Assembly: GCF_000332235.1 (NCBI RefSeq)
Contig: NZ_CM001775.1
Coordinates: forward strand, 2,262,230 to 2,326,229
Source: Geminocystis herdmanii PCC 6308
GTDB taxonomy: Bacteria > Cyanobacteriota > Cyanobacteriia > Cyanobacteriales > Cyanobacteriaceae
Length of the DNA stretch: 64,000 bases
Direction: 5' to 3'
Shown here: in pieces, positions 1 to 64,000 of the stretch
Layout: every line of letters starts with the position of its first letter
Position numbering within the stretch: the first letter of the stretch is position 1
Translations under genes and position numbers: made by a program
The notes under the pieces: model-generated
The model's input: only the letters and a program-made list of their open reading frames with translations
The model's database searches: none
Told to the model about the DNA's origin: nothing

Positions 1-1
1 C

Positions 2-511
2 AAAGATGTAGATTGGAGTACTCTGATTTTTTTCATGTCTATTTTTGTTTTAATTGGAGGCTTAGAAAAAACAGGAGTTGTCAGCAGTTTATCGGGATTA
101 TTGGCACTTGTTTTAGGTACAAATATTTTTTTAGGCTCGATCGTGCTAATTTTTGTAGTAGGACTATTATCTAGTGTTGTGCCTAATATTCCTTTAGTGG
201 TGGCAATGGTACCCTTATTAAAAGAATATTTAGTTAATGTGGGGTTAGTTGGTACTGAAGTACTTGATCCTAATTTCGCAGGACAATTTCCTCCTGAAGT
301 TTTACCCCTATTTTACGCTATGATGTTTGGTGCAACCTTGGGGGGAAATGGTACTTTAGTGGGGGCATCTTCTAATATTGTCGCCGCAGGTATTGCAGAA
401 CAACACGGTAAAGAAATTTCTTTTCATACTTTCTTGAAATACGGATTGCCGATGATGGGAATACAATTAGTTGTTTCTGCTATTTATCTAGGACTATTTT
501 TTGTATTTTAA
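2..511 (+). CDS. SLC13/ArsB-type permease, C-terminal part (5' end outside window)
   Basis: The frame is open from the first bases of the window, so the first internal ATG at 35 is not the true start; the gene is cut by the window edge. The visible 169 residues are strongly hydrophobic, with about four membrane segments and the phrase LIGGLEKTG, then GGNGTLVGASSNIVAAG near the C-terminus. That glycine/asparagine-rich signature is typical of the ion-transporter superfamily that includes ArsB arsenite permeases, NhaD and citrate/dicarboxylate carriers. The substrate cannot be told from this part. It should be an inner-membrane transporter. The stop at 509-511 is followed by AT-rich intergenic DNA. 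Confidence 0.8.
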   Translation, partial: KDVDWSTLIFFMSIFVLIGGLEKTGVVSSLSGLLALVLGTNIFLGSIVLIFVVGLLSSVVPNIPLVVAMVPLLKEYLVNVGLVGTEVLDPNFAGQFPPEVLPLFYAMMFGATLGGNGTLVGASSNIVAAGIAEQHGKEISFHTFLKYGLPMMGIQLVVSAIYLGLFFVF

Positions 512-591
512 ATATCTTCTCTCCAATTTTCCTGAGTTACTTATAATGGTTAGTCAATAAGAGTAAAATCAGAAATATGAGAGGAGGAAAC

Positions 592-849
592 ATGAATTTT
601 AGTGTCAAAAATGGTGCTACTAAAAAGGGTACAAAAGGAGTTCCAGATTTGTTAGATCCAAATATACTTAAATCAGCTAGAGATATTTACCTAACCTATT
701 GTTATTTTCATGTGAAATTAGTTAAACCTCCTATTGGAGTAGCTATCGATAGAACTACCCATAGAGGACAATTATTATTTACCAAAAAACCGATTTTATT
801 ACCTTGGGAAAATTTTATCCCCATTAATCAAATTGAATCAGAAGTTTAA
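592..849 (+). CDS. Small hypothetical protein
   Basis: An 85-residue protein I do not recognise. The frame opens at an ATG at 577, but GAGGAGG lies just upstream of the ATG at 592 at good spacing, so 592 is the likelier start. The N-terminus is basic and glycine/lysine-rich, followed by a mixed sequence with no membrane segment, signal peptide or metal motif. It lies alone between the permease and rplU. A real gene is supported mainly by the strong ribosome binding site; function unknown. Confidence 0.55.
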   Translation: MNFSVKNGATKKGTKGVPDLLDPNILKSARDIYLTYCYFHVKLVKPPIGVAIDRTTHRGQLLFTKKPILLPWENFIPINQIESEV

Positions 850-1042
850 GCATTTGCATTTATTTATAAAAAAATTAAGACTAAACTCACAATCATTTTT
901 TCCCAATCCCCCAATCCCCCAATACTTCACCAAGAAATTGATGGTTCACTGAGGTTGACAGGGGTAACTCGATCGAGATATAATGAACGATTGTGTGTTA
1001 AATCATGTTCGGATCAGGTAAAAGAAGCAGGAAAAGAAAATC

Positions 1043-1062
1043 ACTGCTACCTGTACGGCAGT
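1043..1062 (+). promoter_or_regulatory. Small hairpin in the rplU leader
   Basis: A 5-bp perfect stem (ACTGC/GCAGT) with a 10-base loop lies 20 bases before the L21 start codon. Ribosomal-protein leaders often carry autoregulatory structures, but this stem is short and could be chance. It is the only structure I see in the 232-base gap before rplU; the rest is AT-rich with runs of CCCAATCCC. Confidence 0.25.
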
Positions 1063-1081
1063 ATATAAAAAGGAAATTAGT

Positions 1082-1459
1082 ATGACTTACGCAGTAATCG
1101 AAATCTGTGGCAAACAACTAAAAGTTGAAGCCGGTAGATTTTATGATCTCGATCGCATTGATGTAGAATTAGACGGTGAATTAACCATTGACAAAGTGTT
1201 ATTAATTCATCATGAAGACGAAATTCATGTAGGGCAACCTTACATTGAAAGTGGTAGCGTTGGCGGTACAATTATCGGACATCGTCGGGGGAAAAAAGTG
1301 ATTGTATATAAAATGCAACCCAAAAAGAAAACCCGTAAAAAAAGAGGACACAGACAAGAATTAAGTCGCTTATTGATTAACTCTATTAGTTTAGGGGATA
1401 ATGTGTTAGCACAGGAATCGATGGAAACTGTAGAAACAGAAGTTGCCGTTGAGGCATAA
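1082..1459 (+). CDS. rplU: 50S ribosomal protein L21
   Basis: A 125-residue L21. The N-terminus MTYAVIEICGKQLKVEAG matches the family beginning (YAVIETGGKQ), and the rRNA-binding basic segment GHRRGKKVIVYKMQPKKKT is present, followed by the usual GHRQ motif. The tail after about residue 105 is an acidic extension. AAGGAAATTAGT precedes the ATG. It lies 56 bp upstream of rpmA, the standard rplU-rpmA pair. Complete and normal. Confidence 0.97.
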   Translation: MTYAVIEICGKQLKVEAGRFYDLDRIDVELDGELTIDKVLLIHHEDEIHVGQPYIESGSVGGTIIGHRRGKKVIVYKMQPKKKTRKKRGHRQELSRLLINSISLGDNVLAQESMETVETEVAVEA

Positions 1460-1515
1460 GATTAAGCATAATATCTTATAAATATAAAGAATAAATTTAC
1501 TAGGAGTAAAAATTA

Positions 1516-1788
1516 ATGGCACATAAGAAAGGTACGGGTAGTACTAGAAACGGGAGAGATTCTAATTCTAAGCGCTTAGGCGTAAAACGTTACGGCGGTG
1601 AATTAGTTAAAGCTGGTAATATTTTAGTTCGTCAACGTGGCACTAAAATCTATCCCGGTAATAATGTTGGTATCGGTAAAGATGATACTCTTTTCGCTTT
1701 AATCGAAGGTATTGTGACTTTTGAACATAAAACCGCTAGTCGTAAAAAAGTTAGTGTTTATGCTGTAGAAGTAGCACCAGCAGCCTAA
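1516..1788 (+). CDS. rpmA: 50S ribosomal protein L27
   Basis: A 90-residue L27. It begins [19 protein letters not shown], the conserved N-terminus that reaches toward the peptidyl transferase centre, followed by the [10 protein letters not shown] core and the [10 protein letters not shown] strand. There is no cleavable N-terminal extension like that of Firmicutes. TAGGAGT precedes the start. Second gene of the rplU-rpmA operon and followed by a clear intrinsic terminator. Confidence 0.98.
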
Positions 1789-1824
1789 AGTTAACTAGGT
1801 TTAGGTTTTCAAAAAACAATGTAG

Positions 1825-1854
1825 GGGTTGAACAATGTTCAACCCTTTCTTTTT
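1825..1854 (+). terminator. Rho-independent terminator after rpmA
   Basis: A perfect 9-bp stem GGGTTGAAC/GTTCAACCC with loop AAT, directly followed by TTTCTTTTT. It lies 36 bases after the L27 stop. The same GTAGGGGTTGAA hairpin module recurs near 17802 and 58109, so the terminator may have been recruited from a dispersed repeat. Confidence 0.9.
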
Positions 1855-1886
1855 ATAGCTTTCTGATTTATCAGGCAAATAAATAT

Positions 1887-1966
1887 TAGACTTGTCCAAT
1901 ATTTAACAGAATAAGGGTTAAAACCCTTACTACAAACAAATTAAAAATCTTTTCTGAAGAAGTCTA
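1887..1966. repeat. MITE-like repeat, family A (copy 1)
   Basis: An 80-bp element beginning TAGACTT and ending AAGTCTA, with a central palindromic AAGGGTTAAAACCCTT followed by ACTACAAAC. Near-copies occur at 39866-39945 and 57996-58077, a decayed one at 27729-27806, and a related longer element with the same ends at 17318-17414. The TA at each outer edge is compatible with a TA target duplication of IS630/Tc1-type MITEs. Confidence 0.75.
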
Positions 1967-1986
1967 TTATATAAAAATTTGATTTA

Positions 1987-2057
1987 AGCGGGTGGGGGGA
2001 ATCGAACCCCCATCATTAGCTTGGAAGGCTAAGGTTTTACCACTAAACTACACCCGC
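1987..2057 (-). tRNA. trnG: tRNA-Gly (anticodon UCC)
   Basis: Read on the minus strand the sequence folds as a full cloverleaf. The acceptor GCGGGTG pairs with CACCCGC, the D arm is GTTT/AAAC, the anticodon stem TTAGC/GCTAA encloses CTTCCAA with anticodon TCC, and the T arm is GGGGG-TTCGATT-CCCCC. The discriminator is U, usual for bacterial tRNA-Gly. CCA is not encoded. Confidence 0.95.
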
Positions 2058-2169
2058 AAGGATTGTTTAAAGCACATATAATAATATAACGAAAAAAATT
2101 AAACTTGTCAATAGAAATTATAAAATCTATAAAAACTATTTTTATTGTGTAATTGCTCAACTTTTTTTC

Positions 2170-2199
2170 TGTCATTGCGAGGTAACGAAGCAATCTCCT
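2170..2199. repeat. Short dispersed repeat (GTCATTGCGAG type), copy 1
   Basis: The 30-base motif beginning TGTCATTGCGAGG and ending GCAATCTCC sits just after the nth stop codon. A variant, TGTCATTCCGAG ... GGAATCTCC, is at 6129-6157. Similar sequences are interspersed in many bacterial genomes. Confidence 0.5.
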
Positions 2200-2844
2200 T
2201 TAAGACTTCGTTGATTTTTGATAATATTTACATAGATGATTTAAGGCACATTCTTCACAATGGGGCTTTCTGGCGTTACAAACCGCTCTACCGTGATATA
2301 TAAGCGCGATCGAAAAATTTTCCCATTCGGGTTGAGGTAACAATTTCATCAAGTCTTGTTCGATATGTATGGGGTTCGATTTTGTGGTTAATCCTAGGCG
2401 GTTACTGAGCCTTTTAACGTGGGTATCCACCGTTACCCCTTCAATGATGCCAAAAGCGTGGGCTAACACCACATTAGCCGTTTTTCGTGCGACTCCTGCT
2501 AGGGTTAATAATTCTTTCATGGTTTGGGGTACATTTCCGTTAAATTCTGTGACGATTTTTTGACAGGCTAAATGAATATTTTTGGCTTTGTTGCGATAAA
2601 ATCCCGTGGAATGGATTAAGGTTTCGATTTCGGTTCGATCGCCCTGAGCAAAACTTTCGGCGGTAGGAAAACGCTTAAACAGTGCTGGAGTGACTTTATT
2701 TACCCTTTCATCGGTACATTGAGCAGATAAAATGGTGGCGACTAACAATTGTAAGGGCGTTTCATAGTTTAAACTACAGGTAGCGTTGGGATAAAGTTGC
2801 TTGAGAATATTTAATATTTCGATCGATTTCTTTTTTTTCGTCAT
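2200..2844 (-). CDS. nth: Endonuclease III (DNA glycosylase/AP lyase)
   Basis: A 214-residue base-excision repair enzyme that removes oxidised pyrimidines and nicks abasic sites. The N-terminal helices contain LSAQCTDERVNKVTP. The helix-hairpin-helix segment is followed by the catalytic lysine (ARKTANVVL) and the catalytic aspartate in VDTHVKRL. The C-terminus carries the 4Fe-4S loop with spacing C-x6-C-x2-C-x5-C. The hairpin reads LAGVARK where E. coli has LPGVGRK, a mild deviation. Complete; upstream of it is a run of imperfect AACACCTAAAACCT repeats. Confidence 0.95.
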   Translation of the reverse strand: MTKKKKSIEILNILKQLYPNATCSLNYETPLQLLVATILSAQCTDERVNKVTPALFKRFPTAESFAQGDRTEIETLIHSTGFYRNKAKNIHLACQKIVTEFNGNVPQTMKELLTLAGVARKTANVVLAHAFGIIEGVTVDTHVKRLSNRLGLTTKSNPIHIEQDLMKLLPQPEWENFSIALIYHGRAVCNARKPHCEECALNHLCKYYQKSTKS

Positions 2845-2895
2845 TATAGATTAATTCCTAAAACCTAACACCTAAAACCTAACACCTTTTGAAAA

Positions 2896-3288
<393 letters not shown>

Positions 3289-3321
3289 TTATTTTCTAAC
3301 ACTCTTACTTGACCAATTTTT

Positions 3322-3335
3322 GTAACAATCAATAC
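3322..3335 (-). promoter_or_regulatory. NtcA-type box upstream of glnB
   Basis: A perfect GTA-N8-TAC palindrome lies 88 bp upstream of the glnB start codon. NtcA, the cyanobacterial nitrogen regulator, binds this consensus, and glnB is a known NtcA target in other cyanobacteria. A clear TAN3T -10 box at the ideal distance is not obvious, so binding is inferred. Confidence 0.6.
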
Positions 3336-3385
3336 ATTTAATTAATAATCGGCGGTTATTCAAGGATTTCTTGATAAATAGTTAC

Positions 3386-3643
3386 TAATTAGGGTTTGTT
3401 GAAAAAGTATTTATCGATTAGGGAGATAGGAGTTAGGAGACAGGAGATAGGAGAAATACTGAAACATCAAGGTTTTGATGCTGTTAATAGATAGAATGAG
3501 TATAGTTGTATTTTAAAAAATAAGATTAAAAGTGTTGAATTTTTTAATAAAAATCCTTAAAACTGCACACTTTTTGGTTAATGTATTATGCCTAAACTGT
3601 TGATTTTAATAGCTTTCTGATTCCCAAGCGCAAACCCTAATTA
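3386..3643. repeat. MITE/IS-derivative with terminal inverted repeats, family C
   Basis: A 258-bp segment bounded by TAATTAGGGTTTG on the left and its exact complement CAAACCCTAATTA on the right. Next to the right end, the complement strand reads ATCAGAAAGCTATTAAAATC, which closely matches the sequence beside the same left end at 13300. No ORF is present; the interior includes an AGGAGATAGGAG-type short repeat. This fills most of the 541-base gap between glnB and the AAA+ gene. Confidence 0.65.
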
Positions 3644-3775
3644 AGCTAGTTTGCATTTAAGTTTATTGGTAAGGATACAGGATAGTTTTATGACGCACGT
3701 TTCATGATAGTTATATATTAATAATGTTAACCTTTCTTAACATTTATTCTAAATTTTATAACAAATACATAACAG

Positions 3776-5299
3776 TTATCTAATATCTAATTGCAAAGGC
3801 ACAAATTCTAACTCCGCTTGTCTGACTTCCTCGAAAGATGCTGATTGCGCCCTACCTTCTTTTAACCAATTTCTTAAGAGTTCGATCGTCTCTTTCTGGG
3901 ATACTGATAACGGTACTTGATTTTTCAGCGCTTTTGTCACATCCTGATTATTAAACTCTCGGTTTTGGTTAAATCCCAAATACATGGCATCGATTATCGC
4001 CTGTTCAATTTCTGCCCCTACATAACCCTCACAAATACCACTCAAGGTTTTAATATCAAAATCTTCAGGAAACCGATTTCGCTTCTTCAAATGTACCGCT
4101 AAAATTTCTTCCCTTTCCGCTTTGGTGGGTAAATCAAGGAAAAATATCTCATCAAAACGCCCTTTTCTCAACAATTCTGGCGGTAACTGACTGATATTAT
4201 TAGCAGTGGCTACCACAAAACAAGGCGCGGTTTTTTCCTGCATCCACGTTAAAATCGTACCAAAAACCCTCGTACTTGTACCGCCGTCTAATCCTCCAGA
4301 AGCAAAAGCCTTCTCCATTTCATCTATCCACAACACGCAAGGGGCAACGGTTTCCGCTAACTGTAAGGCTTGGCGAGTCCGTTCTTCGGATTGTCCTACC
4401 AATGAGCCAAACAATGCTCCAATATCTAATTTAAGTAAAGGTAAACGCCATAACCCTCCTATCATCTTCGCTGTTAAACTTTTACCCGTGCCGGGGATAC
4501 CAATTAAAGCAATGCCTTTCGGTGCAGGTAATCCATAATCCTTTGCCTCTTGACTAAATGCCCTTTCTCTCAGTCTTAGCCATTGTTTGAGAATTTCTAA
4601 TCCTCCCACGTCATTGGGAGTTTCATGCACAGCATAAAATTCTAAGGCTTGGGATTCTCGAATAATCTGCTTTTTCTCCTCAGTAACTATATTTATATCC
4701 CTATCATCTAATCTACCATTAGATACGATCGCCTTCGCAAATACCCGTTGCGCTTGGGCGGTGGTTAAACCAAGGGAGGCTTGAATGAGTTTTTCCTTTC
4801 CTAACGGAGTAAGATTCACTTTCACCCCCGGAGTTTTTGCCAAAGTATTTAAAACTCCTTCTAATTCCCTTTCTTTAGGTAAAGGAAACTCTACCATTAC
4901 CGCTTCATCCTTTAATTCTGGTGGAATGCTATTGAGGGGAGATGTCACCAACATCGATTTTTTCGTCATCTTTAATCGTTGGGCGACACTGCGCAACTTG
5001 CGTTTAATGGTGTCATTTTTCCAACAATCATGAAAATCTTTGAGAATAAATAGAGCGTCTGTACTAGCTTTTTCAATTTGTTCGAGGGCGGTTAAGGCAT
5101 CTTTGGCAGTGGGAAGGGAGGCTTTGTCATTGGTGAGGGAAATAAATCCATCGGCAACATCCCAACTAATACAGGGGCGTTGATTTTGATTACATACTTG
5201 TTTAATGGTTTGTATCCCTCTTTCTTCTTCCTGAGTAACAAGAATCATCAAGGTAAATCTCGCTCGAAGATAGGTGTCTAATTCTTGTGGAAAACTCAT
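3776..5299 (-). CDS. ycf46: AAA+ ATPase, Ycf46 family
   Basis: A 507-residue AAA+ protein of the type encoded on red-algal plastids as ycf46 and in cyanobacteria. The first 210 residues are the family-specific region (LDTYLRARFTLMILVTQEEER start). A single AAA module follows with Walker A GIPGTGKS near residue 267, Walker B VLWIDEMEKAF, sensor-1 VVATANNIS and an arginine-finger region ELLRKGRFDEIFF. The C-terminus has the lid helices. The family has been linked to photosynthesis and CO2 use in cyanobacteria, but its biochemistry is open. DUF2997 and Ycf35 genes lie nearby. Divergent from the next gene with 42 bp between starts. Confidence 0.92.
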   Translation of the reverse strand: MSFPQELDTYLRARFTLMILVTQEEERGIQTIKQVCNQNQRPCISWDVADGFISLTNDKASLPTAKDALTALEQIEKASTDALFILKDFHDCWKNDTIKRKLRSVAQRLKMTKKSMLVTSPLNSIPPELKDEAVMVEFPLPKERELEGVLNTLAKTPGVKVNLTPLGKEKLIQASLGLTTAQAQRVFAKAIVSNGRLDDRDINIVTEEKKQIIRESQALEFYAVHETPNDVGGLEILKQWLRLRERAFSQEAKDYGLPAPKGIALIGIPGTGKSLTAKMIGGLWRLPLLKLDIGALFGSLVGQSEERTRQALQLAETVAPCVLWIDEMEKAFASGGLDGGTSTRVFGTILTWMQEKTAPCFVVATANNISQLPPELLRKGRFDEIFFLDLPTKAEREEILAVHLKKRNRFPEDFDIKTLSGICEGYVGAEIEQAIIDAMYLGFNQNREFNNQDVTKALKNQVPLSVSQKETIELLRNWLKEGRAQSASFEEVRQAELEFVPLQLDIR

Positions 5300-5341
5300 A
5301 GGCTTATAATGGGATAAAGTTGGATTTATGGGTGAGGATAA

Positions 5342-5914
5342 ATGCCCGATATTTATGTTATCAGTGGGGCAAACGGTTCAGGTAAAACTACCTGTGCGAT
5401 GACAATTTTACCACAGTTTTTGCAGATAATGGAATTTGTTAACGCTGATGAAATAGCAAAGGGTATTTCTCCTTTTAATCCTGAATCAGTGGCGATTCAA
5501 GCGGGTAAAATAATGTTAGAGAGATTGGATTTACTAACGAGTCAAAGAAAAGATTTTGCCTTCGAGACTACTTTATCATCTCGTCACTATGCTAGGTTTT
5601 TGAGAAAATGTCGGCAAATGGGTTATACCGTTAATTTACTTTATTTTTGGTTACAGTGTCCAGAATTGGCAATTAATCGGGTGAAAAGAAGGGTTGAAAG
5701 TGGTGGGCATAATATCCCTGAAGATGTCATTATTCGCCGTTATCAAAGAGGTTTAACTAATTTATTTAAGTTATATTTACCCTTATGCGATAATTGGTTA
5801 ATTTATAATAATTCTCAGGAAAATATCGAGTTAGTTGCAACTTATTTTGAGAATGAATTAACTGTTGATAATTCTTATTTATGGTCTAAAATTAAAGGTG
5901 ATTATAATGAGTAA
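5342..5914 (+). CDS. Zeta-toxin-like P-loop kinase
   Basis: A 190-residue P-loop protein: MPDIYVISGANGSGKTT supplies the Walker A at residues 8-16. It is followed by EFVNADEIAKGISPFNPES, ETTLSSR and KRRVESGGHNIPEDVIIRRY, a series shared with zeta-toxin-like small-molecule kinases. Zeta toxins phosphorylate UDP-N-acetylglucosamine, but chromosomal homologues of this size are not proven toxins. The stop overlaps the start of the next small gene, so the two are probably co-translated, like a toxin-antitoxin pair in reversed order. Complete. Confidence 0.75.
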   Translation: MPDIYVISGANGSGKTTCAMTILPQFLQIMEFVNADEIAKGISPFNPESVAIQAGKIMLERLDLLTSQRKDFAFETTLSSRHYARFLRKCRQMGYTVNLLYFWLQCPELAINRVKRRVESGGHNIPEDVIIRRYQRGLTNLFKLYLPLCDNWLIYNNSQENIELVATYFENELTVDNSYLWSKIKGDYNE

Positions 5915-6086
5915 AAGAGACTTAAATCCTTTGTTTCAAACAATCGATCGAGGTGTCAAATTAGCTGTTAAAGAAGCTATTAATAAACATCGAAAATTAG
6001 ATGAAGCAATTAGTATTTATCAAGATGGTAAAATTATAACCTTAAAAGGTGATGAAATTGCCAAATTTTTAGATGATAATTCCTGA
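5907..6086 (+). CDS. Small partner of the zeta-like kinase, putative antitoxin
   Basis: A 59-residue protein beginning MSKRDLNPLFQTIDRGVK. The frame is open from 5865, but the ATG at 5907 overlaps the upstream stop by 8 bases and suits translational coupling. It is helical and lysine-rich with an acidic C-terminus, and has no recognisable DNA-binding motif. Function is inferred only from its position; epsilon antitoxins of classical zeta systems are larger, so this would be a different partner type. Confidence 0.55.
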   Translation: MSKRDLNPLFQTIDRGVKLAVKEAINKHRKLDEAISIYQDGKIITLKGDEIAKFLDDNS

Positions 6087-6128
6087 TATATTATTTCTAT
6101 TTTCATATTTAGTAAAATTTAAAGAGAT

Positions 6129-6157
6129 TGTCATTCCGAGAGTAGCGAGGAATCTCC
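6129..6157. repeat. Short dispersed repeat (GTCATTCCGAG type), copy 2
   Basis: A 29-base variant of the repeat at 2170-2199, here just before the start of the DUF4926-like gene. The shared skeleton is TGTCATT.CGAG ... AATCTCC. Confidence 0.45.
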
Positions 6158-6165
6158 GAGATATT

Positions 6166-6405
6166 ATGAAGAAAATAAAAGATTTAGACTTAGTTGCTTT
6201 GTTAGAAGATATTACCACAACCCATTATGAAACGGGAGAAAAAATTAAATTATATAAGGGGCAAATTGGTACAGTAGTAATGGAATATGATGGTACAGCT
6301 TTTGAGGTAGAATTTAGTAATAATAATGGTGAAACCTATGCAATGGAAACTCTAAAAACTGAACAATTAATGTTATTACATCCTGATTTAGTCCTTTCTG
6401 TTTAG
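6166..6405 (+). CDS. DUF4926-like protein
   Basis: A 79-residue protein starting MKKIKDLDLVALLEDI. The core KLYKGQIGTVVMEYDGTAFEVEFSN fits the small beta-rich DUF4926 family, often next to other small genes in accessory loci. The frame is open from 6073, but the upstream 31 codons run through the dispersed repeat at 6129-6157, so the ATG at 6166 is preferred. It lies 80 bp after the putative antitoxin and 18 bp before the next small gene, and may be co-transcribed. Confidence 0.7.
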   Translation: MKKIKDLDLVALLEDITTTHYETGEKIKLYKGQIGTVVMEYDGTAFEVEFSNNNGETYAMETLKTEQLMLLHPDLVLSV

Positions 6406-6423
6406 ATATTTAAAGTCATTATA

Positions 6424-6675
6424 ATGATTAAAAGATTTTTTCGATCGTTTGATAAAAACGGAGAAGATTTAGTAGGAGAAAAACCCTTAAATAATCTTAA
6501 TCTTGAAGAACTACAAAAACTGTTTAAAGTTGATAGTAATAATCCTATGTATGATTGTTACTTAATAGAAAATAAAGAGCAATTTGATTATTTACAAAAT
6601 AAATTTAATGTGAAATTAAATGATGAATTATATGATTATTATTTAGAAACTGATACCTTTTCGGAAGATAACTAA
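6424..6675 (+). CDS. Small hypothetical protein
   Basis: An 83-residue acidic protein, MIKRFFRSFDKNGEDLVGEKPL followed by LEELQKLFKV and a Tyr/Asp-rich C-terminus. It resembles small single-domain proteins annotated only as unknown, and I cannot assign a function. It is the last gene of a same-strand series from 5342. The start codon is the only ATG at the N-terminus; no strong ribosome binding site is seen. Confidence 0.55.
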   Translation: MIKRFFRSFDKNGEDLVGEKPLNNLNLEELQKLFKVDSNNPMYDCYLIENKEQFDYLQNKFNVKLNDELYDYYLETDTFSEDN

Positions 6676-6743
6676 AGTATCTCTTAAAGACACAGGCAAG
6701 ATGCCTGTTTTACGGTGGGAAAAACATAAATAAAATCGAGATA

Positions 6744-6947
6744 TTAACTCCAATTAAATTCCTGATTTTTTATTTCTTGTACCATTTCCCCAGCTTCGGG
6801 TGTCATCTCTCGGCTAAGGATTTCACCGCCTAAAATTGCTTCTAAATCTTGGGTTAAGTCCAGACATTTTTGCCCTTTTACTCCCCTGATTTCTAATTTT
6901 ACTTCTCCATTGTCATCGATAAAAATATCTATTTCTTGTAAGTCCAT
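6744..6947 (-). CDS. DUF2997 protein
   Basis: A 67-residue acidic protein, MDLQEIDIFIDDNGEVKLEIRG onward, with VKGQKCLDLTQDLEAILGG. This matches the DUF2997 family, usually encoded beside a Ycf35/DUF1257 gene as here (45 bp apart, same strand). AGAGGTAAATT precedes the start. No known activity. Confidence 0.8.
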   Translation of the reverse strand: MDLQEIDIFIDDNGEVKLEIRGVKGQKCLDLTQDLEAILGGEILSREMTPEAGEMVQEIKNQEFNWS

Positions 6948-6992
6948 AATTTACCTCTTTTATTGTTAATTAATAATTAAATAATCACAATT

Positions 6993-7376
6993 TTAAGCCA
7001 TTCTTCTTAACACTAAATGAATTTTATTTCCTTCTTCTACTTCCTCACTAACTAATGAAAATCCTTGCTCCTCTAGTTTACTTTTAGTGGCATGATAGGC
7101 GTATTTTTGGTTAAGGGTTTGCACAAATTGGGCTTGTGGTATATCCCTGATTCCCCACCAGTCGGCAACGATTTCGTAGTTGTCTTCCTGTTTCTGAAAG
7201 CCAATATCATAATTGGGATTACTGGTGAAAATTTTTAATTCGGCGTTGGTACGATTTCCCCTATAACCGTTAACTTGCACGTTGCCTTCTTGATATTTAT
7301 AGCCTAAGTCTGTTAAGGCTTGTTTAAGGTATTCTTTTTCAACTATTTTCGTTTTTAAACGGGTAAAATGTGACAT
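6993..7376 (-). CDS. ycf35: Ycf35/DUF1257 family protein
   Basis: A 127-residue protein beginning MSHFTRLKTKIVEKEYLKQAL, with NAELKIFTSNPNYDIGFQ, YEIVADWWGI and a C-terminal LVLRRM. This is the cyanobacterial and plastid Ycf35 family (DUF1257), whose function is not established. It forms a pair with the DUF2997 gene downstream and is near the Ycf46-type ATPase; association of an AAA+ ATPase with these two families suggests a shared process. Confidence 0.85.
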   Translation of the reverse strand: MSHFTRLKTKIVEKEYLKQALTDLGYKYQEGNVQVNGYRGNRTNAELKIFTSNPNYDIGFQKQEDNYEIVADWWGIRDIPQAQFVQTLNQKYAYHATKSKLEEQGFSLVSEEVEEGNKIHLVLRRMA

Positions 7377-7421
7377 AGTTTTTAACTCTAATTATATAAA
7401 GTTTAAAATAAAAAAACTGGA

Positions 7422-7823
7422 TTAAATAAATAATTCTGCATCAACTCGGAAAAAATCTGCTAAGGCTTTGGCTTGATCTTTACTAATATTTATTTTACTA
7501 TTGACAATGTCAGAAACTACTTTTTTTGAACCTAGAATATCGACTAAATCCTCTTGTTTAATATCTTTTTGTTCCATTAAAAATAATAATAATGAATGGG
7601 GATTTGTACTATTACCACATAAATAATATTCCCTTTCAAATTTTTCTACTAGAACAATTAATAATTGATATAATTCTTCTTCTTCGGGAGTTAAATTTTT
7701 TTTGTGCATTAACTCCTCAATTATTTCTAATACCTGTTCATTTTCTGTTTCCGTTTTAATAATTTTAGGCGAATATTTAGTTAAAATTTCTTTATATTTA
7801 TCTAGGTTAAAAGTAAGGGTCAT
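7422..7823 (-). CDS. higA: HigA-type antitoxin (HTH)
   Basis: A 133-residue antitoxin with a C-terminal XRE-type helix-turn-helix (MEQKDIKQEDLVDILGSKKVVSDIVNSK is the relevant stretch, in two parts: MEQKDIKQEDLVDIL and GSKKVVSDIV). The frame is open from 7844, but the internal ATG at 7823 gives the usual MTLTFNLDKY start and overlaps the higB end by 17 bases, implying coupled translation. HigA neutralises HigB and normally represses its own operon. Confidence 0.85.
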   Translation of the reverse strand: MTLTFNLDKYKEILTKYSPKIIKTETENEQVLEIIEELMHKKNLTPEEEELYQLLIVLVEKFEREYYLCGNSTNPHSLLLFLMEQKDIKQEDLVDILGSKKVVSDIVNSKINISKDQAKALADFFRVDAELFI

Positions 7824-8106
7824 TTTTCCACTTGTTTTTATCATAGTCGGTATGAGTGAGAATATATTTTATATAAATTAATTGGTGCTGATAATCAATG
7901 CTAACAATTAGTCGATATTGATTTCCTTTAATATTAAATACTGTAAAGTTACCGACTGCTTCGGCAGAAGGAAAAATAGATTGAACATCTATTAAGTTTT
8001 GCCAATGGGCTTTACTGGCTATTTTATACCAGCTATCTAATGCTGTGTGAATTGTTCTGTTTTTTTGGGCAAATTCCCTAATTTTTCGATAACTGATAAC
8101 GTGCAT
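7807..8106 (-). CDS. higB: HigB-type mRNA interferase toxin
   Basis: A 99-residue RelE-superfamily toxin. The core FPSAEAVGNFTVFNIKGN followed by YRLIVSIDYQHQLIYIKYIL and THTDYDKNKW is the HigB signature. The start is taken at MHVISYRKIREF (8106) because family members begin there; the frame extends five codons further to 8121. It would cleave translated mRNA at the ribosome. Toxin first, antitoxin second is the usual HigBA order. Confidence 0.88.
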   Translation of the reverse strand: MHVISYRKIREFAQKNRTIHTALDSWYKIASKAHWQNLIDVQSIFPSAEAVGNFTVFNIKGNQYRLIVSIDYQHQLIYIKYILTHTDYDKNKWKNDPYF

Positions 8107-8156
8107 AAATTGAGATGTCAAAAATTATCGGTATTCTTGATGAGAGTAACATTATT

Positions 8157-8994
8157 TTACCATGATGATAACATTTTCTCCTCAATGGTTGGATTTATTC
8201 TCGGTATGCCTCCCATTCTTCCTTGTAAATAACTTTTTCTGATGTCTTTATCATAACGAATATCATCATATTCACTTAAACCAATTAAGATAGTATTGCC
8301 GTCAAATTGTCTTTCTGTTATCCACATTTCATCTCTCCTTAATAATCTCTGATCCATTAATAATAAATCATGGGTTGTAAATATTAATTGATTTCGAGTT
8401 TCTGGGTGACAATTATTGAGGTAGGTTTCTAATATTTTTCTGGTTAATAGGGTGTGTAAAGATCGATCGATCTCGTCAATAATAAATACTTTGTTACTAT
8501 GGGGATTTATTAAGTCTAATAAGACGGGAATTAAATCGATAATTCTTTTTGTGCCATCGGATTCTTGATATATCTCAAAGGGGATTTCTTCTTCTTGGGA
8601 GTGATGATGATAACTAATTAATTTTTTAGCGATTAATTCTCCCTTTTTACGGGTAATAATTATCGGTTCTTGTGTGCCTATTTTTTGGATTTTGACGGTT
8701 TCTCCTTCTTTTATTTCTGTTTTTAGTTTACTTTTTAAAAACTCTGAAATATCTATATTTTCTATTTTAATTTCTTCATTACCTAATCTAACAATTCCTG
8801 TATCTAAACCCATTAATATTTTATTCATGGTATTAAATAAGGGGTTATTTTCATCAATAAATTGTAAAAATGGTTGAAATCGATCGTCTGGGGCGATGAG
8901 TTCAAGGGAATATTTAAACCAGTCATAAATGGGCTTAAAAAGTTCTATTTGTTGATTAACAGTGTTGGTTAAAAATAGTTGATTATCCCTTGTA
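8157..8994 (-). pseudogene. AAA family ATPase, 5'-truncated by the Tn3-type element
   Basis: Only the C-terminal part of an ABC-type AAA ATPase of the COG1106 kind is left, beginning around [15 protein letters not shown]. The Walker B/D-loop [18 protein letters not shown] and the switch histidine [10 protein letters not shown] are intact, but the Walker A P-loop is missing. The annotatable frame runs to 9035, and its first ~13 codons are translated from the 35-bp inverted repeat of the transposon. The missing 5' part is not found on the far side of the element. ATPases of this class often pair with a nuclease in defence loci; no partner remains here. Confidence 0.85.
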
Positions 8995-9029
8995 GGCGGA
9001 AACATAGGGTTCGTGTCATGAGGGGCAGT
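8995..9029 (+). repeat. Left 35-bp inverted repeat of the Tn3-type element
   Basis: Begins GGCGGAAACATAGGG and ends CATGAGGGGCAGT. It is the exact complement of 12074-12108 over all 35 bases; the pairing stops at the next base. Outermost bases differ from the classical GGGG of Tn3, although GGGG occurs near the inner end. Confidence 0.95.
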
Positions 9030-9170
9030 CTTCAAAAAAATAGTACAAATAAATTAGTTTTAAGGCTTGATTGATAAGTTATTTGAATCAAACTTGCCCA
9101 TTTTCGCCTATTTATGGGGAAGTCATTTAAAATAGGTAGTATGAGGAGTTAATTTTTCGTCCCTGAATAG

Positions 9171-9332
9171 AGTCCAACTCATATGTTACGTCATAGCTGT
9201 GGTTTTTATTTAGCGAGTCAAGGTTATGATACCAGAGTAATTCAGGCTTACTTAGGGCATAAAAACATTCAGCATACAGTTCGCTATACTGAAATTTCAC
9301 CAAAACGTTTTCAAGGTTTCTGGATGGATTAA
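9171..9332 (+). pseudogene. Tyrosine recombinase, C-terminal fragment
   Basis: Fifty-three codons ending at a TAA encode SPTHMLRHSCGFYLASQG, then AYLGHKNIQHTVRYTEISP. These contain the R-H box, LGH and the nucleophile tyrosine of a tyrosine recombinase of the short FimB/E-like kind. An in-frame TAG precedes them and no N-terminal half is attached. It lies inside the Tn3-type element on the strand opposite the transposase. It may be the remnant of a passenger recombinase or of the element's own resolution system. Confidence 0.8.
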
Positions 9333-9423
9333 CACAAATTAGTGATAATAAGGTTTAGATGCGTTGCACTCGCTTAATATGGCTTTTTTCCTTATCAATA
9401 AATTTTATAGTTGCCCTTCAGTA

Positions 9424-11858
9424 CTAAAAAAGTAATTCTATACGTTCATTAAGATCTAACTTAAACGTACCATAGGGATTAACATGACTAAAAATCAAAG
9501 GGGTAATTGCCCGTAAATCCCCTTGATTAAGCCTTGAATGCCAATGAGATTGAGCTAAAACCTGTTGAATCATTAAAGTATTAACATAGACTAAACTAAT
9601 TTGTAATAAATGTAAAGACAATACGGATAACTCTTGACTTTCTAGGCGATTAGAGGCAAACTCACCACCTTTACCGTAGAAGATAAAATCATTAACACCA
9701 TTCCATCTTTCCACCACATTCAAACCTTCATTAATTTCCCTTCTGATAGCTTCTGAATTCAAATATTCACTCAGGAAAATGGTTTTCACTGCCCTACCCA
9801 ACTCCAACAACGCCAAATAAGTAGGATGCTTCAAGGCTGAGCGATTAAATCGTTTTAAAATAGCTTCAGTCTCTGCTGTACCTAATCTTAAGGCTGTAGC
9901 ATATTTTACCATCTGGTCATATTGTTGGCGAATTAAATCCCAATTAATTGGGCGAGTCAGAATCGGCTGTAAATGAGGATAGCTATTACTTTGACCCAAG
10001 TCGGGAAGATATAGCCTTTGCACCTTAATCCTTTTGAGTCGAGGCATTAACTGAAATCCTAGTAAGTGACTAAAAGCAAACGCTACTTCACTTTGTCCAT
10101 GACTATCAACATAGTTTTTCTTGACATCCATATCAGTACAATGACGTAAAACCCCTTCAATCATTGCTGCCACTTCCGATGAAGATACAGTTTTTAACTG
10201 AGAATAAATGCAAGTAGATTTCTTTTCAACGTGCCAATAAATCATTACCCCACGTCCACCATAACGCAGATGATATTGACTCATTAAGTTTTGCTCCCAT
10301 GAACCAAAATGTTTACTATCACTCGCACAAGTGGTAGTTCCTTCCCCCCAGATTTCAGGATTACGAATCTCAAAAATAGCATTAACCACCGAGGCTATGG
10401 CACTTCTAAGTTGGTCTTTTTGAATGTAGCGACGGCGTACATAAAGTAAATCATGATAATTTTCGCTATTTATACCCGTATTAATGCGGTTAATCCTTTC
10501 TTTGCCGTCATCGGTTTTTTCAATAATAATATCTTTCCAACCTGTTTTTAATACCCCTTCAATGGGTATTTTTCTTCCAAGTCATAATATTTAGCTTTAC
10601 TATCAGTGTATTTTTTAAGCAGTTCTAAGGCTAAAATTATGGGGCGGTGAATGTCATTATTAGAGCGAAATTCCAGCACTTCTAATAGTTGGGGTATCAT
10701 CCGACGATAATGGGTAGCAAAGGAACTACGCATCACAGTATGAACTTTTTGGCGATAGGCTGTATTGGTGGATTTATATTCTTTGACTAGGTTTTTCAGG
10801 GTTTCTTGACTAACAACAGGATAAACTACGGTTTGAATCACTCCTTCAGGATTAGCTAGGGCTACTTCGGCAATACGAAAAAGGATATTAGTTTTTCCAT
10901 TTACGAGTTTAAAGTCTTCAATCAGTTCTTTATTAATACGTCTTTCGGCTCTAGTTCCAATACGTTTGATAATAGAGACTAGGATTTCAATGAGATTATC
11001 GGTTATTTCTTGACTACGTTGATGACAAAAAGCACTCATTAATGTGTAGCGTATTGGTTCAGAATGTTGTCGTAAGTCATAGGGAGATTCTGTGGCGGCT
11101 CTTTGACGGTATTTTTGAATGATTTTGGCTGATATTCCTTGAAATAAATCTGTGGATAATCCTACGGCTCGAATTCGTTTTAGTTTTTCAATTTCTGTGA
11201 GAAAGGTATCTAAGCCCACTGGACCTGGATCTGTTTTAATAAAGGCAAAGTCGGAGGTTTTTAGTTTTGGAGAAGATGTTGATTCATCTTCATTATTGTC
11301 ATCCGTTTTGAGAAGAATATCAATTTGCTCTTTGATTATCGTGGTTAATTTTGATGTTACCTGATTACACCATTGACTTTCCGATACTGATAAAGCATGA
11401 CGAATTAAGCGTTCTATTCTATTGACGGTAGGTGGTTCAATTTGTAATTCACGAAACTTTTGATAAACAATTTCTTTGATGGACTCAATTTTTTGTTCGT
11501 TGGGAATAATTTCCGCTATCAGCCAATTGCTTATTTGTTCACTATCCTGTGTTGTTGCTGTTCTAAAGTTAAATAGAGTCCGAATTTCAGCTCGATAAAC
11601 TTTTGCACTACGTCCTTGAGGATTATAGTCTGAGTAAGAGCTAACAGGAATATTAAGTTGATTAGCAATGTAAGATATTATTAAATCAGGTATTTGTTCC
11701 GAAGTATCAGGAAAACGAGCCCTTAGTTGAAAATATTTGAGTATTATAGCGAAACCTATTTTATTTCCACCAATCTTATTAGTTAGTAATTTTAATTCTT
11801 GGGGAATAAGTGTCCAATTTTCGATTAGCTCTTCTGTTTGCCAATTTTTCTTGAGCAT
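9424..11858 (-). pseudogene. tnpA: Tn3-family transposase, frameshifted
   Basis: Two frames make one TnpA. The N-terminal frame (10548-11858) begins MLKKNWQTEELIENW and has the DUF4158-like region. The C-terminal frame (9424-10389, open upstream to about 10560) has the DDE core: [13 protein letters not shown] (first Asp), YVDSHGQSE (second Asp) and [11 protein letters not shown] (Glu). They join around 10560, where EEKYP should run into IEGVLKTGW. The summed length of about 810 residues is short of the usual ~1000. By memory of the family, the part between KERINRI and [13 protein letters not shown] is missing about 180 residues, an in-frame deletion. Inactive. Confidence 0.9.
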
Positions 11859-12073
11859 TAATTATTTTCACAATTTGCAGATCTAACAAATCTCACAATA
11901 GTCGGAAAAGGTCTATCTTCAAAAATATTTATAACTGCATACTATTTAATATTTGTCAAATGGTTATTTATTAACATATTTGTAAAACTTATCATTTGAG
12001 AGGAAAAAAGACTCTTAACAGTCAAGGAAGAAAAAAGACTAAAACTATTGCTAAGTATAGCTTTGAGCTTCTC

Positions 12074-12108
12074 ACTGCCCCTCATGACACGAACCCTATG
12101 TTTCCGCC
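12074..12108 (-). repeat. Right 35-bp inverted repeat of the Tn3-type element
   Basis: Begins ACTGCCCCTCATGACACG and ends GTTTCCGCC, exact complement of the left end. It interrupts the tyrosine recombinase frame just after IIYIGNFTLW; the last residues of that open frame come from transposon DNA. Confidence 0.95.
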
Positions 12109-13045
12109 ATAAGGTAAAGTTGCCAATATAAATTATATTCTCTTTATTATCAGGATTACTTAATGCTTTAAATATAGTTTTATCCTTACTATTTTCTTGA
12201 GAATCATTTGCTGGAATATAGTCTATCGTTAAGTTTTTGATAGCCGCTACCTCTGCTATTCTTAAACCATAAATTAACTGAATTGAATAAACCCATAACC
12301 AAAATTTACGATTTTTTTCCCTCAATGGGTGAGTATCTTTGACAGATAATACTGAATCTCTTAATGTCAAAAAATCTTCAATACTAATTGACTGTTCTTC
12401 ATAATCAAATGAAACTTTTTTCTTCGTATTACCTTTTAATTTTAATTTACTCAATTTGTTGTAAATTATTTTTAATTGATTGACTTCACATAGTTTAAGA
12501 AACGCATTTAAACAATCTTGATATTTTTGTGTTTCTCTATCTGACTCATAGTAATTAATATTTCATATAGTAAATCGTAAGATACTTGTTTATCTTGATT
12601 AAGTATTTTGCTGTAATAATATCCATAAGCTCGTTTATAGCTTTTATAGTCAGTTTCTTTACTACGTTTTAAGCCACGTCGATCGTTTTGACTAAAAAAC
12701 CATGATTCAATTTTATCTATGGCATTAGCAACGGTTATAAGGTCATTTGTAGCGTTTTTATTGATTCCCTTGATAGTTTCATCATACCAAGACCAAAATT
12801 CAATTTCTGACTCATAATTCTTTAATTGTCGATCGATTAAGATTGCTTTTTCTAAGGAACGGTTTAATCCTAAAGTCGTAAAATTTTCACCAGTGGCATG
12901 ATCGGCTCTTTTTTTTGTATTGTGTTTTAAACAAAAAATATAACTTATTACCACGTTTAAACAGTGATATACCTTTAGGCATTTGAGACTTAATATATTT
13001 AAAGTATTCAAGTATATCGTTATAACCTTGATAATCTTTTCCCAT
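12109..13045 (-). pseudogene. Tyrosine recombinase/integrase, frameshifted and 3'-truncated
   Basis: Three frames reconstruct one gene. It starts at ATG 13045 (MGKDYQGYNDILEYFKY). It shifts frame at an A8 tract around 12908-12915, continues as RADHATGENFTTLGLNRSLEKA, shifts again near 12545, then runs LNAFLKLCEVNQLKIIYNKL into WVYSIQLIYGLRIAEVAAIK. That last stretch carries the first catalytic arginine of tyrosine recombinases. The C-terminal half, with the H-x-x-R and Tyr boxes, is lost at the transposon end. Position next to a tRNA fragment suggests a former genomic-island integrase. Confidence 0.75.
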
Positions 13046-13157
13046 ATTTTTCAACAATTTTTCAACAAATAACTCAAAACCTTTATATTGAATAAGTTAG
13101 AGTTAATTTTAAATTGATGATAACCATTGAAAAATAAACGTTAATATAAATTAACTT

Positions 13158-13180
13158 GAGTTCGAGTCTCGCTCCGCCCA
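13158..13180 (+). other. tRNA 3'-end fragment, possible attachment-site scar
   Basis: GAGTTCGAGTCTCGCTCCGC followed by CCA reads as the T-loop (TTCGAGT), T-stem 3' strand (CTCGC) and acceptor 3' strand (TCCGCCC) of a tRNA. No upstream tRNA body is present. Integrases commonly duplicate exactly this part of their target tRNA. It is about 110 bp upstream of the integrase relic. The donor tRNA is not in the window; it is not the nearby tRNA-Leu, whose 3' end differs. Confidence 0.55.
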
Positions 13181-13294
13181 CTCTCTACATCCCTTATATT
13201 CTGAACGTTTCAATCTGTGACTTGAATCATAACCTTGCCAACTTGACATCTTTATGTTTCTTTTATTGAGTGGCAATATTATCGTTCCAGTATC

Positions 13295-13400
13295 TAATTA
13301 GGGTCTGCTGAAAAAATCAGAAGGCTATTAAAATCAATCAAAGGTTTAGACAAACTACATTGACAAAATAAGTTAAAATAATCAAAAAACCGAGCATTTT
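13295..13400. repeat. IS/MITE end, family C (second copy, one end only)
   Basis: CTAATTAGGGTCTGCTG followed by AAAAAATCAGAAGGCTATTAAAATC matches the end of the element at 3386-3643. No second inverted end is found downstream, so it is a broken copy. The short minus-strand frame ending at 13294 is read out of this end and is not taken as a gene. The rest of the gap to 13768 is AT-rich DNA without recognisable features. Confidence 0.5.
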
Positions 13401-13768
13401 TATTTTTTACATCGTTTTGTCTAAGTACCGTTAAGTGGCGCGGACATCTATTGATCTCCGCAACACTAAGGGGTATCCAAGGGGTATTTTGCACAATGAT
13501 AATTCAAGCATCAAAAAACTAACCTTAACTCACTTCCAAACCTTTAAGGGTTGATCCTATGCAAATGAGTTAAGAACTATAATCAATGATTATTTTTACA
13601 ATCATACTTTGCTTTTAATCTTTAAAGGATTAAAAATAATTAAACAGAGTTACAAAGAGTTAAAAGTAAAAAATATGTTGATAAATTTGAGTCAGTTATG
13701 CGTCAGGTTTTTTATTTAGAGATAGAACTAAAAATTAAAAACGTCGAAAAATAAAGTATTTAAGTGTA

Positions 13769-13853
13769 TGGGGGCGGAGAGACTTGAACTCTCACGATCG
13801 ATTAAGATCAACGGATTTTAAGTCCGTAGCGTCTACCATTCCGCCACGCCCCC
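13769..13853 (-). tRNA. trnL: tRNA-Leu (anticodon UAA), intronless
   Basis: An 85-base class II tRNA on the minus strand. The acceptor GGGGGCG pairs with CGCCCCC plus discriminator A. The D arm starts GCGGAATGGTAGACGC, and the anticodon stem ACGGA/TCCGT encloses CTTAAAA with anticodon TAA. A long variable arm and a TTCAAGT T loop follow. In many cyanobacteria and in plastids this gene is split by a group I intron inside the anticodon; here the loop is contiguous. Confidence 0.95.
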
Positions 13854-13973
13854 GAATCGGGTTTTTTGTTCACATTTATTTATTATAGCTAACCTTTAAA
13901 AAAAAAGCAAGGAAAAAATAAGCTATTTTGAGAAATAAAACGAATTAGGACTTAAAACCCTAATTATTCTAGC

Positions 13974-15572
13974 TTAAAATGCGATCGAGCTTAATTTTAA
14001 CTCAGGATGATCCCCTTGTAACTGATTTACGTTCCATTCATTGCGGAAAAGCAAAACAGGGCGATTACGAGCATCCTTGACTGTCATGACGTTAAACAAG
14101 CGCCCGACTTTCTCTAAGGCTTCCCAACCATCCACCACCCAACGGGCAACGTTAAAGGATATAGGTTCTAAAGTAGTTTCTACGTTATATTCACTTAACA
14201 TACGGTATTGGACAACTTCAAATTGTAATTGACCAACGGCGGCTAAAATAGGCTCTCGAATAAACTCATCTATAGAGTACATTATTTGTACTGCCCCTTC
14301 TTCCTGTAGCTGTTGTACCCCTTTCTGGAATTGTTTGAACTTGGAAGGGTTAGGATTCTTGAGATAAGAGAATAATTCGGGAGAAAATGACGGGATTCCC
14401 TCATATTCGAGCTTTTTCCCCAGATAAATAGTATCCCCGATGGCAAATACCCCCGGATTGTTTAAACCGATGACATCCCCCGGATAGGCTTCTTCGATGG
14501 ATTCCCTACCTTGGGCAAATAATTTTTGAGGATGGGACAAACGTACTGATTTACCCGATCGAGCATGATTCACCGTCATATCCTTTTCAAATTTTCCCGT
14601 ACAGACTCGCACAAAGGCAACCCTATCCCTATGTTTGGGATCCATGTTTGCTTGTAACTTGAACACAAAGCCAGTAAAATCAGGATGGGTAGGCTCTAAT
14701 TCTCCTAAGGTGGATTTGCGGGGAGTAGGGGATAAGGCGTAATCTAAGAAGGATTGTAGAAATAAGCTGACACCAAAATTAGTCATAGCACTGCCAAAAA
14801 ATACGGGTGTCATTTTCCCTTGATGAATCGCCTCTAAATCGAAAGCGGGGGCGACTTCTTCTAACATCTCCAATTCTTCGAGGGTTTCTGCGTATAATTG
14901 CTCATCAATATAATTGTGAATACGATCGTCACCTTTGGGGATGATAATTTCTGGCACTTCTAAACTACCGTGGGCGATTCTTTCAAATAAATGGTATGCT
15001 TGTTCTCGTCGATCGAACACCCCTTTAAAAAAGTCACCGCTACCGATAGGATAGTTAACGGGATAAGTCTGTAATCCTAACTCCTTCTCAATCTCGTCTA
15101 ACAATTCAAAAGCTGATCTTCCGGGGCGATCCATTTTGTTTACAAAAGTAAAGATTGGTAACGATCGAAGTTTGCATACTTCAAAAAGTTTACGAGTTTG
15201 AGGCTCTAAACCCTTAGCCGCATCAATCAACATCACCGCATTATCCGCCGCCGCTAGGGTGCGATAGGTGTCTTCACTAAAGTCTTGGTGTCCGGGAGTG
15301 TCCAATAAGTTGATATAATAGTCTAAATAGTCAAATTGCAAAACCGTGGAAGTAATGGAAATACCCCGTTGTTTTTCCAACTCCATCCAGTCGGATGTAA
15401 CCCTCCGTTGTTCGCCTTTTGCTTTAACTGCACCAGCTTGATGGATTGCACCTCCATATAATAAGAGTTTTTCTGTGAGGGTAGTTTTACCAGCGTCAGG
15501 GTGAGAAATAATCGCAAAATTGCGCCTTTTACTGACTGCTTTTAATAATTCTTGTTCGATCGTTAAGGACAT
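13974..15572 (-). CDS. prfC: Peptide chain release factor 3
   Basis: A 532-residue GTPase that recycles RF1/RF2 from terminating ribosomes. Near the N-terminus are G1 SHPDAGKTT, switch I with RGISITST, G3 DTPGHQDF and G4 FVNKMDRPG. Domain II and the RF3 C-terminal domain follow ([21 protein letters not shown]). The length matches the family (about 530), distinguishing it from EF-G. It stands alone behind tRNA-Leu on the same strand. Confidence 0.96.
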
Positions 15573-15576
15573 TATA

Positions 15577-15612
15577 ATTATAATTAGGAATTAGGAATTA
15601 GGAATTAGGAGA
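15577..15612. repeat. Heptanucleotide tandem repeat (AATTAGG)
   Basis: AATTAGG repeated about four times just upstream of prfC. Other heptamer arrays in the window: TTCTTAA at 35656-35699 and 18940-18970, TCTCAAT near 29236, and TGGAGAA at 57043-57125. The remaining 290-base gap holds no gene. Confidence 0.6.
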
Positions 15613-15863
15613 AATACTAAGAAATCAACTGTTTTTAACCAACGTATTATTTTAAAATCCATGATTTTTATCGTTTGTTGAATAAGTCAGCAACTCCTAA
15701 TTAACTATCTTTATTGGTATAACAAATAAAAATTACCTTTAAAATTATATCATTAAAAGGTTATCAATGTTATTAATTATTGAATACAAGAAGATATTTA
15801 GTTATTTTAATTAGGTTAATTTGCCTTAACTATTAGTTATTTTTTTCATAAATATTTAAAGAA

Positions 15864-16412
15864 ATGAGTAAACAAAAAAATCAAGAAGAAAAAATCTTAG
15901 AAGAAGTTAAATTAAGAGAAATTTTGCTTCTTTTAGATCAATTATTTAGACGAGAAGAAGCCACCGCAAAAGGAATTGTTGGCTGTTTATATGACATTGC
16001 CATGATCAATATTATTAATAAATATTGTCCTTTATGGGGCATAAATTCAACCCTTAAATATTTAACTCGTTTTCCTCGTCCTCTAGCGCAATCTTTAGGG
16101 GTAAAATTATATTTACAGCCTCAATGCCCGAAATTAATTACCGATTGGCTTTATACTTTAGTAGAATTTCCTGAACAAAAAACACCTATCCTTGAAGCTC
16201 AAGTTGTCGAAAGAGAATTATTACCAACCTTACAAAAAAATAAGTTAGAAATCCAATCTTTACAGCAAAAAGTACAATTTTTAACGGGGAGTTTAGTGGC
16301 AACTTTTGCTATTTTTATCGGCGGTTTTGCTTGGATTACCTATAATTTAGAGATGAGTCCGATCGAGCTATTAAGTACATCTAAATCTAGGATACAATTA
16401 TTATCAAAATAG
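15864..16412 (+). CDS. Hypothetical protein with C-terminal membrane anchor
   Basis: A 182-residue protein, MSKQKNQEEKILEEVKLREI onward. The first 120 residues look alpha-helical and soluble. A short coiled-coil stretch (KLEIQSLQQKVQFL) leads into one hydrophobic segment, VATFAIFIGGFAWITYNL (about residues 145-165), then a short tail. It is thus a likely single-pass membrane protein with its bulk in the cytoplasm. I do not recognise a named family; similar proteins in cyanobacteria are annotated as hypothetical. No operon partner. Confidence 0.65.
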   Translation: MSKQKNQEEKILEEVKLREILLLLDQLFRREEATAKGIVGCLYDIAMINIINKYCPLWGINSTLKYLTRFPRPLAQSLGVKLYLQPQCPKLITDWLYTLVEFPEQKTPILEAQVVERELLPTLQKNKLEIQSLQQKVQFLTGSLVATFAIFIGGFAWITYNLEMSPIELLSTSKSRIQLLSK

Positions 16413-16443
16413 TAATTTAGTAACAAAATTGACGAGGCAATCT

Positions 16444-17184
16444 TTAATTATTTAAGGCTTTCAAGAAACTTTTAATTGAGCCAAAAAACCCTAAAGATGG
16501 TGTGGAATTGCCACTATTTTCCTCATCATTTTGCCCTGCTAAAATTCTGTCTAATGTTTCTCCTAAAGGCTTTTGAGAGACTTCGGCAATTAATTGGTAC
16601 TCTTGTTCTTCATCAGGTTGTTGCCATACTTGCCAAAGATGGGGATAACTTCTGAGGACGATCGAGCCGTCTAAAGGTCTAAAATAATAACAAGATTCTA
16701 AAATGCTGATAAATCTCTCTCTTAATTGACGCGCGGCATAACCAATACCCACGATCGAAACATCTTCTAATTGTGGTATTAATAGTATAACAGGTCGATC
16801 GTCCGCCAAATTACATAATCTTTCGACTAAAGCAACTTCCACCGAAGAAGGAGAAACTACAAGAAAAATTTGATCTGTATCACTAATTTTCGTATCAACG
16901 GGAGTGCGACTACTACCAATATCCGTAACGATAAATTCAGTTTCTCCCCATTCCCTTCTAGCTAAAGCCGCCGCGCCAGTGTCAGGAAAAAGTACTTTTA
17001 ACCCCATACCATATTCATCTTTAAATAATTGAGCAAATTCTAAAGCTAAATACTGTGCTTTTAAAGCAATTTCGGGAATAACTAAATCTACCGTAATGCG
17101 ATTACAACCACTATCTAAGGCAACTTTTAAGGCAGATTTTGCTTGAGAAATTGTTTCTTCTAAGGTTTGAGGAATAGTTGTCAT
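16444..17184 (-). CDS. DUF1995 family protein (LPA3-like)
   Basis: A 246-residue protein beginning MTTIPQTLEETISQAKSALK. The frame opens 25 codons earlier at 17259, but that extension is not family-like and the ATG at 17184 gives the usual start. Motifs include RITVDLVIPEIALKAQYLA, FIVTDIGSSRTPVDTKI and CYYFRPLDGSIVLRSYP, as in DUF1995. In plants a DUF1995 protein (LPA3) helps photosystem II assembly; whether this one does is inference. C-terminus ends in a short charged tail. Confidence 0.85.
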   Translation of the reverse strand: MTTIPQTLEETISQAKSALKVALDSGCNRITVDLVIPEIALKAQYLALEFAQLFKDEYGMGLKVLFPDTGAAALARREWGETEFIVTDIGSSRTPVDTKISDTDQIFLVVSPSSVEVALVERLCNLADDRPVILLIPQLEDVSIVGIGYAARQLRERFISILESCYYFRPLDGSIVLRSYPHLWQVWQQPDEEQEYQLIAEVSQKPLGETLDRILAGQNDEENSGNSTPSLGFFGSIKSFLKALNN

Positions 17185-17317
17185 AATAAATGTTAAATAA
17201 AGATGATTGATGATGAAAAATTGTTTTTTAACGGAATTTTTAACAGTATTAATAAACAATTATCTAAGGATGAGTCCATTGTAAAGTAAGATCGTAAATG
17301 TTCTCATGTTCAATTAT

Positions 17318-17414
17318 TAGACCTCTTGCAAAATAAAAAGTAAAATTTATTTTAGAGTAGAAAACATGAGTTTCTTAACTTATTACTTCTTACTCGACTT
17401 CTGCAAGAAGTCTA
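17318..17414. repeat. MITE-like repeat, family A (long variant)
   Basis: A 97-bp element with terminal inverted repeats: left TAGACCTCTTGCAAAA, right TTCTGCAAGAAGTCTA (13 of 16 pair). Outer TA dinucleotides suggest IS630/mariner-type targeting. It lies directly upstream of the thioredoxin gene and could carry its promoter. Confidence 0.75.
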
Positions 17415-17468
17415 TTATATAGAACCACTAACCATTATTAATAAAATTTTATAGGAAATTTAATCAAG

Positions 17469-17792
17469 ATGAGTAAAGTAATTGAAATTAGTGATTCTCA
17501 GTTTGAAAATGAAGTAATTAAAGAAAATCAAACTGTTTTGTCTTATTTTTGGGCTTCTTGGTGTGGTCCTTGTCGTCTCGTGTCACCTTCGATTAATTGG
17601 GTTGCAGAAAATTATCACGATCGATTAAAAGTGGTTAAACTAGAAGTAGATGCTAGTCCTGATAGTGTGGCACTTTGTAAAGTAGAGGGAGTACCAGCTT
17701 TTAGAATTTTCAAACAAGGAAAAATTGTGGCTAGTTATGAAGGCGCTATTGGCAAAGATAAATTAAAAGAATTTGTTGATACAAGCATTTAA
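17469..17792 (+). CDS. Thioredoxin
   Basis: A 107-residue thioredoxin fold with active site WASWCGPCRLV at about residues 29-39 and the cis-proline loop EGVPAFRIFK. Length and motifs fit a classical soluble thioredoxin that reduces target disulfides using ferredoxin- or NADPH-thioredoxin reductase. The loop VPAF in place of the usual VPT suggests one of the divergent cyanobacterial thioredoxins rather than the essential m-type. Monocistronic, with a MITE 54 bp upstream. Confidence 0.92.
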   Translation: MSKVIEISDSQFENEVIKENQTVLSYFWASWCGPCRLVSPSINWVAENYHDRLKVVKLEVDASPDSVALCKVEGVPAFRIFKQGKIVASYEGAIGKDKLKEFVDTSI

Positions 17793-17801
17793 TTGTTTGT
17801 A

Positions 17802-17923
17802 GGGGTTGAATATAGCAATTACCGTTTTGGTGAGGTATAAAAATTGTGGTTAAAAAGCACTCATACAAGAGGCAATAAAAATGTACCTCATAATTGTCAA
17901 AAAACGCTATATTATTCAATCCC
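17802..17923. repeat. MITE-like inverted-end repeat after the thioredoxin gene
   Basis: The left end GGGGTTGAATATAGC is matched imperfectly by the right end GCTATATTATTCAATCCC on the other strand. The left end shares GTAGGGGTTGAA with the rpmA terminator and with 58109. The rest of the 368-base gap before the next gene holds TTGCCTTTTGCC repeats and no ORF. Confidence 0.4.
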
Positions 17924-18160
17924 ATAGAGTTTCACTCTTTATTCTAAGTACTTATGCAAAATAGATTGTGAATTTTAAAATTAATTAAAATAACTTATAT
18001 CTTTGTTGCCTCTTGCCTTTTGCCTTTTGCCTTTCATAAAGTAAATATACAATTAATTTTGCCTACTCACTTATATTCTAGGAATTAAAAGTCTTGATAT
18101 TATTTACATGAAAGTAATTATCGAATGATAGTAAAGATTAAACCCTATTAATAATTTTTT

Positions 18161-18871
18161 ATGTCAGATTCTCACATTTCTCCCGAAGACGAAAAATTAA
18201 CCGATAATTCTATCAACGAATCGGAATTAGATATACCCCCTCAAGAACCAGTCGTTTTTCAAACTCACTTTGCTGGTATCATGGAAATGTATAGTGACCT
18301 TGATACTGTAGCAAAATATCTCAATGATCATCAAGGATGGTTTGTGCGTTGTGCCATGCCCATGAAAGCTGAACCTTTCGGAGAAAATGGTTATACTTTA
18401 ATTATTGGTAGTTATGGTGCATTTGGATACAATGTTGAGCCTCAAATGACGGTAGTATTAGAGCCTCCTCAAGCTAATTTTTATTCTATGTATTCTGTGC
18501 CTAATCCAGAATTTAACCATGAAGGTTACGAAGTGGATTATCTCTCAAAAATGTATATCGAATCGATACCCCTTTCTAGTGCTGCTGATGGTATCTTAAA
18601 AATATATCATCAACAAGGAAAACAACCTCCCGCAGAAATTACCAAGGTTAACTGGCAATTAGACTTACAAGTTAAAGTCAGATTTCCTCGTTTTATTTAT
18701 AAATTACCCCTTTCTCTTATTCAGGATACGGGCGATCGACTTTTAAGTCAAATCGTTAAACAAATTTCTCCACGTCTGAGTTATAAAGTGCAGAAAGATT
18801 TTCATTCTCATCTTGATTTACCTATCCCCCCGAAAACTGCCCGTAGTTGTAGCCCTAAAATTACTCAATAG
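18161..18871 (+). CDS. DUF1997 family protein
   Basis: A 236-residue protein. After a disordered acidic N-terminus (about 30 residues), the DUF1997 domain starts at FQTHFAGIMEMYSDLDTVA. It contains WFVRCAMPMKAEP, GYTLIIGSYGAFGYNVEP and FYSMYSVPNPEF, and ends in a lipid-binding-like helix with RFPRFIYKLPLSLIQ. DUF1997 proteins occur in cyanobacteria and plants; their role is unknown to me. Single gene, no obvious partner. Confidence 0.85.
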   Translation: MSDSHISPEDEKLTDNSINESELDIPPQEPVVFQTHFAGIMEMYSDLDTVAKYLNDHQGWFVRCAMPMKAEPFGENGYTLIIGSYGAFGYNVEPQMTVVLEPPQANFYSMYSVPNPEFNHEGYEVDYLSKMYIESIPLSSAADGILKIYHQQGKQPPAEITKVNWQLDLQVKVRFPRFIYKLPLSLIQDTGDRLLSQIVKQISPRLSYKVQKDFHSHLDLPIPPKTARSCSPKITQ

Positions 18872-18964
18872 GGTTTGCCTCATAGTCTTTATCGATTAGG
18901 AAGATAAGAAGACAAGAAGACAAGAAGACAGGGAGATATTTTCTTAATTCTTAATTCTTAATTC

Positions 18965-21900
18965 TTAATTGTTTCTTTGAGTTAAGGCTAAAGCAGCCTC
19001 TTTCCATCTACCCATTTTGCGTAACAAGTTAGCGGCTTTGAGTTTATTGCCAGACAGTTGCCATGCTTTTATCGCATCTTCCCACTTACTCTCACCTTGT
19101 TGTTCACAAGTATAAGCTACTTTATCCCATTGAGAGATTTTACGCCAACATTCCTCTGCTAATAACCAATTTAAACTTTGTTCGTAGCATAATCCAGCTT
19201 TCATAATCTTATCTTGATCTTCACTATCTAACCACGATCGAGCGGCATTATCCCATTGTTTCAACTGTTGATATGCGATCGCTACCATATCATATCTTTG
19301 CAAATTTTGCCAACAATCCGCATTTTTTTGCCACAATTTTATCTTTTGATAACAAATAGCCGCTTTTTCCCAGTCGGGAATTAACTCCCATACCTCTCCA
19401 GCCGTTTCCCATTTCTCCTGTTTTTCACACATCAAAGCCACCTTATCCCATGCTTCCACCTTGCGCCAACAGTCTTCAGCTTGAGGAAAAAATTGGATAG
19501 TTTGATAAACTTCCCCAGCTTTCTCCCATTCCTGCGCTAAAGTATAAGCCTCCCCCACCTTATGGAGTTGGTTTTGTTTTTCGCACATCAAGGCAACCAT
19601 TAACCAATTTTCCAAATCACGCCAAAGGTTTTCTGCTAAATGCCACAACTCCCCATTTTGATAACAAAGCGCAGCCTTTTCCTTTTCAGAAATTTGTAAC
19701 CAAGCGAAGGAGGCTTTTTCCCATTGTTGTTGATTTTGCCAAATAATAGCAGATTCCTCCCATTTCCCTTGTTTTTCACAAGCAACCCCTGCTTTTTGCC
19801 AATCCCCAATCACTAACCAACAAGACTCTGCTTTACGCCAATTTTCTACTACCTCATAACATCTTCCAGCGTTTGCCATGTCATCGATTGCTAACCAAGC
19901 CTCCGCCGATTTTTCCCACTGCTGTTGTTTTTCACACAGTAAAGCAACTTTTTCCCAGTTTTGCAGGTGACGATAACAAGTCTCTGCTTTTTCCCAGTCG
20001 TTATCTTTTTCATAACAAACCCCTGCTTTTTCTACTTCTTCTATTTTTAGCCATGCCTCACTTGCCTGTTGCCATTTTTCTTGAGTCTCAGAAAGTAAAG
20101 CGACTTTTTCCCAATTTTCCAGTTGACGATAACAGGTTTCTGCATTTTCCCAGTCGTTATCTTTTTCATAGCAACCCCCTGCTTTTTCTACTTCTTCTAT
20201 CTTTAACCACGCCTCACTTGCCTGTTGCCATTTTTCTTGAGTCTCAGAAAGTAAGGCGACTTTTTCCCAATTTTTCAGTTGACGATAACAGGTTTCTGCA
20301 TTTTCCCAGTTGTTATCTTTTTCATAGCAACCCCCTGCTTTTTCTACTTCTTCTATTTTTAGCCATGACTGCGCTGCTTTATCCCATGCCTCCTGTTTTT
20401 CCCATAACAAAGAAGCGGTTTCCCATTTACTTTGTTTTTCGTAAACTTCCCCTAATTTTGTCCAATTTTCACTTTTTTGATAACATTCCTCTGTTTTAGC
20501 CCAAAATTCTGCATTTTCATAGCAAAAACCTGCATTATCCCACTGTTTAATTTTTTCCCATCGTTTAGCTGACTTTTCCCATTGTTGTAAATTTTGCCAA
20601 ATAATCGCAGAATCTTCCCATTTGCCTTGTTTATCGCACATCAAAGCCGATTTTTGCCAGTTTTCCAGTTGTCGATAACAGTTTTCAGCTTCTCCCCATG
20701 CTTCTATCTTTTCATAACAAAAGGCAGATTTTTCTAAAGGCTTGACTTTTTGCCAAGTTTGCGCTGCGTCTAACCATTTTTCTTGTCTTTCACACATCAA
20801 CGCCACATTTACCCATTGTTGTAATTGTCGCCAAGAGTTTTCGGCTTTTTGCCAGTTTTGCGCTAATTCATAATCGAGGGAAGCCTTATTTAAGTCTCCC
20901 AAATCTCTCCAAATATCGGCGGAGTCGTGCCATTTAGATTGTTTTTGACAGAGGATAGCGACTTTTTCCCAGTTTTGCAGTTGACGATAACAAATTTCGG
21001 CTTTATCCCATGCCTCTACTTTTTCATAGCATAATCCAGCCTTAGCAAATTGTTTGAGTTTTTCCCATGCCTTTCCTGCTTCGGAAAATTTTTGTGATTT
21101 TTGCCAAATATTAGCGGAGGTTTCGTAATTGCCTTGTTGAAAACAACAGAAGGCTACCTTATCCCAATTTTCTAATTCTCGCCAAAGGTTTTCTGCTAGT
21201 TGCCATAATTCTCCTTGAGAGTAGCATTTAGCGGCGGATTCTTTTTCGTTAATTTTTAACCATGCGGAAGAGGCTTTTTCCCATGCTTGTTGTTTTTGAT
21301 AAGTAAGGGCAAGTTTTCTCCAATTTTCTAATTTTAACCAACATGATTCTGCTTTTGACCAAATTTCACTTTTTTCATAGCATAATCCTGCTTTTTCTAA
21401 GTCTTTTGCCATTTCCCAAGCATTACCTGCTTTTTGCCACTGTTTTAATTTTTGCCAAATTTGCGCTGCGGATTGCCATTTATGTTGAGATTCACAACAG
21501 GAGGCGATATTCGGTAAGTTATTTAGTTTACGCCAACAGGCTTCGGCTTCCTGCCAACGCATTCCCCTTTGATAACATTGCGCCGCTTGAGGTAATTGAG
21601 AGATTTTCAGGTAAGATTTAGCGGCTTTTTCCCATTGTTGTAATTTTTGCCAAATTTTTGCGGATTCTTGCCATTTTTCTTGTTGTTGACAACAGTAGGC
21701 GATTTTTTCCCATTGATTTAATTTTCGCCAACAGTTTTCTGCTTTTTCCCATTGAGATATTTTTTCATAACAGATTCCTGCTTTTTCCCAGTTGTCGAGT
21801 TTTTGCCATTGTTGTGCGGCTTTTTCCCATTGATTTTCTTCTTCTCTAATTAAGGCTATTTTTTCCCATGCTGATATTTTTTCCCACATCAAGGCACAAC

Positions 21901-24265
21901 GGGATAATTCTCCTTTTTGTCGATAATTTTTTTCGGCATTGAGATAACATTTTTCAGCTTCGTTAATATCTTCTAAGTTGATATATTCATCTCCTGCTTT
22001 TTCCCATTCTTGATTGAGTTTTAAACATTGTAAATAACTATCATTATCTTTAGCTTGTTGATAACAAATTCCCGCTAATTTATAAAATTTATTAGTTTGA
22101 AAATATTGCCCTTTTTCTTGCCATTGAATTGGGGTTAAATTTGCCCATTTTTTTAACCAAAGATTATCGTCTATTTCCTGCCAACAGTTAATAGCTTTTT
22201 CCCAATTTTCTAAAATATTCCATAAGTCTCCTGCTTTTCCCCAGTTGCCTTCTGTTTCTTCTATATAAGGATGAATCTCGTTAGCTTCTCGATATTTTTT
22301 GTTTTGCCGATAGCATTCGTAAGCCTGTTTCCATGCTCCATTACTATGATAGAATTTTTCTGTAGAAATAGAGTTTTTATTGTCGGATTGGGGGCTTAAA
22401 AAGTTTTCTAAATCTTCAAAACTACCTTTACTTAAACAATGACTTAAAAAGGGATACTTTTCTTCTATATTAAAATTATTTTCATAGCAGTAAATTTTTT
22501 CTTTAATACTACCTAAACAAAGATATAAATATTTTCTTAAAAGGCTATAAGCTATGTCTTGATATTTTATATTATAAAAATAGCTAAAAAAGTTATATAA
22601 AATAATTTCGTTAAATTTTAATCCTTCTATTTCTTGAAGGGTAAGAATACGACTGTTAATGATTTCGGGATTATTTTGAAAATGATTTAATAATTTTTCT
22701 TTTTCTTGGTTATTGATAACAACGATACTTTTATCTAAGGCAAAACTTTTACTAATACTTAAAAATTTCCATTCGGGAGTAGTAATCCATAAACAGTTAT
22801 TATTATGTTGCAAAATATGGCTAGGTTTAAAAGTATCTTGATTGGCAGATTTTTTCCACAATTCATTGTTTAAAACTTCCTTATGAAAATTATTCAAGTT
22901 TTCGTTACCGATGAGATTTATTGTGAGTTGGCTGTGATTAATTTTGCCGTTATTGTCAGGGTAAACTAAGCTATTAATTTTTCTTTCCCATGCTTCTAGG
23001 GGATAAATTATTTTGGCTCGATCGAAACTCAAACAACACTTATGATAGGAGTTAGTCTGACTATCTTTTTTCAAAAAACGAAATAGTAATTGTTGAGATA
23101 AATCGTTTAGCTTATCAATATTATCATAATAGATTCGATCGACGATACCGTTAAAGGAAGGAGGAAGATTGAGAGAAATAGAAGTTACTAAATCTGTGAC
23201 ATCCCAATAGTTATTATCTGTTAACCATTGTTGATATTTAAGAGTTAATTGATAGATTTTGTTAGGCTTAATATCAGGGGGTAAAAAACTATATTGCTGA
23301 ATTTGTTGACTATAATCTTCTAAAGAAATTAAACTACTTTCTCCTTGGGGATAATTACTATTTCCTTTTAATAAATAAGAGATTTCTTGCCATAAATACC
23401 ATGACTCAATATCTTCTATATTATAATTAGCTAAAAATTTCTCTTTAAACTTTTTATAGGTAATTTCTTTGCTTCTGATAAACCTATCTGGATTTAAGAG
23501 ATTATTTTCTCTACCAAAATTAAGACAAAAATTGACAAAATTATCGATAACTAAATTATTATTTGTGTCTGCTTTTAAAATTTCTTTGATTAAAGAAAAT
23601 ACTTGCTGTTGACTACTTTGATTATTGCTAAGATAAAGGGTGATTTCTTGAGGATATTGGAAACTATCTTGAATTGCTTTGATAACTGATACCGTTGTTT
23701 TTCCACTATTATTTAATCCTTCCAAAAGTAAAGGTAAAGACTTATTAATGCTGTTAATTTCTTCAACAGATAAGAGAATTTTTGACTTATTTTCTGAGTT
23801 ATTATTTAAGTTATCTAGGTAATAATAGTAAAAATCTTCGGGCTTATTTTCTAAATCTTTTCTCCCGATTTTTAAGTTTTCTCTACTTTTAAATAAAGTA
23901 ATTATATCAGAAGAAAATAACTCGTTTTCTTTATTTAAATTTATATCTAAATCAATAATTTTGATGGATAAGCCTTCTTTGAATACAATAACTCTTTTTA
24001 ATTTAGTTTTATCAAAAATATTTAAAATTTTAACAATATTTTGTCCTTCTAATTGATAGTAAGTAGCTAATATTTCTAGTTTATAACCAAAATTAATACG
24101 ATAAATAATTTGTTCTGATATATTTTTAGCAATTTCTGATACTAAGATATTATTATTAATAATATTCTCTAAATTGAGTAAAATTTTTTCTCGATTATCT
24201 TCATTTAATAAACAAATCTTTTTTTGTAAGTTATTACTAATACTAAGTAGGTATTGATTATTCAT
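18965..24265 (-). CDS. Giant protein: degenerate UvrD/TRANK1-like helicase domain plus ~85 helical 13-residue repeats
   Basis: A 1766-residue protein. Residues ~1-640 look like a decayed superfamily-1 helicase. Walker A GLNNSGKTT is near residue 185. The motif II position reads YYDNIDKLND where DEVQD is expected. Motif V reads LTLQEIEGLKFNEIILYNFF, close to TRANK1-like proteins. From ~640 to the end the chain is tandem 13-residue units with W, A, C/Y or W at fixed places (WEKAENCWRKLNQ type), four units forming a 52-residue super-repeat. Such helical arrays are protein-binding scaffolds. No signal peptide or membrane segment is seen. Likely a scaffold or sensor whose ATPase is weak or lost; real function unknown. 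Confidence 0.8.
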   Translation of the reverse strand: MNNQYLLSISNNLQKKICLLNEDNREKILLNLENIINNNILVSEIAKNISEQIIYRINFGYKLEILATYYQLEGQNIVKILNIFDKTKLKRVIVFKEGLSIKIIDLDINLNKENELFSSDIITLFKSRENLKIGRKDLENKPEDFYYYYLDNLNNNSENKSKILLSVEEINSINKSLPLLLEGLNNSGKTTVSVIKAIQDSFQYPQEITLYLSNNQSSQQQVFSLIKEILKADTNNNLVIDNFVNFCLNFGRENNLLNPDRFIRSKEITYKKFKEKFLANYNIEDIESWYLWQEISYLLKGNSNYPQGESSLISLEDYSQQIQQYSFLPPDIKPNKIYQLTLKYQQWLTDNNYWDVTDLVTSISLNLPPSFNGIVDRIYYDNIDKLNDLSQQLLFRFLKKDSQTNSYHKCCLSFDRAKIIYPLEAWERKINSLVYPDNNGKINHSQLTINLIGNENLNNFHKEVLNNELWKKSANQDTFKPSHILQHNNNCLWITTPEWKFLSISKSFALDKSIVVINNQEKEKLLNHFQNNPEIINSRILTLQEIEGLKFNEIILYNFFSYFYNIKYQDIAYSLLRKYLYLCLGSIKEKIYCYENNFNIEEKYPFLSHCLSKGSFEDLENFLSPQSDNKNSISTEKFYHSNGAWKQAYECYRQNKKYREANEIHPYIEETEGNWGKAGDLWNILENWEKAINCWQEIDDNLWLKKWANLTPIQWQEKGQYFQTNKFYKLAGICYQQAKDNDSYLQCLKLNQEWEKAGDEYINLEDINEAEKCYLNAEKNYRQKGELSRCALMWEKISAWEKIALIREEENQWEKAAQQWQKLDNWEKAGICYEKISQWEKAENCWRKLNQWEKIAYCCQQQEKWQESAKIWQKLQQWEKAAKSYLKISQLPQAAQCYQRGMRWQEAEACWRKLNNLPNIASCCESQHKWQSAAQIWQKLKQWQKAGNAWEMAKDLEKAGLCYEKSEIWSKAESCWLKLENWRKLALTYQKQQAWEKASSAWLKINEKESAAKCYSQGELWQLAENLWRELENWDKVAFCCFQQGNYETSANIWQKSQKFSEAGKAWEKLKQFAKAGLCYEKVEAWDKAEICYRQLQNWEKVAILCQKQSKWHDSADIWRDLGDLNKASLDYELAQNWQKAENSWRQLQQWVNVALMCERQEKWLDAAQTWQKVKPLEKSAFCYEKIEAWGEAENCYRQLENWQKSALMCDKQGKWEDSAIIWQNLQQWEKSAKRWEKIKQWDNAGFCYENAEFWAKTEECYQKSENWTKLGEVYEKQSKWETASLLWEKQEAWDKAAQSWLKIEEVEKAGGCYEKDNNWENAETCYRQLKNWEKVALLSETQEKWQQASEAWLKIEEVEKAGGCYEKDNDWENAETCYRQLENWEKVALLSETQEKWQQASEAWLKIEEVEKAGVCYEKDNDWEKAETCYRHLQNWEKVALLCEKQQQWEKSAEAWLAIDDMANAGRCYEVVENWRKAESCWLVIGDWQKAGVACEKQGKWEESAIIWQNQQQWEKASFAWLQISEKEKAALCYQNGELWHLAENLWRDLENWLMVALMCEKQNQLHKVGEAYTLAQEWEKAGEVYQTIQFFPQAEDCWRKVEAWDKVALMCEKQEKWETAGEVWELIPDWEKAAICYQKIKLWQKNADCWQNLQRYDMVAIAYQQLKQWDNAARSWLDSEDQDKIMKAGLCYEQSLNWLLAEECWRKISQWDKVAYTCEQQGESKWEDAIKAWQLSGNKLKAANLLRKMGRWKEAALALTQRNN
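20023..20360 (-). repeat. 156-bp tandem duplication inside the giant repeat gene
   Basis: The block starting CTGCTTTTTCTACTTCTTC recurs at 20023, 20179 and 20335, exactly 156 bp (52 codons) apart. The first two units are nearly identical and neighbouring units are more diverged. This marks recent unit gain by slippage or unequal recombination and keeps the frame. Confidence 0.85.
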
Positions 24266-24384
24266 AAATTTAGGAGTTAACAGATATATAAAAATTCTTT
24301 CAGAAGTTATGATATTATAATTGATAAAATTTTAGAATTGTTATACCACTGTCAAATATTAAAGGCACAACAATAAAACTATAT

Positions 24385-24957
24385 TTAATTTATTTTTACC
24401 CGTTTATACAAATCTGCTAAACTAATTTCTATCTCAACGGATTCTAAGGTTAACACATCCTGTTGACTCATTAATTCTGTTAATAACCATTGATGTTTAC
24501 CTACTTTGCGATATAATTCAACCCGATAATCTTCTTGATCAATCAAAATATACTCTTTTAATTCAGGTATAGTGCGATAAAAAGCAAATTTTTGATTCTT
24601 GTCAAATCCTTCTGTTGAAGCAGATAAGATTTCAGCAATTAAGCAAGGATTCGTTACTGCCGTTTGTTTTTCATTAGTAAAGTAAGGCTCACCTTTAATT
24701 ACCATAACCTCAGGATAAAAATAATTATCACCATGAGGAGGTAATAACTTCATATCACTCATAAAAACACTATACCCTAAATCTTCTAAGGCTAACAACA
24801 ATCGAGCATGAAGTTTTCCTGTTAGAATATTATGATTAGCAGAAGCACCTGCCATTTTAATTATTTCTCCTTCTATATATTCGCTTTTTTCTTCGCTGAT
24901 TTCTTCTTGTGCAAGATATTCTTCAACGGTGATGGGTAATACGATCGAACTTACCAT
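24385..24957 (-). CDS. Uma2 family putative endonuclease (DUF820)
   Basis: A 190-residue protein, MVSSIVLPITVEEYLAQEEI onward; this start is preferred to the 24969 codon because it matches the family opening. It contains YIEGEIIKMAGASANHN, DNYFYPEVMVIKGE and LIAEILSASTEGFDKNQKF, the PD-(D/E)XK-like core of Uma2/DUF820. These genes are highly amplified in cyanobacteria and their substrate is unknown. A second member is at 54188-54814. Confidence 0.85.
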   Translation of the reverse strand: MVSSIVLPITVEEYLAQEEISEEKSEYIEGEIIKMAGASANHNILTGKLHARLLLALEDLGYSVFMSDMKLLPPHGDNYFYPEVMVIKGEPYFTNEKQTAVTNPCLIAEILSASTEGFDKNQKFAFYRTIPELKEYILIDQEDYRVELYRKVGKHQWLLTELMSQQDVLTLESVEIEISLADLYKRVKIN

Positions 24958-25094
24958 TTTCAACCTCAACTTTCACTACTGGTATATTAATCCATTATCT
25001 ACATTTTTTTGTGTTTGAGTCAAAATTACTGACAGGCTTGATTTGTGGAGATTGGTGGGCATTGCCCACTCTACGTTTAGTCGCAGTAAGTAAA

Positions 25095-26579
25095 TTATAA
25101 AGATTCTAGTACTTTTCGGGCTTCTTCTCGATCGTCAAAGTGGATTTTTTCTGTGCCTAAAATCTGATAATCTTCATGCCCTTTTCCAGCTATTAACACC
25201 CCATCCCCTTCTTTTGCCATTTCGATGGCAATTTTGATGGCTTTTGCTCGATCAACCTGTACAATAGGTTTAATATCTTGGGGAATCCCTGCCAAAACGT
25301 CTGCTAAAATTTGCTCAGGATTTTCCGTGCGAGGGTTATCGGAAGTCACTACCGCAATATCTGCTAACTCGGCGGCTATTTTACCCATTATCGGGCGCTT
25401 GGTACGATCTCGATCGCCCCCACAACCAAACACACAAATCATTTTACCAGAAATGAACGGCCGTGAGGCTTTGAGGAGATTTTCTAAACTGTCAGGGGTG
25501 TGGGCATAATCCACAATTACGTTGACTTTTTGTTCAACATTTACGGTAACTCTTTCCATGCGCCCCGGTACACCGACAAAATGAGGTAAACTGGTGGTAA
25601 TTACTTCTAAACTTACCCCTAATTTTAATACTGCGCCCACACTAGCTAAGAAATTGGCTAGATTAAATTGTCCCACTAAAGGGGATGTAAATTCGATCGA
25701 ACCTTGGGGAGTATGCAATAAACCTTTTACTCCAGTAGCTTGATAGGTTAAATCACTCATATATAAATCCGCTTCAGAATTGGTAACGCTATAAGTCCAA
25801 ACTTTATCAGAGGGTAGAGACTTGATCAATCTTTGACCATAAGCATCATCATAGTTAATGATAGCAGTACCCTGCAAATAGTCAGCACTAAATAATAATG
25901 CCTTCGCCGAAAAATAATCCTCCATATCTTTGTGATAATCGAGATGATCTTGGGTTAAATTAGTGAATACCGCTACATCAAACTGACAACCCTTGACTCG
26001 TTTTTGCGATAAAGCATGGGAGCTTACTTCCATAATCGCATATTCATTTCCTGCCGTCACCGCCTCAGCTAGTTGATGTTGTAAATCCACAGAAAAAGGA
26101 GTTGTATGGGTTGCGGTTTTTTGATAACCTTGCCAACGGGCGTATAAAGTGCCGAATAATGCCGTGGGTTTTTGGGCTTGATGTAAGAAAAATTCGATTA
26201 AATGGGTAGTGGTGGTTTTGCCATTTGTGCCTGTAACGCCCACCATCTTTAAAGACTGGGAGGGATAACCATAATATTTACAAGCAATGTCGGCACAAAC
26301 ACTAACCACATCATCACTGACAATGACGCAATCCTGTGGCGTTGGGGGGATTTTTAGAGATGCTTCTTTACTGATTATAGATACGATCGAGCCTTCTTTT
26401 AAAGCACTTTGCCAAAACTCACCACCATCAACCCTTGTGCCGGGCATCCCGATAAAGACATCTCCGGGGATACAAGCATGGGAATTAGTGGTAATGCCTT
26501 TTACTTCTTGACTTAGGTTAGGATGATCAGGGATAACATTAAGATTAGGGATATTCGACAATAATTGACTTAACTGCAT
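25095..26579 (-). CDS. murE: UDP-MurNAc-tripeptide synthetase (mDAP-adding)
   Basis: A 494-residue Mur ligase adding the third residue of the peptidoglycan stem peptide. It has the ATP loop VTGTNGKTTTTHLIEF, the carbamylated-lysine region and VDYAHTPDSLENLL. The DNPR motif (SDNPRTENPEQIL), diagnostic for meso-diaminopimelate selection, is present, and a C-terminal GKGHEDYQ. The frame extends to 26630, but the ATG at 26579 (MQLSQLLSNIPNL), with GGAG upstream, is the family start. No other mur gene is adjacent; murD is 20 kb away. Confidence 0.96.
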   Translation of the reverse strand: MQLSQLLSNIPNLNVIPDHPNLSQEVKGITTNSHACIPGDVFIGMPGTRVDGGEFWQSALKEGSIVSIISKEASLKIPPTPQDCVIVSDDVVSVCADIACKYYGYPSQSLKMVGVTGTNGKTTTTHLIEFFLHQAQKPTALFGTLYARWQGYQKTATHTTPFSVDLQHQLAEAVTAGNEYAIMEVSSHALSQKRVKGCQFDVAVFTNLTQDHLDYHKDMEDYFSAKALLFSADYLQGTAIINYDDAYGQRLIKSLPSDKVWTYSVTNSEADLYMSDLTYQATGVKGLLHTPQGSIEFTSPLVGQFNLANFLASVGAVLKLGVSLEVITTSLPHFVGVPGRMERVTVNVEQKVNVIVDYAHTPDSLENLLKASRPFISGKMICVFGCGGDRDRTKRPIMGKIAAELADIAVVTSDNPRTENPEQILADVLAGIPQDIKPIVQVDRAKAIKIAIEMAKEGDGVLIAGKGHEDYQILGTEKIHFDDREEARKVLESL

Positions 26580-26734
26580 AATCACAACTCCGATGGCGAA
26601 TTTATTGAATATAGTAACAGCAATTTTCAAAAAAATTTAATTGTATTTTTGTCAACATTGATTGTTAAGGATCACCAATAGTTGATCTAAAATAAAAATA
26701 AGAGTAATATTTTTTCGTCAAGACAATTTTAATC

Positions 26735-26953
26735 ATGACTAAGTTAGATATAAAGCAAATTTCTCCTAATTTATCTGGATTAATCGATTTAGCTATCAAA
26801 GGAGAAACAGTTATCATTACACAAAATGATCAACCAGTAGCACAAATTTCTGCGATTAAACGCCCTTTAAAACGAGGTAGTGCAAAAGGTAAGGTGTGGA
26901 TGTCACCTGATTTTGATGAACCTCTTGAGGATTTTAAGGATTATACCATATGA
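26735..26953 (+). CDS. Phd/YefM-type antitoxin
   Basis: A 72-residue protein. SPNLSGLIDLAIKGETVIITQ followed by NDQPVAQISAI is the Phd/YefM DNA-binding fold typical of antitoxins paired with PIN toxins; the C-terminus (MSPDFDEPLEDFKDY) is the toxin-wrapping tail. It overlaps the PIN gene by 4 bases (ATGA). Expected to neutralise the toxin and autorepress. Confidence 0.85.
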   Translation: MTKLDIKQISPNLSGLIDLAIKGETVIITQNDQPVAQISAIKRPLKRGSAKGKVWMSPDFDEPLEDFKDYTI

Positions 26954-27336
26954 ATTTATTAATAGATACTCATATTTTTATTTGGTTTATTAATGATAAT
27001 CCTCTATTAAGTAATGATTTAAAAGATGTCATTGAAGATTCAAATAATCAAATTTATTTAAGTCTTGCTAGTCTTTGGGAAATGTCGATTAAATATAATT
27101 TAAAAAAACTCAAACTTAGTACTTCCTATGAGGAATTTATCGAAACAGAAGTCAATCAAAGTTGCCTTAATTTGCTAAATATTGAGATTAAGCATTTTAA
27201 AATTAATGCTAATTTACCTTTATACCATAGAGATCCATTCGATCGACTCATTATCTCTCAATCTATAGCAGAAAATATGCCCCTTATTTCTGTAGATTCT
27301 GCGTTTTCTTTGTATTCTATCACTCTTATCAATTAA
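26950..27336 (+). CDS. PIN-domain (VapC-type) ribonuclease toxin
   Basis: A 128-residue PIN protein. The acidic metal-binding positions are LLIDTHIFIWF (Asp 6), SLASLWEMSIK (Glu), HRDPFDRLI (two Asp) and ISVDSAF (Asp). The HRDPFDR signature defines the subgroup usually paired with Phd-like antitoxins. It overlaps the antitoxin. Probably an intact toxin that cleaves RNA. Confidence 0.9.
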   Translation: MNLLIDTHIFIWFINDNPLLSNDLKDVIEDSNNQIYLSLASLWEMSIKYNLKKLKLSTSYEEFIETEVNQSCLNLLNIEIKHFKINANLPLYHRDPFDRLIISQSIAENMPLISVDSAFSLYSITLIN

Positions 27337-27402
27337 ACACCTTAGTTCGATCGATATTTTGATTATGTAATGTCAAAAAAATTAAATATTAACAAAATAT
27401 GC

Positions 27403-27660
27403 TTAGGATAAATATTTGTGTAAAATTTTTGTCAATTGAGAGACAGAAACACGAGGAGAAATGCGAGGAATAAATGTTTCTCCTGTTTCGGTGGCTAAAA
27501 ACAGCACAGGAATTTCATATTGATACATTTCCCACCATTGATGATTAGTAGTAATATCTCTAATTTCTAACTCTAAGGAAATCTCTGTAATTTCTCTTAA
27601 TTTTTCCTCCAATCCTTCGCACAAATGACATCCAACTTTACTATATAAAATTAATTTCAT
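27403..27660 (-). CDS. Glutaredoxin-like protein (DUF836 type)
   Basis: An 85-residue thioredoxin-fold protein beginning MKLILYSKVGCHLCEGLEEKL, with the CHLC redox pair at residues 11-14 and the cis-proline strand YEIPVLFLA. The C-terminus, ISPRVSVSQLTKIL, is as in small glutaredoxin-like DUF836 proteins. Probably a cytoplasmic thiol oxidoreductase. Single gene. Confidence 0.85.
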   Translation of the reverse strand: MKLILYSKVGCHLCEGLEEKLREITEISLELEIRDITTNHQWWEMYQYEIPVLFLATETGETFIPRISPRVSVSQLTKILHKYLS

Positions 27661-27728
27661 TATCTGTTAATACCTATAATTTTTTAGCTTAATGTCTCCT
27701 AATTATGATAAAAATTTTAACAAATATT

Positions 27729-27806
27729 TAGACTTGTCCAAAAATTGGTAAAAGAAGGGTTAAAACCCTTACTACAAACTTACTCAAATTTTTTTGTGGA
27801 AGATGA
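27729..27806. repeat. MITE-like repeat, family A (decayed copy)
   Basis: Starts TAGACTTGTCC and carries the central AAGGGTTAAAACCCTTACTACAAAC, but the right end (GTGGAAGATGATT) has lost the GTCTA terminus. It occupies most of the gap between the glutaredoxin and ABC genes. Confidence 0.6.
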
Positions 27807-27863
27807 TTGGTTAGGGGTAATAAATCGAACTTTATCGAATAAGTTGGAAGCAGTTGTTAAGAT

Positions 27864-28526
27864 TTAATTAATGATTTTACCATCGGCAAAGCTGATGACT
27901 CTTTTCGTTTCTTCCGCCACGTCATGCTCGTGGGTGACAAGAATAATTGTCATATTTTCTTCGTTTAATTGACGAAATATCTGCATAATTTCCTTGGTGG
28001 TTTCGGAATCGAGCGCCCCTGTCGGCTCATCGGCTAGTAGTATTAAAGGATTATTGACGATCGATCTCGCAATAGCAACCCGTTGTTGTTGCCCTCCTGA
28101 AAGCTGATTAGGCTTATTATTAAGGCGGTGTTTTAAGCCTACTTTAGTTAATGCCGAAATTGCTCGTTTTTTTTGTTCAACAGGGGAAACATCGGCGTAA
28201 ATCATGGGGAGAATGACATTTTCGAGGGCGCTTAACTGGGGTAAAAGATGGAATTGTTGGAAAATAAAACCTATTTGTAAATTGCGTACCTTTGCCAGTT
28301 GTTTCCCAGAAAAAGAGGCGACATTTTTCCCATTCAGATAATAATTTCCCGATGTAGGTCGATCGAGACAACCTAAAATATTCATCATAGTTGACTTTCC
28401 ACTACCTGATGATCCCATAATTGAGCAATATTCACCCTCTGCTATTTCTAAATTTACTCCTGACAGGGCATGAACTTCAATTTCTCCACTACCATAAGTT
28501 TTATATATATTTTCTAGTTTAATCAT
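27864..28526 (-). CDS. ABC transporter ATP-binding protein (MacB/LolD/DevA type)
   Basis: A 220-residue ATPase with Walker [11 protein letters not shown]-loop FIFQQFHLL, signature [10 protein letters not shown], Walker [12 protein letters not shown] and H-loop VTHEHD. The [12 protein letters not shown] phrase places it in the MacB/LolD/DevA exporter class. These ATPases work with an FtsX-like permease and often a membrane-fusion protein; neither is adjacent here, so the partners must be encoded elsewhere. Confidence 0.92.
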
Positions 28527-28697
28527 TGATAGTAGGGAAAATAGATAATGGGTTAAATTGATGGTTTTGTTTTCATTATGTCAAATCATCATATTAATAT
28601 TCAATCAAAATCAAAAAATTTTGCTATGTTAAAGTTTTGATGTGAATATAATGCTTATGGCTATAAAATAATTTAGAAAAAGAGTTTGTTATCATTA

Positions 28698-28988
28698 ATG
28701 GGAGGATATGAATGGGATGAAAATAAAAATAAAAAAAATTTAGAGAAACATAAAATTAGTTTCGAGGTTGCTATTGATATTTTTAAGAATCCAGTTTTAA
28801 CAAAATTAGATACTAGAGATTATAAAGGAGAGATACGTTTTTTAAGTATAGGAAAAATAGATGATAATGTCTATTTATTTATTGTTTGGACTCAAAGAAA
28901 TATAAATAAGCGTATTATTTCTGTCCGTTCTGCTAGTAATAAAGAAAGGAAAATTTACTATGAATATATCGAGAGAAGAACAACTTAA
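28698..28988 (+). CDS. brnT: BrnT-type toxin
   Basis: A 96-residue protein, MGGYEWDENKNKKNLEKHKI then SFEVAIDIF. FEWDxxKxxxNxxKHxVxFE is the BrnT opening, and the C-terminal RIISVRSASNKERKIYYEY completes the RelE-like ribonuclease fold. The frame starts at a TTG at 28686, but the ATG at 28698 suits the family. It overlaps brnA by 29 bases. Confidence 0.9.
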   Translation: MGGYEWDENKNKKNLEKHKISFEVAIDIFKNPVLTKLDTRDYKGEIRFLSIGKIDDNVYLFIVWTQRNINKRIISVRSASNKERKIYYEYIERRTT

Positions 28989-29229
28989 ATTATTAAGTAA
29001 TATGAAAGATGAAGAAATTGATTTTAGTGATATTCCTGAAACTGATGCTGAGTTTTGGGCTGATGCTAAAATTGATTACCCTAACCAACAAGTAAAGGTT
29101 ATCCTTAATATTGATCAGGCTATTTTAGACTTTTTTAAACAACAAACAAAAGGGGAAGAATATCAAGTTTTAATCAACAATGTCTTAAAACAATATACTT
29201 TAAAAGCTCAAAGAAAAATCAATAGTTAA
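28960..29229 (+). CDS. brnA: BrnA-type antitoxin
   Basis: An 89-residue antitoxin following brnT. EIDFSDIPETDAEFWADAKI is the toxin-binding part, and KVILNIDQAILDFFKQQ with YQVLINNVLKQYT is a ribbon-helix-helix-like DNA-binding C-terminus. The toxin-first order and the overlap are usual for BrnTA. Confidence 0.88.
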   Translation: MNISREEQLKLLSNMKDEEIDFSDIPETDAEFWADAKIDYPNQQVKVILNIDQAILDFFKQQTKGEEYQVLINNVLKQYTLKAQRKINS

Positions 29230-29257
29230 CAAATTCCTAATTCTCAATTCTCAATTC

Positions 29258-29542
29258 TCAATTCTCAATTAATTTTCCGTATTTGTTTTCATAATGACGG
29301 ATAATCGATTTTACTTTAATTTCGATCGAACTAATCGAACTATCAGAGGGATAAGCGATATTTAACCCCCCTACCTGACTTTGAAGATAATCAAAATTAG
29401 TCGCCGTTTGGGGTAACAAATCCGTCTTAACTCCCTCAACCTGTCTTAAATGGGCGGCCATTTCTCGATAAACTGCTAGGGGAAGTCGATCGAGTTTGAA
29501 TGTAATACTTTTTATTGTGGGTTCGATCGTGGTATTAGACAA
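29258..29542 (-). CDS. Conserved hypothetical protein (cyanobacterial type)
   Basis: A 94-residue protein, MSNTTIEPTIKSITFKLDRL then PLAVYREMAAHLRQV. It has a mixed alpha/beta composition, no membrane segment and no catalytic motif I can name. It ends 26 bp before the lipoprotein gene in transcription terms and shares its strand, so the two may form an operon with the lipoprotein first. Function unknown. Confidence 0.65.
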   Translation of the reverse strand: MSNTTIEPTIKSITFKLDRLPLAVYREMAAHLRQVEGVKTDLLPQTATNFDYLQSQVGGLNIAYPSDSSISSIEIKVKSIIRHYENKYGKLIEN

Positions 29543-29568
29543 TGTACTTAAAACCTCCTTTTTAAAAT

Positions 29569-30414
29569 CTATAACTTAGCTACTTCATCACTTTCTTGGA
29601 TTATGTTACCTATTTCTTGGGTAACTATTTGCCCATATTGCTCAAAAACAACAAATCCTTGATTATTACCAATATTGCGATACACCGTTTGATTATCTTC
29701 TAGTAAAGCAATGGAAGTAGGATAATTAAAGCGAATTTCTCTCACTCTAACACGGACATTTCCATCAGAAATTATATCTCCAACTCTAACGGATTTCGGA
29801 ACATTTTCCCATGGTGCTTGAACTAAAGCAATATTATTTCCATCTAAATTCATTACCCCAGATACCCTCATCTTCGATGCTTCCGTAGGAGAAGGAGGTA
29901 AAACGGGAGCTTGTTCTTGTAACTTTACTATGTCAACTACAGCACCGGGGGGAAAACCATTTTTCCCATCTCCGATAATCCTCTCACCACTTCTACCCGC
30001 TGGAGTAGAACCATTTTGAGCCATATCTGTAGAGGGTGCAGAGGGTGCAGAAGGTGCTGTTGCAATGGGTACAGGCGTTCTGACGATCGCACGATCGACT
30101 TGAGAAGAAGGAATAGGTTGATCTTGTCTGATCTTAATTACCGCAGGAGGACTGATAGAATTAAAGGGATCATTTCTACCTTGATTTATTTGTCTTAATC
30201 TGTCTTGGGGATTCGTAGAAGGAATTAAACCGCCAGTACTACCGACAACTTGATTATTATCAGAAGTTTCGGGCGTTTCTGTTACTTCAGGGGTGGGAGT
30301 GGGTGTCGGAGGGGGAATTTGAGGGATAGTTGCCGTATCTTCTCCTCCGCCAAAAAATCCACATCCATTTAATAACAAGGCACTTGATATTATTACAGAA
30401 TATATTTTTTTCAT
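29569..30414 (-). CDS. Putative lipoprotein
   Basis: A 281-residue protein with a lipoprotein signal: a basic start, a hydrophobic stretch and the lipobox LLNGC (Cys 17). The mature part is low-complexity, proline/threonine-rich to about residue 170. A small folded C-terminus follows (MNLDGNNIALVQAP, KSVRVGDIISDGNVRVREI is split here as KSVRVGDIISDG and VRVREIRF). That C-terminal beta-rich piece recalls pilus-assembly (PilP-like) or secretin-associated lipoproteins, but the match is weak. Likely membrane-anchored, facing the periplasm. Confidence 0.7.
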   Translation of the reverse strand: MKKIYSVIISSALLLNGCGFFGGGEDTATIPQIPPPTPTPTPEVTETPETSDNNQVVGSTGGLIPSTNPQDRLRQINQGRNDPFNSISPPAVIKIRQDQPIPSSQVDRAIVRTPVPIATAPSAPSAPSTDMAQNGSTPAGRSGERIIGDGKNGFPPGAVVDIVKLQEQAPVLPPSPTEASKMRVSGVMNLDGNNIALVQAPWENVPKSVRVGDIISDGNVRVRVREIRFNYPTSIALLEDNQTVYRNIGNNQGFVVFEQYGQIVTQEIGNIIQESDEVAKL

Positions 30415-30636
30415 TTTTAATAAATTTATTGTTATGGATTAAATATAGCAACCCTAGATAAAATTTTAACCTTAATTCGATCGAAATTTAAGAGAGAAAA
30501 TTGAAGCGAGAATTGAACTAAAAATATCTTTAAAACCTAATACCTAAAACCTAATAACTACCCATATCAAAAATTCTTGTCTCAAACTGATGTTTTTGTT
30601 ATACCATGAAGGTAAACATAAAAATGGTTGTTGAGC

Positions 30637-33600
30637 ATGGCGCACAGAAAAAGAACTAGAAACGATCGACAATGGCTTAAATTTGAAGATAAGTTCGATC
30701 GACTAGAGGCTAAATTCGATCAGTTTTCCTCCCAAGTAGAAGTATCCTCTCAAATTAATATCCTTACAGGTATTATTTCTAAAATTCGTCGCACTCTCAA
30801 CTTAGATAATGTTTTCAATATCGCCGCCACAGAAACGAGAAAATTACTAAAAGCCGATCGAGTGGCAATATATAAGTTTAATCATGATGATAGTGGACAA
30901 TTTATCGCCGAATCCGTAGCCGATGGTTGGGTTTCTTTAGTGGAAAAACAAGAAGAAGATACAGAAATTAACATAAATATTAGCGACTGTAGTGTTAAAT
31001 ACTTAAATTCCACCGATTCCGTCAGCGATACTTATTTACAACAAACCAAAGGAAGTAGTTTTACACCTAATAATTCATTTCGAGTGTGTAATGACATTTA
31101 TCAAGCTGGATTTTCTCGATGTTATCTCAATATCTTAGAGCGTTATCAGGCTAGAGCTTACGCCATTGTCGCTATTTATGATCAAGAAAAATTATGGGGA
31201 CTATTGGCAGTTTACCAAAATTCTAGTTCTAGGGAATGGCAAAAAATCGAGATTCATTTACTAAGTCAAATTAGTGATCATCTAGGGATTGCCATAACTC
31301 AAGCAGAATTGTTAAAAACCTCAGAAACTCGTTATCAAGAATTACAAAAAACCTTAGATATTCAAGCAAGACAAAAACAAGAGGAGTTAATTCAAGAAAC
31401 TAAGCAAGAAAAAGCCTTAGCAGAAGTTATTGATAAAATTCGCCGTACTTTAGACTTAGATACTATTTTTGATACCGTTACTAAGGAAGTCAGACAATTA
31501 TTTAATGCCGATCGAGTGGCTATTTTTCACTTTCACGATTATATTAATTATCATGATGGGAAATTCGTTTCAGAAACCATCATTGAACCCTATCAATCCA
31601 CTTTAAATCAAAATGTGTTCGATCGTTGTTTTGGGGATAAATACGCTACATCCTATCAAGAGGGAAATTATTTAGCCCTAGAAGATATTTATAAAGCTAA
31701 TTTGAGTGATTGTCATATCTCCATTCTCTCCCGTTTTCAAGTCCGAGCTAACTTAGTGTTACCCATTAATCAAAATAAACAGTTATGGGGATTATTATGT
31801 GTTCATCAATGTTCATCTCCCCGTCAGTGGAAAGAAGCAGAAATCGAATTTTTAAAGAAAATTACCATTCAATTAGGCGTTGCACTACAACAAGCCGATT
31901 TATTTTATCAGCAAAAAAAACGTACCGAAGAACTACAAATTGCCTTGGCAGAGGTAGAAAAACAAAAACAACAACAAATTTTAATTGCAGATCAAGAACG
32001 AACAATCTCTCATATTATTGAAAGTATGCGTTCTTCTTTAGATATAGAAAAAGTGTTGCAAACTGCCACTAATGAAATTCGTCAGGCTTTGGAGTGCGAT
32101 CGAACTGCGGTATATCGTTTTAATGGCGATTGGAGTGGAGAATTTATTTATGAGTCCATGAGTAAACATTGGACTCCCCTTAACGTAGCCAATACAGAAT
32201 TTGTGTGGACAGATACCTATTTACAAGAAACCCAAGGGGGAAGATATGCCCACCATGAAACCTTTGCAGTAGAGAACATTTATACTGTAGGTCATGAAAC
32301 CTGTCATATTCAGATTTTAGAAATGTTTGAAATCAAAGCCTATATGATAGCGCCTATTTTTGCAGGGGAAAAACTATGGGGATTATTAGCCGCCTATCAA
32401 AATACTAATTTTCGTTACTGGTATCCCCACGAAATCAACTTGATTAAACGTATTGGGGAACAATTAGGAGTGGCATTACAACACGCTAACTTATTGCAAC
32501 AATTGGCAACAACTTCAGAAAAAGCACAATCTGCTAATAATGCAAAAAGTGAATTTTTAGCAAATATGAGTCATGAATTAAGGACTCCTTTAAACGCTAT
32601 TTTAGGTTTTACCAATCTTCTTAACCGTGATGCTAATCTTAATTATAAACAAAAAGAATATCTTAATATTATCGCTCGATCGGGAGAACATTTATTAACC
32701 TTACTCAGTGACGTTTTAGAAATGTCGAAAATTGAAGCAGGTAAAATTATTCTCAATCAAAATGATTTTGATCTCTATTTTTTGTTACAAAGTTTAAAAG
32801 AAATGTTTGAACTAAAAGCCCAATTAAAAGGCTTAAGTTTAAATTTTCATTGTGCCAAAAATGTTCCTCAATTTATCCATACTGATGAAAATAAATTACG
32901 TCAAATATTAATCAACTTGCTTAGTAATGGTATAAAATTTACGGAACAAGGAGAAGTAAATTTATACTGTAGTTTTTTAGAAGATACTTCTAATTTATTC
33001 CCTCGTATAAATTTTACTATTGAAGATACAGGATTAGGCATTGAAGAACAAGAAATGAATATTTTATTTGAGCCTTTCATACAAACAGCATCGGGAAGAA
33101 AATCTCAAGAAGGTACAGGTTTAGGATTACCTATTAGTAAAAAATTTATTAAATTAATGGGAGGTGAAATAAATGTTAAAAGTAAACTTAATCAAGGCTC
33201 AATTTTTCAGTTTTTTATTCCTGTTAAATTAATTAAAAATATTGAAATTAAATCCGTCAAATCTAATAAAATAATTGGATTTTCTGGTATAGATGAAGAA
33301 TATCGTATTTTAATTGTCGATGATAAATTAGAAAGTCGCTTAATTTTACTAAATTTATTATCAGAAATTGGTTTTGTCGTCAAAGAAGCCCAAAACGGAC
33401 AAGAAGCGGTGATACTATGGGAAACATGGCAACCTCATTTAATTTGGATGGATATGCGAATGCCTGTCTTAAATGGATATGAAGCTACAAAAATTATCCG
33501 TCAACAACAAAAACCAGACTTTATCACCAAAATTATTGCCTTAACTGCTAACGCTTTTGAAAGAGAACGATCGAAATTATTACAAGCAGGTTGTGATGAT

Positions 33601-33930
33601 TTTGTTCCTAAACCCTTCCGAGAAGAAATGATTTATGAAAAAATAGTAGAACATTTAGATATAACATTTATTTATGAATCTTCTTCCGTATCTCATCAAT
33701 ATCTCAAAGAATCCGATACCGAAAAACAATATCAACATCAATTAATGCAAATGAATCCACAATGGCGGGAAAAACTATATCAATCAGCTTTAACCGCCCG
33801 AGAAAATCAATTGAGACAATTAGTCAAGGAAATTGAAATCGAACATCCTAAACTGGCAGAATACCTCTTAGATTTGATTAATAAATTATTATTTGACAAA
33901 ATTACCCAAATAAGCGTTACCCTTAAATAG
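30637..33930 (+). CDS. Hybrid histidine kinase with three bilin-type GAF domains and a receiver
   Basis: About 1097 residues: coiled-coil N-terminus, GAF1 (~45-225), GAF2 (~260-430), GAF3 (~455-625), HisKA with SHELRTPLN (His 646), HATPase, receiver with phospho-acceptor Asp 939, and a ~100-residue C-terminal extension. All three GAFs have a cysteine at the phytochrome/cyanobacteriochrome bilin site: C162-Tyr, C359-His and C556-His. GAF2 also has the DXCF motif (DRCF, residues 329-332), as in blue/green-type sensors. GAF3 has W524-x-D526 and QETQGGRY, as in red/green sensors. Probably a multicolour light sensor. The start could be the TTG at 30628. Confidence 0.88.
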   Translation: MAHRKRTRNDRQWLKFEDKFDRLEAKFDQFSSQVEVSSQINILTGIISKIRRTLNLDNVFNIAATETRKLLKADRVAIYKFNHDDSGQFIAESVADGWVSLVEKQEEDTEININISDCSVKYLNSTDSVSDTYLQQTKGSSFTPNNSFRVCNDIYQAGFSRCYLNILERYQARAYAIVAIYDQEKLWGLLAVYQNSSSREWQKIEIHLLSQISDHLGIAITQAELLKTSETRYQELQKTLDIQARQKQEELIQETKQEKALAEVIDKIRRTLDLDTIFDTVTKEVRQLFNADRVAIFHFHDYINYHDGKFVSETIIEPYQSTLNQNVFDRCFGDKYATSYQEGNYLALEDIYKANLSDCHISILSRFQVRANLVLPINQNKQLWGLLCVHQCSSPRQWKEAEIEFLKKITIQLGVALQQADLFYQQKKRTEELQIALAEVEKQKQQQILIADQERTISHIIESMRSSLDIEKVLQTATNEIRQALECDRTAVYRFNGDWSGEFIYESMSKHWTPLNVANTEFVWTDTYLQETQGGRYAHHETFAVENIYTVGHETCHIQILEMFEIKAYMIAPIFAGEKLWGLLAAYQNTNFRYWYPHEINLIKRIGEQLGVALQHANLLQQLATTSEKAQSANNAKSEFLANMSHELRTPLNAILGFTNLLNRDANLNYKQKEYLNIIARSGEHLLTLLSDVLEMSKIEAGKIILNQNDFDLYFLLQSLKEMFELKAQLKGLSLNFHCAKNVPQFIHTDENKLRQILINLLSNGIKFTEQGEVNLYCSFLEDTSNLFPRINFTIEDTGLGIEEQEMNILFEPFIQTASGRKSQEGTGLGLPISKKFIKLMGGEINVKSKLNQGSIFQFFIPVKLIKNIEIKSVKSNKIIGFSGIDEEYRILIVDDKLESRLILLNLLSEIGFVVKEAQNGQEAVILWETWQPHLIWMDMRMPVLNGYEATKIIRQQQKPDFITKIIALTANAFERERSKLLQAGCDDFVPKPFREEMIYEKIVEHLDITFIYESSSVSHQYLKESDTEKQYQHQLMQMNPQWREKLYQSALTARENQLRQLVKEIEIEHPKLAEYLLDLINKLLFDKITQISVTLK

Positions 33931-34077
33931 TGAATAGTTGATAGTGAATAGTGAATCGTTTTTAATTCGACCTTCTTTAACACAACCTATTTACAAAATA
34001 AATCTTAACTGTAATAATGTTGAGAATTTGTAAAATAATCAAATATAGTAAAAAACTACTATTAAAAGAAAACACTC

Positions 34078-35259
34078 ATGACAGACTATCAAGAAATATC
34101 AAAAGGAGATATTCTAATCGTTGATGATATTCCTGAAAACCTAGAGTTATTATTTCAAATCTTGACGGAACAAAATTATGAAGTTCGTCGGGTTTTAAGT
34201 GGACATCAAGCATTGAAAATAACTGAAATCGATCCTCCAGATTTAATGCTATTAGATATAAAAATGCCAGAAATAGATGGTTATGAGGTTTGTCGGCAAT
34301 TAAAAAGTCATAAGAATACTCAACATATTCCTGTGATTTTTTTAAGTGCTTTAAATGAGACTTTTGATAAAGTTAAAGCGTTTCAAGTTGGTGGTGTTGA
34401 TTATATTACAAAACCTTTTAATATTCCTGAAGTTTTAGCTAGAGTAGAGAATCAATTACAACTGATTAAAACGAAAAAAAGATTAGAAGAAAAAAATCAA
34501 AAACTTCTTTCTATTAATCAACAATTAGAGTTACAAAAACAAGAATTAGAGATTGTGAATAAGGAATTAGAAGCCTTTAATCATCGAGTTTGCCATGATA
34601 TTCGCAATGAGTTAGCTATTATTCAAGGATTTAGTCAGGTATTATTAGAAAATGGCTATCATAATAAAACTGAAAAATCTCAAGAAGCATTAACATATAT
34701 TATTTCTGCGGGTAAATTAATTGAGCAAATCATTAAAGATTTAAGTCGTTTAACTTATATTAATTCTCAACAATTAGACTTTCAAATCGTTGATTTAAGT
34801 TCTATAGCACATAATATTATTAATACTCTGGAAAAATCTACACTCCATCGAGTAATAGATTGGAAAATAAGGGAAAATTTATCGGTTTATGGTGATCCCA
34901 ATTTATTCTATATTGCCCTTGATAACTTATTATCTAATGCCTATAAATACACCGCTACAAGTGACAATGTAGAAATAGAATTTGGCAGTCTTGATAATAT
35001 TAATGGGGCGGATAATCAACAGATATTTTATATTAAAGATAATGGTGTGGGTTTTGATATGGAGAAAGTTGAGAAAATTTTTGCCCCCTTCGTGAGATTA
35101 CATAGCAATTCAGACTTTGAAGGTACAGGTATTGGATTAGCAACGGTACAAAAAATTATCCATCTTCACGGTGGTAAAATATGGTGTGAAGGAGAAGTTA
35201 ATAGAGGTGCGACTTTTTACTTTCAATTACCAAACAAAGAATTAATGGATAATGGATAA
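34078..35259 (+). CDS. Receiver-histidine kinase (REC-HisKA-HATPase)
   Basis: A 393-residue protein. The N-terminal receiver ILIVDDIPENLELLF has phospho-acceptor Asp in LMLLDIKMPEIDGYE and a conserved Lys in YITKPF. A coiled coil follows (residues ~125-165), then HisKA with FNHRVCHDIRNELAII and HATPase boxes N (DNLLSNAYKY), G1 and G2 (GTGIGLATVQKI). It lies 147 bp after the multi-GAF kinase on the same strand and probably receives phosphate from it or another kinase. No DNA-binding output domain is present. Confidence 0.9.
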   Translation: MTDYQEISKGDILIVDDIPENLELLFQILTEQNYEVRRVLSGHQALKITEIDPPDLMLLDIKMPEIDGYEVCRQLKSHKNTQHIPVIFLSALNETFDKVKAFQVGGVDYITKPFNIPEVLARVENQLQLIKTKKRLEEKNQKLLSINQQLELQKQELEIVNKELEAFNHRVCHDIRNELAIIQGFSQVLLENGYHNKTEKSQEALTYIISAGKLIEQIIKDLSRLTYINSQQLDFQIVDLSSIAHNIINTLEKSTLHRVIDWKIRENLSVYGDPNLFYIALDNLLSNAYKYTATSDNVEIEFGSLDNINGADNQQIFYIKDNGVGFDMEKVEKIFAPFVRLHSNSDFEGTGIGLATVQKIIHLHGGKIWCEGEVNRGATFYFQLPNKELMDNG

Positions 35260-35403
35260 AAGAACGTTTAAAACCCTCCTAGAGACTTTGCATACAACAT
35301 CTCTACCCCAATTTTTCTGTTTGAAAAGTCATAATTTTGACAATTGCTCCCCCCTTGCCCCCCTTGAAAAAGGGGGAAATATTATACAAAGTCCCCATTT
35401 TTA

Positions 35404-35599
35404 ACCTGAGTTCGATATAAAAATAGGTGAGGGCTGACTTGGAAGACTCCGAAGACAGGAAGACAGGAAGATTGTATTTCTGATGAATGAATAAAATTCT
35501 CTCAAAAGTACATCAAATATTGAGAATTTTTCTCCCTGTCCACTTGTCCACTTGTCCACCTGTCTAGTTTTCATCATTTTCTTTATGTCGAACTGAGGT
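35404..35599. repeat. MITE-like repeat, family B (complete copy)
   Basis: A 196-bp element with terminal inverted repeats: left ACCTGAGTTCGATATAAA, right the complement of ACCTCAGTTCGACATAAA (16 of 18 match). It is flanked on both sides by ATTTTTA, a likely 7-bp target duplication. The interior has GACAGGAAGACAGG and CCACTTGTCCACTTGTCC repeats. A partial copy is at 42877 and a lone end at 55724. It fills most of the 440-base gap, with a CCCCCCTTGAAAAAGGGGG hairpin repeat just before it. Confidence 0.75.
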
Positions 35600-35655
35600 A
35601 TTTTTAAGGGGGATTTAGGGGGATCAGAAACTTTTAAAACAGGTTCTAAGGGTGA

Positions 35656-35699
35656 CTTTTAATTCTTAATTCTTAATTCTTAATTCTTAATTCTTAATT
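35656..35699. repeat. Heptanucleotide tandem repeat (TTCTTAA)
   Basis: About six copies of a heptamer directly abut the start codon of the creatininase-family gene, leaving no recognisable ribosome binding site. Copy-number change here could alter its translation. Confidence 0.7.
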
Positions 35700-36440
35700 A
35701 TGCAACTACATTTAGCCACTTGGCAGGAAATCGAAACCTATCTTCAAGATAATGATGGGGTGATTATTCCCATCGGATCGACCGAACAACATGGTCCTAC
35801 GGGGTTAATCGGTACGGATGCCATTTGTGCCGAAAAAGTGGCGATCGGGGTGGGTATGAACGTTAAAGCCATTGTAGCACCAACAATCAATGTGGGGATG
35901 GCTCTCCATCATACCTCTTTTCCCGGTACGATTAGTTTACGCCCCACAACTTTAATTCTTTATGTCCAAGATTATGTTACCTCTTTAGCAAAAGCGGGTT
36001 TTCGCAAGTTCTTTTTTGTCAATGGTCATGGCGGTAATATTGCTACCCTCAAAGCGTCTTTTTCTCAAATTTATGATCATTTAGAGAGTTTAAATATACC
36101 CCGTAGTAATGAGGTGAAATGTTCGATCGCCAACTGGTTTATGTGCCGTGAGGTGTATAAGTTAGCCAAAGAATTATATGGAGATCAAGAAGGTTCTCAC
36201 GCTACACCCTCGGAAGTGGCTTTAACTCAATTTGTCTATCCAGACTATATTAAAAATGCTCCTTTGAGCGAAACGGTAGGAAAAGGACACCCGATTTATG
36301 GGGCGACTAATTTTCGTGAGTGCTACCCTGATGGTAGAATGGGATCAAATCCGACTTTGGCAACTCCAGAACACGGTCAACAGTTCTATGAGTTGGCAGT
36401 AAAAGAACTAACGAACAGTTATCTCGAATTTATTAGTTAG
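35700..36440 (+). CDS. Creatininase family protein
   Basis: A 246-residue metal hydrolase of the creatininase/MftE-like amidohydrolase family. It has PIGSTEQHGPTGLIGTDAI (metal-binding Glu/His/Asp), FFVNGHGGNIATLKA and the glutamate in DQEGSHATPSEVAL. Members cleave amide bonds in varied small molecules, so the substrate is open. It lies 40 bp before a carbon-nitrogen hydrolase on the same strand, which suggests joint amide metabolism. The start is taken at the ATG abutting the heptamer repeats. Confidence 0.9.
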   Translation: MQLHLATWQEIETYLQDNDGVIIPIGSTEQHGPTGLIGTDAICAEKVAIGVGMNVKAIVAPTINVGMALHHTSFPGTISLRPTTLILYVQDYVTSLAKAGFRKFFFVNGHGGNIATLKASFSQIYDHLESLNIPRSNEVKCSIANWFMCREVYKLAKELYGDQEGSHATPSEVALTQFVYPDYIKNAPLSETVGKGHPIYGATNFRECYPDGRMGSNPTLATPEHGQQFYELAVKELTNSYLEFIS

Positions 36441-36479
36441 TGAGGGTTTGTTTATCTTATTCTCTATTTTAAATCACAG

Positions 36480-37295
36480 ATGAAATCATATATTGCGGCG
36501 GCGGTTTGCATGACTAGCACTCCTGATGTTGACAAAAATTTAACTCAGGCAGAAGAATTAATTGAATTAGCGGTTAATCAAGGGGCAAAATTGATTGGCT
36601 TACCTGAAAATTTCTCTTTTTTGGGTAAAGATGACGACAAAATTCATCAAGTGGATTCGATCGCAACTAAGAGTGAAAAATTCTTGATTCGTATGGCTCA
36701 ACGTTTTCAAGTCACTATTTTAGGCGGTGGTTTTCCTACTCCCTTTGTGGAAGATCAATCAAAAGCCCATAATACCGCTATTTTAGTTGATCCTAATGGC
36801 TTAGAGTTAGCTCGTTATGATAAAGTACATTTGTTCGATGTTAATGTCCCCGATGGTAATAATTATCAGGAGTCAAGTACCGTCAAAAGTGGTGCTGATT
36901 TGCCTCCCGTTTATGATGGTGGTGATTTAGGAAAGTTGGGCTTATCTATCTGTTATGATGTGCGTTTCCCCGAAATTTATCGTCATTTGTCGAAGGAGGG
37001 AGCAGAAATTCTCTTTATTCCCGCCGCTTTTACCGCCTATACTGGAAAAGATCATTGGCAGGTTTTATTACAGGCAAGGGCGATCGAAAATACCTGTTAT
37101 GTAATCGCCCCTGCTCAAACAGGAAATCATTATGCGAGACGTTGTAGTCATGGTTACGCCATGATTGTTGATCCTTGGGGATCAATTTTAGCCAGTACCG
37201 GTTCTCAAATTGGGGTTGCCATAGCGGAAATAAATCCTCAAAGATTACAACAAGTTCGGCAACAAATGCCCAGTTTACAGCATCGTGTTTTTTAG
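36480..37295 (+). CDS. Carbon-nitrogen hydrolase (Nit1/Nit2-like amidase)
   Basis: A 271-residue nitrilase-superfamily enzyme with the catalytic triad visible: Glu in LIGLPENFSF, Lys in RYDKVHLFDV and Cys in LSICYDVRFPEIYR. The sequence class matches Nit1-type deaminated-glutathione amidases, which repair dGSH made by transaminases. This assignment is by family and not certain. It is preceded by the creatininase gene and followed by a 27-bp repeat array. Confidence 0.9.
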   Translation: MKSYIAAAVCMTSTPDVDKNLTQAEELIELAVNQGAKLIGLPENFSFLGKDDDKIHQVDSIATKSEKFLIRMAQRFQVTILGGGFPTPFVEDQSKAHNTAILVDPNGLELARYDKVHLFDVNVPDGNNYQESSTVKSGADLPPVYDGGDLGKLGLSICYDVRFPEIYRHLSKEGAEILFIPAAFTAYTGKDHWQVLLQARAIENTCYVIAPAQTGNHYARRCSHGYAMIVDPWGSILASTGSQIGVAIAEINPQRLQQVRQQMPSLQHRVF

Positions 37296-37306
37296 CAGTA
37301 GGGACG

Positions 37307-37460
37307 CAAGGTTTGCGTCCTGTCACAATTAAGCAAGGTTTGCGTCCTGTCACAATTAAGCAAGGTTTGCGTCCTGTCACAATTACGCCCGATTTGCTTC
37401 CTGTTACAATTAAGCAAGGTTTGCATCCTGTCACAATTACGCCCGATTTGCGTCCTGTTA
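37307..37460 (+). repeat. 27-bp tandem repeat array before the cytochrome gene
   Basis: About 5.7 copies of a 27-bp unit (CAAGGTTTGCGTCCTGTCAC plus AATTAAG); units 4 and 6 have CCCGATTTG instead. The unit length keeps a frame open (a nine-residue RPVTIKQGL repeat), but it lies before the likely cytochrome start. The cytochrome ATG at 37460 falls in the last partial unit. Confidence 0.85.
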
Positions 37461-37996
37461 TGTTTAAATCAAAGAAAATGCTCAAAAAACGCTGGAGAAC
37501 GGTTATTATAGCTTTTATAGTAGGCTGTAGCCTTATTTTAGGATGGGGTGCATCCTATGGTTTACAAGGTTCGATCGAAGCCCAGACAAAAGCTGTCGAT
37601 AAAGCTACAGGAAATTTTAAAATCGGAGAAGATTTTTATCTTCAATATTGTGCTACTTGTCATATTCCCATTCCTCCAGGGGTTTTACCTCAACAAACTT
37701 GGCAAAGAATTTTAGAAAATCCGGGCAATCATTATGGCGTGAGGATAGAAGGATTAACAGGATTCACTCAACGTTTAATGTGGCAATATCTACAAAATTA
37801 TTCTCGTCAGCTACTCAAAAATGAAACTGAGCCGAAATACATAGCACAATCTCGTTATTTTTTCGCCCTTCATCCTAACGTCACTTTACCCACTCCCACG
37901 ACTCTGAATACTTGCATTGAATGTCATCATCAAGCACAAGATTTTAATTATCGCATTGATTTTGAACAATCATTGAATGAAATACTTAGTAAATAG
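37460..37996 (+). CDS. Cytochrome c-like protein with two haem motifs
   Basis: A 178-residue protein with an N-terminal basic/hydrophobic signal anchor (RTVIIAFIVGCSLILGWG) and two CxxCH haem sites, CATCH and CIECH. This is the arrangement of small dihaem cytochromes c. It should be exported to the thylakoid lumen or periplasm, remaining anchored or cleaved. The open frame reaches back to 37175 through the 27-bp repeats and the nitrilase 3' end; start codons at 37460 or 37478 are more credible. Redox partner unknown. Confidence 0.85.
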   Translation: MFKSKKMLKKRWRTVIIAFIVGCSLILGWGASYGLQGSIEAQTKAVDKATGNFKIGEDFYLQYCATCHIPIPPGVLPQQTWQRILENPGNHYGVRIEGLTGFTQRLMWQYLQNYSRQLLKNETEPKYIAQSRYFFALHPNVTLPTPTTLNTCIECHHQAQDFNYRIDFEQSLNEILSK

Positions 37997-38058
37997 TCAT
38001 TATTTGAAACTATATGACTTCTAATCCTATTATACTTAGCTTTCTTCGGCAAGAAGCT

Positions 38059-38104
38059 CCACACTGTATTTTTCGCTTAAGAAACACCCACAAAATCAGT
38101 GTGG
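38059..38104 (+). other. Left subterminal hairpin of the TnpB element
   Basis: CCACACTG and CAGTGTGG form a perfect 8-bp stem around a 30-base loop, 88 bp before tnpB. IS200/IS605-type elements carry such imperfect palindromes near their ends. The exact cleavage site cannot be placed. Confidence 0.5.
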
Positions 38105-38191
38105 GATGAATTGCCGTCCAGATTTATCTGCACAAATCAGAAATCTTATGTTATTATAAATCTAGGTCAAAAATTAAATTCGCCTAAGACA

Positions 38192-39427
38192 ATGATTAAT
38201 CTCAACTACGAGTACCGCATATACCCAGAGCCATCACAGGAGGAAACCCTCTTGCGGTGGCTTTTTGTGTGTAAGCGGGTGTATAATTATTGTCTGGCAG
38301 AACGAAAAGATTGGATAAAATCGAGGAAGTCTCCTATTGATCAATGTTCGTTGGTTAATGAGTATATTATTCCTGCGGAAACGAAATATCCCGACTATTA
38401 CTACCAAAAGCGACAACTAACGGAAGCCAAGAAAACAAATCCTGAATTGAAGGAAGTTCCATCTCAAGTTCTCCAAGAGGTTGTTGGTAAAGTCGATAAA
38501 ACTTTCAGGTCTTTTCATAATAGAGGGTATGGGTTTCCTCGTTTCCGCAAAAGGATTCGCTCAATGGTGTTTCCTCAATTCAAAACTAATCCTATTGTTG
38601 GTAATCAAATCAAACTACCAAAGATAGGCGATATTGAGATTAACTTACATCGACCGATTCCAGAAGGATTTGTGGTTAAGCAAGTCCAAGTAGTGAATAA
38701 AGCATCAGGTTGGTATGTCATTTGTACAATCCAGTCTGAGGGAAATATTCCTGATCCAATTCCCGACCTGTCTTATTCTAGTCTAGGTATTGATTTGGGA
38801 TTTTCCAGCCTTGTAGCTACATCCAGAAATGAGATTATTGATAGACCTAAGTTTTTAATCAGCTTACAAAGCAAGTTGACATCACTGCAACGTGAGCTAA
38901 AAGACAAAGTAAAGGGGTCTAATAATTGGAAAAAAGCCTGTAAGAAAATTGCACAGTTACATGAATATATCCATCGAGTCAGGAAAGATTATCATTTTAA
39001 ACTAGCTCATTATTTGTGTGATCAAGCCAAGATGATTTTCATAGAAGCAATAGACTTTAAGTCATGGGGGCGAGGAATGTTGCGTAAACATTCCCTAGAC
39101 TTTGCCTTCGGTGCTTTTGTCGATATTCTGACTCTAGTGGCGAAAAAAAGAGACGTATATCTTCTAAAAGTTGATAAGGATTATACGTCTCAAACTTGTC
39201 CAAATTGCAATACTCTTACAGGGAAAAAGGATTTGAAAGAAAGAATCCATAGTTGTCTTGAATGCGGTTTTACGATCGACCGTGACGTAGCCGCCTCTAT
39301 GATAATAGAACAACGTGGATTACTAGCCGTTGGGCAGACGGTGTTGCAGTCTGTGGAGGACAATGGTATCGGGGCTGTAGAGAAATCGATAGCTAGAGCC
39401 ATCCTAAGAAGCAGAAAATCCAAGTAG
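38192..39427 (+). CDS. tnpB: TnpB (IS200/IS605-type RNA-guided nuclease)
   Basis: A 411-residue TnpB. It has the N-terminal helix-turn-helix with YEYRIYPEPSQEE, RuvC catalytic residues Asp 201 (GIDLGFSSL), Glu 285 (IFIEAIDF) and Asp 365 (IDRDVAASM), and a zinc finger CPNC...CLECG before the last Asp. All key residues are present, so it looks intact. TnpB uses an omega-RNA from the element's right end to cut DNA. The frame opens at 38099, but MINLNYEYRIYPEP at 38192 is the family start. No tnpA is nearby: a solo tnpB (IS1341-type) element. Confidence 0.93.
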   Translation: MINLNYEYRIYPEPSQEETLLRWLFVCKRVYNYCLAERKDWIKSRKSPIDQCSLVNEYIIPAETKYPDYYYQKRQLTEAKKTNPELKEVPSQVLQEVVGKVDKTFRSFHNRGYGFPRFRKRIRSMVFPQFKTNPIVGNQIKLPKIGDIEINLHRPIPEGFVVKQVQVVNKASGWYVICTIQSEGNIPDPIPDLSYSSLGIDLGFSSLVATSRNEIIDRPKFLISLQSKLTSLQRELKDKVKGSNNWKKACKKIAQLHEYIHRVRKDYHFKLAHYLCDQAKMIFIEAIDFKSWGRGMLRKHSLDFAFGAFVDILTLVAKKRDVYLLKVDKDYTSQTCPNCNTLTGKKDLKERIHSCLECGFTIDRDVAASMIIEQRGLLAVGQTVLQSVEDNGIGAVEKSIARAILRSRKSK

Positions 39428-39440
39428 CGATATTTGGAAG

Positions 39441-39470
39441 CCCACGTCTGTACCCGTAGGTCAGCGTGGG
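39441..39470 (+). ncRNA. Right-end hairpin, probable 3' part of the TnpB omega-RNA
   Basis: CCCACG/CGTGGG with inner CTG/CAG pairs forms a hairpin 14 bp after the tnpB stop. In IS605-type systems the omega-RNA overlaps the tnpB 3' end and this right-end structure, and the flanking DNA just beyond supplies the guide. The 5' end of the RNA and the exact element boundary are not determinable by eye. Confidence 0.45.
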
Positions 39471-39586
39471 AGTGTCACAAGAGGAATAATTTAACCAAGC
39501 CAGTTGAAAAAGTGTCTTAAGAGTACAGGTTAAAAAAAAAGATCAAAATTATAATTGTGGTAACAAAATTGAGAGGTTAAACACTT

Positions 39587-39868
39587 ATGGGCAAAGAAAA
39601 TTTTAATCAAACTCACAGTAGTGCATGGGTCATTCAAACATGGTTGTCTTTTGTTATCTCGATCGGAGCCACATCTATTGGTATAATTTATTTACCTGTG
39701 GACGTATGGATTAAAGGGTATATGGGTATGGGATTAATATTTACTGTTGGCTCAACGGTTAGTTTAACCAAAACTCAGAGGGATATTCACGAAGCGAGTA
39801 GAATTATCTCTAAGTTAGAAGAAGCGAAGGTGGAGCGTATTTTAGCGGAACATAATCATCTTAATTAG
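39587..39868 (+). CDS. YiaA/B two-helix domain membrane protein
   Basis: A 93-residue protein with two hydrophobic segments: SFVISIGATSIGIIYLPVDVW and YMGMGLIFTVGSTVSLT. These match the YiaA/YiaB two-helix domain and are followed by KTQRDIHEASRIISKLEEAK. Small inner-membrane protein of unknown role. The stop codon runs into the family A MITE at 39866, so the insertion is immediately at the gene's 3' end. Confidence 0.8.
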   Translation: MGKENFNQTHSSAWVIQTWLSFVISIGATSIGIIYLPVDVWIKGYMGMGLIFTVGSTVSLTKTQRDIHEASRIISKLEEAKVERILAEHNHLN

Positions 39869-39945
39869 ACTTCGACCATAATTAGAAAAATGAGGGTTGA
39901 AACCCTTACTACGAAACCATAAAAAATCTTTTCTGGAGATGTCTA
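39866..39945. repeat. MITE-like repeat, family A (copy)
   Basis: 80 bp, TAGACTTCGACC ... GGAGATGTCTA, central GAGGGTTGAAACCCTTACTACG. It shares its first bases with the stop codon of the YiaA/B gene. Confidence 0.75.
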
Positions 39946-40020
39946 TTGAAAATAGATACTCGATCGAATTTTACCGTCCCAAGTCATGAAGTTGGTGGGC
40001 ATTGCCCACCTTAATTTTGA

Positions 40021-40512
40021 TTATTCTCTTAATCTAACCACTAAACGTCTATCAGGCTCATTACCCTGACTTTCTGTCAACAAATCGGGAGATTTCTCTA
40101 ACATACTATGAATTTGACGGCGTTCCACAGATGAAAGATTGCGTATTTCTTCAGGAACTCCCGTGATACGCACTTTCTCCCCTGCTCTTTGGGCGATCGC
40201 CATTAATTCAGCCTGACGACGAAGACGATAACCATTTAATTCCACCGTGAAAAAACGATGAGAGTTTTCATCGACACCGATATTGAGTAAAGCATTAACT
40301 AAATATTGAATAGAGTCGATCGTCTCTCCTTGTTTACCCGTTAAGGCTTCAATTTTTGATAAATCGAAAGGACTTTCATCAATGGTAAGCCAACAGGAAA
40401 TAGTTTGATCACCATTTTGCTCTACCCTATTTAAGTTAACATTTGTGGGAACTCCCATTAATTTTAAGAGAGTTTCCAACCATTTTTGACCTTTTTGGAT
40501 TTGTTCATCCAT
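40021..40512 (-). CDS. Jag/KhpB-like R3H-KH RNA-binding protein
   Basis: A 163-residue protein with a KH-like region holding the ...GKQGETIDSIQYLVNALLN motif and a C-terminal R3H-like region (SVERRQIHSMLE, PDRRLVVRL). It matches the Jag/SpoIIIJ-associated family (KhpB), RNA-binding proteins encoded next to yidC. The N-terminal Jag domain is absent, as in other short cyanobacterial versions. It is the last gene of the rpmH-rnpA-yidC cluster, 24 bp after yidC. Confidence 0.9.
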   Translation of the reverse strand: MDEQIQKGQKWLETLLKLMGVPTNVNLNRVEQNGDQTISCWLTIDESPFDLSKIEALTGKQGETIDSIQYLVNALLNIGVDENSHRFFTVELNGYRLRRQAELMAIAQRAGEKVRITGVPEEIRNLSSVERRQIHSMLEKSPDLLTESQGNEPDRRLVVRLRE

Positions 40513-40536
40513 AATTGCTATAAAAATTGTGATTGA

Positions 40537-41682
40537 TTATGAAGTTTTTTCTTTCTTTTTCCCTGCTTTTTTCTCAAAAGGTATCACTTCTCTACCTTTT
40601 GCCGCTTTTTCTTGCTCATCTAAGATTTTTTGAATATTCTCAGGCAAAGGTTCACGGGTTAAGATGAGAGTTTGAATAGTCTGAAAAACGTTGGCAAGAA
40701 CGATATACATTAAAACCCCAGCAGGAAGGGGGAAAAATAAGAACATTCCCGAAAAGAGAATGGGGGTAATTTTATTGACGGTTTGTTGTTGATCATTTCC
40801 AGCGGGTTTTTGACCTGTACCTGATAATTCTTGGTTAAGATAGATACTGACACCAAAGAAGATAATCATGCCCACAATATCCCAGTTAATCGAACCGTCA
40901 GGATTAGTGGCGCCCACTCTGCCTAAAGCCTGAATAAATAAGAATCCTTTATCGGCGGCGATACCGGGGATAGTAATTTGAATGGTGGCATCTCCCACTC
41001 CTAAAGCGGTGATTTCGCCATTTTCATTAACAGTAATTCTTTCTTCACCTTTAGTTACTACCCATCGGGGTTGTATATTACTTTCAGGATATTGATTATT
41101 TAAGTCTTGTAATGATTTACCTTCGATGGTTTGTAATTCAATTTTTTCGCTTTCTCCTACGGTTAATTTATTACCTGTGGGTAAAATAGCGGTAATTTTG
41201 TTGTGTAAACCATCAGTAACAAATACGTTTTGAGACTTGGTGCTATAGGGTTGAGGTGCGATACGTTCAATTTGTTCTTGAGGAAAAATCTGTAAGTCAA
41301 CGGTGTAGTTAATGTCAGAAAACGGTGAACCTCTGAGGGTTGCAAATAAAGCGAATAAGATGGGCATTTGTAATAACAAGGGAAGGCATCCTGCGAGGGG
41401 ATTACCAAATTCTTGCATGATTTTTCCCATTTCCTCTTGTTGTTTTTGAGGATTGTCTTTATATTTTTTCTTGATTTCTTCTTGTCTTTCCTTCATCAAA
41501 GGTTGAGTAATCCGCATTTTTCTCATATTGCGAATTTGCCCAGCGCTGAGGGGATAAACGGCGAATCTTACGACTAAAGTTAGGGCGATAATGCCAAAAC
41601 CATAACTAGGCACAATCCCATAAAAAAAGTCTAGGATTGGCAACATTATATTAGTTGATATAAAACCTATACCAAAATCCAT
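40537..41682 (-). CDS. yidC: Membrane protein insertase YidC/Alb3
   Basis: A 381-residue Oxa1-family insertase. It begins [20 protein letters not shown] and has the core [18 protein letters not shown], a cytoplasmic [20 protein letters not shown] segment, an inserted periplasmic/lumenal domain (~150-250) and the C-terminal membrane pair [17 protein letters not shown]. The basic tail suits ribosome contact. It serves thylakoid and plasma membrane protein insertion. Part of the rpmH-rnpA-PH-yidC-jag cluster. Confidence 0.95.
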
Positions 41683-41781
41683 TGTAATCTCTTTAAATTT
41701 ACTATATTTTTAATACTTAATAGATATTAATTGATCATGATCGCTTTTCATTGTTAATTGTTCATTGTTCACGGTTAATTA

Positions 41782-42174
41782 TTACTGGGCGATGGCATCT
41801 TTAGGACGACCTGTTTTGTCGGCGGCTCGATCGCAAATATAATCATAGATTTCACGAAAACGAGGTACTGCGCGCATTTCTAAACGACTTCTGTCTTTAA
41901 GAGTGACGACAATATCGCCCCAAAAGCCTAAACCTCTGGGAACTTTTACTACTTTGACAATTTCTGAGTAGATAATATCGGTACGATCTTTTCCTTGCCA
42001 ACCGCCAGTAATAGAAATTCGTCGATCGGTAATGCGAAATCTTAGCCAAATAGCACGAACGATCGCCCCTACCGTCAGAGGAAGACAGATAACAGTAAAA
42101 GCTAATAGAATATTGAAAATGAGATCCCCGATATGGGGACCACCTTCATAAAAAACATCTTCTCTAATGCCCAT
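41782..42174 (-). CDS. PH-domain membrane protein of the rnpA-yidC cluster
   Basis: A 130-residue protein with one hydrophobic region ([21 protein letters not shown]), then a bacterial PH-like domain: [20 protein letters not shown] and [20 protein letters not shown]. Its start overlaps rnpA by 11 bases, showing coupled expression. This gene is conserved between rnpA and yidC in cyanobacteria; its function is unknown. Confidence 0.85.
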
Positions 42175-42532
42175 GAATTATTTCCGCTCTAATTAATAAC
42201 TGTTCTAATTCTCTCAAAAAATGTTCATAATTGCATTCTTGAGCTGATGGTTTCACAATAACAACAATCAGCCAACCAGAAGAAATTTTTGGTAATAAAT
42301 CCCGAAAAACAGACCTAATCTGTCTTTTAATCCGATTACGAACTACTGCTTTTTTGCTAACTTTGCGACTAATGGAAATACCAATTTTAGTATCCATAGA
42401 TGAATTAGCAGAATTTTCAGTTATCGGTAAAGCTCGAATAATGAGATTAAGACTAGAGCGGCGAATACCCTGTTGATAAACAGATTGAAAATCCCACCGC
42501 CGTTTTAGTCTATGTCGTGATGGTAGTCCCAC
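42164..42532 (-). CDS. rnpA: Ribonuclease P protein component
   Basis: A 122-residue basic protein, [20 protein letters not shown] onward. It contains [20 protein letters not shown] then [13 protein letters not shown], the RNR motif that contacts pre-tRNA and RNase P RNA. It helps the RNA subunit mature tRNA 5' ends. It lies 76 bp after rpmH, the classical arrangement. Confidence 0.95.
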
Positions 42533-42608
42533 CTAAATTTATACTAATTACAATAAAATTGATCGATCGTGATAGTCAAGAAATAAAAATAATAATATAA
42601 CGATTAAG

Positions 42609-42746
42609 TTATACAGATAATCTTTTTCTGCCTTTATTACGACGAGCTTGAATCACTTTACGACCATTTTCGGTTCTCATACGCGCACGGAAACCAGAGG
42701 TTCTTCTTTGTTTGCGTCTTGTGCCATTTAATGTATGCTTACTCAA
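42609..42746 (-). CDS. rpmH: 50S ribosomal protein L34
   Basis: A 45-residue gene too short for a 60-codon cut-off. The product [20 protein letters not shown] followed by [20 protein letters not shown] and RLSV is a textbook L34. Translation starts at TTG (42744-42746) with AGGAGG eight bases upstream; there is no in-frame ATG at the N-terminus. First gene of the rnpA-yidC cluster. Confidence 0.95.
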
Positions 42747-42793
42747 CGGTTTTTCCTCCTTAAATTTAGTTAATAAAAAAAACAGCAATATAC

Positions 42794-42823
42794 ATTATAT
42801 GCTAGATTGATTAGTCACGTCTA
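42794..42823 (-). promoter_or_regulatory. Promoter of the rpmH-rnpA-yidC cluster
   Basis: On the minus strand, TATAAT (42794-42799) lies 18 bp after TAGACG (42818-42823), a fair sigma-70 pair. The -10 is about 48 bp before the TTG start of rpmH. The upstream 430-base gap also holds a partial family B repeat and TTACTCATTACT-type short repeats. Confidence 0.55.
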
Positions 42824-42876
42824 TATTTGTGAACTAGATAATTTTTGATGAACGTAAGATAGGGTGTTGGGGTGTT

Positions 42877-42957
42877 ACCTCAGTTAGACAAAATAAAAGT
42901 AGTGAAAACAAGACAAGTGGACAAGTGGACAAGTAGAAAAATTCCTAATATTCGATA
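42877..42957. repeat. MITE-like repeat, family B (partial copy)
   Basis: Begins ACCTCAGTTAGACAAAATAA and continues with AAGACAAGTGGACAAGTGGA, as in the inverted right half of the element at 35404-35599. The other terminus is missing or too decayed to see. Confidence 0.55.
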
Positions 42958-43184
42958 CACTTTAAAATTGGGATTAGAGGAATTTTTTGCTTACAGATTT
43001 CAGGTAATAAAATAATAATAAATCTTGAAATAATCAATTTATGATACTAAATTATCAAAACTCATTACTTATTACTCTTTACTCATTACTTTCTCTTCAC
43101 CAAAAATTTTAGAATGAAACAGTCCTAGGTGGGAGATAGACGATCGATGGTAAAATAGCAATCTAATTAATTTTCTTAAAAATA

Positions 43185-43994
43185 ATGCGCTCTGGTGTCT
43201 ATTTTATCGGTGCAGGACCGGGTGATCCTGATTTGTTAACTATTAAAGCCTACAAAATTTTACAAGAAGCTGATGTAATTTTATATGCAGATTCTTTAGT
43301 ACCGAAACAAATTTTAAGGGATGTTAAACCTAGTGCCGAATTAATCGCTACGGGGAATCAGACGTTAGAAAAAATTGTGCCTTTAATGATCGAAAAAGTC
43401 AAGGAAGGTTTAATGGTTGTTAGGCTTCAATCAGGGGATTTATGTCTTTATAGTGCTATTCATGAACAAATGATGGAGTTAGCAGAGGCGAATATTCCTT
43501 TTGAGTTAATACCCGGTATAAGTGCTTATCAGGCGGCGGCGGCGAAAATTAGCACGGAATTAACTATTCCAGAGTTGGTGCAAACGATCATTTTAACGAG
43601 GGTTAGCGGTAATGCGTCCCCCGTACCAGATAAGGAAGAATTGAAGGGTTTAGCGGCACATCAGGCTAGTTTATGTTTATATTTGGCGGCTCGTCATGTG
43701 CGCAAAGCTCAACAAGATTTACTTGAGCATTATCCTGTAGATACTCCTGTGGCGGTGTGTTATCGGGTGGGGTGGGAAGATGAAAAAATTTTGATTGTAC
43801 CTTTAACCGAAATGGCTAGAGCTACAGAAGAAAATAACTTAATTCGTACCACGATGTATATTATCAGCCCTGCCCTCAAAAAACTTTCTGATGATGAAGT
43901 TCGATCGCAAAGTGGCGTTTCACGATCACAAAGTGGCGTTTCACGATCGAAATTATACCATCCTAGTCATAAACATTTATTTCGTCCCAAGTAG
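43185..43994 (+). CDS. cobM: Precorrin-4 C11-methyltransferase
   Basis: A 269-residue SAM-dependent methyltransferase of cobalamin (B12) ring synthesis (CobM/CbiF). It has the N-terminal GAGPGDPDLLTIKAYKIL, the RLQSGDLCLYSAIHEQM loop, IPGISAYQAAAA and a C-terminal YIISPALKKL. The last ~30 residues are an extension containing a duplicated RSQSGVS unit from a 24-bp direct repeat, not part of the family fold. cobA, a related methyltransferase, is 5 kb away on the other strand. Confidence 0.93.
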   Translation: MRSGVYFIGAGPGDPDLLTIKAYKILQEADVILYADSLVPKQILRDVKPSAELIATGNQTLEKIVPLMIEKVKEGLMVVRLQSGDLCLYSAIHEQMMELAEANIPFELIPGISAYQAAAAKISTELTIPELVQTIILTRVSGNASPVPDKEELKGLAAHQASLCLYLAARHVRKAQQDLLEHYPVDTPVAVCYRVGWEDEKILIVPLTEMARATEENNLIRTTMYIISPALKKLSDDEVRSQSGVSRSQSGVSRSKLYHPSHKHLFRPK

Positions 43995-44112
43995 AGAAAA
44001 TAGAGAGTAGGGGATACATTCTCAATTCTTAATTCTTAATTCTTAATTCTCAATTCTCCATTCTCAAATCGATCGCCTATAATGAGAATTGTAAAGAAAT
44101 GTTGAGAAAAAT

Positions 44113-44781
44113 ATGAGTAATGTTAACTTAGCTGAAATATCTAGTAAATTAGATAGTAGCAATTCTAAAGATAGACTCCTCGCCCTTGCATCTTTAAGGG
44201 AAGTTAGTGCAGAAGATGCTGTGCCTCTGATTATAAAAGTTATCGATGATGAAATTTTACCAGTTCGATCGATGGCGGTGTTTGCTTTGGGGATAAAAAA
44301 AACTGAGGAATGTTTACCTATCTTAGTAAAATTATTAGAAACCGATCCTGATTATGGTATTCGTGCCGATGCCGCTGGCGCTTTAGGTTACTTGAGAGAT
44401 ATTAGAGCATTTGAAGCCTTAGTTCGATCGTTCTATGAAGATACGGAATGGTTAGTTAGATTCAGCGCCGCAGTGTCATTAGGTAATTTAGGGGATATTC
44501 GAGCAAAACAAGTATTATTAAAGGCGTTACATAGTGACGAAACAGTTTTACAACAAGCGGCAATTTCTGCATTAGGAGAAATCAAAGCCGAGGATTGTAT
44601 CGAAGAAATTTTAGTTTTTGCCCAATCTGACGACTGGTTAATTCGTCAAAGATTAGCGGAATCTTTAGGTAATTTTAATACAGAAAAAAGTATTTCAGCT
44701 CTGAAATTTTTAGCAAAAGATGTTAACCCTCAAGTATGTCAAGCGGCGAATCATTCTTTAGGCAAAATCAATAATAATTAG
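44113..44781 (+). CDS. HEAT-repeat protein, NblB-like
   Basis: A 222-residue all-helical protein of about six HEAT/PBS-lyase-type repeats (DYGIRADAAGALGYLRDIRA, EWLVRFSAAVSLGNLGDIRA, VLQQAAISALGEIKAED). Length and repeat layout match NblB, which acts in phycobilisome breakdown by binding chromophores. Other HEAT proteins, such as phycobilin lyase subunits CpcE/F, are alternatives; no phycobiliprotein genes adjoin. Complete. Confidence 0.65.
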   Translation: MSNVNLAEISSKLDSSNSKDRLLALASLREVSAEDAVPLIIKVIDDEILPVRSMAVFALGIKKTEECLPILVKLLETDPDYGIRADAAGALGYLRDIRAFEALVRSFYEDTEWLVRFSAAVSLGNLGDIRAKQVLLKALHSDETVLQQAAISALGEIKAEDCIEEILVFAQSDDWLIRQRLAESLGNFNTEKSISALKFLAKDVNPQVCQAANHSLGKINNN

Positions 44782-44819
44782 GGTGTGATAAAAACGCCTC
44801 TTTAATATGGAAAGAAAAC

Positions 44820-45059
44820 ATGAGTAAGACTATTGAATTTATCACCACTATTCATCAGGGAGTAATTGTCATTCCCCAAGAGTATCAGGGAAAACTTGAA
44901 GAAGTTCAAGAAGTGCAAGTTATTTTCAAAACAAAAATAACATCCCCCCATCCAATTAATCAATTAAAAGGAAAAGTAACGGCTTTTAAAAATATTAATT
45001 CAGTAGCATGGCAACAACAAATGAGAAAAGAATGGGATGAAACTAGATTATCTCATTGA
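44820..45059 (+). CDS. Small antitoxin-like protein
   Basis: A 79-residue protein: MSKTIEFITTIHQGVIVIPQ then EYQGKLEEVQEVQVIF. The N-terminal half looks like an AbrB/MazE-like DNA-binding swapped-hairpin antitoxin. Its 3' end overlaps the start of a truncated PIN toxin, as in VapBC operons. Orphaned antitoxin is the likely status. Confidence 0.65.
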   Translation: MSKTIEFITTIHQGVIVIPQEYQGKLEEVQEVQVIFKTKITSPHPINQLKGKVTAFKNINSVAWQQQMRKEWDETRLSH

Positions 45060-45114
45060 TACTAATATCTTAATCTCATTGGAGATTCAAGTGGTTTCTT
45101 TAAAGTTAAAATAG
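45037..45114 (+). pseudogene. PIN toxin, N-terminal remnant (25 codons)
   Basis: ATG at 45037, overlapping the antitoxin 3' end in another frame, encodes MKLDYLIDTNILISLEIQVV and then five more codons to TAG. DYLIDTNILI is the first strand and first metal-binding Asp of PIN-domain (VapC) toxins; normal length is about 130 residues. The rest has been lost. The ~470 bases after it hold no gene apart from the repeat at 45394. Confidence 0.75.
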
Positions 45115-45393
45115 GCTAAAATTTATTTAATTTTTAATGTTTTTTAAACCACTTATTAAAATAAAATTAGGTGCGTCAGACGGTAAAGTTTTAAAAGAGC
45201 TTTTAACTGTTAACTAATAGTTTATTATAGTTGTTTATACCTACTCACGGGATAAAGGTTGACATTTTTTTAAAATATGTTAGCTTTTAATGAAGTCGAT
45301 AACCAAGACTGTTAAAACTATTTAATTTAAAGATTAAATTAAATAAAAATTAGTTATTATTCAAGATTAATCAATTAATTAGAATAATAAAAG

Positions 45394-45535
45394 TAGGGTG
45401 GGTTACACCCGAATCAACGCTTGTGGACAGTATCAAGCCGACTTGACTGGTAGAAGCAAGAAGTAAACGTCATAGGTAACTATGAGTAAGTTTTATATAA
45501 CAGCAAAAAATATCTCTATTATCTGACACACCCTA
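45394..45535. repeat. Possible MITE with TAGGGTG ends
   Basis: 142 bp between TAGGGTGGGTTAC and GACACACCCTA, whose outer nine bases are nearly complementary. No second copy is in the window, so this is weak. Confidence 0.35.
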
Positions 45536-45585
45536 AAATATTACTAATTATGGTTGATGCTTATTGATAACAGCTTAACGTTATG

Positions 45586-45942
45586 TTAAGCTACGGCAAA
45601 ACCAGTTTCCTCTCGAATTTGAGGATCATAAAATGCTAAAACAATTTTATCTTTAGAAATCCCTGCTTCTAATAAGTCCGTAGCAATTCCTTTTTCTGTA
45701 CCATCTCTTTGAATCCAAATTTTATCATCAATAATATCCACATGAATTAAACAACTATGGACTCTTTTAGTCGCTGAATAATTAGCATTAATTTTTTCTC
45801 TACCTATCACCATTAGTAAATAATGATCTTTTTCTGTATCAAAAATAGTTTCTAATTTAACATCATCATAAGAATAAGAAAATTCAGTATAAGACTCAAT
45901 AATTTGTTTAATTATTGTTCCATAATTATTTCTGGTATCCAT
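45586..45942 (-). CDS. xisI: XisI-like protein
   Basis: A 118-residue XisI family protein: VKLETIFDTEKDHYLLMVIG, RVHSCLIHVDIIDDKIWIQ and RDGTEKGIATDLLEAGISKD. XisH and XisI were named as controlling factors for excision of the fdxN element in Anabaena, but they are widespread in cyanobacteria without such elements; a toxin-antitoxin-like or nuclease role is suspected. This copy is intact, although its partner xisH is broken. Start overlaps the xisH 3' end. Confidence 0.9.
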   Translation of the reverse strand: MDTRNNYGTIIKQIIESYTEFSYSYDDVKLETIFDTEKDHYLLMVIGREKINANYSATKRVHSCLIHVDIIDDKIWIQRDGTEKGIATDLLEAGISKDKIVLAFYDPQIREETGFAVA

Positions 45943-46325
45943 TGTACAATTTCCTCCGAATTAATATCAAAAATAAGTAAGTTAAGTTGATAATCTTCTG
46001 TTCAAATATGTCCATATAAACAATACTAGGAATTGCTAAATACAATTTTCTATCTGGCTCTTTTCTTTTAATAACAGAACGATATAATAAGTATTGTCCT
46101 AATGCTTGTTCTAAAGCGTAAACTTCAGATATGGAAGCAAAAGTTTTGATTTCTACTGCTATTTTTTGATCTTGTTTTTCAGCTATAAATAATTTTTCTG
46201 CTACTAAATCTACATACATATCCTTATTACTCCATCTTAAATCTAAGAGGATCATTTGTTATGATCCAATCATCTTTAATGAGAGCATTTTTACAACTTT
46301 CATGATAACGATCTTTTGCAGACAT
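45912..46325 (-). pseudogene. xisH: XisH-like protein with two compensating frameshifts
   Basis: The true start ATG at 46325 gives MSAKDRYHESCKNALIKDDW then IITNDPLR, and hits a stop soon after. Near 46245 the family sequence moves to the next frame (LRWSNKDMYVDLVAEKLFIA onward). Near 46008 it returns to the first frame as YQLNLLIFDINSEEIVQWIP, ending at 45912. Total span (414 bp) equals a normal XisH of about 137 residues. One indel in each direction keeps the length but destroys the protein, unless they are sequencing errors. Confidence 0.8.
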
Positions 46326-46344
46326 TTTGCTGTTTTATTAACAA

Positions 46345-47709
46345 TTAATTATTAAGATTTAAGCATAATTCTCGAAAATGATCTCCTCGATGTTCAAAAC
46401 TGCGATATTGATCAAAACTAGCACAAGCTGGAGAAAGTAACACGACTTTGGCTTTTGTTTCTTCGGCTAATTGTTTGCCTCTGGCAACAGCTTTTTCCAT
46501 GTCATTGACTATTTCATAGTTTTTAAATCCCTGAATTTCCAATCTTTCGGCAAATAATGAGGATGCTTCACCAATTAACAACACAGAAACACATTTTTCT
46601 TTAATTTTTTTTATCCATGGTGTGTCGTCTCCTTCTTTGGCTTCTCCTCCTGCGATGAGAATGGTGGGAGATGCTACAGAATCTAAGCCAACTTCGGCGG
46701 CATCATAATTGGTGGCTTTACTGTCGTTGATATAATCCACACCGTTGATGGTGGTAATTAATTCTAAACGGTGAGGTACTCCTGTAAATGATGATATAGT
46801 TTCTACGATCGCACCTTTACTAACTCCAGCAAGTCTAGCGGCGGCGGTTGCCATTAAAACATTTTGTAGGTTGTGTTTTCCTACCATTTTAAACAGGGAA
46901 ATAGGGGCAATTAATTCTTTAAAAGCTACTATCCAAGAGTCTTCTAAATAAACTCCTTTTTCTACATCTCCTAATAAAAATTCTTTGCCTTTTACACTTG
47001 TCCAATATACATTTTTCCAGTCTAAATTTAAACCAAAATTATGTAAATAAGGATCATCTCCATTTAAAATTTTAGAGGACGATCGTTCCAATAAACTTGC
47101 TTTAATAAGATGGTAATTTTCGAGGGTTTTATGTCTTGCTAAATGATCAGGAGTGAAGGTTGTCCATAGTCCAATTTTAGGAGATAATTCGATCGAGGAC
47201 TCAATTTGATAACTACTAATTTCGGCGACTACCCATTGAGGAGGATTTTCTAAGGCAGATAAGGCTAATTCACAAGCGGCATAACCGATATTACCACAGG
47301 CACTGGTGTTGATACCGCCAGTTTTTAACATGGCTTCAATTAAAGCTGTAGTGGTGGTTTTACCGTTTGTGCCTGTAATGCCAATCCAAGGAGAAGATTT
47401 GAGATATTGCCAAGCCAACTCCATTTCACCGATGGTTTTAATGCCTTGTTGACGGGCATTGACTAATAATGGTATATCCCAAGGTACACCCGGACTTACT
47501 ACAACAAAATCTGGCTTATTTTGGTCATTTAAGGGCATATTTTCTCCTAACTTGACAGTTATCCCCTCTTGAGCTAGATTTTCTCGAATTTTCTCTAGGG
47601 TTTCGGAGTTTGAACTGTCATAGATAGTGACTTGATGATGATCTTTTGTTAAAATTCGAGCGGCGGCGATGCCAGATTTTCCTAAACCAATGATATTAAC
47701 GTTGCCCAT
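46345..47709 (-). CDS. murD: UDP-N-acetylmuramoylalanine-D-glutamate ligase
   Basis: A 454-residue Mur ligase that adds D-Glu to UDP-MurNAc-L-Ala. It has an N-terminal Rossmann part MGNVNIIGLGKSGIAAARIL, the ATP loop GITGTNGKTTTTALIEAML, HRLELITTINGVDYINDSKA with the conserved His/Asn/Asp, and a C-terminal LLSPACASFDQYRSFEHRG. Complete. No other cell-wall gene is adjacent. Confidence 0.96.
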   Translation of the reverse strand: MGNVNIIGLGKSGIAAARILTKDHHQVTIYDSSNSETLEKIRENLAQEGITVKLGENMPLNDQNKPDFVVVSPGVPWDIPLLVNARQQGIKTIGEMELAWQYLKSSPWIGITGTNGKTTTTALIEAMLKTGGINTSACGNIGYAACELALSALENPPQWVVAEISSYQIESSIELSPKIGLWTTFTPDHLARHKTLENYHLIKASLLERSSSKILNGDDPYLHNFGLNLDWKNVYWTSVKGKEFLLGDVEKGVYLEDSWIVAFKELIAPISLFKMVGKHNLQNVLMATAAARLAGVSKGAIVETISSFTGVPHRLELITTINGVDYINDSKATNYDAAEVGLDSVASPTILIAGGEAKEGDDTPWIKKIKEKCVSVLLIGEASSLFAERLEIQGFKNYEIVNDMEKAVARGKQLAEETKAKVVLLSPACASFDQYRSFEHRGDHFRELCLNLNN

Positions 47710-47771
47710 TTATTTATAATTTTTTTTAATAATTATCAATTTGTAAAAGTTTACTAATCAATTTTAATTGT

Positions 47772-48323
47772 TTATCGGTCTTTTCTTCTCTTATTTTCCC
47801 AAGTTTTCCTTGCTTCTTTATACCATTTTTTCACTCTTAAATCTAAAGAAAATCCTCGTTTAGTTTGAATAATAATTGTACCACTAACTCGATCGTGAAA
47901 GGCTTGATTATATTCATCATCGGTTAAAGCCGTCACCCCGTCAGCAATCAAGGGTGTACAAAACAAAACCATGAGCAAAAAATCAGCAAAGTTGACTTTT
48001 AAGCCGATCATGGTCAAAAATGCCAGAATAGCAATGATACCTTCTCGTTTTATCAAATTGACAAGTAGGGGAAGACGGTTAAAACGAGCATCGGTAATTT
48101 TTAAATCCATTGCCCAACGTCCTAAACTTTGTCCTTTGTTTTTATCTACTATGATCACCCGTAAAATTAACCATAGCAAAGAAAAAACCATAAATTCCAA
48201 GAAAATATTAGTCACAAGGGAGGATATTATCCAAACTGCGATAAAATCGATTAAAAAAGCGTAGGCACGTCGATCGAACGGAGCTTTGGGCGATCGACGA
48301 TATTGGATTTCTTCGCTATACAT
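47772..48323 (-). CDS. RDD family membrane protein
   Basis: A 183-residue protein. KAPFDRRAYAFLIDFIAVWI carries the Arg and Asp of the RDD signature, followed by three or four membrane segments and GQSLGRWAMDLKITD between them. Function of RDD proteins is mostly unknown, with some acting in ion transport. The C-terminal tail is basic. Same strand as murD, 62 bp apart. Confidence 0.85.
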   Translation of the reverse strand: MYSEEIQYRRSPKAPFDRRAYAFLIDFIAVWIISSLVTNIFLEFMVFSLLWLILRVIIVDKNKGQSLGRWAMDLKITDARFNRLPLLVNLIKREGIIAILAFLTMIGLKVNFADFLLMVLFCTPLIADGVTALTDDEYNQAFHDRVSGTIIIQTKRGFSLDLRVKKWYKEARKTWENKRRKDR

Positions 48324-48404
48324 GATAGGGGATTCAAGACTTTTGCCAAATATGAGATTATCTGCTATTATAAATTGAAAAGGTATCAGTGGGAGTCTGT
48401 AATT

Positions 48405-48620
48405 ATGCCAAGGTTAAAACGTTGGGAATCCCCTAGAAGGGAAGGAAGAAACGATAAAGGAAAAGGAGGCAGTGCCAAGAAAAAACAATGGCAAAAACGC
48501 CTAAAAATGTTAAAAAGTAAACTCAAAAATAGCAACAATGGGGAAGTTAAAAACTTCCCTTTTTTTATGGCTCAAAAATTGATAATAAACATCACCAATA
48601 ATTGTCAAAACAAAGGCTAA
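48405..48620 (+). CDS. Small basic protein, doubtful
   Basis: A 71-codon frame, MPRLKRWESPRREGRNDKGK onward, extremely lysine/arginine-rich for the first 45 residues. A strong terminator (48541-48567) lies inside its 3' part, so the real transcript may end before the stop and the C-terminal residues are suspicious. It might be a nucleic-acid-binding peptide, a decayed gene or a small RNA. Confidence 0.35.
   Translation: MPRLKRWESPRREGRNDKGKGGSAKKKQWQKRLKMLKSKLKNSNNGEVKNFPFFMAQKLIINITNNCQNKG
48541..48567 (+). terminator. Rho-independent terminator
   Basis: Perfect 8-bp stem GGGAAGTT/AACTTCCC with a three-base loop and a run of T directly after. It must serve a plus-strand transcript beginning after 48323, since both neighbouring genes read the other way. 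This implies a short transcript of roughly 150-200 nt. Confidence 0.85.
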
Positions 48621-48672
48621 AGCCCTTACTACAAACTAATAATTTGATTGTTATTCATAATGAGAGTACATT

Positions 48673-48765
48673 CTAATTATTTTTAGCTTTAGTTTTAAGT
48701 CCACTACTACTAAGTTTTTTTGCATCTTTACTAGCTTGTTTTGTATAAACTATTTTATATTTCAC
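48673..48765 (-). pseudogene. YoeB/RelE-type toxin, N-terminal remnant
   Basis: A GTG start overlapping the antitoxin stop (GTGA) reads KYKIVYTKQASKDAKKLSSS then GLKTKAKNN and stops at TAG. YTKQAxKDxKKLxxxGLKxKA is the beginning of Txe/YoeB-like RelE toxins, which normally run to about 85-90 residues; only 30 codons remain. The toxin is therefore dead while its antitoxin survives. Confidence 0.75.
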
Positions 48766-49004
48766 CAGTCTAATTCCTCATCACAGTCTTTTCTGGGAGT
48801 ATTTAAGCCTTCTTGAATTGATTTTTTCATCCCCGATATTGAAGATAAATATAATGTTTCGTGAATTGCCAACCAGTCTTCTTGAGAGATTAAAACTGCA
48901 TTATTTTTTTCTCCAGTAATCGTAATTGGTTGATGAGATATGGTTACTTCTTCTATTCGTTGATTAAAGTTACTTTCCGCTTGTTGAATAGTTTTAATAG
49001 TCAT
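48762..49004 (-). CDS. Phd/YefM-type antitoxin
   Basis: An 80-residue antitoxin: FNQRIEEVTISHQPITITGE, then AVLISQEDWLAIHETLYL and a C-terminal GLNTPRKDCDEELDW. This is the YefM/Phd class usually paired with YoeB/Txe toxins, whose truncated gene follows with a 4-base overlap. Orphan by degradation. Confidence 0.88.
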   Translation of the reverse strand: MTIKTIQQAESNFNQRIEEVTISHQPITITGEKNNAVLISQEDWLAIHETLYLSSISGMKKSIQEGLNTPRKDCDEELDW

Positions 49005-49079
49005 AGGATTTGATTTATCTTTTTTTCTAATTATAATTATTATTGTCTTGGATATTACGAGTTTTAACTTTGTCAGGGT

Positions 49080-49769
49080 TTAATTAACAACTTTTCCGAT
49101 GACGATTATACAAGGGGATAAAGAAATATTTACAGTTTTTTCCACAATATTATTCAATGTACCTTTCCAAATTTGTTGATGAGGATTTCCCCCGTTTTTA
49201 ATAATCGCAATGGGATAATCGCTCGATCGACCATACTCCTGTAATTTTTGAGTTATGATAGGTAAATTTTTCCCTCCCATGAGAATAACTAAAGTATCCA
49301 CTTGACTTAATATTGACCAATTGAGTATATTCGGATCATGACCTGTCAGAATAGTTAAACAACGACTATCATCTTTTTCTGTCAACATGATATTCGCCCA
49401 TAAAGGCACGGCAAGGGCGGAAGAAATACCGGGAATAAGCTCAATATCCGTATTAAGATGACTTAAAGCCTCTAATTCTGGATTAATACGCCCAAAAATA
49501 GCAGGATCACCGCATTTAAGACGAATAACGGTATCATATTCTTGGGCATACTTGACTAATAAATCATTAATACTGATTTGAGAAGTACTAACTTTACCGC
49601 CTCTCTTTCCCACACAAATCTTGAGACACTCATCGGAAGCGATGTCGAGGATTTCCTTTTCGATTAAACCATCATAAATAATAACCTGCGCTTGGGATAG
49701 GATTCGATAACCCTTCACCGTCAGATAGTCAATTCCTCCAATTCCTGCACCAATGAAATAAACAGTCAT
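49080..49769 (-). CDS. cobA: Uroporphyrinogen-III C-methyltransferase
   Basis: A 229-residue SUMT that makes precorrin-2 from uroporphyrinogen III, at the branch to sirohaem and cobalamin. It has YFIGAGIGGIDYLTVKGYRI, VGKRGGKVSTSQ, VIRLKCGDPAIFGR and LIPGISSALAVP. The first loop is GAGIGGID where most have GAGPGDPD/E, an unusual variation at the SAM-binding turn. No CysG fusion. Stand-alone; cobM lies 5 kb away. Confidence 0.88.
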   Translation of the reverse strand: MTVYFIGAGIGGIDYLTVKGYRILSQAQVIIYDGLIEKEILDIASDECLKICVGKRGGKVSTSQISINDLLVKYAQEYDTVIRLKCGDPAIFGRINPELEALSHLNTDIELIPGISSALAVPLWANIMLTEKDDSRCLTILTGHDPNILNWSILSQVDTLVILMGGKNLPIITQKLQEYGRSSDYPIAIIKNGGNPHQQIWKGTLNNIVEKTVNISLSPCIIVIGKVVN

Positions 49770-49867
49770 AAAAACGAGCTTTATATTTTACTCACGTTTC
49801 AAGTTAATAGTTAAGAAATATTTAAGATGTTGCCAAATATATCCTAAATGTTGAATAATAAAATTAT

Positions 49868-49882
49868 TGAGAAAAATAATCA
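49868..49882 (+). promoter_or_regulatory. Possible Fur box upstream of feoA
   Basis: TGAGAAAAATAATCA matches the 7-1-7 Fur motif TGATAATnATTATCA at 11 of 14 positions and lies 60 bp before feoA. Iron-controlled repression of feo operons is usual. In such AT-rich DNA a chance match is quite possible. Confidence 0.4.
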
Positions 49883-49941
49883 ATAATTTAGATAATTTTA
49901 TTCAATACTTTTTCATTAATAGTATAAAGGAAAATTAGATA

Positions 49942-50556
49942 ATGATGAAATCCAGTAAGACTGAAAACATACACTGGCAGAAGTTTTCTTATTGGGGTGA
50001 AAAATCCAATTTGGAAGATGAGACAACAACAACTTTAGGGCAGAAATTTTCATCTTCTAGCTATGCTCTTTCTCAAGCTAAAACTGGTGCAACGGTGTGG
50101 GTTGTGGGATTTACAGAAAAAGGTGGTACTAATAAATTTTTGGGTATGGGGTTAATTAGGGGTACGAAACTTCAAATTGTCAATGCTCAACCTAGTGGCT
50201 CGGTAATGATTGCCATTCAAGATCAAAGAATGGGTATCGGGGCTGGTATGGCTAACAAAATTTTAGTCAGTGATACGCAGTTAATCCATCAAGAGGAAAA
50301 TTTAATGACAAATACTACTAGAGTTTATTTGCGAGAAATGGTGAGTGGTACGGTAGGACGTGTTTTAGGTTATGAGAAAGCCATGAGGGGTTATAAAGGT
50401 AAATTGTTATCTATGGGGTTAACGCCGCGCACAGAATTTACCGTAATTAGGGTAGCACCTTTAGGAGACCCCATTGAAATTAAGGTTAGAGATTTTCATT
50501 TAAGTTTGCGCAAACAAGAAGCTGACACTTTAATAGTAGAAATTGTTAATAGTTAA
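49942..50556 (+). CDS. feoA: FeoA-like protein with two FeoA domains
   Basis: A 204-residue protein. After an unstructured ~45-residue start it has two tandem SH3-like FeoA domains. The first includes VVGFTEKGGTNKFLGMGLIR and PSGSVMIAIQDQRMGIG, the second KAMRGYKGKLLSMGLTPRTE and PLGDPIEIKVRDFHLSLRK. Single-domain FeoA proteins are ~80 residues, so this is a fused pair; double-domain forms are known in cyanobacteria. It probably regulates FeoB. Start of the feoABC operon. Confidence 0.9.
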   Translation: MMKSSKTENIHWQKFSYWGEKSNLEDETTTTLGQKFSSSSYALSQAKTGATVWVVGFTEKGGTNKFLGMGLIRGTKLQIVNAQPSGSVMIAIQDQRMGIGAGMANKILVSDTQLIHQEENLMTNTTRVYLREMVSGTVGRVLGYEKAMRGYKGKLLSMGLTPRTEFTVIRVAPLGDPIEIKVRDFHLSLRKQEADTLIVEIVNS

Positions 50557-50639
50557 TAGCTATGAAACAAGCATTTTAGATAATTAATCAGTATTTTTAC
50601 TTATTATCTTGACCATTAACCATCAACAAAACAAAAAGT

Positions 50640-52967
50640 ATGTTAAAACCAATTATAGGACTTATAGGCAATCCTAATTGTGGAAAAACCACCCTTTTTA
50701 ATGCCTTGACAGGAGCAAATCAACGCACGGGAAACTGGCCCGGTGTTACAGTCGATCGAAAAGAAGGTAAATTTAATCATGAAGGTAAAACAATTACTGT
50801 AGTCGATTTACCCGGAGTTTACTCTTTGGATGCAGATGATGAAGAAACGGGATTAGATGAGTTAGTGGCACGAGATTATTTACTTTCAGGGGAAGCTAAT
50901 TTAATTATTAATATTGTGGATGCTTCTAATTTAGAACGTAATCTCTATTTAACGACTCAAATCATGGAGATGCACTTACCCATGGTAATTGCCTTGAATA
51001 TGATGGATGTTGCCGAAAAAAGAGGCATTTCTATTGATACTAATTTACTCAGAGAAAGATTAGGTTGTCGAGTAGTTTCTATTAGTGCAGTTAACGGAGA
51101 AGGTATCAAAGAGTTAATTAATGTGATTGCTGAAGAAGTCCAGAATTTGACTCATTCAGTGTCTTATATAGCTTATCCTGCTGTCATTGAGGAGGCTTTA
51201 GAGGAATTAATTTCTTACATTACCGAGAATAGTACTAAACGGATTGTTGAGCCTCGTTGGACGGCTTTAAGTTTATTACAATATGAAGATCGGGGTATAG
51301 AAAATTTAGGGGGGAAAGAATTACCTTCCGTAGTCGCTAAACATCGTCGTCAAATTCATCAAGTACTAGGTGAAGATATTGATATTATGATTGCTGATAG
51401 TCGTTATGGTTTTATTCAGCAAGTTACCCAAGGTGCGACAGGCAGACAAGGGGAAATTAATAGTAACGTGTCCGATCGAATAGATCAAATTGTACTCCAT
51501 CGTTGGTGGGGGATTCCCATTTTCTTCGGTGTGATGTATCTTATGTTTCTTTTTACGATTAATGTTAGTGCAGCGTTTATTGATTTTTTTGACATGACTG
51601 CCTCTACTATTTTTGTGGATGGTTTAGCTCATGTTTTACAAAGTGTTAATACTCCCGGATGGTTAATTGCTTTACTCGCCGATGGTGCGGGGGGCGGTAT
51701 TCAAACTGTAGCGACTTTTATTCCTGTAATTGGCTTTATGTTTTTATTTCTCTCCATTTTGGAAGATTCTGGTTATATGGCACGGGCGGCTTTTGTCATG
51801 GATAGATTAATGCGATTAGTGGGGCTTCCGGGTAAATCTTTTGTGCCAATGTTGGTGGGATTTGGTTGTAACGTACCTGCCATTATGGCAACTCGTACCC
51901 TTGAAAATTCGCGCGATCGTCTCATGACAGTGATGATGAATCCTTTTATGTCATGTGGTGCAAGGCTTCCCGTTTATGCTCTGTTTGCGGCGGCTTTTTT
52001 TCCTATAGGTGGTCAAAATATTGTCTTTGGATTATATATATTAGGTATCATTGCCGCTATTTTTACGGGAATAGTGATGAAAAATACTTTACTCAAAGGA
52101 GAAATTAGTCATTTTGTCATGGAATTACCTCCTTATCATTTACCCCGTGTTAAAGGTGTGTTCATTAGGACATGGGATCGATTAAAAGCCTTTTTATGGA
52201 AAGCAGGGCGCGTAATTATTTTAATGGTAATGGTTTTAGGTTTGTTAAATTCTGTCAGTTTTGATGGCTCTTTTGGCAATCAAGATACCAAAAATTCGGT
52301 TTTGAGTGTTGCGTCTGAAGCTGTAACCCCTATATTTTCCCCTATGGGATTGACTAAAGAAAATTGGGCGGCAACGGTGGGCATTTTCACGGGAGTTTTT
52401 GCTAAAGAAGCGATGGTAGGAACTTTAGATTCCCTTTATAGCCAATTGGCAAAAGAAGATAATCCCGATGAGGAAGCGAAAATAGATGAATATAGCTTCT
52501 GGGGAGGTATAAAAGAGGCTTTTGCCACGATTCCTGCTAATTTAGCTGATTTACCCTCTCAATTGCTCGATCCTTTAGGCTTAAATATTGGTAATACTGA
52601 AAATATCGAAACTGCGGCAGAAGAACAAGAAGTCGATAAAAGCACTTTTGGAGCGATGGTGAAGCGTTTTAATGGACAAGCTGGGGCTTTTGCTTACCTT
52701 TTATTTGTTTTGCTCTATTTCCCTTGTGTTTCGGCTACGGCGGCGGTTTATCGTGAAACTAATTTATGGTGGACAGTTTTTGTCGCAGTATGGACTACGG
52801 GCATGGCTTATTGGGTAGCAACAATGTTTTATCAAATAGCGACTTTTTCCCAACATCCGAGTTTTTCTTTGACATGGATTGTGGTAATGAGTCTAATTTT
52901 GGTGGGAGTGTTATTTACTCTTAGCCAGATTCGCCCCATTAAAACTGTCAAAAAGGCTATTGTTTAG
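50640..52967 (+). CDS. feoB: Ferrous iron transporter FeoB
   Basis: A 775-residue Fe(II) transporter. The N-terminal G domain has G1 GNPNCGKTT, G3 DLPGVYSL, G4 LNMMDVAEK and G5 SAVNGEG. Then come the spacer and the membrane part with about eight to ten segments, including GYMARAAFVMDRLMRLVGLP and VGFGCNVPAIMATR (conserved Cys gate region) and the second Gate repeat near CGARLPVY. Complete; 83 bp after feoA, overlapped upstream region with feoC 10 bp after. Confidence 0.97.
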   Translation: MLKPIIGLIGNPNCGKTTLFNALTGANQRTGNWPGVTVDRKEGKFNHEGKTITVVDLPGVYSLDADDEETGLDELVARDYLLSGEANLIINIVDASNLERNLYLTTQIMEMHLPMVIALNMMDVAEKRGISIDTNLLRERLGCRVVSISAVNGEGIKELINVIAEEVQNLTHSVSYIAYPAVIEEALEELISYITENSTKRIVEPRWTALSLLQYEDRGIENLGGKELPSVVAKHRRQIHQVLGEDIDIMIADSRYGFIQQVTQGATGRQGEINSNVSDRIDQIVLHRWWGIPIFFGVMYLMFLFTINVSAAFIDFFDMTASTIFVDGLAHVLQSVNTPGWLIALLADGAGGGIQTVATFIPVIGFMFLFLSILEDSGYMARAAFVMDRLMRLVGLPGKSFVPMLVGFGCNVPAIMATRTLENSRDRLMTVMMNPFMSCGARLPVYALFAAAFFPIGGQNIVFGLYILGIIAAIFTGIVMKNTLLKGEISHFVMELPPYHLPRVKGVFIRTWDRLKAFLWKAGRVIILMVMVLGLLNSVSFDGSFGNQDTKNSVLSVASEAVTPIFSPMGLTKENWAATVGIFTGVFAKEAMVGTLDSLYSQLAKEDNPDEEAKIDEYSFWGGIKEAFATIPANLADLPSQLLDPLGLNIGNTENIETAAEEQEVDKSTFGAMVKRFNGQAGAFAYLLFVLLYFPCVSATAAVYRETNLWWTVFVAVWTTGMAYWVATMFYQIATFSQHPSFSLTWIVVMSLILVGVLFTLSQIRPIKTVKKAIV

Positions 52968-52977
52968 GGGAGAAAAA

Positions 52978-53199
52978 ATGATTTTAACGGACATACAAAA
53001 TTATTTAATCAAACACCGTAAAGCATCTTTACAAGAGTTAGCTATTTATGCTCATTCTGATGCTGATGCTATTCGTCTGATGTTAAGCCGTCTCATTCGC
53101 AAAGGAAGAGTTAAGCAAATCAAGGGTAAAAAATGCGGTGGTTGTCATAGTTGCACTCCTGAATCCATGGAATTTTATGAATGGATATTGAATCACTAA
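52978..53199 (+). CDS. feoC: FeoC-like protein
   Basis: A 73-residue winged-helix protein: MILTDIQNYLIKHRKASLQE and LMLSRLIRKGRVKQIKGKK, then the cysteine cluster CGGCHSC (C-x2-C-x2-C) typical of FeoC, which may hold an Fe-S cluster. The open frame begins at 52960 inside feoB, but GGGGAGAA precedes the ATG at 52978. Last gene of the operon. Confidence 0.88.
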   Translation: MILTDIQNYLIKHRKASLQELAIYAHSDADAIRLMLSRLIRKGRVKQIKGKKCGGCHSCTPESMEFYEWILNH

Positions 53200-53222
53200 A
53201 AAAATTAACCTATTTCATTGTG

Positions 53223-54086
53223 TTAATAGATTTCGATCGAAACTTGTGCCGTATAAGTTTCATCAGGTTGTAAGTAGTTTAATTGTTCTCCTGTGTTAAG
53301 GGCGTTACGAGGCGCACTCCAAGGCTCAATACAAATAAAATCTTTATCTTTCAATGTCCAAAATACGAGGGTAGAGAATAAATCACTATAGGAAATTTCT
53401 ACTTTTAAATTACGTTTTCCGTCAGTAAATCCTGTTGTTTGTCCTTGTAATTGAGTAAAAGCAATGTCTATTTCGTCTAAATTATAGTCTAATTCACCAT
53501 TAAAACTATAGGTTTTATCTCCTGTTTTACTATTATATTCTTGAGCAGGAATTTCGAGAGTTAATTTAGTTTTATCACCACAGAAAAAGTAAGGATGAAA
53601 ACCAACTGAAAAAGGCATTTTTTCTTGAGATTTATTATGATAAGATTGCTCAATAATCAGTTGCTTTTCTCTTAGTTTATAGGTAAAATTAAGCTCAAAT
53701 TCAAAGGGATAAACCTTTAAAGTTTCTGGGTTACTGGTTAAAGTTAAAGTGAGATTTGCACCGTTATCTGTATCTTGATTTGTGACTATCCAAGGTAAAT
53801 CTCTGGCAAAACCATGTTGTTTTAAAATATAACTTTTTTCTTGATAGGAATAGAGATTATCTGGCAAGTTTCCACAGATAGGAAATAAAACAGGAATGCC
53901 TCCTCTTACACTAAGTTGAGGATTTTTAAATCTCTGTTTATCTAAGTATAAAATTTTTTGCCCTTGTATTGTCCAATCTGTGACAATGCCTCCTTTTTCG
54001 GGGACAATTTCTAAGCGAGAGTTACTGTCTAAATCTTTTAAAATATAGGTTAAATATTCTTCTTGTTTAACAGCGATATTATACAT
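53223..54086 (-). CDS. Aldose 1-epimerase family protein
   Basis: A 287-residue galactose-mutarotase fold. It has LEIVPEKGGIVTDWTIQGQK, RGGIPVLFPICGNLPD, KQHGFARDLPW (catalytic-type His), SVGFHPYFFCGD and CIEPWSAPRNALN with the C-terminal Glu. The FPxCGN variant suits the YeaD-like/D-hexose-6-phosphate epimerase-related branch. It would interconvert sugar anomers; substrate unknown. Convergent with feoC. Confidence 0.88.
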   Translation of the reverse strand: MYNIAVKQEEYLTYILKDLDSNSRLEIVPEKGGIVTDWTIQGQKILYLDKQRFKNPQLSVRGGIPVLFPICGNLPDNLYSYQEKSYILKQHGFARDLPWIVTNQDTDNGANLTLTLTSNPETLKVYPFEFELNFTYKLREKQLIIEQSYHNKSQEKMPFSVGFHPYFFCGDKTKLTLEIPAQEYNSKTGDKTYSFNGELDYNLDEIDIAFTQLQGQTTGFTDGKRNLKVEISYSDLFSTLVFWTLKDKDFICIEPWSAPRNALNTGEQLNYLQPDETYTAQVSIEIY

Positions 54087-54187
54087 AGTTATAATTTAGG
54101 ATAAAAAAGGGTAAGATGAAATGTAAATTAATTCTATAACAAAAGCAAAATTATACGGTAAAAATTTAAAATATTTAACTATAAAAG

Positions 54188-54814
54188 TTAACTGCTAATT
54201 TTTTGTTGAAATTCTAATACAGCGTCAAAAGGTTCATCATAACAAAGATAATCAGTAAATAAATTAATGTCTAAATCAGGTAATAAACTACTATTATTCA
54301 TTTTAGTATAATTTTCATTTTCTAAAACATAGATACTTAATTTTTTTCTTTCCCAAAACCATACTTCTTTTACTCCTAAACCTTGATAAATTTCTAAAGA
54401 ATTAATGCCTCCGCTCGGTACAATTACTTCTATGGCAATATCAGGAATATCTTTATTCGTATTAATACAATAGCATTGATCAGGTTCAATTCCTCGTTGT
54501 ATAATTTGGTTTTTAAAAGTAGTTGAACCTAAAGGATAAAATCTAATTTTTTTAGTGAAAAAATAGGCTTCTAAAAGTATGCCAATAATTTTTTTATCAA
54601 ATTCATGAATACGACTAGGAGACATAATAACTAGATTTTCTTGCAAATATTTAATTTTAATTCTCGATGAATCTTCTAATAAGCATAGTAATTTTTCGTA
54701 CTGATTCCAGCTTATATTATTAATCTGAAAAACTACCTCTGATTCAGCATCTTTTAATTTAGCTAAATTAACTAAATTCTTTAAATGTTCTAATTTATCG
54801 ATCGTACTAACCAT
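54188..54814 (-). CDS. Uma2 family putative endonuclease (DUF820)
   Basis: A 208-residue relative of the protein at 24385, though divergent. YLQENLVIMSPSRIHEFDKK, PDIAIEVIVPSGGINSLEIYQ and KEVWFWERKKLSIYVL are Uma2 core motifs with the Asp and Glu of a PD-(D/E)XK-like fold. Function unknown. Complete and isolated. Confidence 0.82.
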   Translation of the reverse strand: MVSTIDKLEHLKNLVNLAKLKDAESEVVFQINNISWNQYEKLLCLLEDSSRIKIKYLQENLVIMSPSRIHEFDKKIIGILLEAYFFTKKIRFYPLGSTTFKNQIIQRGIEPDQCYCINTNKDIPDIAIEVIVPSGGINSLEIYQGLGVKEVWFWERKKLSIYVLENENYTKMNNSSLLPDLDINLFTDYLCYDEPFDAVLEFQQKISS

Positions 54815-54863
54815 AATTAATTAAATATACCACGATTTTTAATATCAATTATTCTAGCAAAGT

Positions 54864-55532
54864 TTAATATAAGTATATTTGTGATAAATAATAGGCAATA
54901 ATTGCACTGATAACAGGTACGGTTAAATTATCTATACCGATGGAAGAAAAGGTTTCTAATATAGTAGCAAATATTCCCACGATGGAAGCAATCATTAAAT
55001 TTTGCCAAGAAAAACCTAAGATAATTAACGTAACAAAAATACTAATAATTGTCATGGTTAATGAGCCTTCCCAACTTTTTTTATTTCCTAATACTTGATA
55101 TTTATTTTTTCCATATTTTTGTCCAATTAAAGCAGCCATGCCATCACCATAACTCATAATTAAAATGCCAATAGCGGTAAATTGTTTGTATCCAGTTTGC
55201 CAAAATAATGTGGTTAAAATACCAATACTAATAGCATAAAATAATGTACCTAAACTTTTGCGCCCTATCCCATTAACACTAGGTAAAATAGGGAAAAAAT
55301 AGGAAGTTATCGCCACTAAAGAAGCGATGATAGAAGCGAAAATAATTATATCCTGAGATATATTAAGCCACCATGCCAATAAAATAACATTTCCCGTACC
55401 GATATGAACAATTTTACGAGTTAACTCTGCATCGGTTTGAGAATAACGACTAAAAATTTCAGCTATTAATAATAAAATAACTAAATAAATGGTTACGATC
55501 GAAATAGATGTAAATTCTATGTTTAAATACAT
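54864..55532 (-). CDS. Phytol kinase-like membrane protein (VTE5/SEC59/DGK1 family)
   Basis: A 222-residue polytopic protein with about six to seven membrane segments. ELTRKIVHIGTGNVILLAWW, SYGDGMAALIGQKYGKNKY and KSWEGSLTM form the signature of the CTP-dependent lipid kinase family (phytol, dolichol and diacylglycerol kinases). In phototrophs this fits phytol kinase, which recycles chlorophyll-derived phytol to tocopherol. It is divergent from the small gene that follows. Confidence 0.85.
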   Translation of the reverse strand: MYLNIEFTSISIVTIYLVILLLIAEIFSRYSQTDAELTRKIVHIGTGNVILLAWWLNISQDIIIFASIIASLVAITSYFFPILPSVNGIGRKSLGTLFYAISIGILTTLFWQTGYKQFTAIGILIMSYGDGMAALIGQKYGKNKYQVLGNKKSWEGSLTMTIISIFVTLIILGFSWQNLMIASIVGIFATILETFSSIGIDNLTVPVISAIIAYYLSQIYLY

Positions 55533-55555
55533 TGTTAGTCAAGAAAATGAAAGCT

Positions 55556-55750
55556 ATGAAAATTGATACTTATACGAAAACTATTTTAACTATTATTGCA
55601 GTTTGTTTAGTATTTATTACGATCGAACTTGCTAGTTTTTCCCCCGTCAATGCCAGTAACTCGATCGATGTTAACATCAAAGCAGTTAATGGTAGAAGTG
55701 TTTTTAGTGGAGTACCTGTTATTACCTCAGTTCGATGCAAGAATGTTTGA
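55556..55750 (+). CDS. Small secreted/membrane protein, 3' end replaced by a repeat
   Basis: A 64-residue protein. MKIDTYTKTILTIIAVCLVF then ITIELASFSPVNA is a signal-anchor or signal peptide ending near Ala, followed by NSIDVNIKAVNGRSVFSGVP. KIDxYTKxxLTxIA proteins are common in cyanobacteria as short hypotheticals. From 55724 the DNA is a family B repeat end (ACCTCAGTTCGA), so the last ~8 residues come from the insertion and the original C-terminus is lost. ATGs at 55532 and 55547 are alternatives. Confidence 0.6.
   Translation: MKIDTYTKTILTIIAVCLVFITIELASFSPVNASNSIDVNIKAVNGRSVFSGVPVITSVRCKNV
55724..55740. repeat. Family B repeat terminus
   Basis: ACCTCAGTTCGATGCAA corresponds to the terminal inverted repeat of the element at 35404-35599. 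No opposite end is seen, so the element has decayed or was a one-ended remnant. Confidence 0.45.
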
Positions 55751-55971
55751 TAAGGGCAGGTTTCAGGTGTAATTTTCAGAAGATTATATAATTCTATCAA
55801 AGAATTGAAGATAAAAAAATCAATCCACAAGACGAGCAATTCACGCCCAAAAAATTAGTTTAAGACAACCTTATCTTGATTTCAAAGATGATATTGATTT
55901 AGTCATTTTAGAAGCTGATAAACTTAAACTTCAAGCTAAAAAATATTTAGCTAATTATTAGGAAATAAAAT

Positions 55972-56160
55972 ATGGATATTAGAAGTTTTTTTGATTATAT
56001 TAACCAATTATTGAGTAAAAAAACACAAGTAGTGAAAGCAGAAAAAGAGAAATATGAATAAGAAATAAATTTTTTTAATGAGGCAATTATTAATTGAGAA
56101 GAATTAATAAATCTTGATATTTCTGAGGATATTAAAAATAAAATAATCAAGATAAAATAA
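55972..56160 (+). pseudogene. Small gene relic with two in-frame stop codons
   Basis: Sixty-two codons in one uninterrupted frame, broken only by TAA at codon 30 and TGA at codon 42. The sequence runs MDIRSFFDYINQLLSKKTQV, KAEKEKYE, EINFFNEAIIN, EELINLDISEDIKNKIIKIK. It is acidic/lysine-rich with helical periodicity. Just upstream (55855-55962) lies another coding-like scrap, SLRQPYLDFKDDIDLVILEA. Both look like remains of a small accessory locus; no family recognised. Confidence 0.5.
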
Positions 56161-56228
56161 CGATCGAATGGTATTCTTTCCTGTAAACCATTTAAGATAA
56201 TGAATAGTGGATAATTTTCAATTCTGCA

Positions 56229-57032
56229 TTAATTAATTAATTGATTGAGTTTGCCACTACGATAACCTTCTAAGTCGAGGGTGACGTAAGTAAAACCCAA
56301 GGATTGAAAATGATTGACGATGGCAGGGAGGTTGTTTTGGGCGATAAATTCTTTGATTTGTGTGGGTAATAATTCTATTCTGGCAGTATCTCGATCGAAC
56401 CTTACCCTAAGATTACTATAGCCTAATTTACGCAGATAAATTTCTGCTCTACCCACACGATATAATTTCTCATAGGTAATTTCTTCCCCATAGGGAAAAC
56501 GGGAGGATAAACAAGGTTGAGAAGGCTTATCCCACCACGATAACCCCAAAATTTTCGTCATTTCTCTGACTTCTACCTTAGTTATACCCATTTCTGCTAA
56601 GGGCGATCGAGCGCCTCTTTCTTTTGCCGCCTGAATACCGGGGCGGTAATCTTGTAAATCATCGGCATTTACGCCATCTATCACATAGGGATAGTTTCTT
56701 TCTAAAGCAAGGGGTTTTAGTTTGTCATGCAATTCACTTTTACAAAAATAACAACGATTAACGGGGTTTGAGGTGTAGTTAGGGTTACTCATTTCCTCCG
56801 TTTCTATCAACTCGTGGTTAATACCGATTATCTTAGCTTGTTCTTGCGCTTCGTCTAATTCTTCGGGTAACAAAGAAGGTGATACTGCTGTAACGGCAAT
56901 ACTTCGATCGCCCAATACATCATAGGCGACTTTTGCCACTAAAGTACTGTCAATGCCACCAGAATAGGCTATTAAAGCCTTATCCATCGATCGAAAAAAG
57001 CTCTTTAAATCTTTTAATTTTTCTTCAATCAT
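56229..57032 (-). CDS. larE: ATP-dependent sacrificial sulfur transferase LarE
   Basis: A 267-residue PP-loop protein. IAYSGGIDSTLVAKVAYDVL is the ATP-pyrophosphatase loop. RCYFCKSELHDKL, YVIDGVNADDLQDYRPG and KPSQPCLSSRFPYGEEIT match LarE, including the Cys of PCLSSR that donates sulfur in single-Cys LarE. LarE works in nickel-pincer cofactor synthesis with LarB and LarC, which are not adjacent. Homologues without lar partners may serve other sulfur transfers. Confidence 0.88.
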   Translation of the reverse strand: MIEEKLKDLKSFFRSMDKALIAYSGGIDSTLVAKVAYDVLGDRSIAVTAVSPSLLPEELDEAQEQAKIIGINHELIETEEMSNPNYTSNPVNRCYFCKSELHDKLKPLALERNYPYVIDGVNADDLQDYRPGIQAAKERGARSPLAEMGITKVEVREMTKILGLSWWDKPSQPCLSSRFPYGEEITYEKLYRVGRAEIYLRKLGYSNLRVRFDRDTARIELLPTQIKEFIAQNNLPAIVNHFQSLGFTYVTLDLEGYRSGKLNQLIN

Positions 57033-57042
57033 ACCGTTAATA

Positions 57043-57125
57043 ATGGAAAATGGAAAATGGAAAATGGAGAATGGAGAATGGAGAATGGAGAATGGAGAAT
57101 GGAGAATGGAGAATGGAGAATGGAA
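57043..57125. repeat. Heptanucleotide tandem repeat (TGGAGAA/TGGAAAA)
   Basis: About eleven to twelve tandem heptamers, three of TGGAAAA type then TGGAGAA, ten bases before the larE start on the minus strand. The next 150 bases hold a TTGTTAATTG repeat and a CCCCCTTTG...GGGGGG repeat, no gene. Confidence 0.85.
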
Positions 57126-57277
57126 TGCTTTTATTAATTGTTAATTGTTAATTGCTAAGGCGATTTACGAGAAAGAATTTACTAATCTTCTTTATAATTC
57201 CCCCTTTGTTAAGGGGGGTTAGGGGGGATCATGCAGGTATATTTATTATTAGAAATCACCTAATTGTTAATTGCTAA

Positions 57278-57898
57278 TTATGTTAAGGGGAGTAAATAAA
57301 CCAGAATAAATAAAATAATCCAGATTACATCGACAAAATGCCAATATAATTCTGATGCTTCTACCCCAAAATGTTTACTAGCAGAATAGTGTCCTTGTGT
57401 TCTCGATCGCCACAAAACCGCTAAGATAAACAATAAACCTGCGGTAACGTGTAAACCGTGAAAACCAGTCAACACATAAAAACAACTAGCGAAAAGGTTA
57501 TCAGTTAAACCGAAACCAGTATGGGCATACTCATAAAGTTGCCCACCTAAAAAGATAACCCCCATAATCGCAGTAATCCCAAACCAGAGTTGTAAACCTT
57601 TAACATCGTTATTTCTAATACAACTTTGCCCTTTGTGCATCACAAAACTACTAGAAATCAGAATAATGCTATTAATACCAGGTAGTAGTAACTCTAGCTC
57701 AATATCACCCATAGGCCACTCAGGCATAGTAGCATAATAGATCATATAAGCACTGAAAAGACCAAAAAAGATCATACTTTCAGCAATAAGAAACAATACT
57801 AACCCAAACATCCGATGATCTGGATGTTCGTGATGATGGGCTTCGGATTTATTTTCATAACTAACAGTAACTTGAGAATCGATCGTTGAACCTTGCAT
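57278..57898 (-). CDS. ctaE: Cytochrome c oxidase subunit III
   Basis: A 206-residue membrane protein with five segments after a soluble N-terminus. HPDHRMFGLVLFLIAESMIF, YVLTGFHGLHVTAGLLFI and SELYWHFVDVIWIILFILVY are the COX3 signatures. The short (five-helix) form is standard in cyanobacteria. It is 311 bp after ctaD, with a MITE between, so the ctaCDE operon is stretched by insertion. Confidence 0.95.
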   Translation of the reverse strand: MQGSTIDSQVTVSYENKSEAHHHEHPDHRMFGLVLFLIAESMIFFGLFSAYMIYYATMPEWPMGDIELELLLPGINSIILISSSFVMHKGQSCIRNNDVKGLQLWFGITAIMGVIFLGGQLYEYAHTGFGLTDNLFASCFYVLTGFHGLHVTAGLLFILAVLWRSRTQGHYSASKHFGVEASELYWHFVDVIWIILFILVYLLPLT

Positions 57899-57995
57899 AA
57901 TATTACAATAATAATCGAATAAATTAAACGTAGGTTGGGTTAGTGATAACGTAACCCAACAATTTTAAACTAAATTAAATTAGGACAATTCGTAA

Positions 57996-58077
57996 TAGAC
58001 TTCTCCATAAATTAAGAAAAGAAGGGTTAAAACCCCCTCACTACGAACAAATTAAACATCTTTTTTGGAGATGTCTA
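57996..58077. repeat. MITE-like repeat, family A (copy in the ctaD-ctaE gap)
   Basis: 82 bp, TAGACTTCTCCA ... TGGAGATGTCTA (11 of 12 complementary), centre GAAGGGTTAAAACCCCC. A GTAGGGGTTGAATATTATTC hairpin follows at 58109 and another AGAAGTCTA end at 58162-58170, so a second decayed copy may abut it. The 311-base gap is otherwise empty. Confidence 0.75.
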
Positions 58078-58209
58078 ATCGATTGCACAAAAAAAAGAGT
58101 TTAAATCGTAGGGGTTGAATATTATTCAACCCACCCTCAGATACTCAACTCACCCTCATAGAGAAGTCTATTGGATGAAAATGTTGGGTTTTATTTCATG
58201 CAACCCAAC

Positions 58210-59856
58210 CTACTTGGCGCTGACATCGGCTAACATATCAGAAACGCTTTCTTCCTCAGCCTCTTCATCGTCAATACCATAGTCATAAGGACCACTCCAT
58301 AATACTGGTTCTTCCTCAAAGTTTTCGATGATAGGGGGTGAAGCTGTTTGCCATTCAAGGGTTAACGCCCTCCAAGGATTACGCTCGGCTTGAGTGCCTT
58401 TAGCTAAACTCCATACCACGTTAATAATGAAAGGAAGAGTTGACACCGCCATAACGTAAGCTCCAGCAGTACTTAATAAATTCAACGGTTGAAACTCCAC
58501 ATCATATAAAGCAATACGGCGATTCATCCCCATTAAACCTAATTGGTGCATGGGCATAAAAGTAATGTTTAAACCGATGAAAGTTAAGATAAAATGTAAC
58601 TGTCCTAAACCTTCATTGTAATTTTTACCCGTCATCTTGGGAAACCAGTGATAGAAGCCCGAAAATAGAGCTAATGCTGAACCACCAAATAATACATAGT
58701 GGAAATGCCCGACAATAAAATAAGTATCATGGACATGAATATCAAAGGGTACAGAGGCAACCATTACCCCTGTTAAACCTCCAATCAAGAAAGACGACAC
58801 AAAACCCATAGCGAATAACATGGGGCTATTTAGCTCAATTTTGCCTCCCCACATTGTGGCACACCAACTAAAAATTTTAATGCCTGTGGGTACAGCAATT
58901 AACATCGTAGTTGCCATGAAAAACATCCGTAACCAACCCGGAGTACCACTGGTAAACATATGATGCGCCCACACAATTAACCCTAAAAAACTAATGGCTA
59001 AACTGGAGTATGCGATCGCACGATAACCAAAAATAGGCTTACGGGAATGTACAGGAATGACTTCAGAAACTACCCCAAAGAAGGGCAAAATCATAATATA
59101 CACCGCAGGGTGAGAGTAAAACCAGAATAGATGTTGATAAACTACAGGATCACCACCACCTGTAGGATTAAAGAAACTTGTACCAGCAATTAAATCGAAG
59201 GAAAGTAAAATTAACGCTCCAGCTAACACAGGAGTAGAGAGAAGAATTAAGGCAGAAGTTGCTAACATTGCCCAACAAAATAAAGGCATACTGTGCAAAT
59301 CCATATCCTTCATGCGCATTTTGAGGATAGTAGTAGCGAAATTGAGCCCTCCTAAAATGGAAGATGTACCCAATAAAAGTACACTAACAATCCAAATTTC
59401 TTCTCCCCAAACACCACTCATTAAACTTAATGGGGGGTAAGAAGTCCAACCAGATTGAGGCGCACCGACTAAAAAACTACTTAATAATAGCACTCCTCCG
59501 GGGGGTACTAACCAAAAAGCAACGGCATTCAGACGAGGGAAAGCCATATCTTCCGCACCAATCATCAAGGGAATTAGATAATTGGCAAATGCCGCCCCCG
59601 CAGGTACAATCCATAAAAAGATCATAATCGTACCGTGAAGGGTAAATAACTGATTGTATAACTCAGGTGATACAATATCAGGATCAGGGGTTGCTAATTC
59701 TGTGCGCACTACTTCGGCAAATGCACCTCCGATAAAGTAAAACAAAAAGGATGTTACTAGATACTGGATACCAATAACTTTGTGATCTGTGTTAAAGGTA
59801 AAGTAATCAATTAGTTTCCTTTCTTTATGATTCGATGTTTCTGAAATTGCGTTCAT
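58210..59856 (-). CDS. ctaD: Cytochrome c oxidase subunit I
   Basis: A 548-residue haem-copper oxidase core subunit with twelve membrane segments. Histidine ligands are visible: FTLHGTIMIF (low-spin haem), WFYSHPAVYIMILP (Cu-B His with the crosslinked Tyr), WAHHMF (Cu-B His pair) and HDTYFIVGHFHYVLFGG (haem a3/a). It accepts electrons from cytochrome c6 or plastocyanin via CtaC in the thylakoid respiratory chain and reduces O2. Complete. Confidence 0.98.
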   Translation of the reverse strand: MNAISETSNHKERKLIDYFTFNTDHKVIGIQYLVTSFLFYFIGGAFAEVVRTELATPDPDIVSPELYNQLFTLHGTIMIFLWIVPAGAAFANYLIPLMIGAEDMAFPRLNAVAFWLVPPGGVLLLSSFLVGAPQSGWTSYPPLSLMSGVWGEEIWIVSVLLLGTSSILGGLNFATTILKMRMKDMDLHSMPLFCWAMLATSALILLSTPVLAGALILLSFDLIAGTSFFNPTGGGDPVVYQHLFWFYSHPAVYIMILPFFGVVSEVIPVHSRKPIFGYRAIAYSSLAISFLGLIVWAHHMFTSGTPGWLRMFFMATTMLIAVPTGIKIFSWCATMWGGKIELNSPMLFAMGFVSSFLIGGLTGVMVASVPFDIHVHDTYFIVGHFHYVLFGGSALALFSGFYHWFPKMTGKNYNEGLGQLHFILTFIGLNITFMPMHQLGLMGMNRRIALYDVEFQPLNLLSTAGAYVMAVSTLPFIINVVWSLAKGTQAERNPWRALTLEWQTASPPIIENFEEEPVLWSGPYDYGIDDEEAEEESVSDMLADVSAK

Positions 59857-59979
59857 AAGTTGGTTGATGAAAAATTACTTTAATTATGCAGAATAATTGA
59901 AAATAGAGAATTGACAATTAAAAATATTTCCCCTAGTCTCCTTGTCTCCTAGTCTTCTAGTCTCCCCAAGCCTAATTCT

Positions 59980-60924
59980 TTAATCATGAAGTTGAGCAAG
60001 GGTTTCGGGAGTCACCCCTAAATGCTGAGAGTGCATTTCTAAGCGTTTTTCTTCCGTCATGGGTTGAGTCATCATTGCCATAGTATCGGCTTTTTCTTCG
60101 GCATTGGCAAAAGTATTCTCTTGAATCCATTTTTGGTAGTCTTCTTCACTTTCTACATGAAGGGTTGTTTTCATGCCTCCGTGATAAGCACCACACAACT
60201 CGGCACAAACAATGGGATAATCTCCAATTCTATTGGCGTTAAAGGCTAAAGCGGAATCTCTTCCCGGTAATACGTCTTGTTTTAACCTAAGTTGAGGTAC
60301 CCAAAAAGCGTGAATTACATCCCCTGCTTTCATATTGAGTTTGACTTGTTTGTTAACGGGTACATGAAGCTCTCCAGATATTACTCCAGAATCAGGATAG
60401 GTGAAAATCCATGCGTATTGAATACCGTTTACTTCTACTTCTAAGTCAGCTTTGGAGTTTCCAATGCCCAAGGATAAATGCCCTTGATGGGGATTATAGG
60501 CAACCATTTTTCCTTGATTTCCTGCCATTTGCATTTCTTCTTGGGGAAAGTCTCTGGAGGTTTCTGGGTCTAAACCCCCTAGATTGTTATATACTTCAAA
60601 GCTATAAAGCGCCAAAATAAACACAATTACGGTGGGAATGGCAGTCCATACTATCTCTAAGGGTACATTACCTTCGATACCCGGTCCGTCGGTTTTGTCG
60701 CCTTTTTTGCGCCTAAATTTGATTAGGCAATAGACTAAAACGCCTTCTACGATTAAAAATAAGCCTGTGGCGATCGTCATCATGAGGTTAAATAAATCAT
60801 CTACCTCTACCGCACCCTGAGAGGCTTGTATGGGCATTAAGCCATGATTTTGTCCATACCACAAACTGATTAAGGTTAGCAAAATTCCTGCTATCAGTGT
60901 GATAATATTACCCGGAATATTCAC
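59980..60924 (-). CDS. ctaC: Cytochrome c oxidase subunit II
   Basis: A 314-residue protein with two N-terminal membrane helices and a C-terminal cupredoxin domain. The Cu-A site is complete: CAELCGAYHGGM gives C-x3-C-x3-H-x2-M, with the upstream His in VIHAFWVPQLRLKQD. This shows a cytochrome c oxidase rather than a quinol oxidase. First gene of ctaCDE; 123 bp before ctaD. Confidence 0.97.
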   Translation of the reverse strand: MNIPGNIITLIAGILLTLISLWYGQNHGLMPIQASQGAVEVDDLFNLMMTIATGLFLIVEGVLVYCLIKFRRKKGDKTDGPGIEGNVPLEIVWTAIPTVIVFILALYSFEVYNNLGGLDPETSRDFPQEEMQMAGNQGKMVAYNPHQGHLSLGIGNSKADLEVEVNGIQYAWIFTYPDSGVISGELHVPVNKQVKLNMKAGDVIHAFWVPQLRLKQDVLPGRDSALAFNANRIGDYPIVCAELCGAYHGGMKTTLHVESEEDYQKWIQENTFANAEEKADTMAMMTQPMTEEKRLEMHSQHLGVTPETLAQLHD

Positions 60925-61060
60925 TGTTGGTAATCCTATTTAATAATTAACTTCTTCTTCTTAGGATAAGATATATTTTCTGTTATGTTGCGTTGTCTTA
61001 AAGATTGCCTGACATTTCTTTATTTTTTCTTTAGCTTTTGTGATCAATTTATCTTCATAT

Positions 61061-61942
61061 TCAGGAAAACCAACGTTTTTTCCATTGGCTAGTATTTTCT
61101 AAATTACTTATGGCTTGTTCTTCTTCACGGCGTAACTTTATAATTTCTTTTGTATCTTTAAGTAAGGGGTCTCGATAGGGTATAGCGGCACGAGTTTGTA
61201 GATGTTCTAATTCCATAACAGAAAGGGGAGATAATGACTGTTTCCCTTTTGTAGCAACCGTTCCGGGCGATCGTCTTCCCACAGAAAAGTTATTTCCTAT
61301 GGTTAAACCTGCTAATTGAAAGGCTTTTCTTACCCCTGCTGAACATGAGTAAGTGGCAATAATACCTTCGTCATGCAAACTATGTGCAATAAGGGTTAAA
61401 AATTCTACTGTCCAAAGTTGAGGACATTTAGGCGGTGAAAAAGGATCAAGAAAAACGGCATCAGCTTGAAAGTTTTTCGGCACTAATTTTGATAATGTTT
61501 CCCTCGCATCTCCGATTAATAACTGCATTTTTATTAAGGGTAAATTTACCTCTTTTTCTCTTAACAATAATTGTAAAATTTCTCTAGTATCTGATGACCA
61601 ATATTCTAATAAATTATTTTCTAAGGCTTGTTTTGGTACTGTTTCATCTAATTCTAAGGCTATAAGTTCGATCGCACAGCAACCTTTCTCGATCGAACAT
61701 TGATGATTATTTTTAAGAATAAAATCTAAAACTGTTGCAGTATTATAACCTAACCCGTAACAAATATCAAGAATTTTAATACTATTTTTCTGCTTAATTT
61801 TATTCTCAATTTGACACCCTTGAATATAGGTAATTTCTGCTTCGGTTTTTGCTCCATATTTAGTGTGAAATGTCTCTTTAAACTCAGAAGAATAAAAAGT
61901 TTCTGAGCCATCGACGGTGATTATTTGGTCAAAATTACTCAT
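61061..61942 (-). CDS. MnmD/MnmC2-like tRNA methyltransferase
   Basis: A 293-residue Rossmann methyltransferase. FYSSEFKETFHTKYGAKTEA, ILDICYGLGYNTATVLDF (SAM loop), AVFLDPFSPPKCPQLWTVEF and GRRSPGTVATK match the methyltransf_30 family. That family is the methyltransferase half of MnmC (5-methylaminomethyl-2-thiouridine in tRNA wobble U34) or stand-alone MnmD. The FAD-oxidase half is absent. Complete. Confidence 0.88.
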   Translation of the reverse strand: MSNFDQIITVDGSETFYSSEFKETFHTKYGAKTEAEITYIQGCQIENKIKQKNSIKILDICYGLGYNTATVLDFILKNNHQCSIEKGCCAIELIALELDETVPKQALENNLLEYWSSDTREILQLLLREKEVNLPLIKMQLLIGDARETLSKLVPKNFQADAVFLDPFSPPKCPQLWTVEFLTLIAHSLHDEGIIATYSCSAGVRKAFQLAGLTIGNNFSVGRRSPGTVATKGKQSLSPLSVMELEHLQTRAAIPYRDPLLKDTKEIIKLRREEEQAISNLENTSQWKKRWFS

Positions 61943-62102
61943 GGTAACATTTATTTTTTCTGCTATTTGGAGATAACATGATCACTAATATTTTTTAATA
62001 TGTTAGTTACTAATACCATAAATTTTTTTCTCAGTTCGTAGTGAGGGTTTTAACCCTTATTTTTTTAATATTCTTGTTAATTGAAAATATTTTTATTAAA
62101 AA

Positions 62103-62681
62103 CTAACTTGTTTTTATATTATCAATAAATGGTTTAGCTCGATCGACTATTTCTTGTTCTATTTGCTCGATCGAACCTTCCGCAGATATATTAATTAAAG
62201 TGTGTTTATAATCATAATATTCTAAAATAGGAGTAGTGCGTTGTTTAAATAACTCAATTCTTTTGTTAATAACTTCTAGTTTATCATCAATATTTCCTCT
62301 ATTTAAAGAGCGTTTAATCATAGTTTCTTTACTCACATCTAAGTAAATCGCATAGTTGATTTTTTGGTTTAAATCTTCTAATAAAAAGTCTAATTCTTCC
62401 GCCTGAAATGCCGTACGAGGATAACCTTCTAATACCCAACCCTTCGCTACATCTTCCTGTAAAAGACGTTGCTTCATAAATTCAATCATCATTCTATCAG
62501 GCACTAATTCCCCTTTTTCGACATATTCCTTTGCTTTTTTGCCCAAGGCATCATCAGATTCGATGGCACTACGCAAAATATCCCCTGTAGAAATTATCGT
62601 AATATTCAAATCTTTTGCTATTTTATTCGCTTGAGTACCTTTTCCTGAACCCGGTCCTCCTAACATAATTAATCTAACCAT
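62103..62681 (-). CDS. adk: Adenylate kinase
   Basis: A 192-residue nucleotide kinase with P-loop LGGPGSGKGTQANKIAK, the NMP site STGDILRSAI, VLEGYPRTAFQAEEL and a short LID (SLNRGNIDDKLEVINKRI). It interconverts ATP+AMP and 2 ADP. The short-LID form is usual for cyanobacteria. VLEGYPRT replaces the common VLDGFPRT. Stand-alone here. Confidence 0.95.
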   Translation of the reverse strand: MVRLIMLGGPGSGKGTQANKIAKDLNITIISTGDILRSAIESDDALGKKAKEYVEKGELVPDRMMIEFMKQRLLQEDVAKGWVLEGYPRTAFQAEELDFLLEDLNQKINYAIYLDVSKETMIKRSLNRGNIDDKLEVINKRIELFKQRTTPILEYYDYKHTLINISAEGSIEQIEQEIVDRAKPFIDNIKTS

Positions 62682-62848
62682 AAATTTTACCTCTAATAAT
62701 CATAAATTCTAAAATAATATCAAATAAATTGTAACTAAAAATAATTACTTTTTTCCCAATAAACACTATTTTTCTTTCCTCGATTAAAACATTAACTATT
62801 AAGGTCAAATTAAGGTAAAATCAATGATGTTTTATCATCATGATCGCT

Positions 62849-64000
62849 ATGCGGATATTTGTTAGTACAGGAGAAGTCTCAGGAGATTTACAAGGAGGAT
62901 TGTTAGTTCAAGCGCTCTATCAAGAAGCCCAAAAACAGGGTATTTCTTTGATAATAGAAGGCTTGGGAGGTGAAAAAATGCGATCGTCTGGTGCTAACAT
63001 TATCGCTGATACTACTGCTATTGGTTCTGTCGGGTTGTTAGAATCATTACCTTTTATTATTCCTACACTAAAAATACAACAAAAAGCCAAGCAGTATTTA
63101 CACACTAATTTACCTGATATTATTGTTTTAATTGACTATTTAGGGCCTAATTTGGCGATCGCATCTTCCCTTAAAGAAAAATATCCTCACATTCCTATTA
63201 TTTGGTACATTAGTCCTCAATTTTGGGTGTGGACTCCTCGCCAACAAGACCTCAAACAACTATTAAAAGTTACTGACAAATTACTGGCTATTTTTCCCGA
63301 AGAAGCCAAATTTTATCAAGAAAAAGGTTTGAGTAGTGTTTATGTCGGTCATCCTTTGCTCGATCGAATTAAAACAGCACCAACTAGAGAAAATTCGAGG
63401 GAAAAATTAGGGATTAAAGAAGCAGAAAAAATGATTGTTTTATTACCTGCATCTCGTCAACAGGAATTAAAATACTTATTACCAGTCATGTTAGAATCTG
63501 CTCAAAAAATTCAAGAAAAATTCCCTTTAGTCAAATTTTATTTACCCATTTCTTTACCTAAATATCGAGAAAAAATTGAAGACTTAATAAGTCAATATAA
63601 AGTAAAAATTAACTTATTTGAAGGAGAAACTTTAGAAATTTTAGCAGGATCAGATTTAGCTATCACCAAATCAGGTACAGTAAATTTAGAGTTAGGTTTA
63701 TTAAAAATTCCGCAAATTGTGATTTATAAAGTCAATCCTATTACTATTTGGATAGCTCGAAAAATTTTACGATTTTCTATTTCTTTTATGTCTCCTGTTA
63801 ACCTTGTTTCCATGAAAGAAATTGTCCCCGAATTATTGCAAGAAAAAGCCACTGCTGAGAATATTTTTAACCTTTCTCAAGACTTATTATTTAATCTCGA
63901 TCGAACTAATAAGTTAAAATTAGACTATGAAGAAATGATCAAAATATTAGATAATGAAGTGGACTCTGTGAGTGAAAATGTTGCCCGAAAAATTTTAGAA
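62849..64000 (+). CDS. lpxB: Lipid-A-disaccharide synthase (3' end outside window)
   Basis: The frame is open from ATG 62849 (MRIFVSTGEVSGDLQGGLLV) to the window edge, 384 codons with no stop, so close to the full length of about 390. GLGGEKM, AIGSVGLLESLPF, IDYLGPNLAIAS, WYISPQFWVWTPRQ, VYVGHPLLDRI and LPASRQQELKYLLP are LpxB motifs. It condenses UDP-diacylglucosamine with lipid X in lipid A synthesis. ATG at 62840 in the same frame (three codons earlier) is an alternative start. Confidence 0.95.
   Translation, partial: MRIFVSTGEVSGDLQGGLLVQALYQEAQKQGISLIIEGLGGEKMRSSGANIIADTTAIGSVGLLESLPFIIPTLKIQQKAKQYLHTNLPDIIVLIDYLGPNLAIASSLKEKYPHIPIIWYISPQFWVWTPRQQDLKQLLKVTDKLLAIFPEEAKFYQEKGLSSVYVGHPLLDRIKTAPTRENSREKLGIKEAEKMIVLLPASRQQELKYLLPVMLESAQKIQEKFPLVKFYLPISLPKYREKIEDLISQYKVKINLFEGETLEILAGSDLAITKSGTVNLELGLLKIPQIVIYKVNPITIWIARKILRFSISFMSPVNLVSMKEIVPELLQEKATAENIFNLSQDLLFNLDRTNKLKLDYEEMIKILDNEVDSVSENVARKILE

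Follow-up and report, generated by a model that had tools for sequence, protein, structure and literature searches.

On the minus strand of a 64,000-nucleotide stretch of DNA from Geminocystis herdmanii PCC 6308 (hereafter the window), positions 18965 to 24265 hold an intact gene with zero internal stops, whose 1766-residue product, judged by its sequence and predicted structure, is a pseudo-helicase. A UvrD-type core that keeps its P-loop and has lost its motor residues is followed by a very long array of 13-residue helical units. On balance we favor the view that this protein is a nucleotide-binding, non-unwinding scaffold whose shape is gated by the bound nucleotide. Its orthologs define what we call class III; a shorter sister group of decayed proteins is class II. 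The length of the frame agrees with an earlier sequence-only reading of the same DNA, and other parts of that reading are taken up below.

A UvrD-type core with decayed motor motifs

The helicase core occupies residues 160-620 (22406-23788; this and all further features of the gene lie on the minus strand) and appears to be catalytically decayed. Residues 11-644 are homologous end to end with L026, an intact UvrD-type member of the family (E 1.3e-47), and residues 162-612 are predicted to adopt the UvrD/Rep fold; the Foldseek/VIA comparison of the N-terminal model covered residues 161-614 and has little bearing on residues 1-160. The window protein shares this fold, the Walker A motif and the order of motifs with the UvrD/Rep/PcrA helicases of SF1A (PF00580/PF13361). 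It differs from them in lacking the catalytic Glu, the motif III Gln and the Arg residues of motifs IV and VI, and a Pfam search of the whole protein returned no helicase match. Walker A is retained as GLNNSGKTT (residues 183-191; 23693-23719), fitting the pattern GxxxxGK[TS] found in 22/22 decayed members, and the motif V region also survives. Motif II reads DNIDKLND (residues 381-388; 23102-23125), with the first Asp kept and the catalytic Glu replaced by Asn. At the motif VI position (residues 579-592; 22490-22531) the Arg signature, TRA or TRT in intact relatives, is gone; the columns of the motif III Gln, motif IV Arg and motif VI Arg hold Lys, Ile and Ser, respectively. The motif alignment therefore bears out the motif states claimed by the sequence-only reading.

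The same losses recur across the family. All scored motor residues are present in 20/20 intact members. The 22 decayed members all keep the Walker A Lys and the motif II Asp and all lack both the motif IV and the motif VI Arg; the Glu is lost from 21 (L034 retains it) and the motif III Gln from 20 (L040 and L042 retain it). Within class III, five of ten members carry Asp at the position of the Glu, and two retain the motif III Gln. Together, the homology to L026, the predicted UvrD/Rep fold and the losses common to decayed members uphold the earlier proposal of a decayed UvrD-type helicase. An unrelated NTPase with intact motifs is ruled out, the core being UvrD-like and its motifs lost. As far as the sequence can tell, an ATP-binding scaffold without helicase function is the best reading of this protein.

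A small N-terminal domain

The domain picture of the earlier reading was incomplete, in that it overlooked both the intact members of the family and a small N-terminal domain (residues 1-110; 23936-24265). Sequence matches, mostly weak, and predicted structure suggest that this domain is probably RelE-like. Its elements are predicted to follow the order b-a-a-a-b-b-b, and we take the strand and helix order of residues 6-85 to fit a RelE-like fold. Disjoint alignments show homology between the N-termini of class III and of the near intact members (E 9.3e-7); the latter in turn align in register but weakly with those of the distant intact members (E 0.043). Among the five distant intact relatives tested, all match YoeB (E 0.0003-0.003, below the curated cut-off) and four match HigB, again as weak, sub-threshold hits to the RelE/ParE toxin fold. 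A RelE search gave no match for the window fragment or for the N-termini of L024, L026 and L038, and the window domain lacks the basic KKLKG segment of the distant intact relatives. A profile search of the PDB produced seven weak matches, of which four were YoeB (E 0.23-1) and the top one was Csm6' (E 0.2). When scored against the best of 2000 shuffles, none of 26 near or decayed N-termini stood out with the distant RelE-like profile, and three of the 22 decayed ones (L012, L042 and L029), the window's not among them, did so with a combined profile.

The domain order of the window protein is that of intact cyanobacterial RelE-like/UvrD/repeat proteins (L024, L026, L028, L038, L035 and L076-L089) and of L045, from a Negativicutes MAG. 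These relatives differ from it in their complete motor residues, and their repeats vary: L024, L026 and L038 have the same W-rich 13-residue units in shorter arrays (27, 34 and 28 units), and L076, for example, has 34-residue TPRs. The UvrD protein L045 is intact, and its similar N-terminal domain scores 18 bits against the RelE-like profile, above 2000 shuffles; by its sequence, this architecture probably extends beyond cyanobacteria.

An array of 13-residue units modelled as single helices

In the window protein, a position-specific scan identified 81 units of 13 residues, beginning at residue 645. The array begins with irregular helical units (residues 645-786; 21908-22333), in which six units are separated by gaps, and continues with 69 units that run on without a single-residue gap (residues 787-1683; 19217-21907), each forming one helix where modelled. 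The last units and a conserved C-terminal cap follow (residues 1684-1766; 18968-19216), with inserts of three residues at 1684-1686 and two at 1726-1727. Of the 81 units, 59 have W at position 1 and 65 have W or Y at position 8. When the sequence after residue 640 was shuffled 20 times, gapless runs reached at most 2 units, as against 69 in the protein, which rules out chance repetition. About 85 strict units had been claimed beforehand; the unit length and the W start stand, while the count is 81 and the array has some gaps and inserts. A 52-residue super-repeat, likewise proposed, is present as steps of four units but is mixed with steps of five (65 residues), which gives rise to further lag peaks at 104 and 117. 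The spacing of anchor units is accordingly 52, 65 or 104, with the exceptions of 98 at the irregular start and 55 across the three-residue insert. Tandem 52-residue copies within the array are identical at up to 50/52 positions, and a recent 156-bp (52-residue) tandem duplication with 2.8 copies and 93% matches lies at 19938-20367. Antisense to the array, on the plus strand, is a 208-aa ORF (19873-20499) that is most likely a shadow of the repeats.

The AF2 model of residues 826-1293 (pLDDT 94) contains 36 helices, each unit consisting of one 10-residue helix and a turn. Identity within the window array is 23, 23 and 22% at lags 13, 26 and 39; the TPR relative L076, by comparison, shows 9% at lag 17 and 43% at lag 34. 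From this lag structure and the predicted helices, every helix of the array is an equivalent unit, with no A/B alternation as in TPRs, and the canonical TPR, a 34-residue unit of helix A and helix B, is ruled out. Pfam TPR_7 nonetheless scores 4.8e-12 over the window protein, and Pfam Clathrin scores 2.4e-15. The modelled array is a continuous stack of consecutive short helices, as in TPR-like or IFT-A-like alpha-solenoids. The earlier suspicion that a unit shorter than half a TPR might fold unusually is thus right as to the unit, a single 13-residue helix that forms no hairpin, and wrong as to the fold, which is a TPR/IFT-A-like solenoid and not exotic. Stacked short helices are what the array shares with IFT-A, clathrin-type and TPR solenoids; among the solved structures closest to it are IFT-A and other scaffold proteins, with IFT-A 8bbg_A as the top Foldseek match (E 2.1e-9) and 8f5p_B, also IFT-A, superposing at an rmsd of 3.2 over 105 residues. 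It departs from these solenoids in its strict single-helix unit of 13 residues, and whole-length superpositions are poor (TMq <=0.35).

The size of the array is near-constant, at 79-81 units, in five orthologs of 1762-1791 aa; three more have 72 (L041), 76 (L040) and 98 (L036) units. The last of these, a class III ortholog of 2173 aa in G009 with a main lag of 78, represents growth of the array in one lineage. Of 66 four-unit blocks, the number that best match at one offset is 62 in L002, 58 in L003, 48 in L037, 41 in L041, 32 in L005, 30 in L006, 26 in L040 and 25 in L042, the last being truncated by a contig end; in the more distant orthologs, about half the blocks or fewer do so. At unit positions 5-9, 11 and 13, identity between the same units of different orthologs (six genomes) is 2.2-3.1 times that between different units. 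By these sequence comparisons the array exceeds that of the near intact members in length and is collinear for the most part from one genus to another.

Distribution and selection

A tree of 42 rows, built with the motif columns excluded and with no root inferred, placed class III in one clade (100/100) and class II in another (91/86). A branch supported at 87/86, and present in 84% of bootstrap trees, divides both classes together from the intact members. Class III occurs in 10/15 genomes of the Geminocystis family, the window's included, with a stop-bearing fragment in G011, and near-intact members occur in 3/15 (G008, G009 and G011). The tree assigned class II members to 12/15, and G004, G005 and G014 have copies, either incomplete or interrupted by stops, that are consistent with class II and stand outside the tree. 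In 386 genomes drawn from the phylum, matches of class III strength (E below 1e-100) were confined to this family. At the level of the family, then, the class III gene is dispensable. Class II is more widely kept, and the genome of the window has a second pseudo-helicase paralog of this class (L021, G000:C1:1490500-1500500), with 1313 aa and DGVDKL at motif II. A separate cyanobacterial group, found in many genomes of the order, is represented by L090-L094; these five proteins have 1255-1425 aa, and their match to the helicase profile starts only at about residue 120-155.

Where it is present, the class III gene is under purifying selection, with dN/dS of 0.16-0.18 in four pairs, and its frames are open and near-constant in length across genera about 41% identical. 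Constraint is strongest on the repeats in three of these pairs (0.14-0.16), the exception being G006-G012, with 0.160 in the repeats against 0.158 and 0.143 elsewhere. The repeats are likewise under the strongest constraint in 3/3 class II pairs. Of these, two diverged pairs have a relaxed N-terminal domain (0.50-0.57, with 0.05-0.08 in the repeats), and in a third, close pair the values are 0.09 and 0.06. Two intact pairs gave overall values of 0.11-0.12.

Gene neighborhoods

Among ORFs of at least 90 aa in 19 neighborhoods, that of the window gene being one, no neighbor is conserved between genera, and the neighbors shared within a genus differ between lineages; an operon partner was dropped as a candidate for this reason. 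Nor did these neighborhoods reveal a conserved antitoxin gene next to the class III gene, as a type II toxin-antitoxin pair would have. In three genomes of one genus (G001, G003 and G004) a protein of 165-183 aa, 68-91% identical, is encoded near the class III gene in divergent orientation (L095 13766-14261, L096 6227-6776 and L041 5782-6331); it is absent from the window. G001 and G004 share six neighbors, and G006 and G012 share five, one of which is also found in G013. The class II genes of the window's genome and of G001 have two neighbors in common. What the neighbors of the window gene have in common with other neighborhoods is limited to small or common protein families, with identities of 27-36%.

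Near the class III gene the window also encodes a putative Uma2 nuclease (24385-24969) and a PIN-domain protein (26950-27336), neither of which lies beside the class III genes of relatives. Elsewhere in the window are a Tn3-family transposase gene, apparently split across two minus-strand ORFs (9424-11858; DUF4158 and DDE_Tnp_Tn3), and an IS605 OrfB/TnpB-like protein with a Cas12f1-like domain (38099-39427). An origin from mobile elements or phages was rejected as an explanation: there was no relative among 101 viral_contigs pattern matches, phages gave no match, and plasmids gave no more than two, both to distant UvrD proteins.

Models for the function of the window protein

Sequence comparison shows a head that is homologous to UvrD-type members of the family and has kept its P-loop and lost the residues for hydrolysis and coupling. 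In the explanation we favor, Walker A and the motif II Asp would let this head hold a nucleotide, ATP or some other, which it would not hydrolyze, and the head would not move on nucleic acid. Binding would set the angle of the two RecA-like lobes, and this angle would be passed through the junction at residues 645-786 to the long solenoid. Since the individually conserved units of the solenoid may dock one or more partner proteins, the whole would act as a nucleotide-gated scaffold. In its favor are the homology and fold of the head, the motif losses common to decayed members, the two decayed clades beside intact ones, the low dN/dS with constraint mostly strongest on the repeats, the near-constant array length, the correspondence of units between orthologs and the likeness of the array to scaffold proteins. 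Against it, a kept P-loop can be structural, the neighborhoods yielded no functional partner, the gene is missing from some family genomes, the length of the array is not rigid, unit correspondence falls off in the more distant orthologs, the repeats are not the most constrained part in one class III pair, and L034, L040 and L042 each retain one motor residue.

A rather less probable explanation is that the decayed core is a nucleic-acid clamp, gripping single-stranded DNA or RNA without moving on behalf of a partner enzyme recruited by the solenoid. The kept UvrD-type fold is consistent with this, and helicase relatives without helicase activity have been described, as for D. radiodurans PriA (PMC4504706). 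However, the stretch after Walker A, YVTYN or YIAYN in the intact L026 and L035, reads LYLSNN in the window protein. We consider it somewhat more doubtful still that the protein is a defense-type sensor, domesticated or active. STAND proteins combine an N-terminal effector, an NTPase and a C-terminal repeat sensor, and the domain order here is analogous; the intact relatives, moreover, score with GajB and other defense UvrD models of PADLOC. The window protein itself matches no PADLOC model at E<=1, those of GajB and other known defense UvrD proteins included, its N-terminal domain lacks the basic segment of its RelE-like relatives, and neither the neighborhoods, with nothing conserved between genera, nor the near absence of matches in phages and plasmids favors such a role.

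Slow decay of the gene, with the motor lost first and the rest to follow, would account for the missing motifs and for the family genomes in which class III is absent or, as in G011, reduced to a stop-bearing fragment; the dN/dS values, open frames and steady lengths across divergent genera make it improbable. Least likely of all, in our judgment, is a motor that has stayed active at a low rate, other residues standing in for the missing ones. This would be in keeping with the retention of the Walker A Lys and motif II Asp by all decayed members, with the Asp at the Glu position in half of the class III members and with the motif III Gln in two, but in the window protein the Glu, the Gln and both Arg are jointly missing.

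Relation to known proteins and implications

TRANK1 resembles the window protein in its general layout, a UvrD-type domain combined with helical repeats. D. radiodurans PriA and yeast Utp25 belong to other helicase families and are not known to carry a giant helical array. Both are called pseudohelicases in the titles of papers on them (for PriA, PMC4504706). In the open-licence literature, covered through titles and the starts of abstracts and short of a full search, we met nothing on a family that combines a dead UvrD-type head with a 13-residue array. The available part of PMC11980606 makes no mention of UvrD, helicase or TPR and indicates that many multidomain members are omitted there; that of PMC2701414 has no UvrD or helicase, and that of PMC5512222 does not describe the family. 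Each part is known, and it is the combination, a dead UvrD-type head and a strict single-helix array of 80 units, kept by a single cyanobacterial family alongside a shorter sister class, that was not met within this scope.

A bolder proposal, which we put forward tentatively and regard as possible more than probable, is that the array belongs to a solenoid class of its own, whose whole repeat is one 13-residue helix, so that odd numbers of helices can be gained or lost. Here it would have lengthened to a unit-addressed rod, about 80 helices long, attached to a dead helicase that is gated by nucleotide, making a giant bacterial scaffold comparable in design to the subunits of IFT-A and clathrin. 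The family provides a series from intact UvrD/repeat proteins to two classes of pseudo-helicase maintained by selection, so that the role of a helicase unable to unwind becomes testable with natural paralogs. The array itself is an exceptionally regular natural single-helix solenoid, of use to protein design and to the question of how unit identity is maintained in long repeat arrays.
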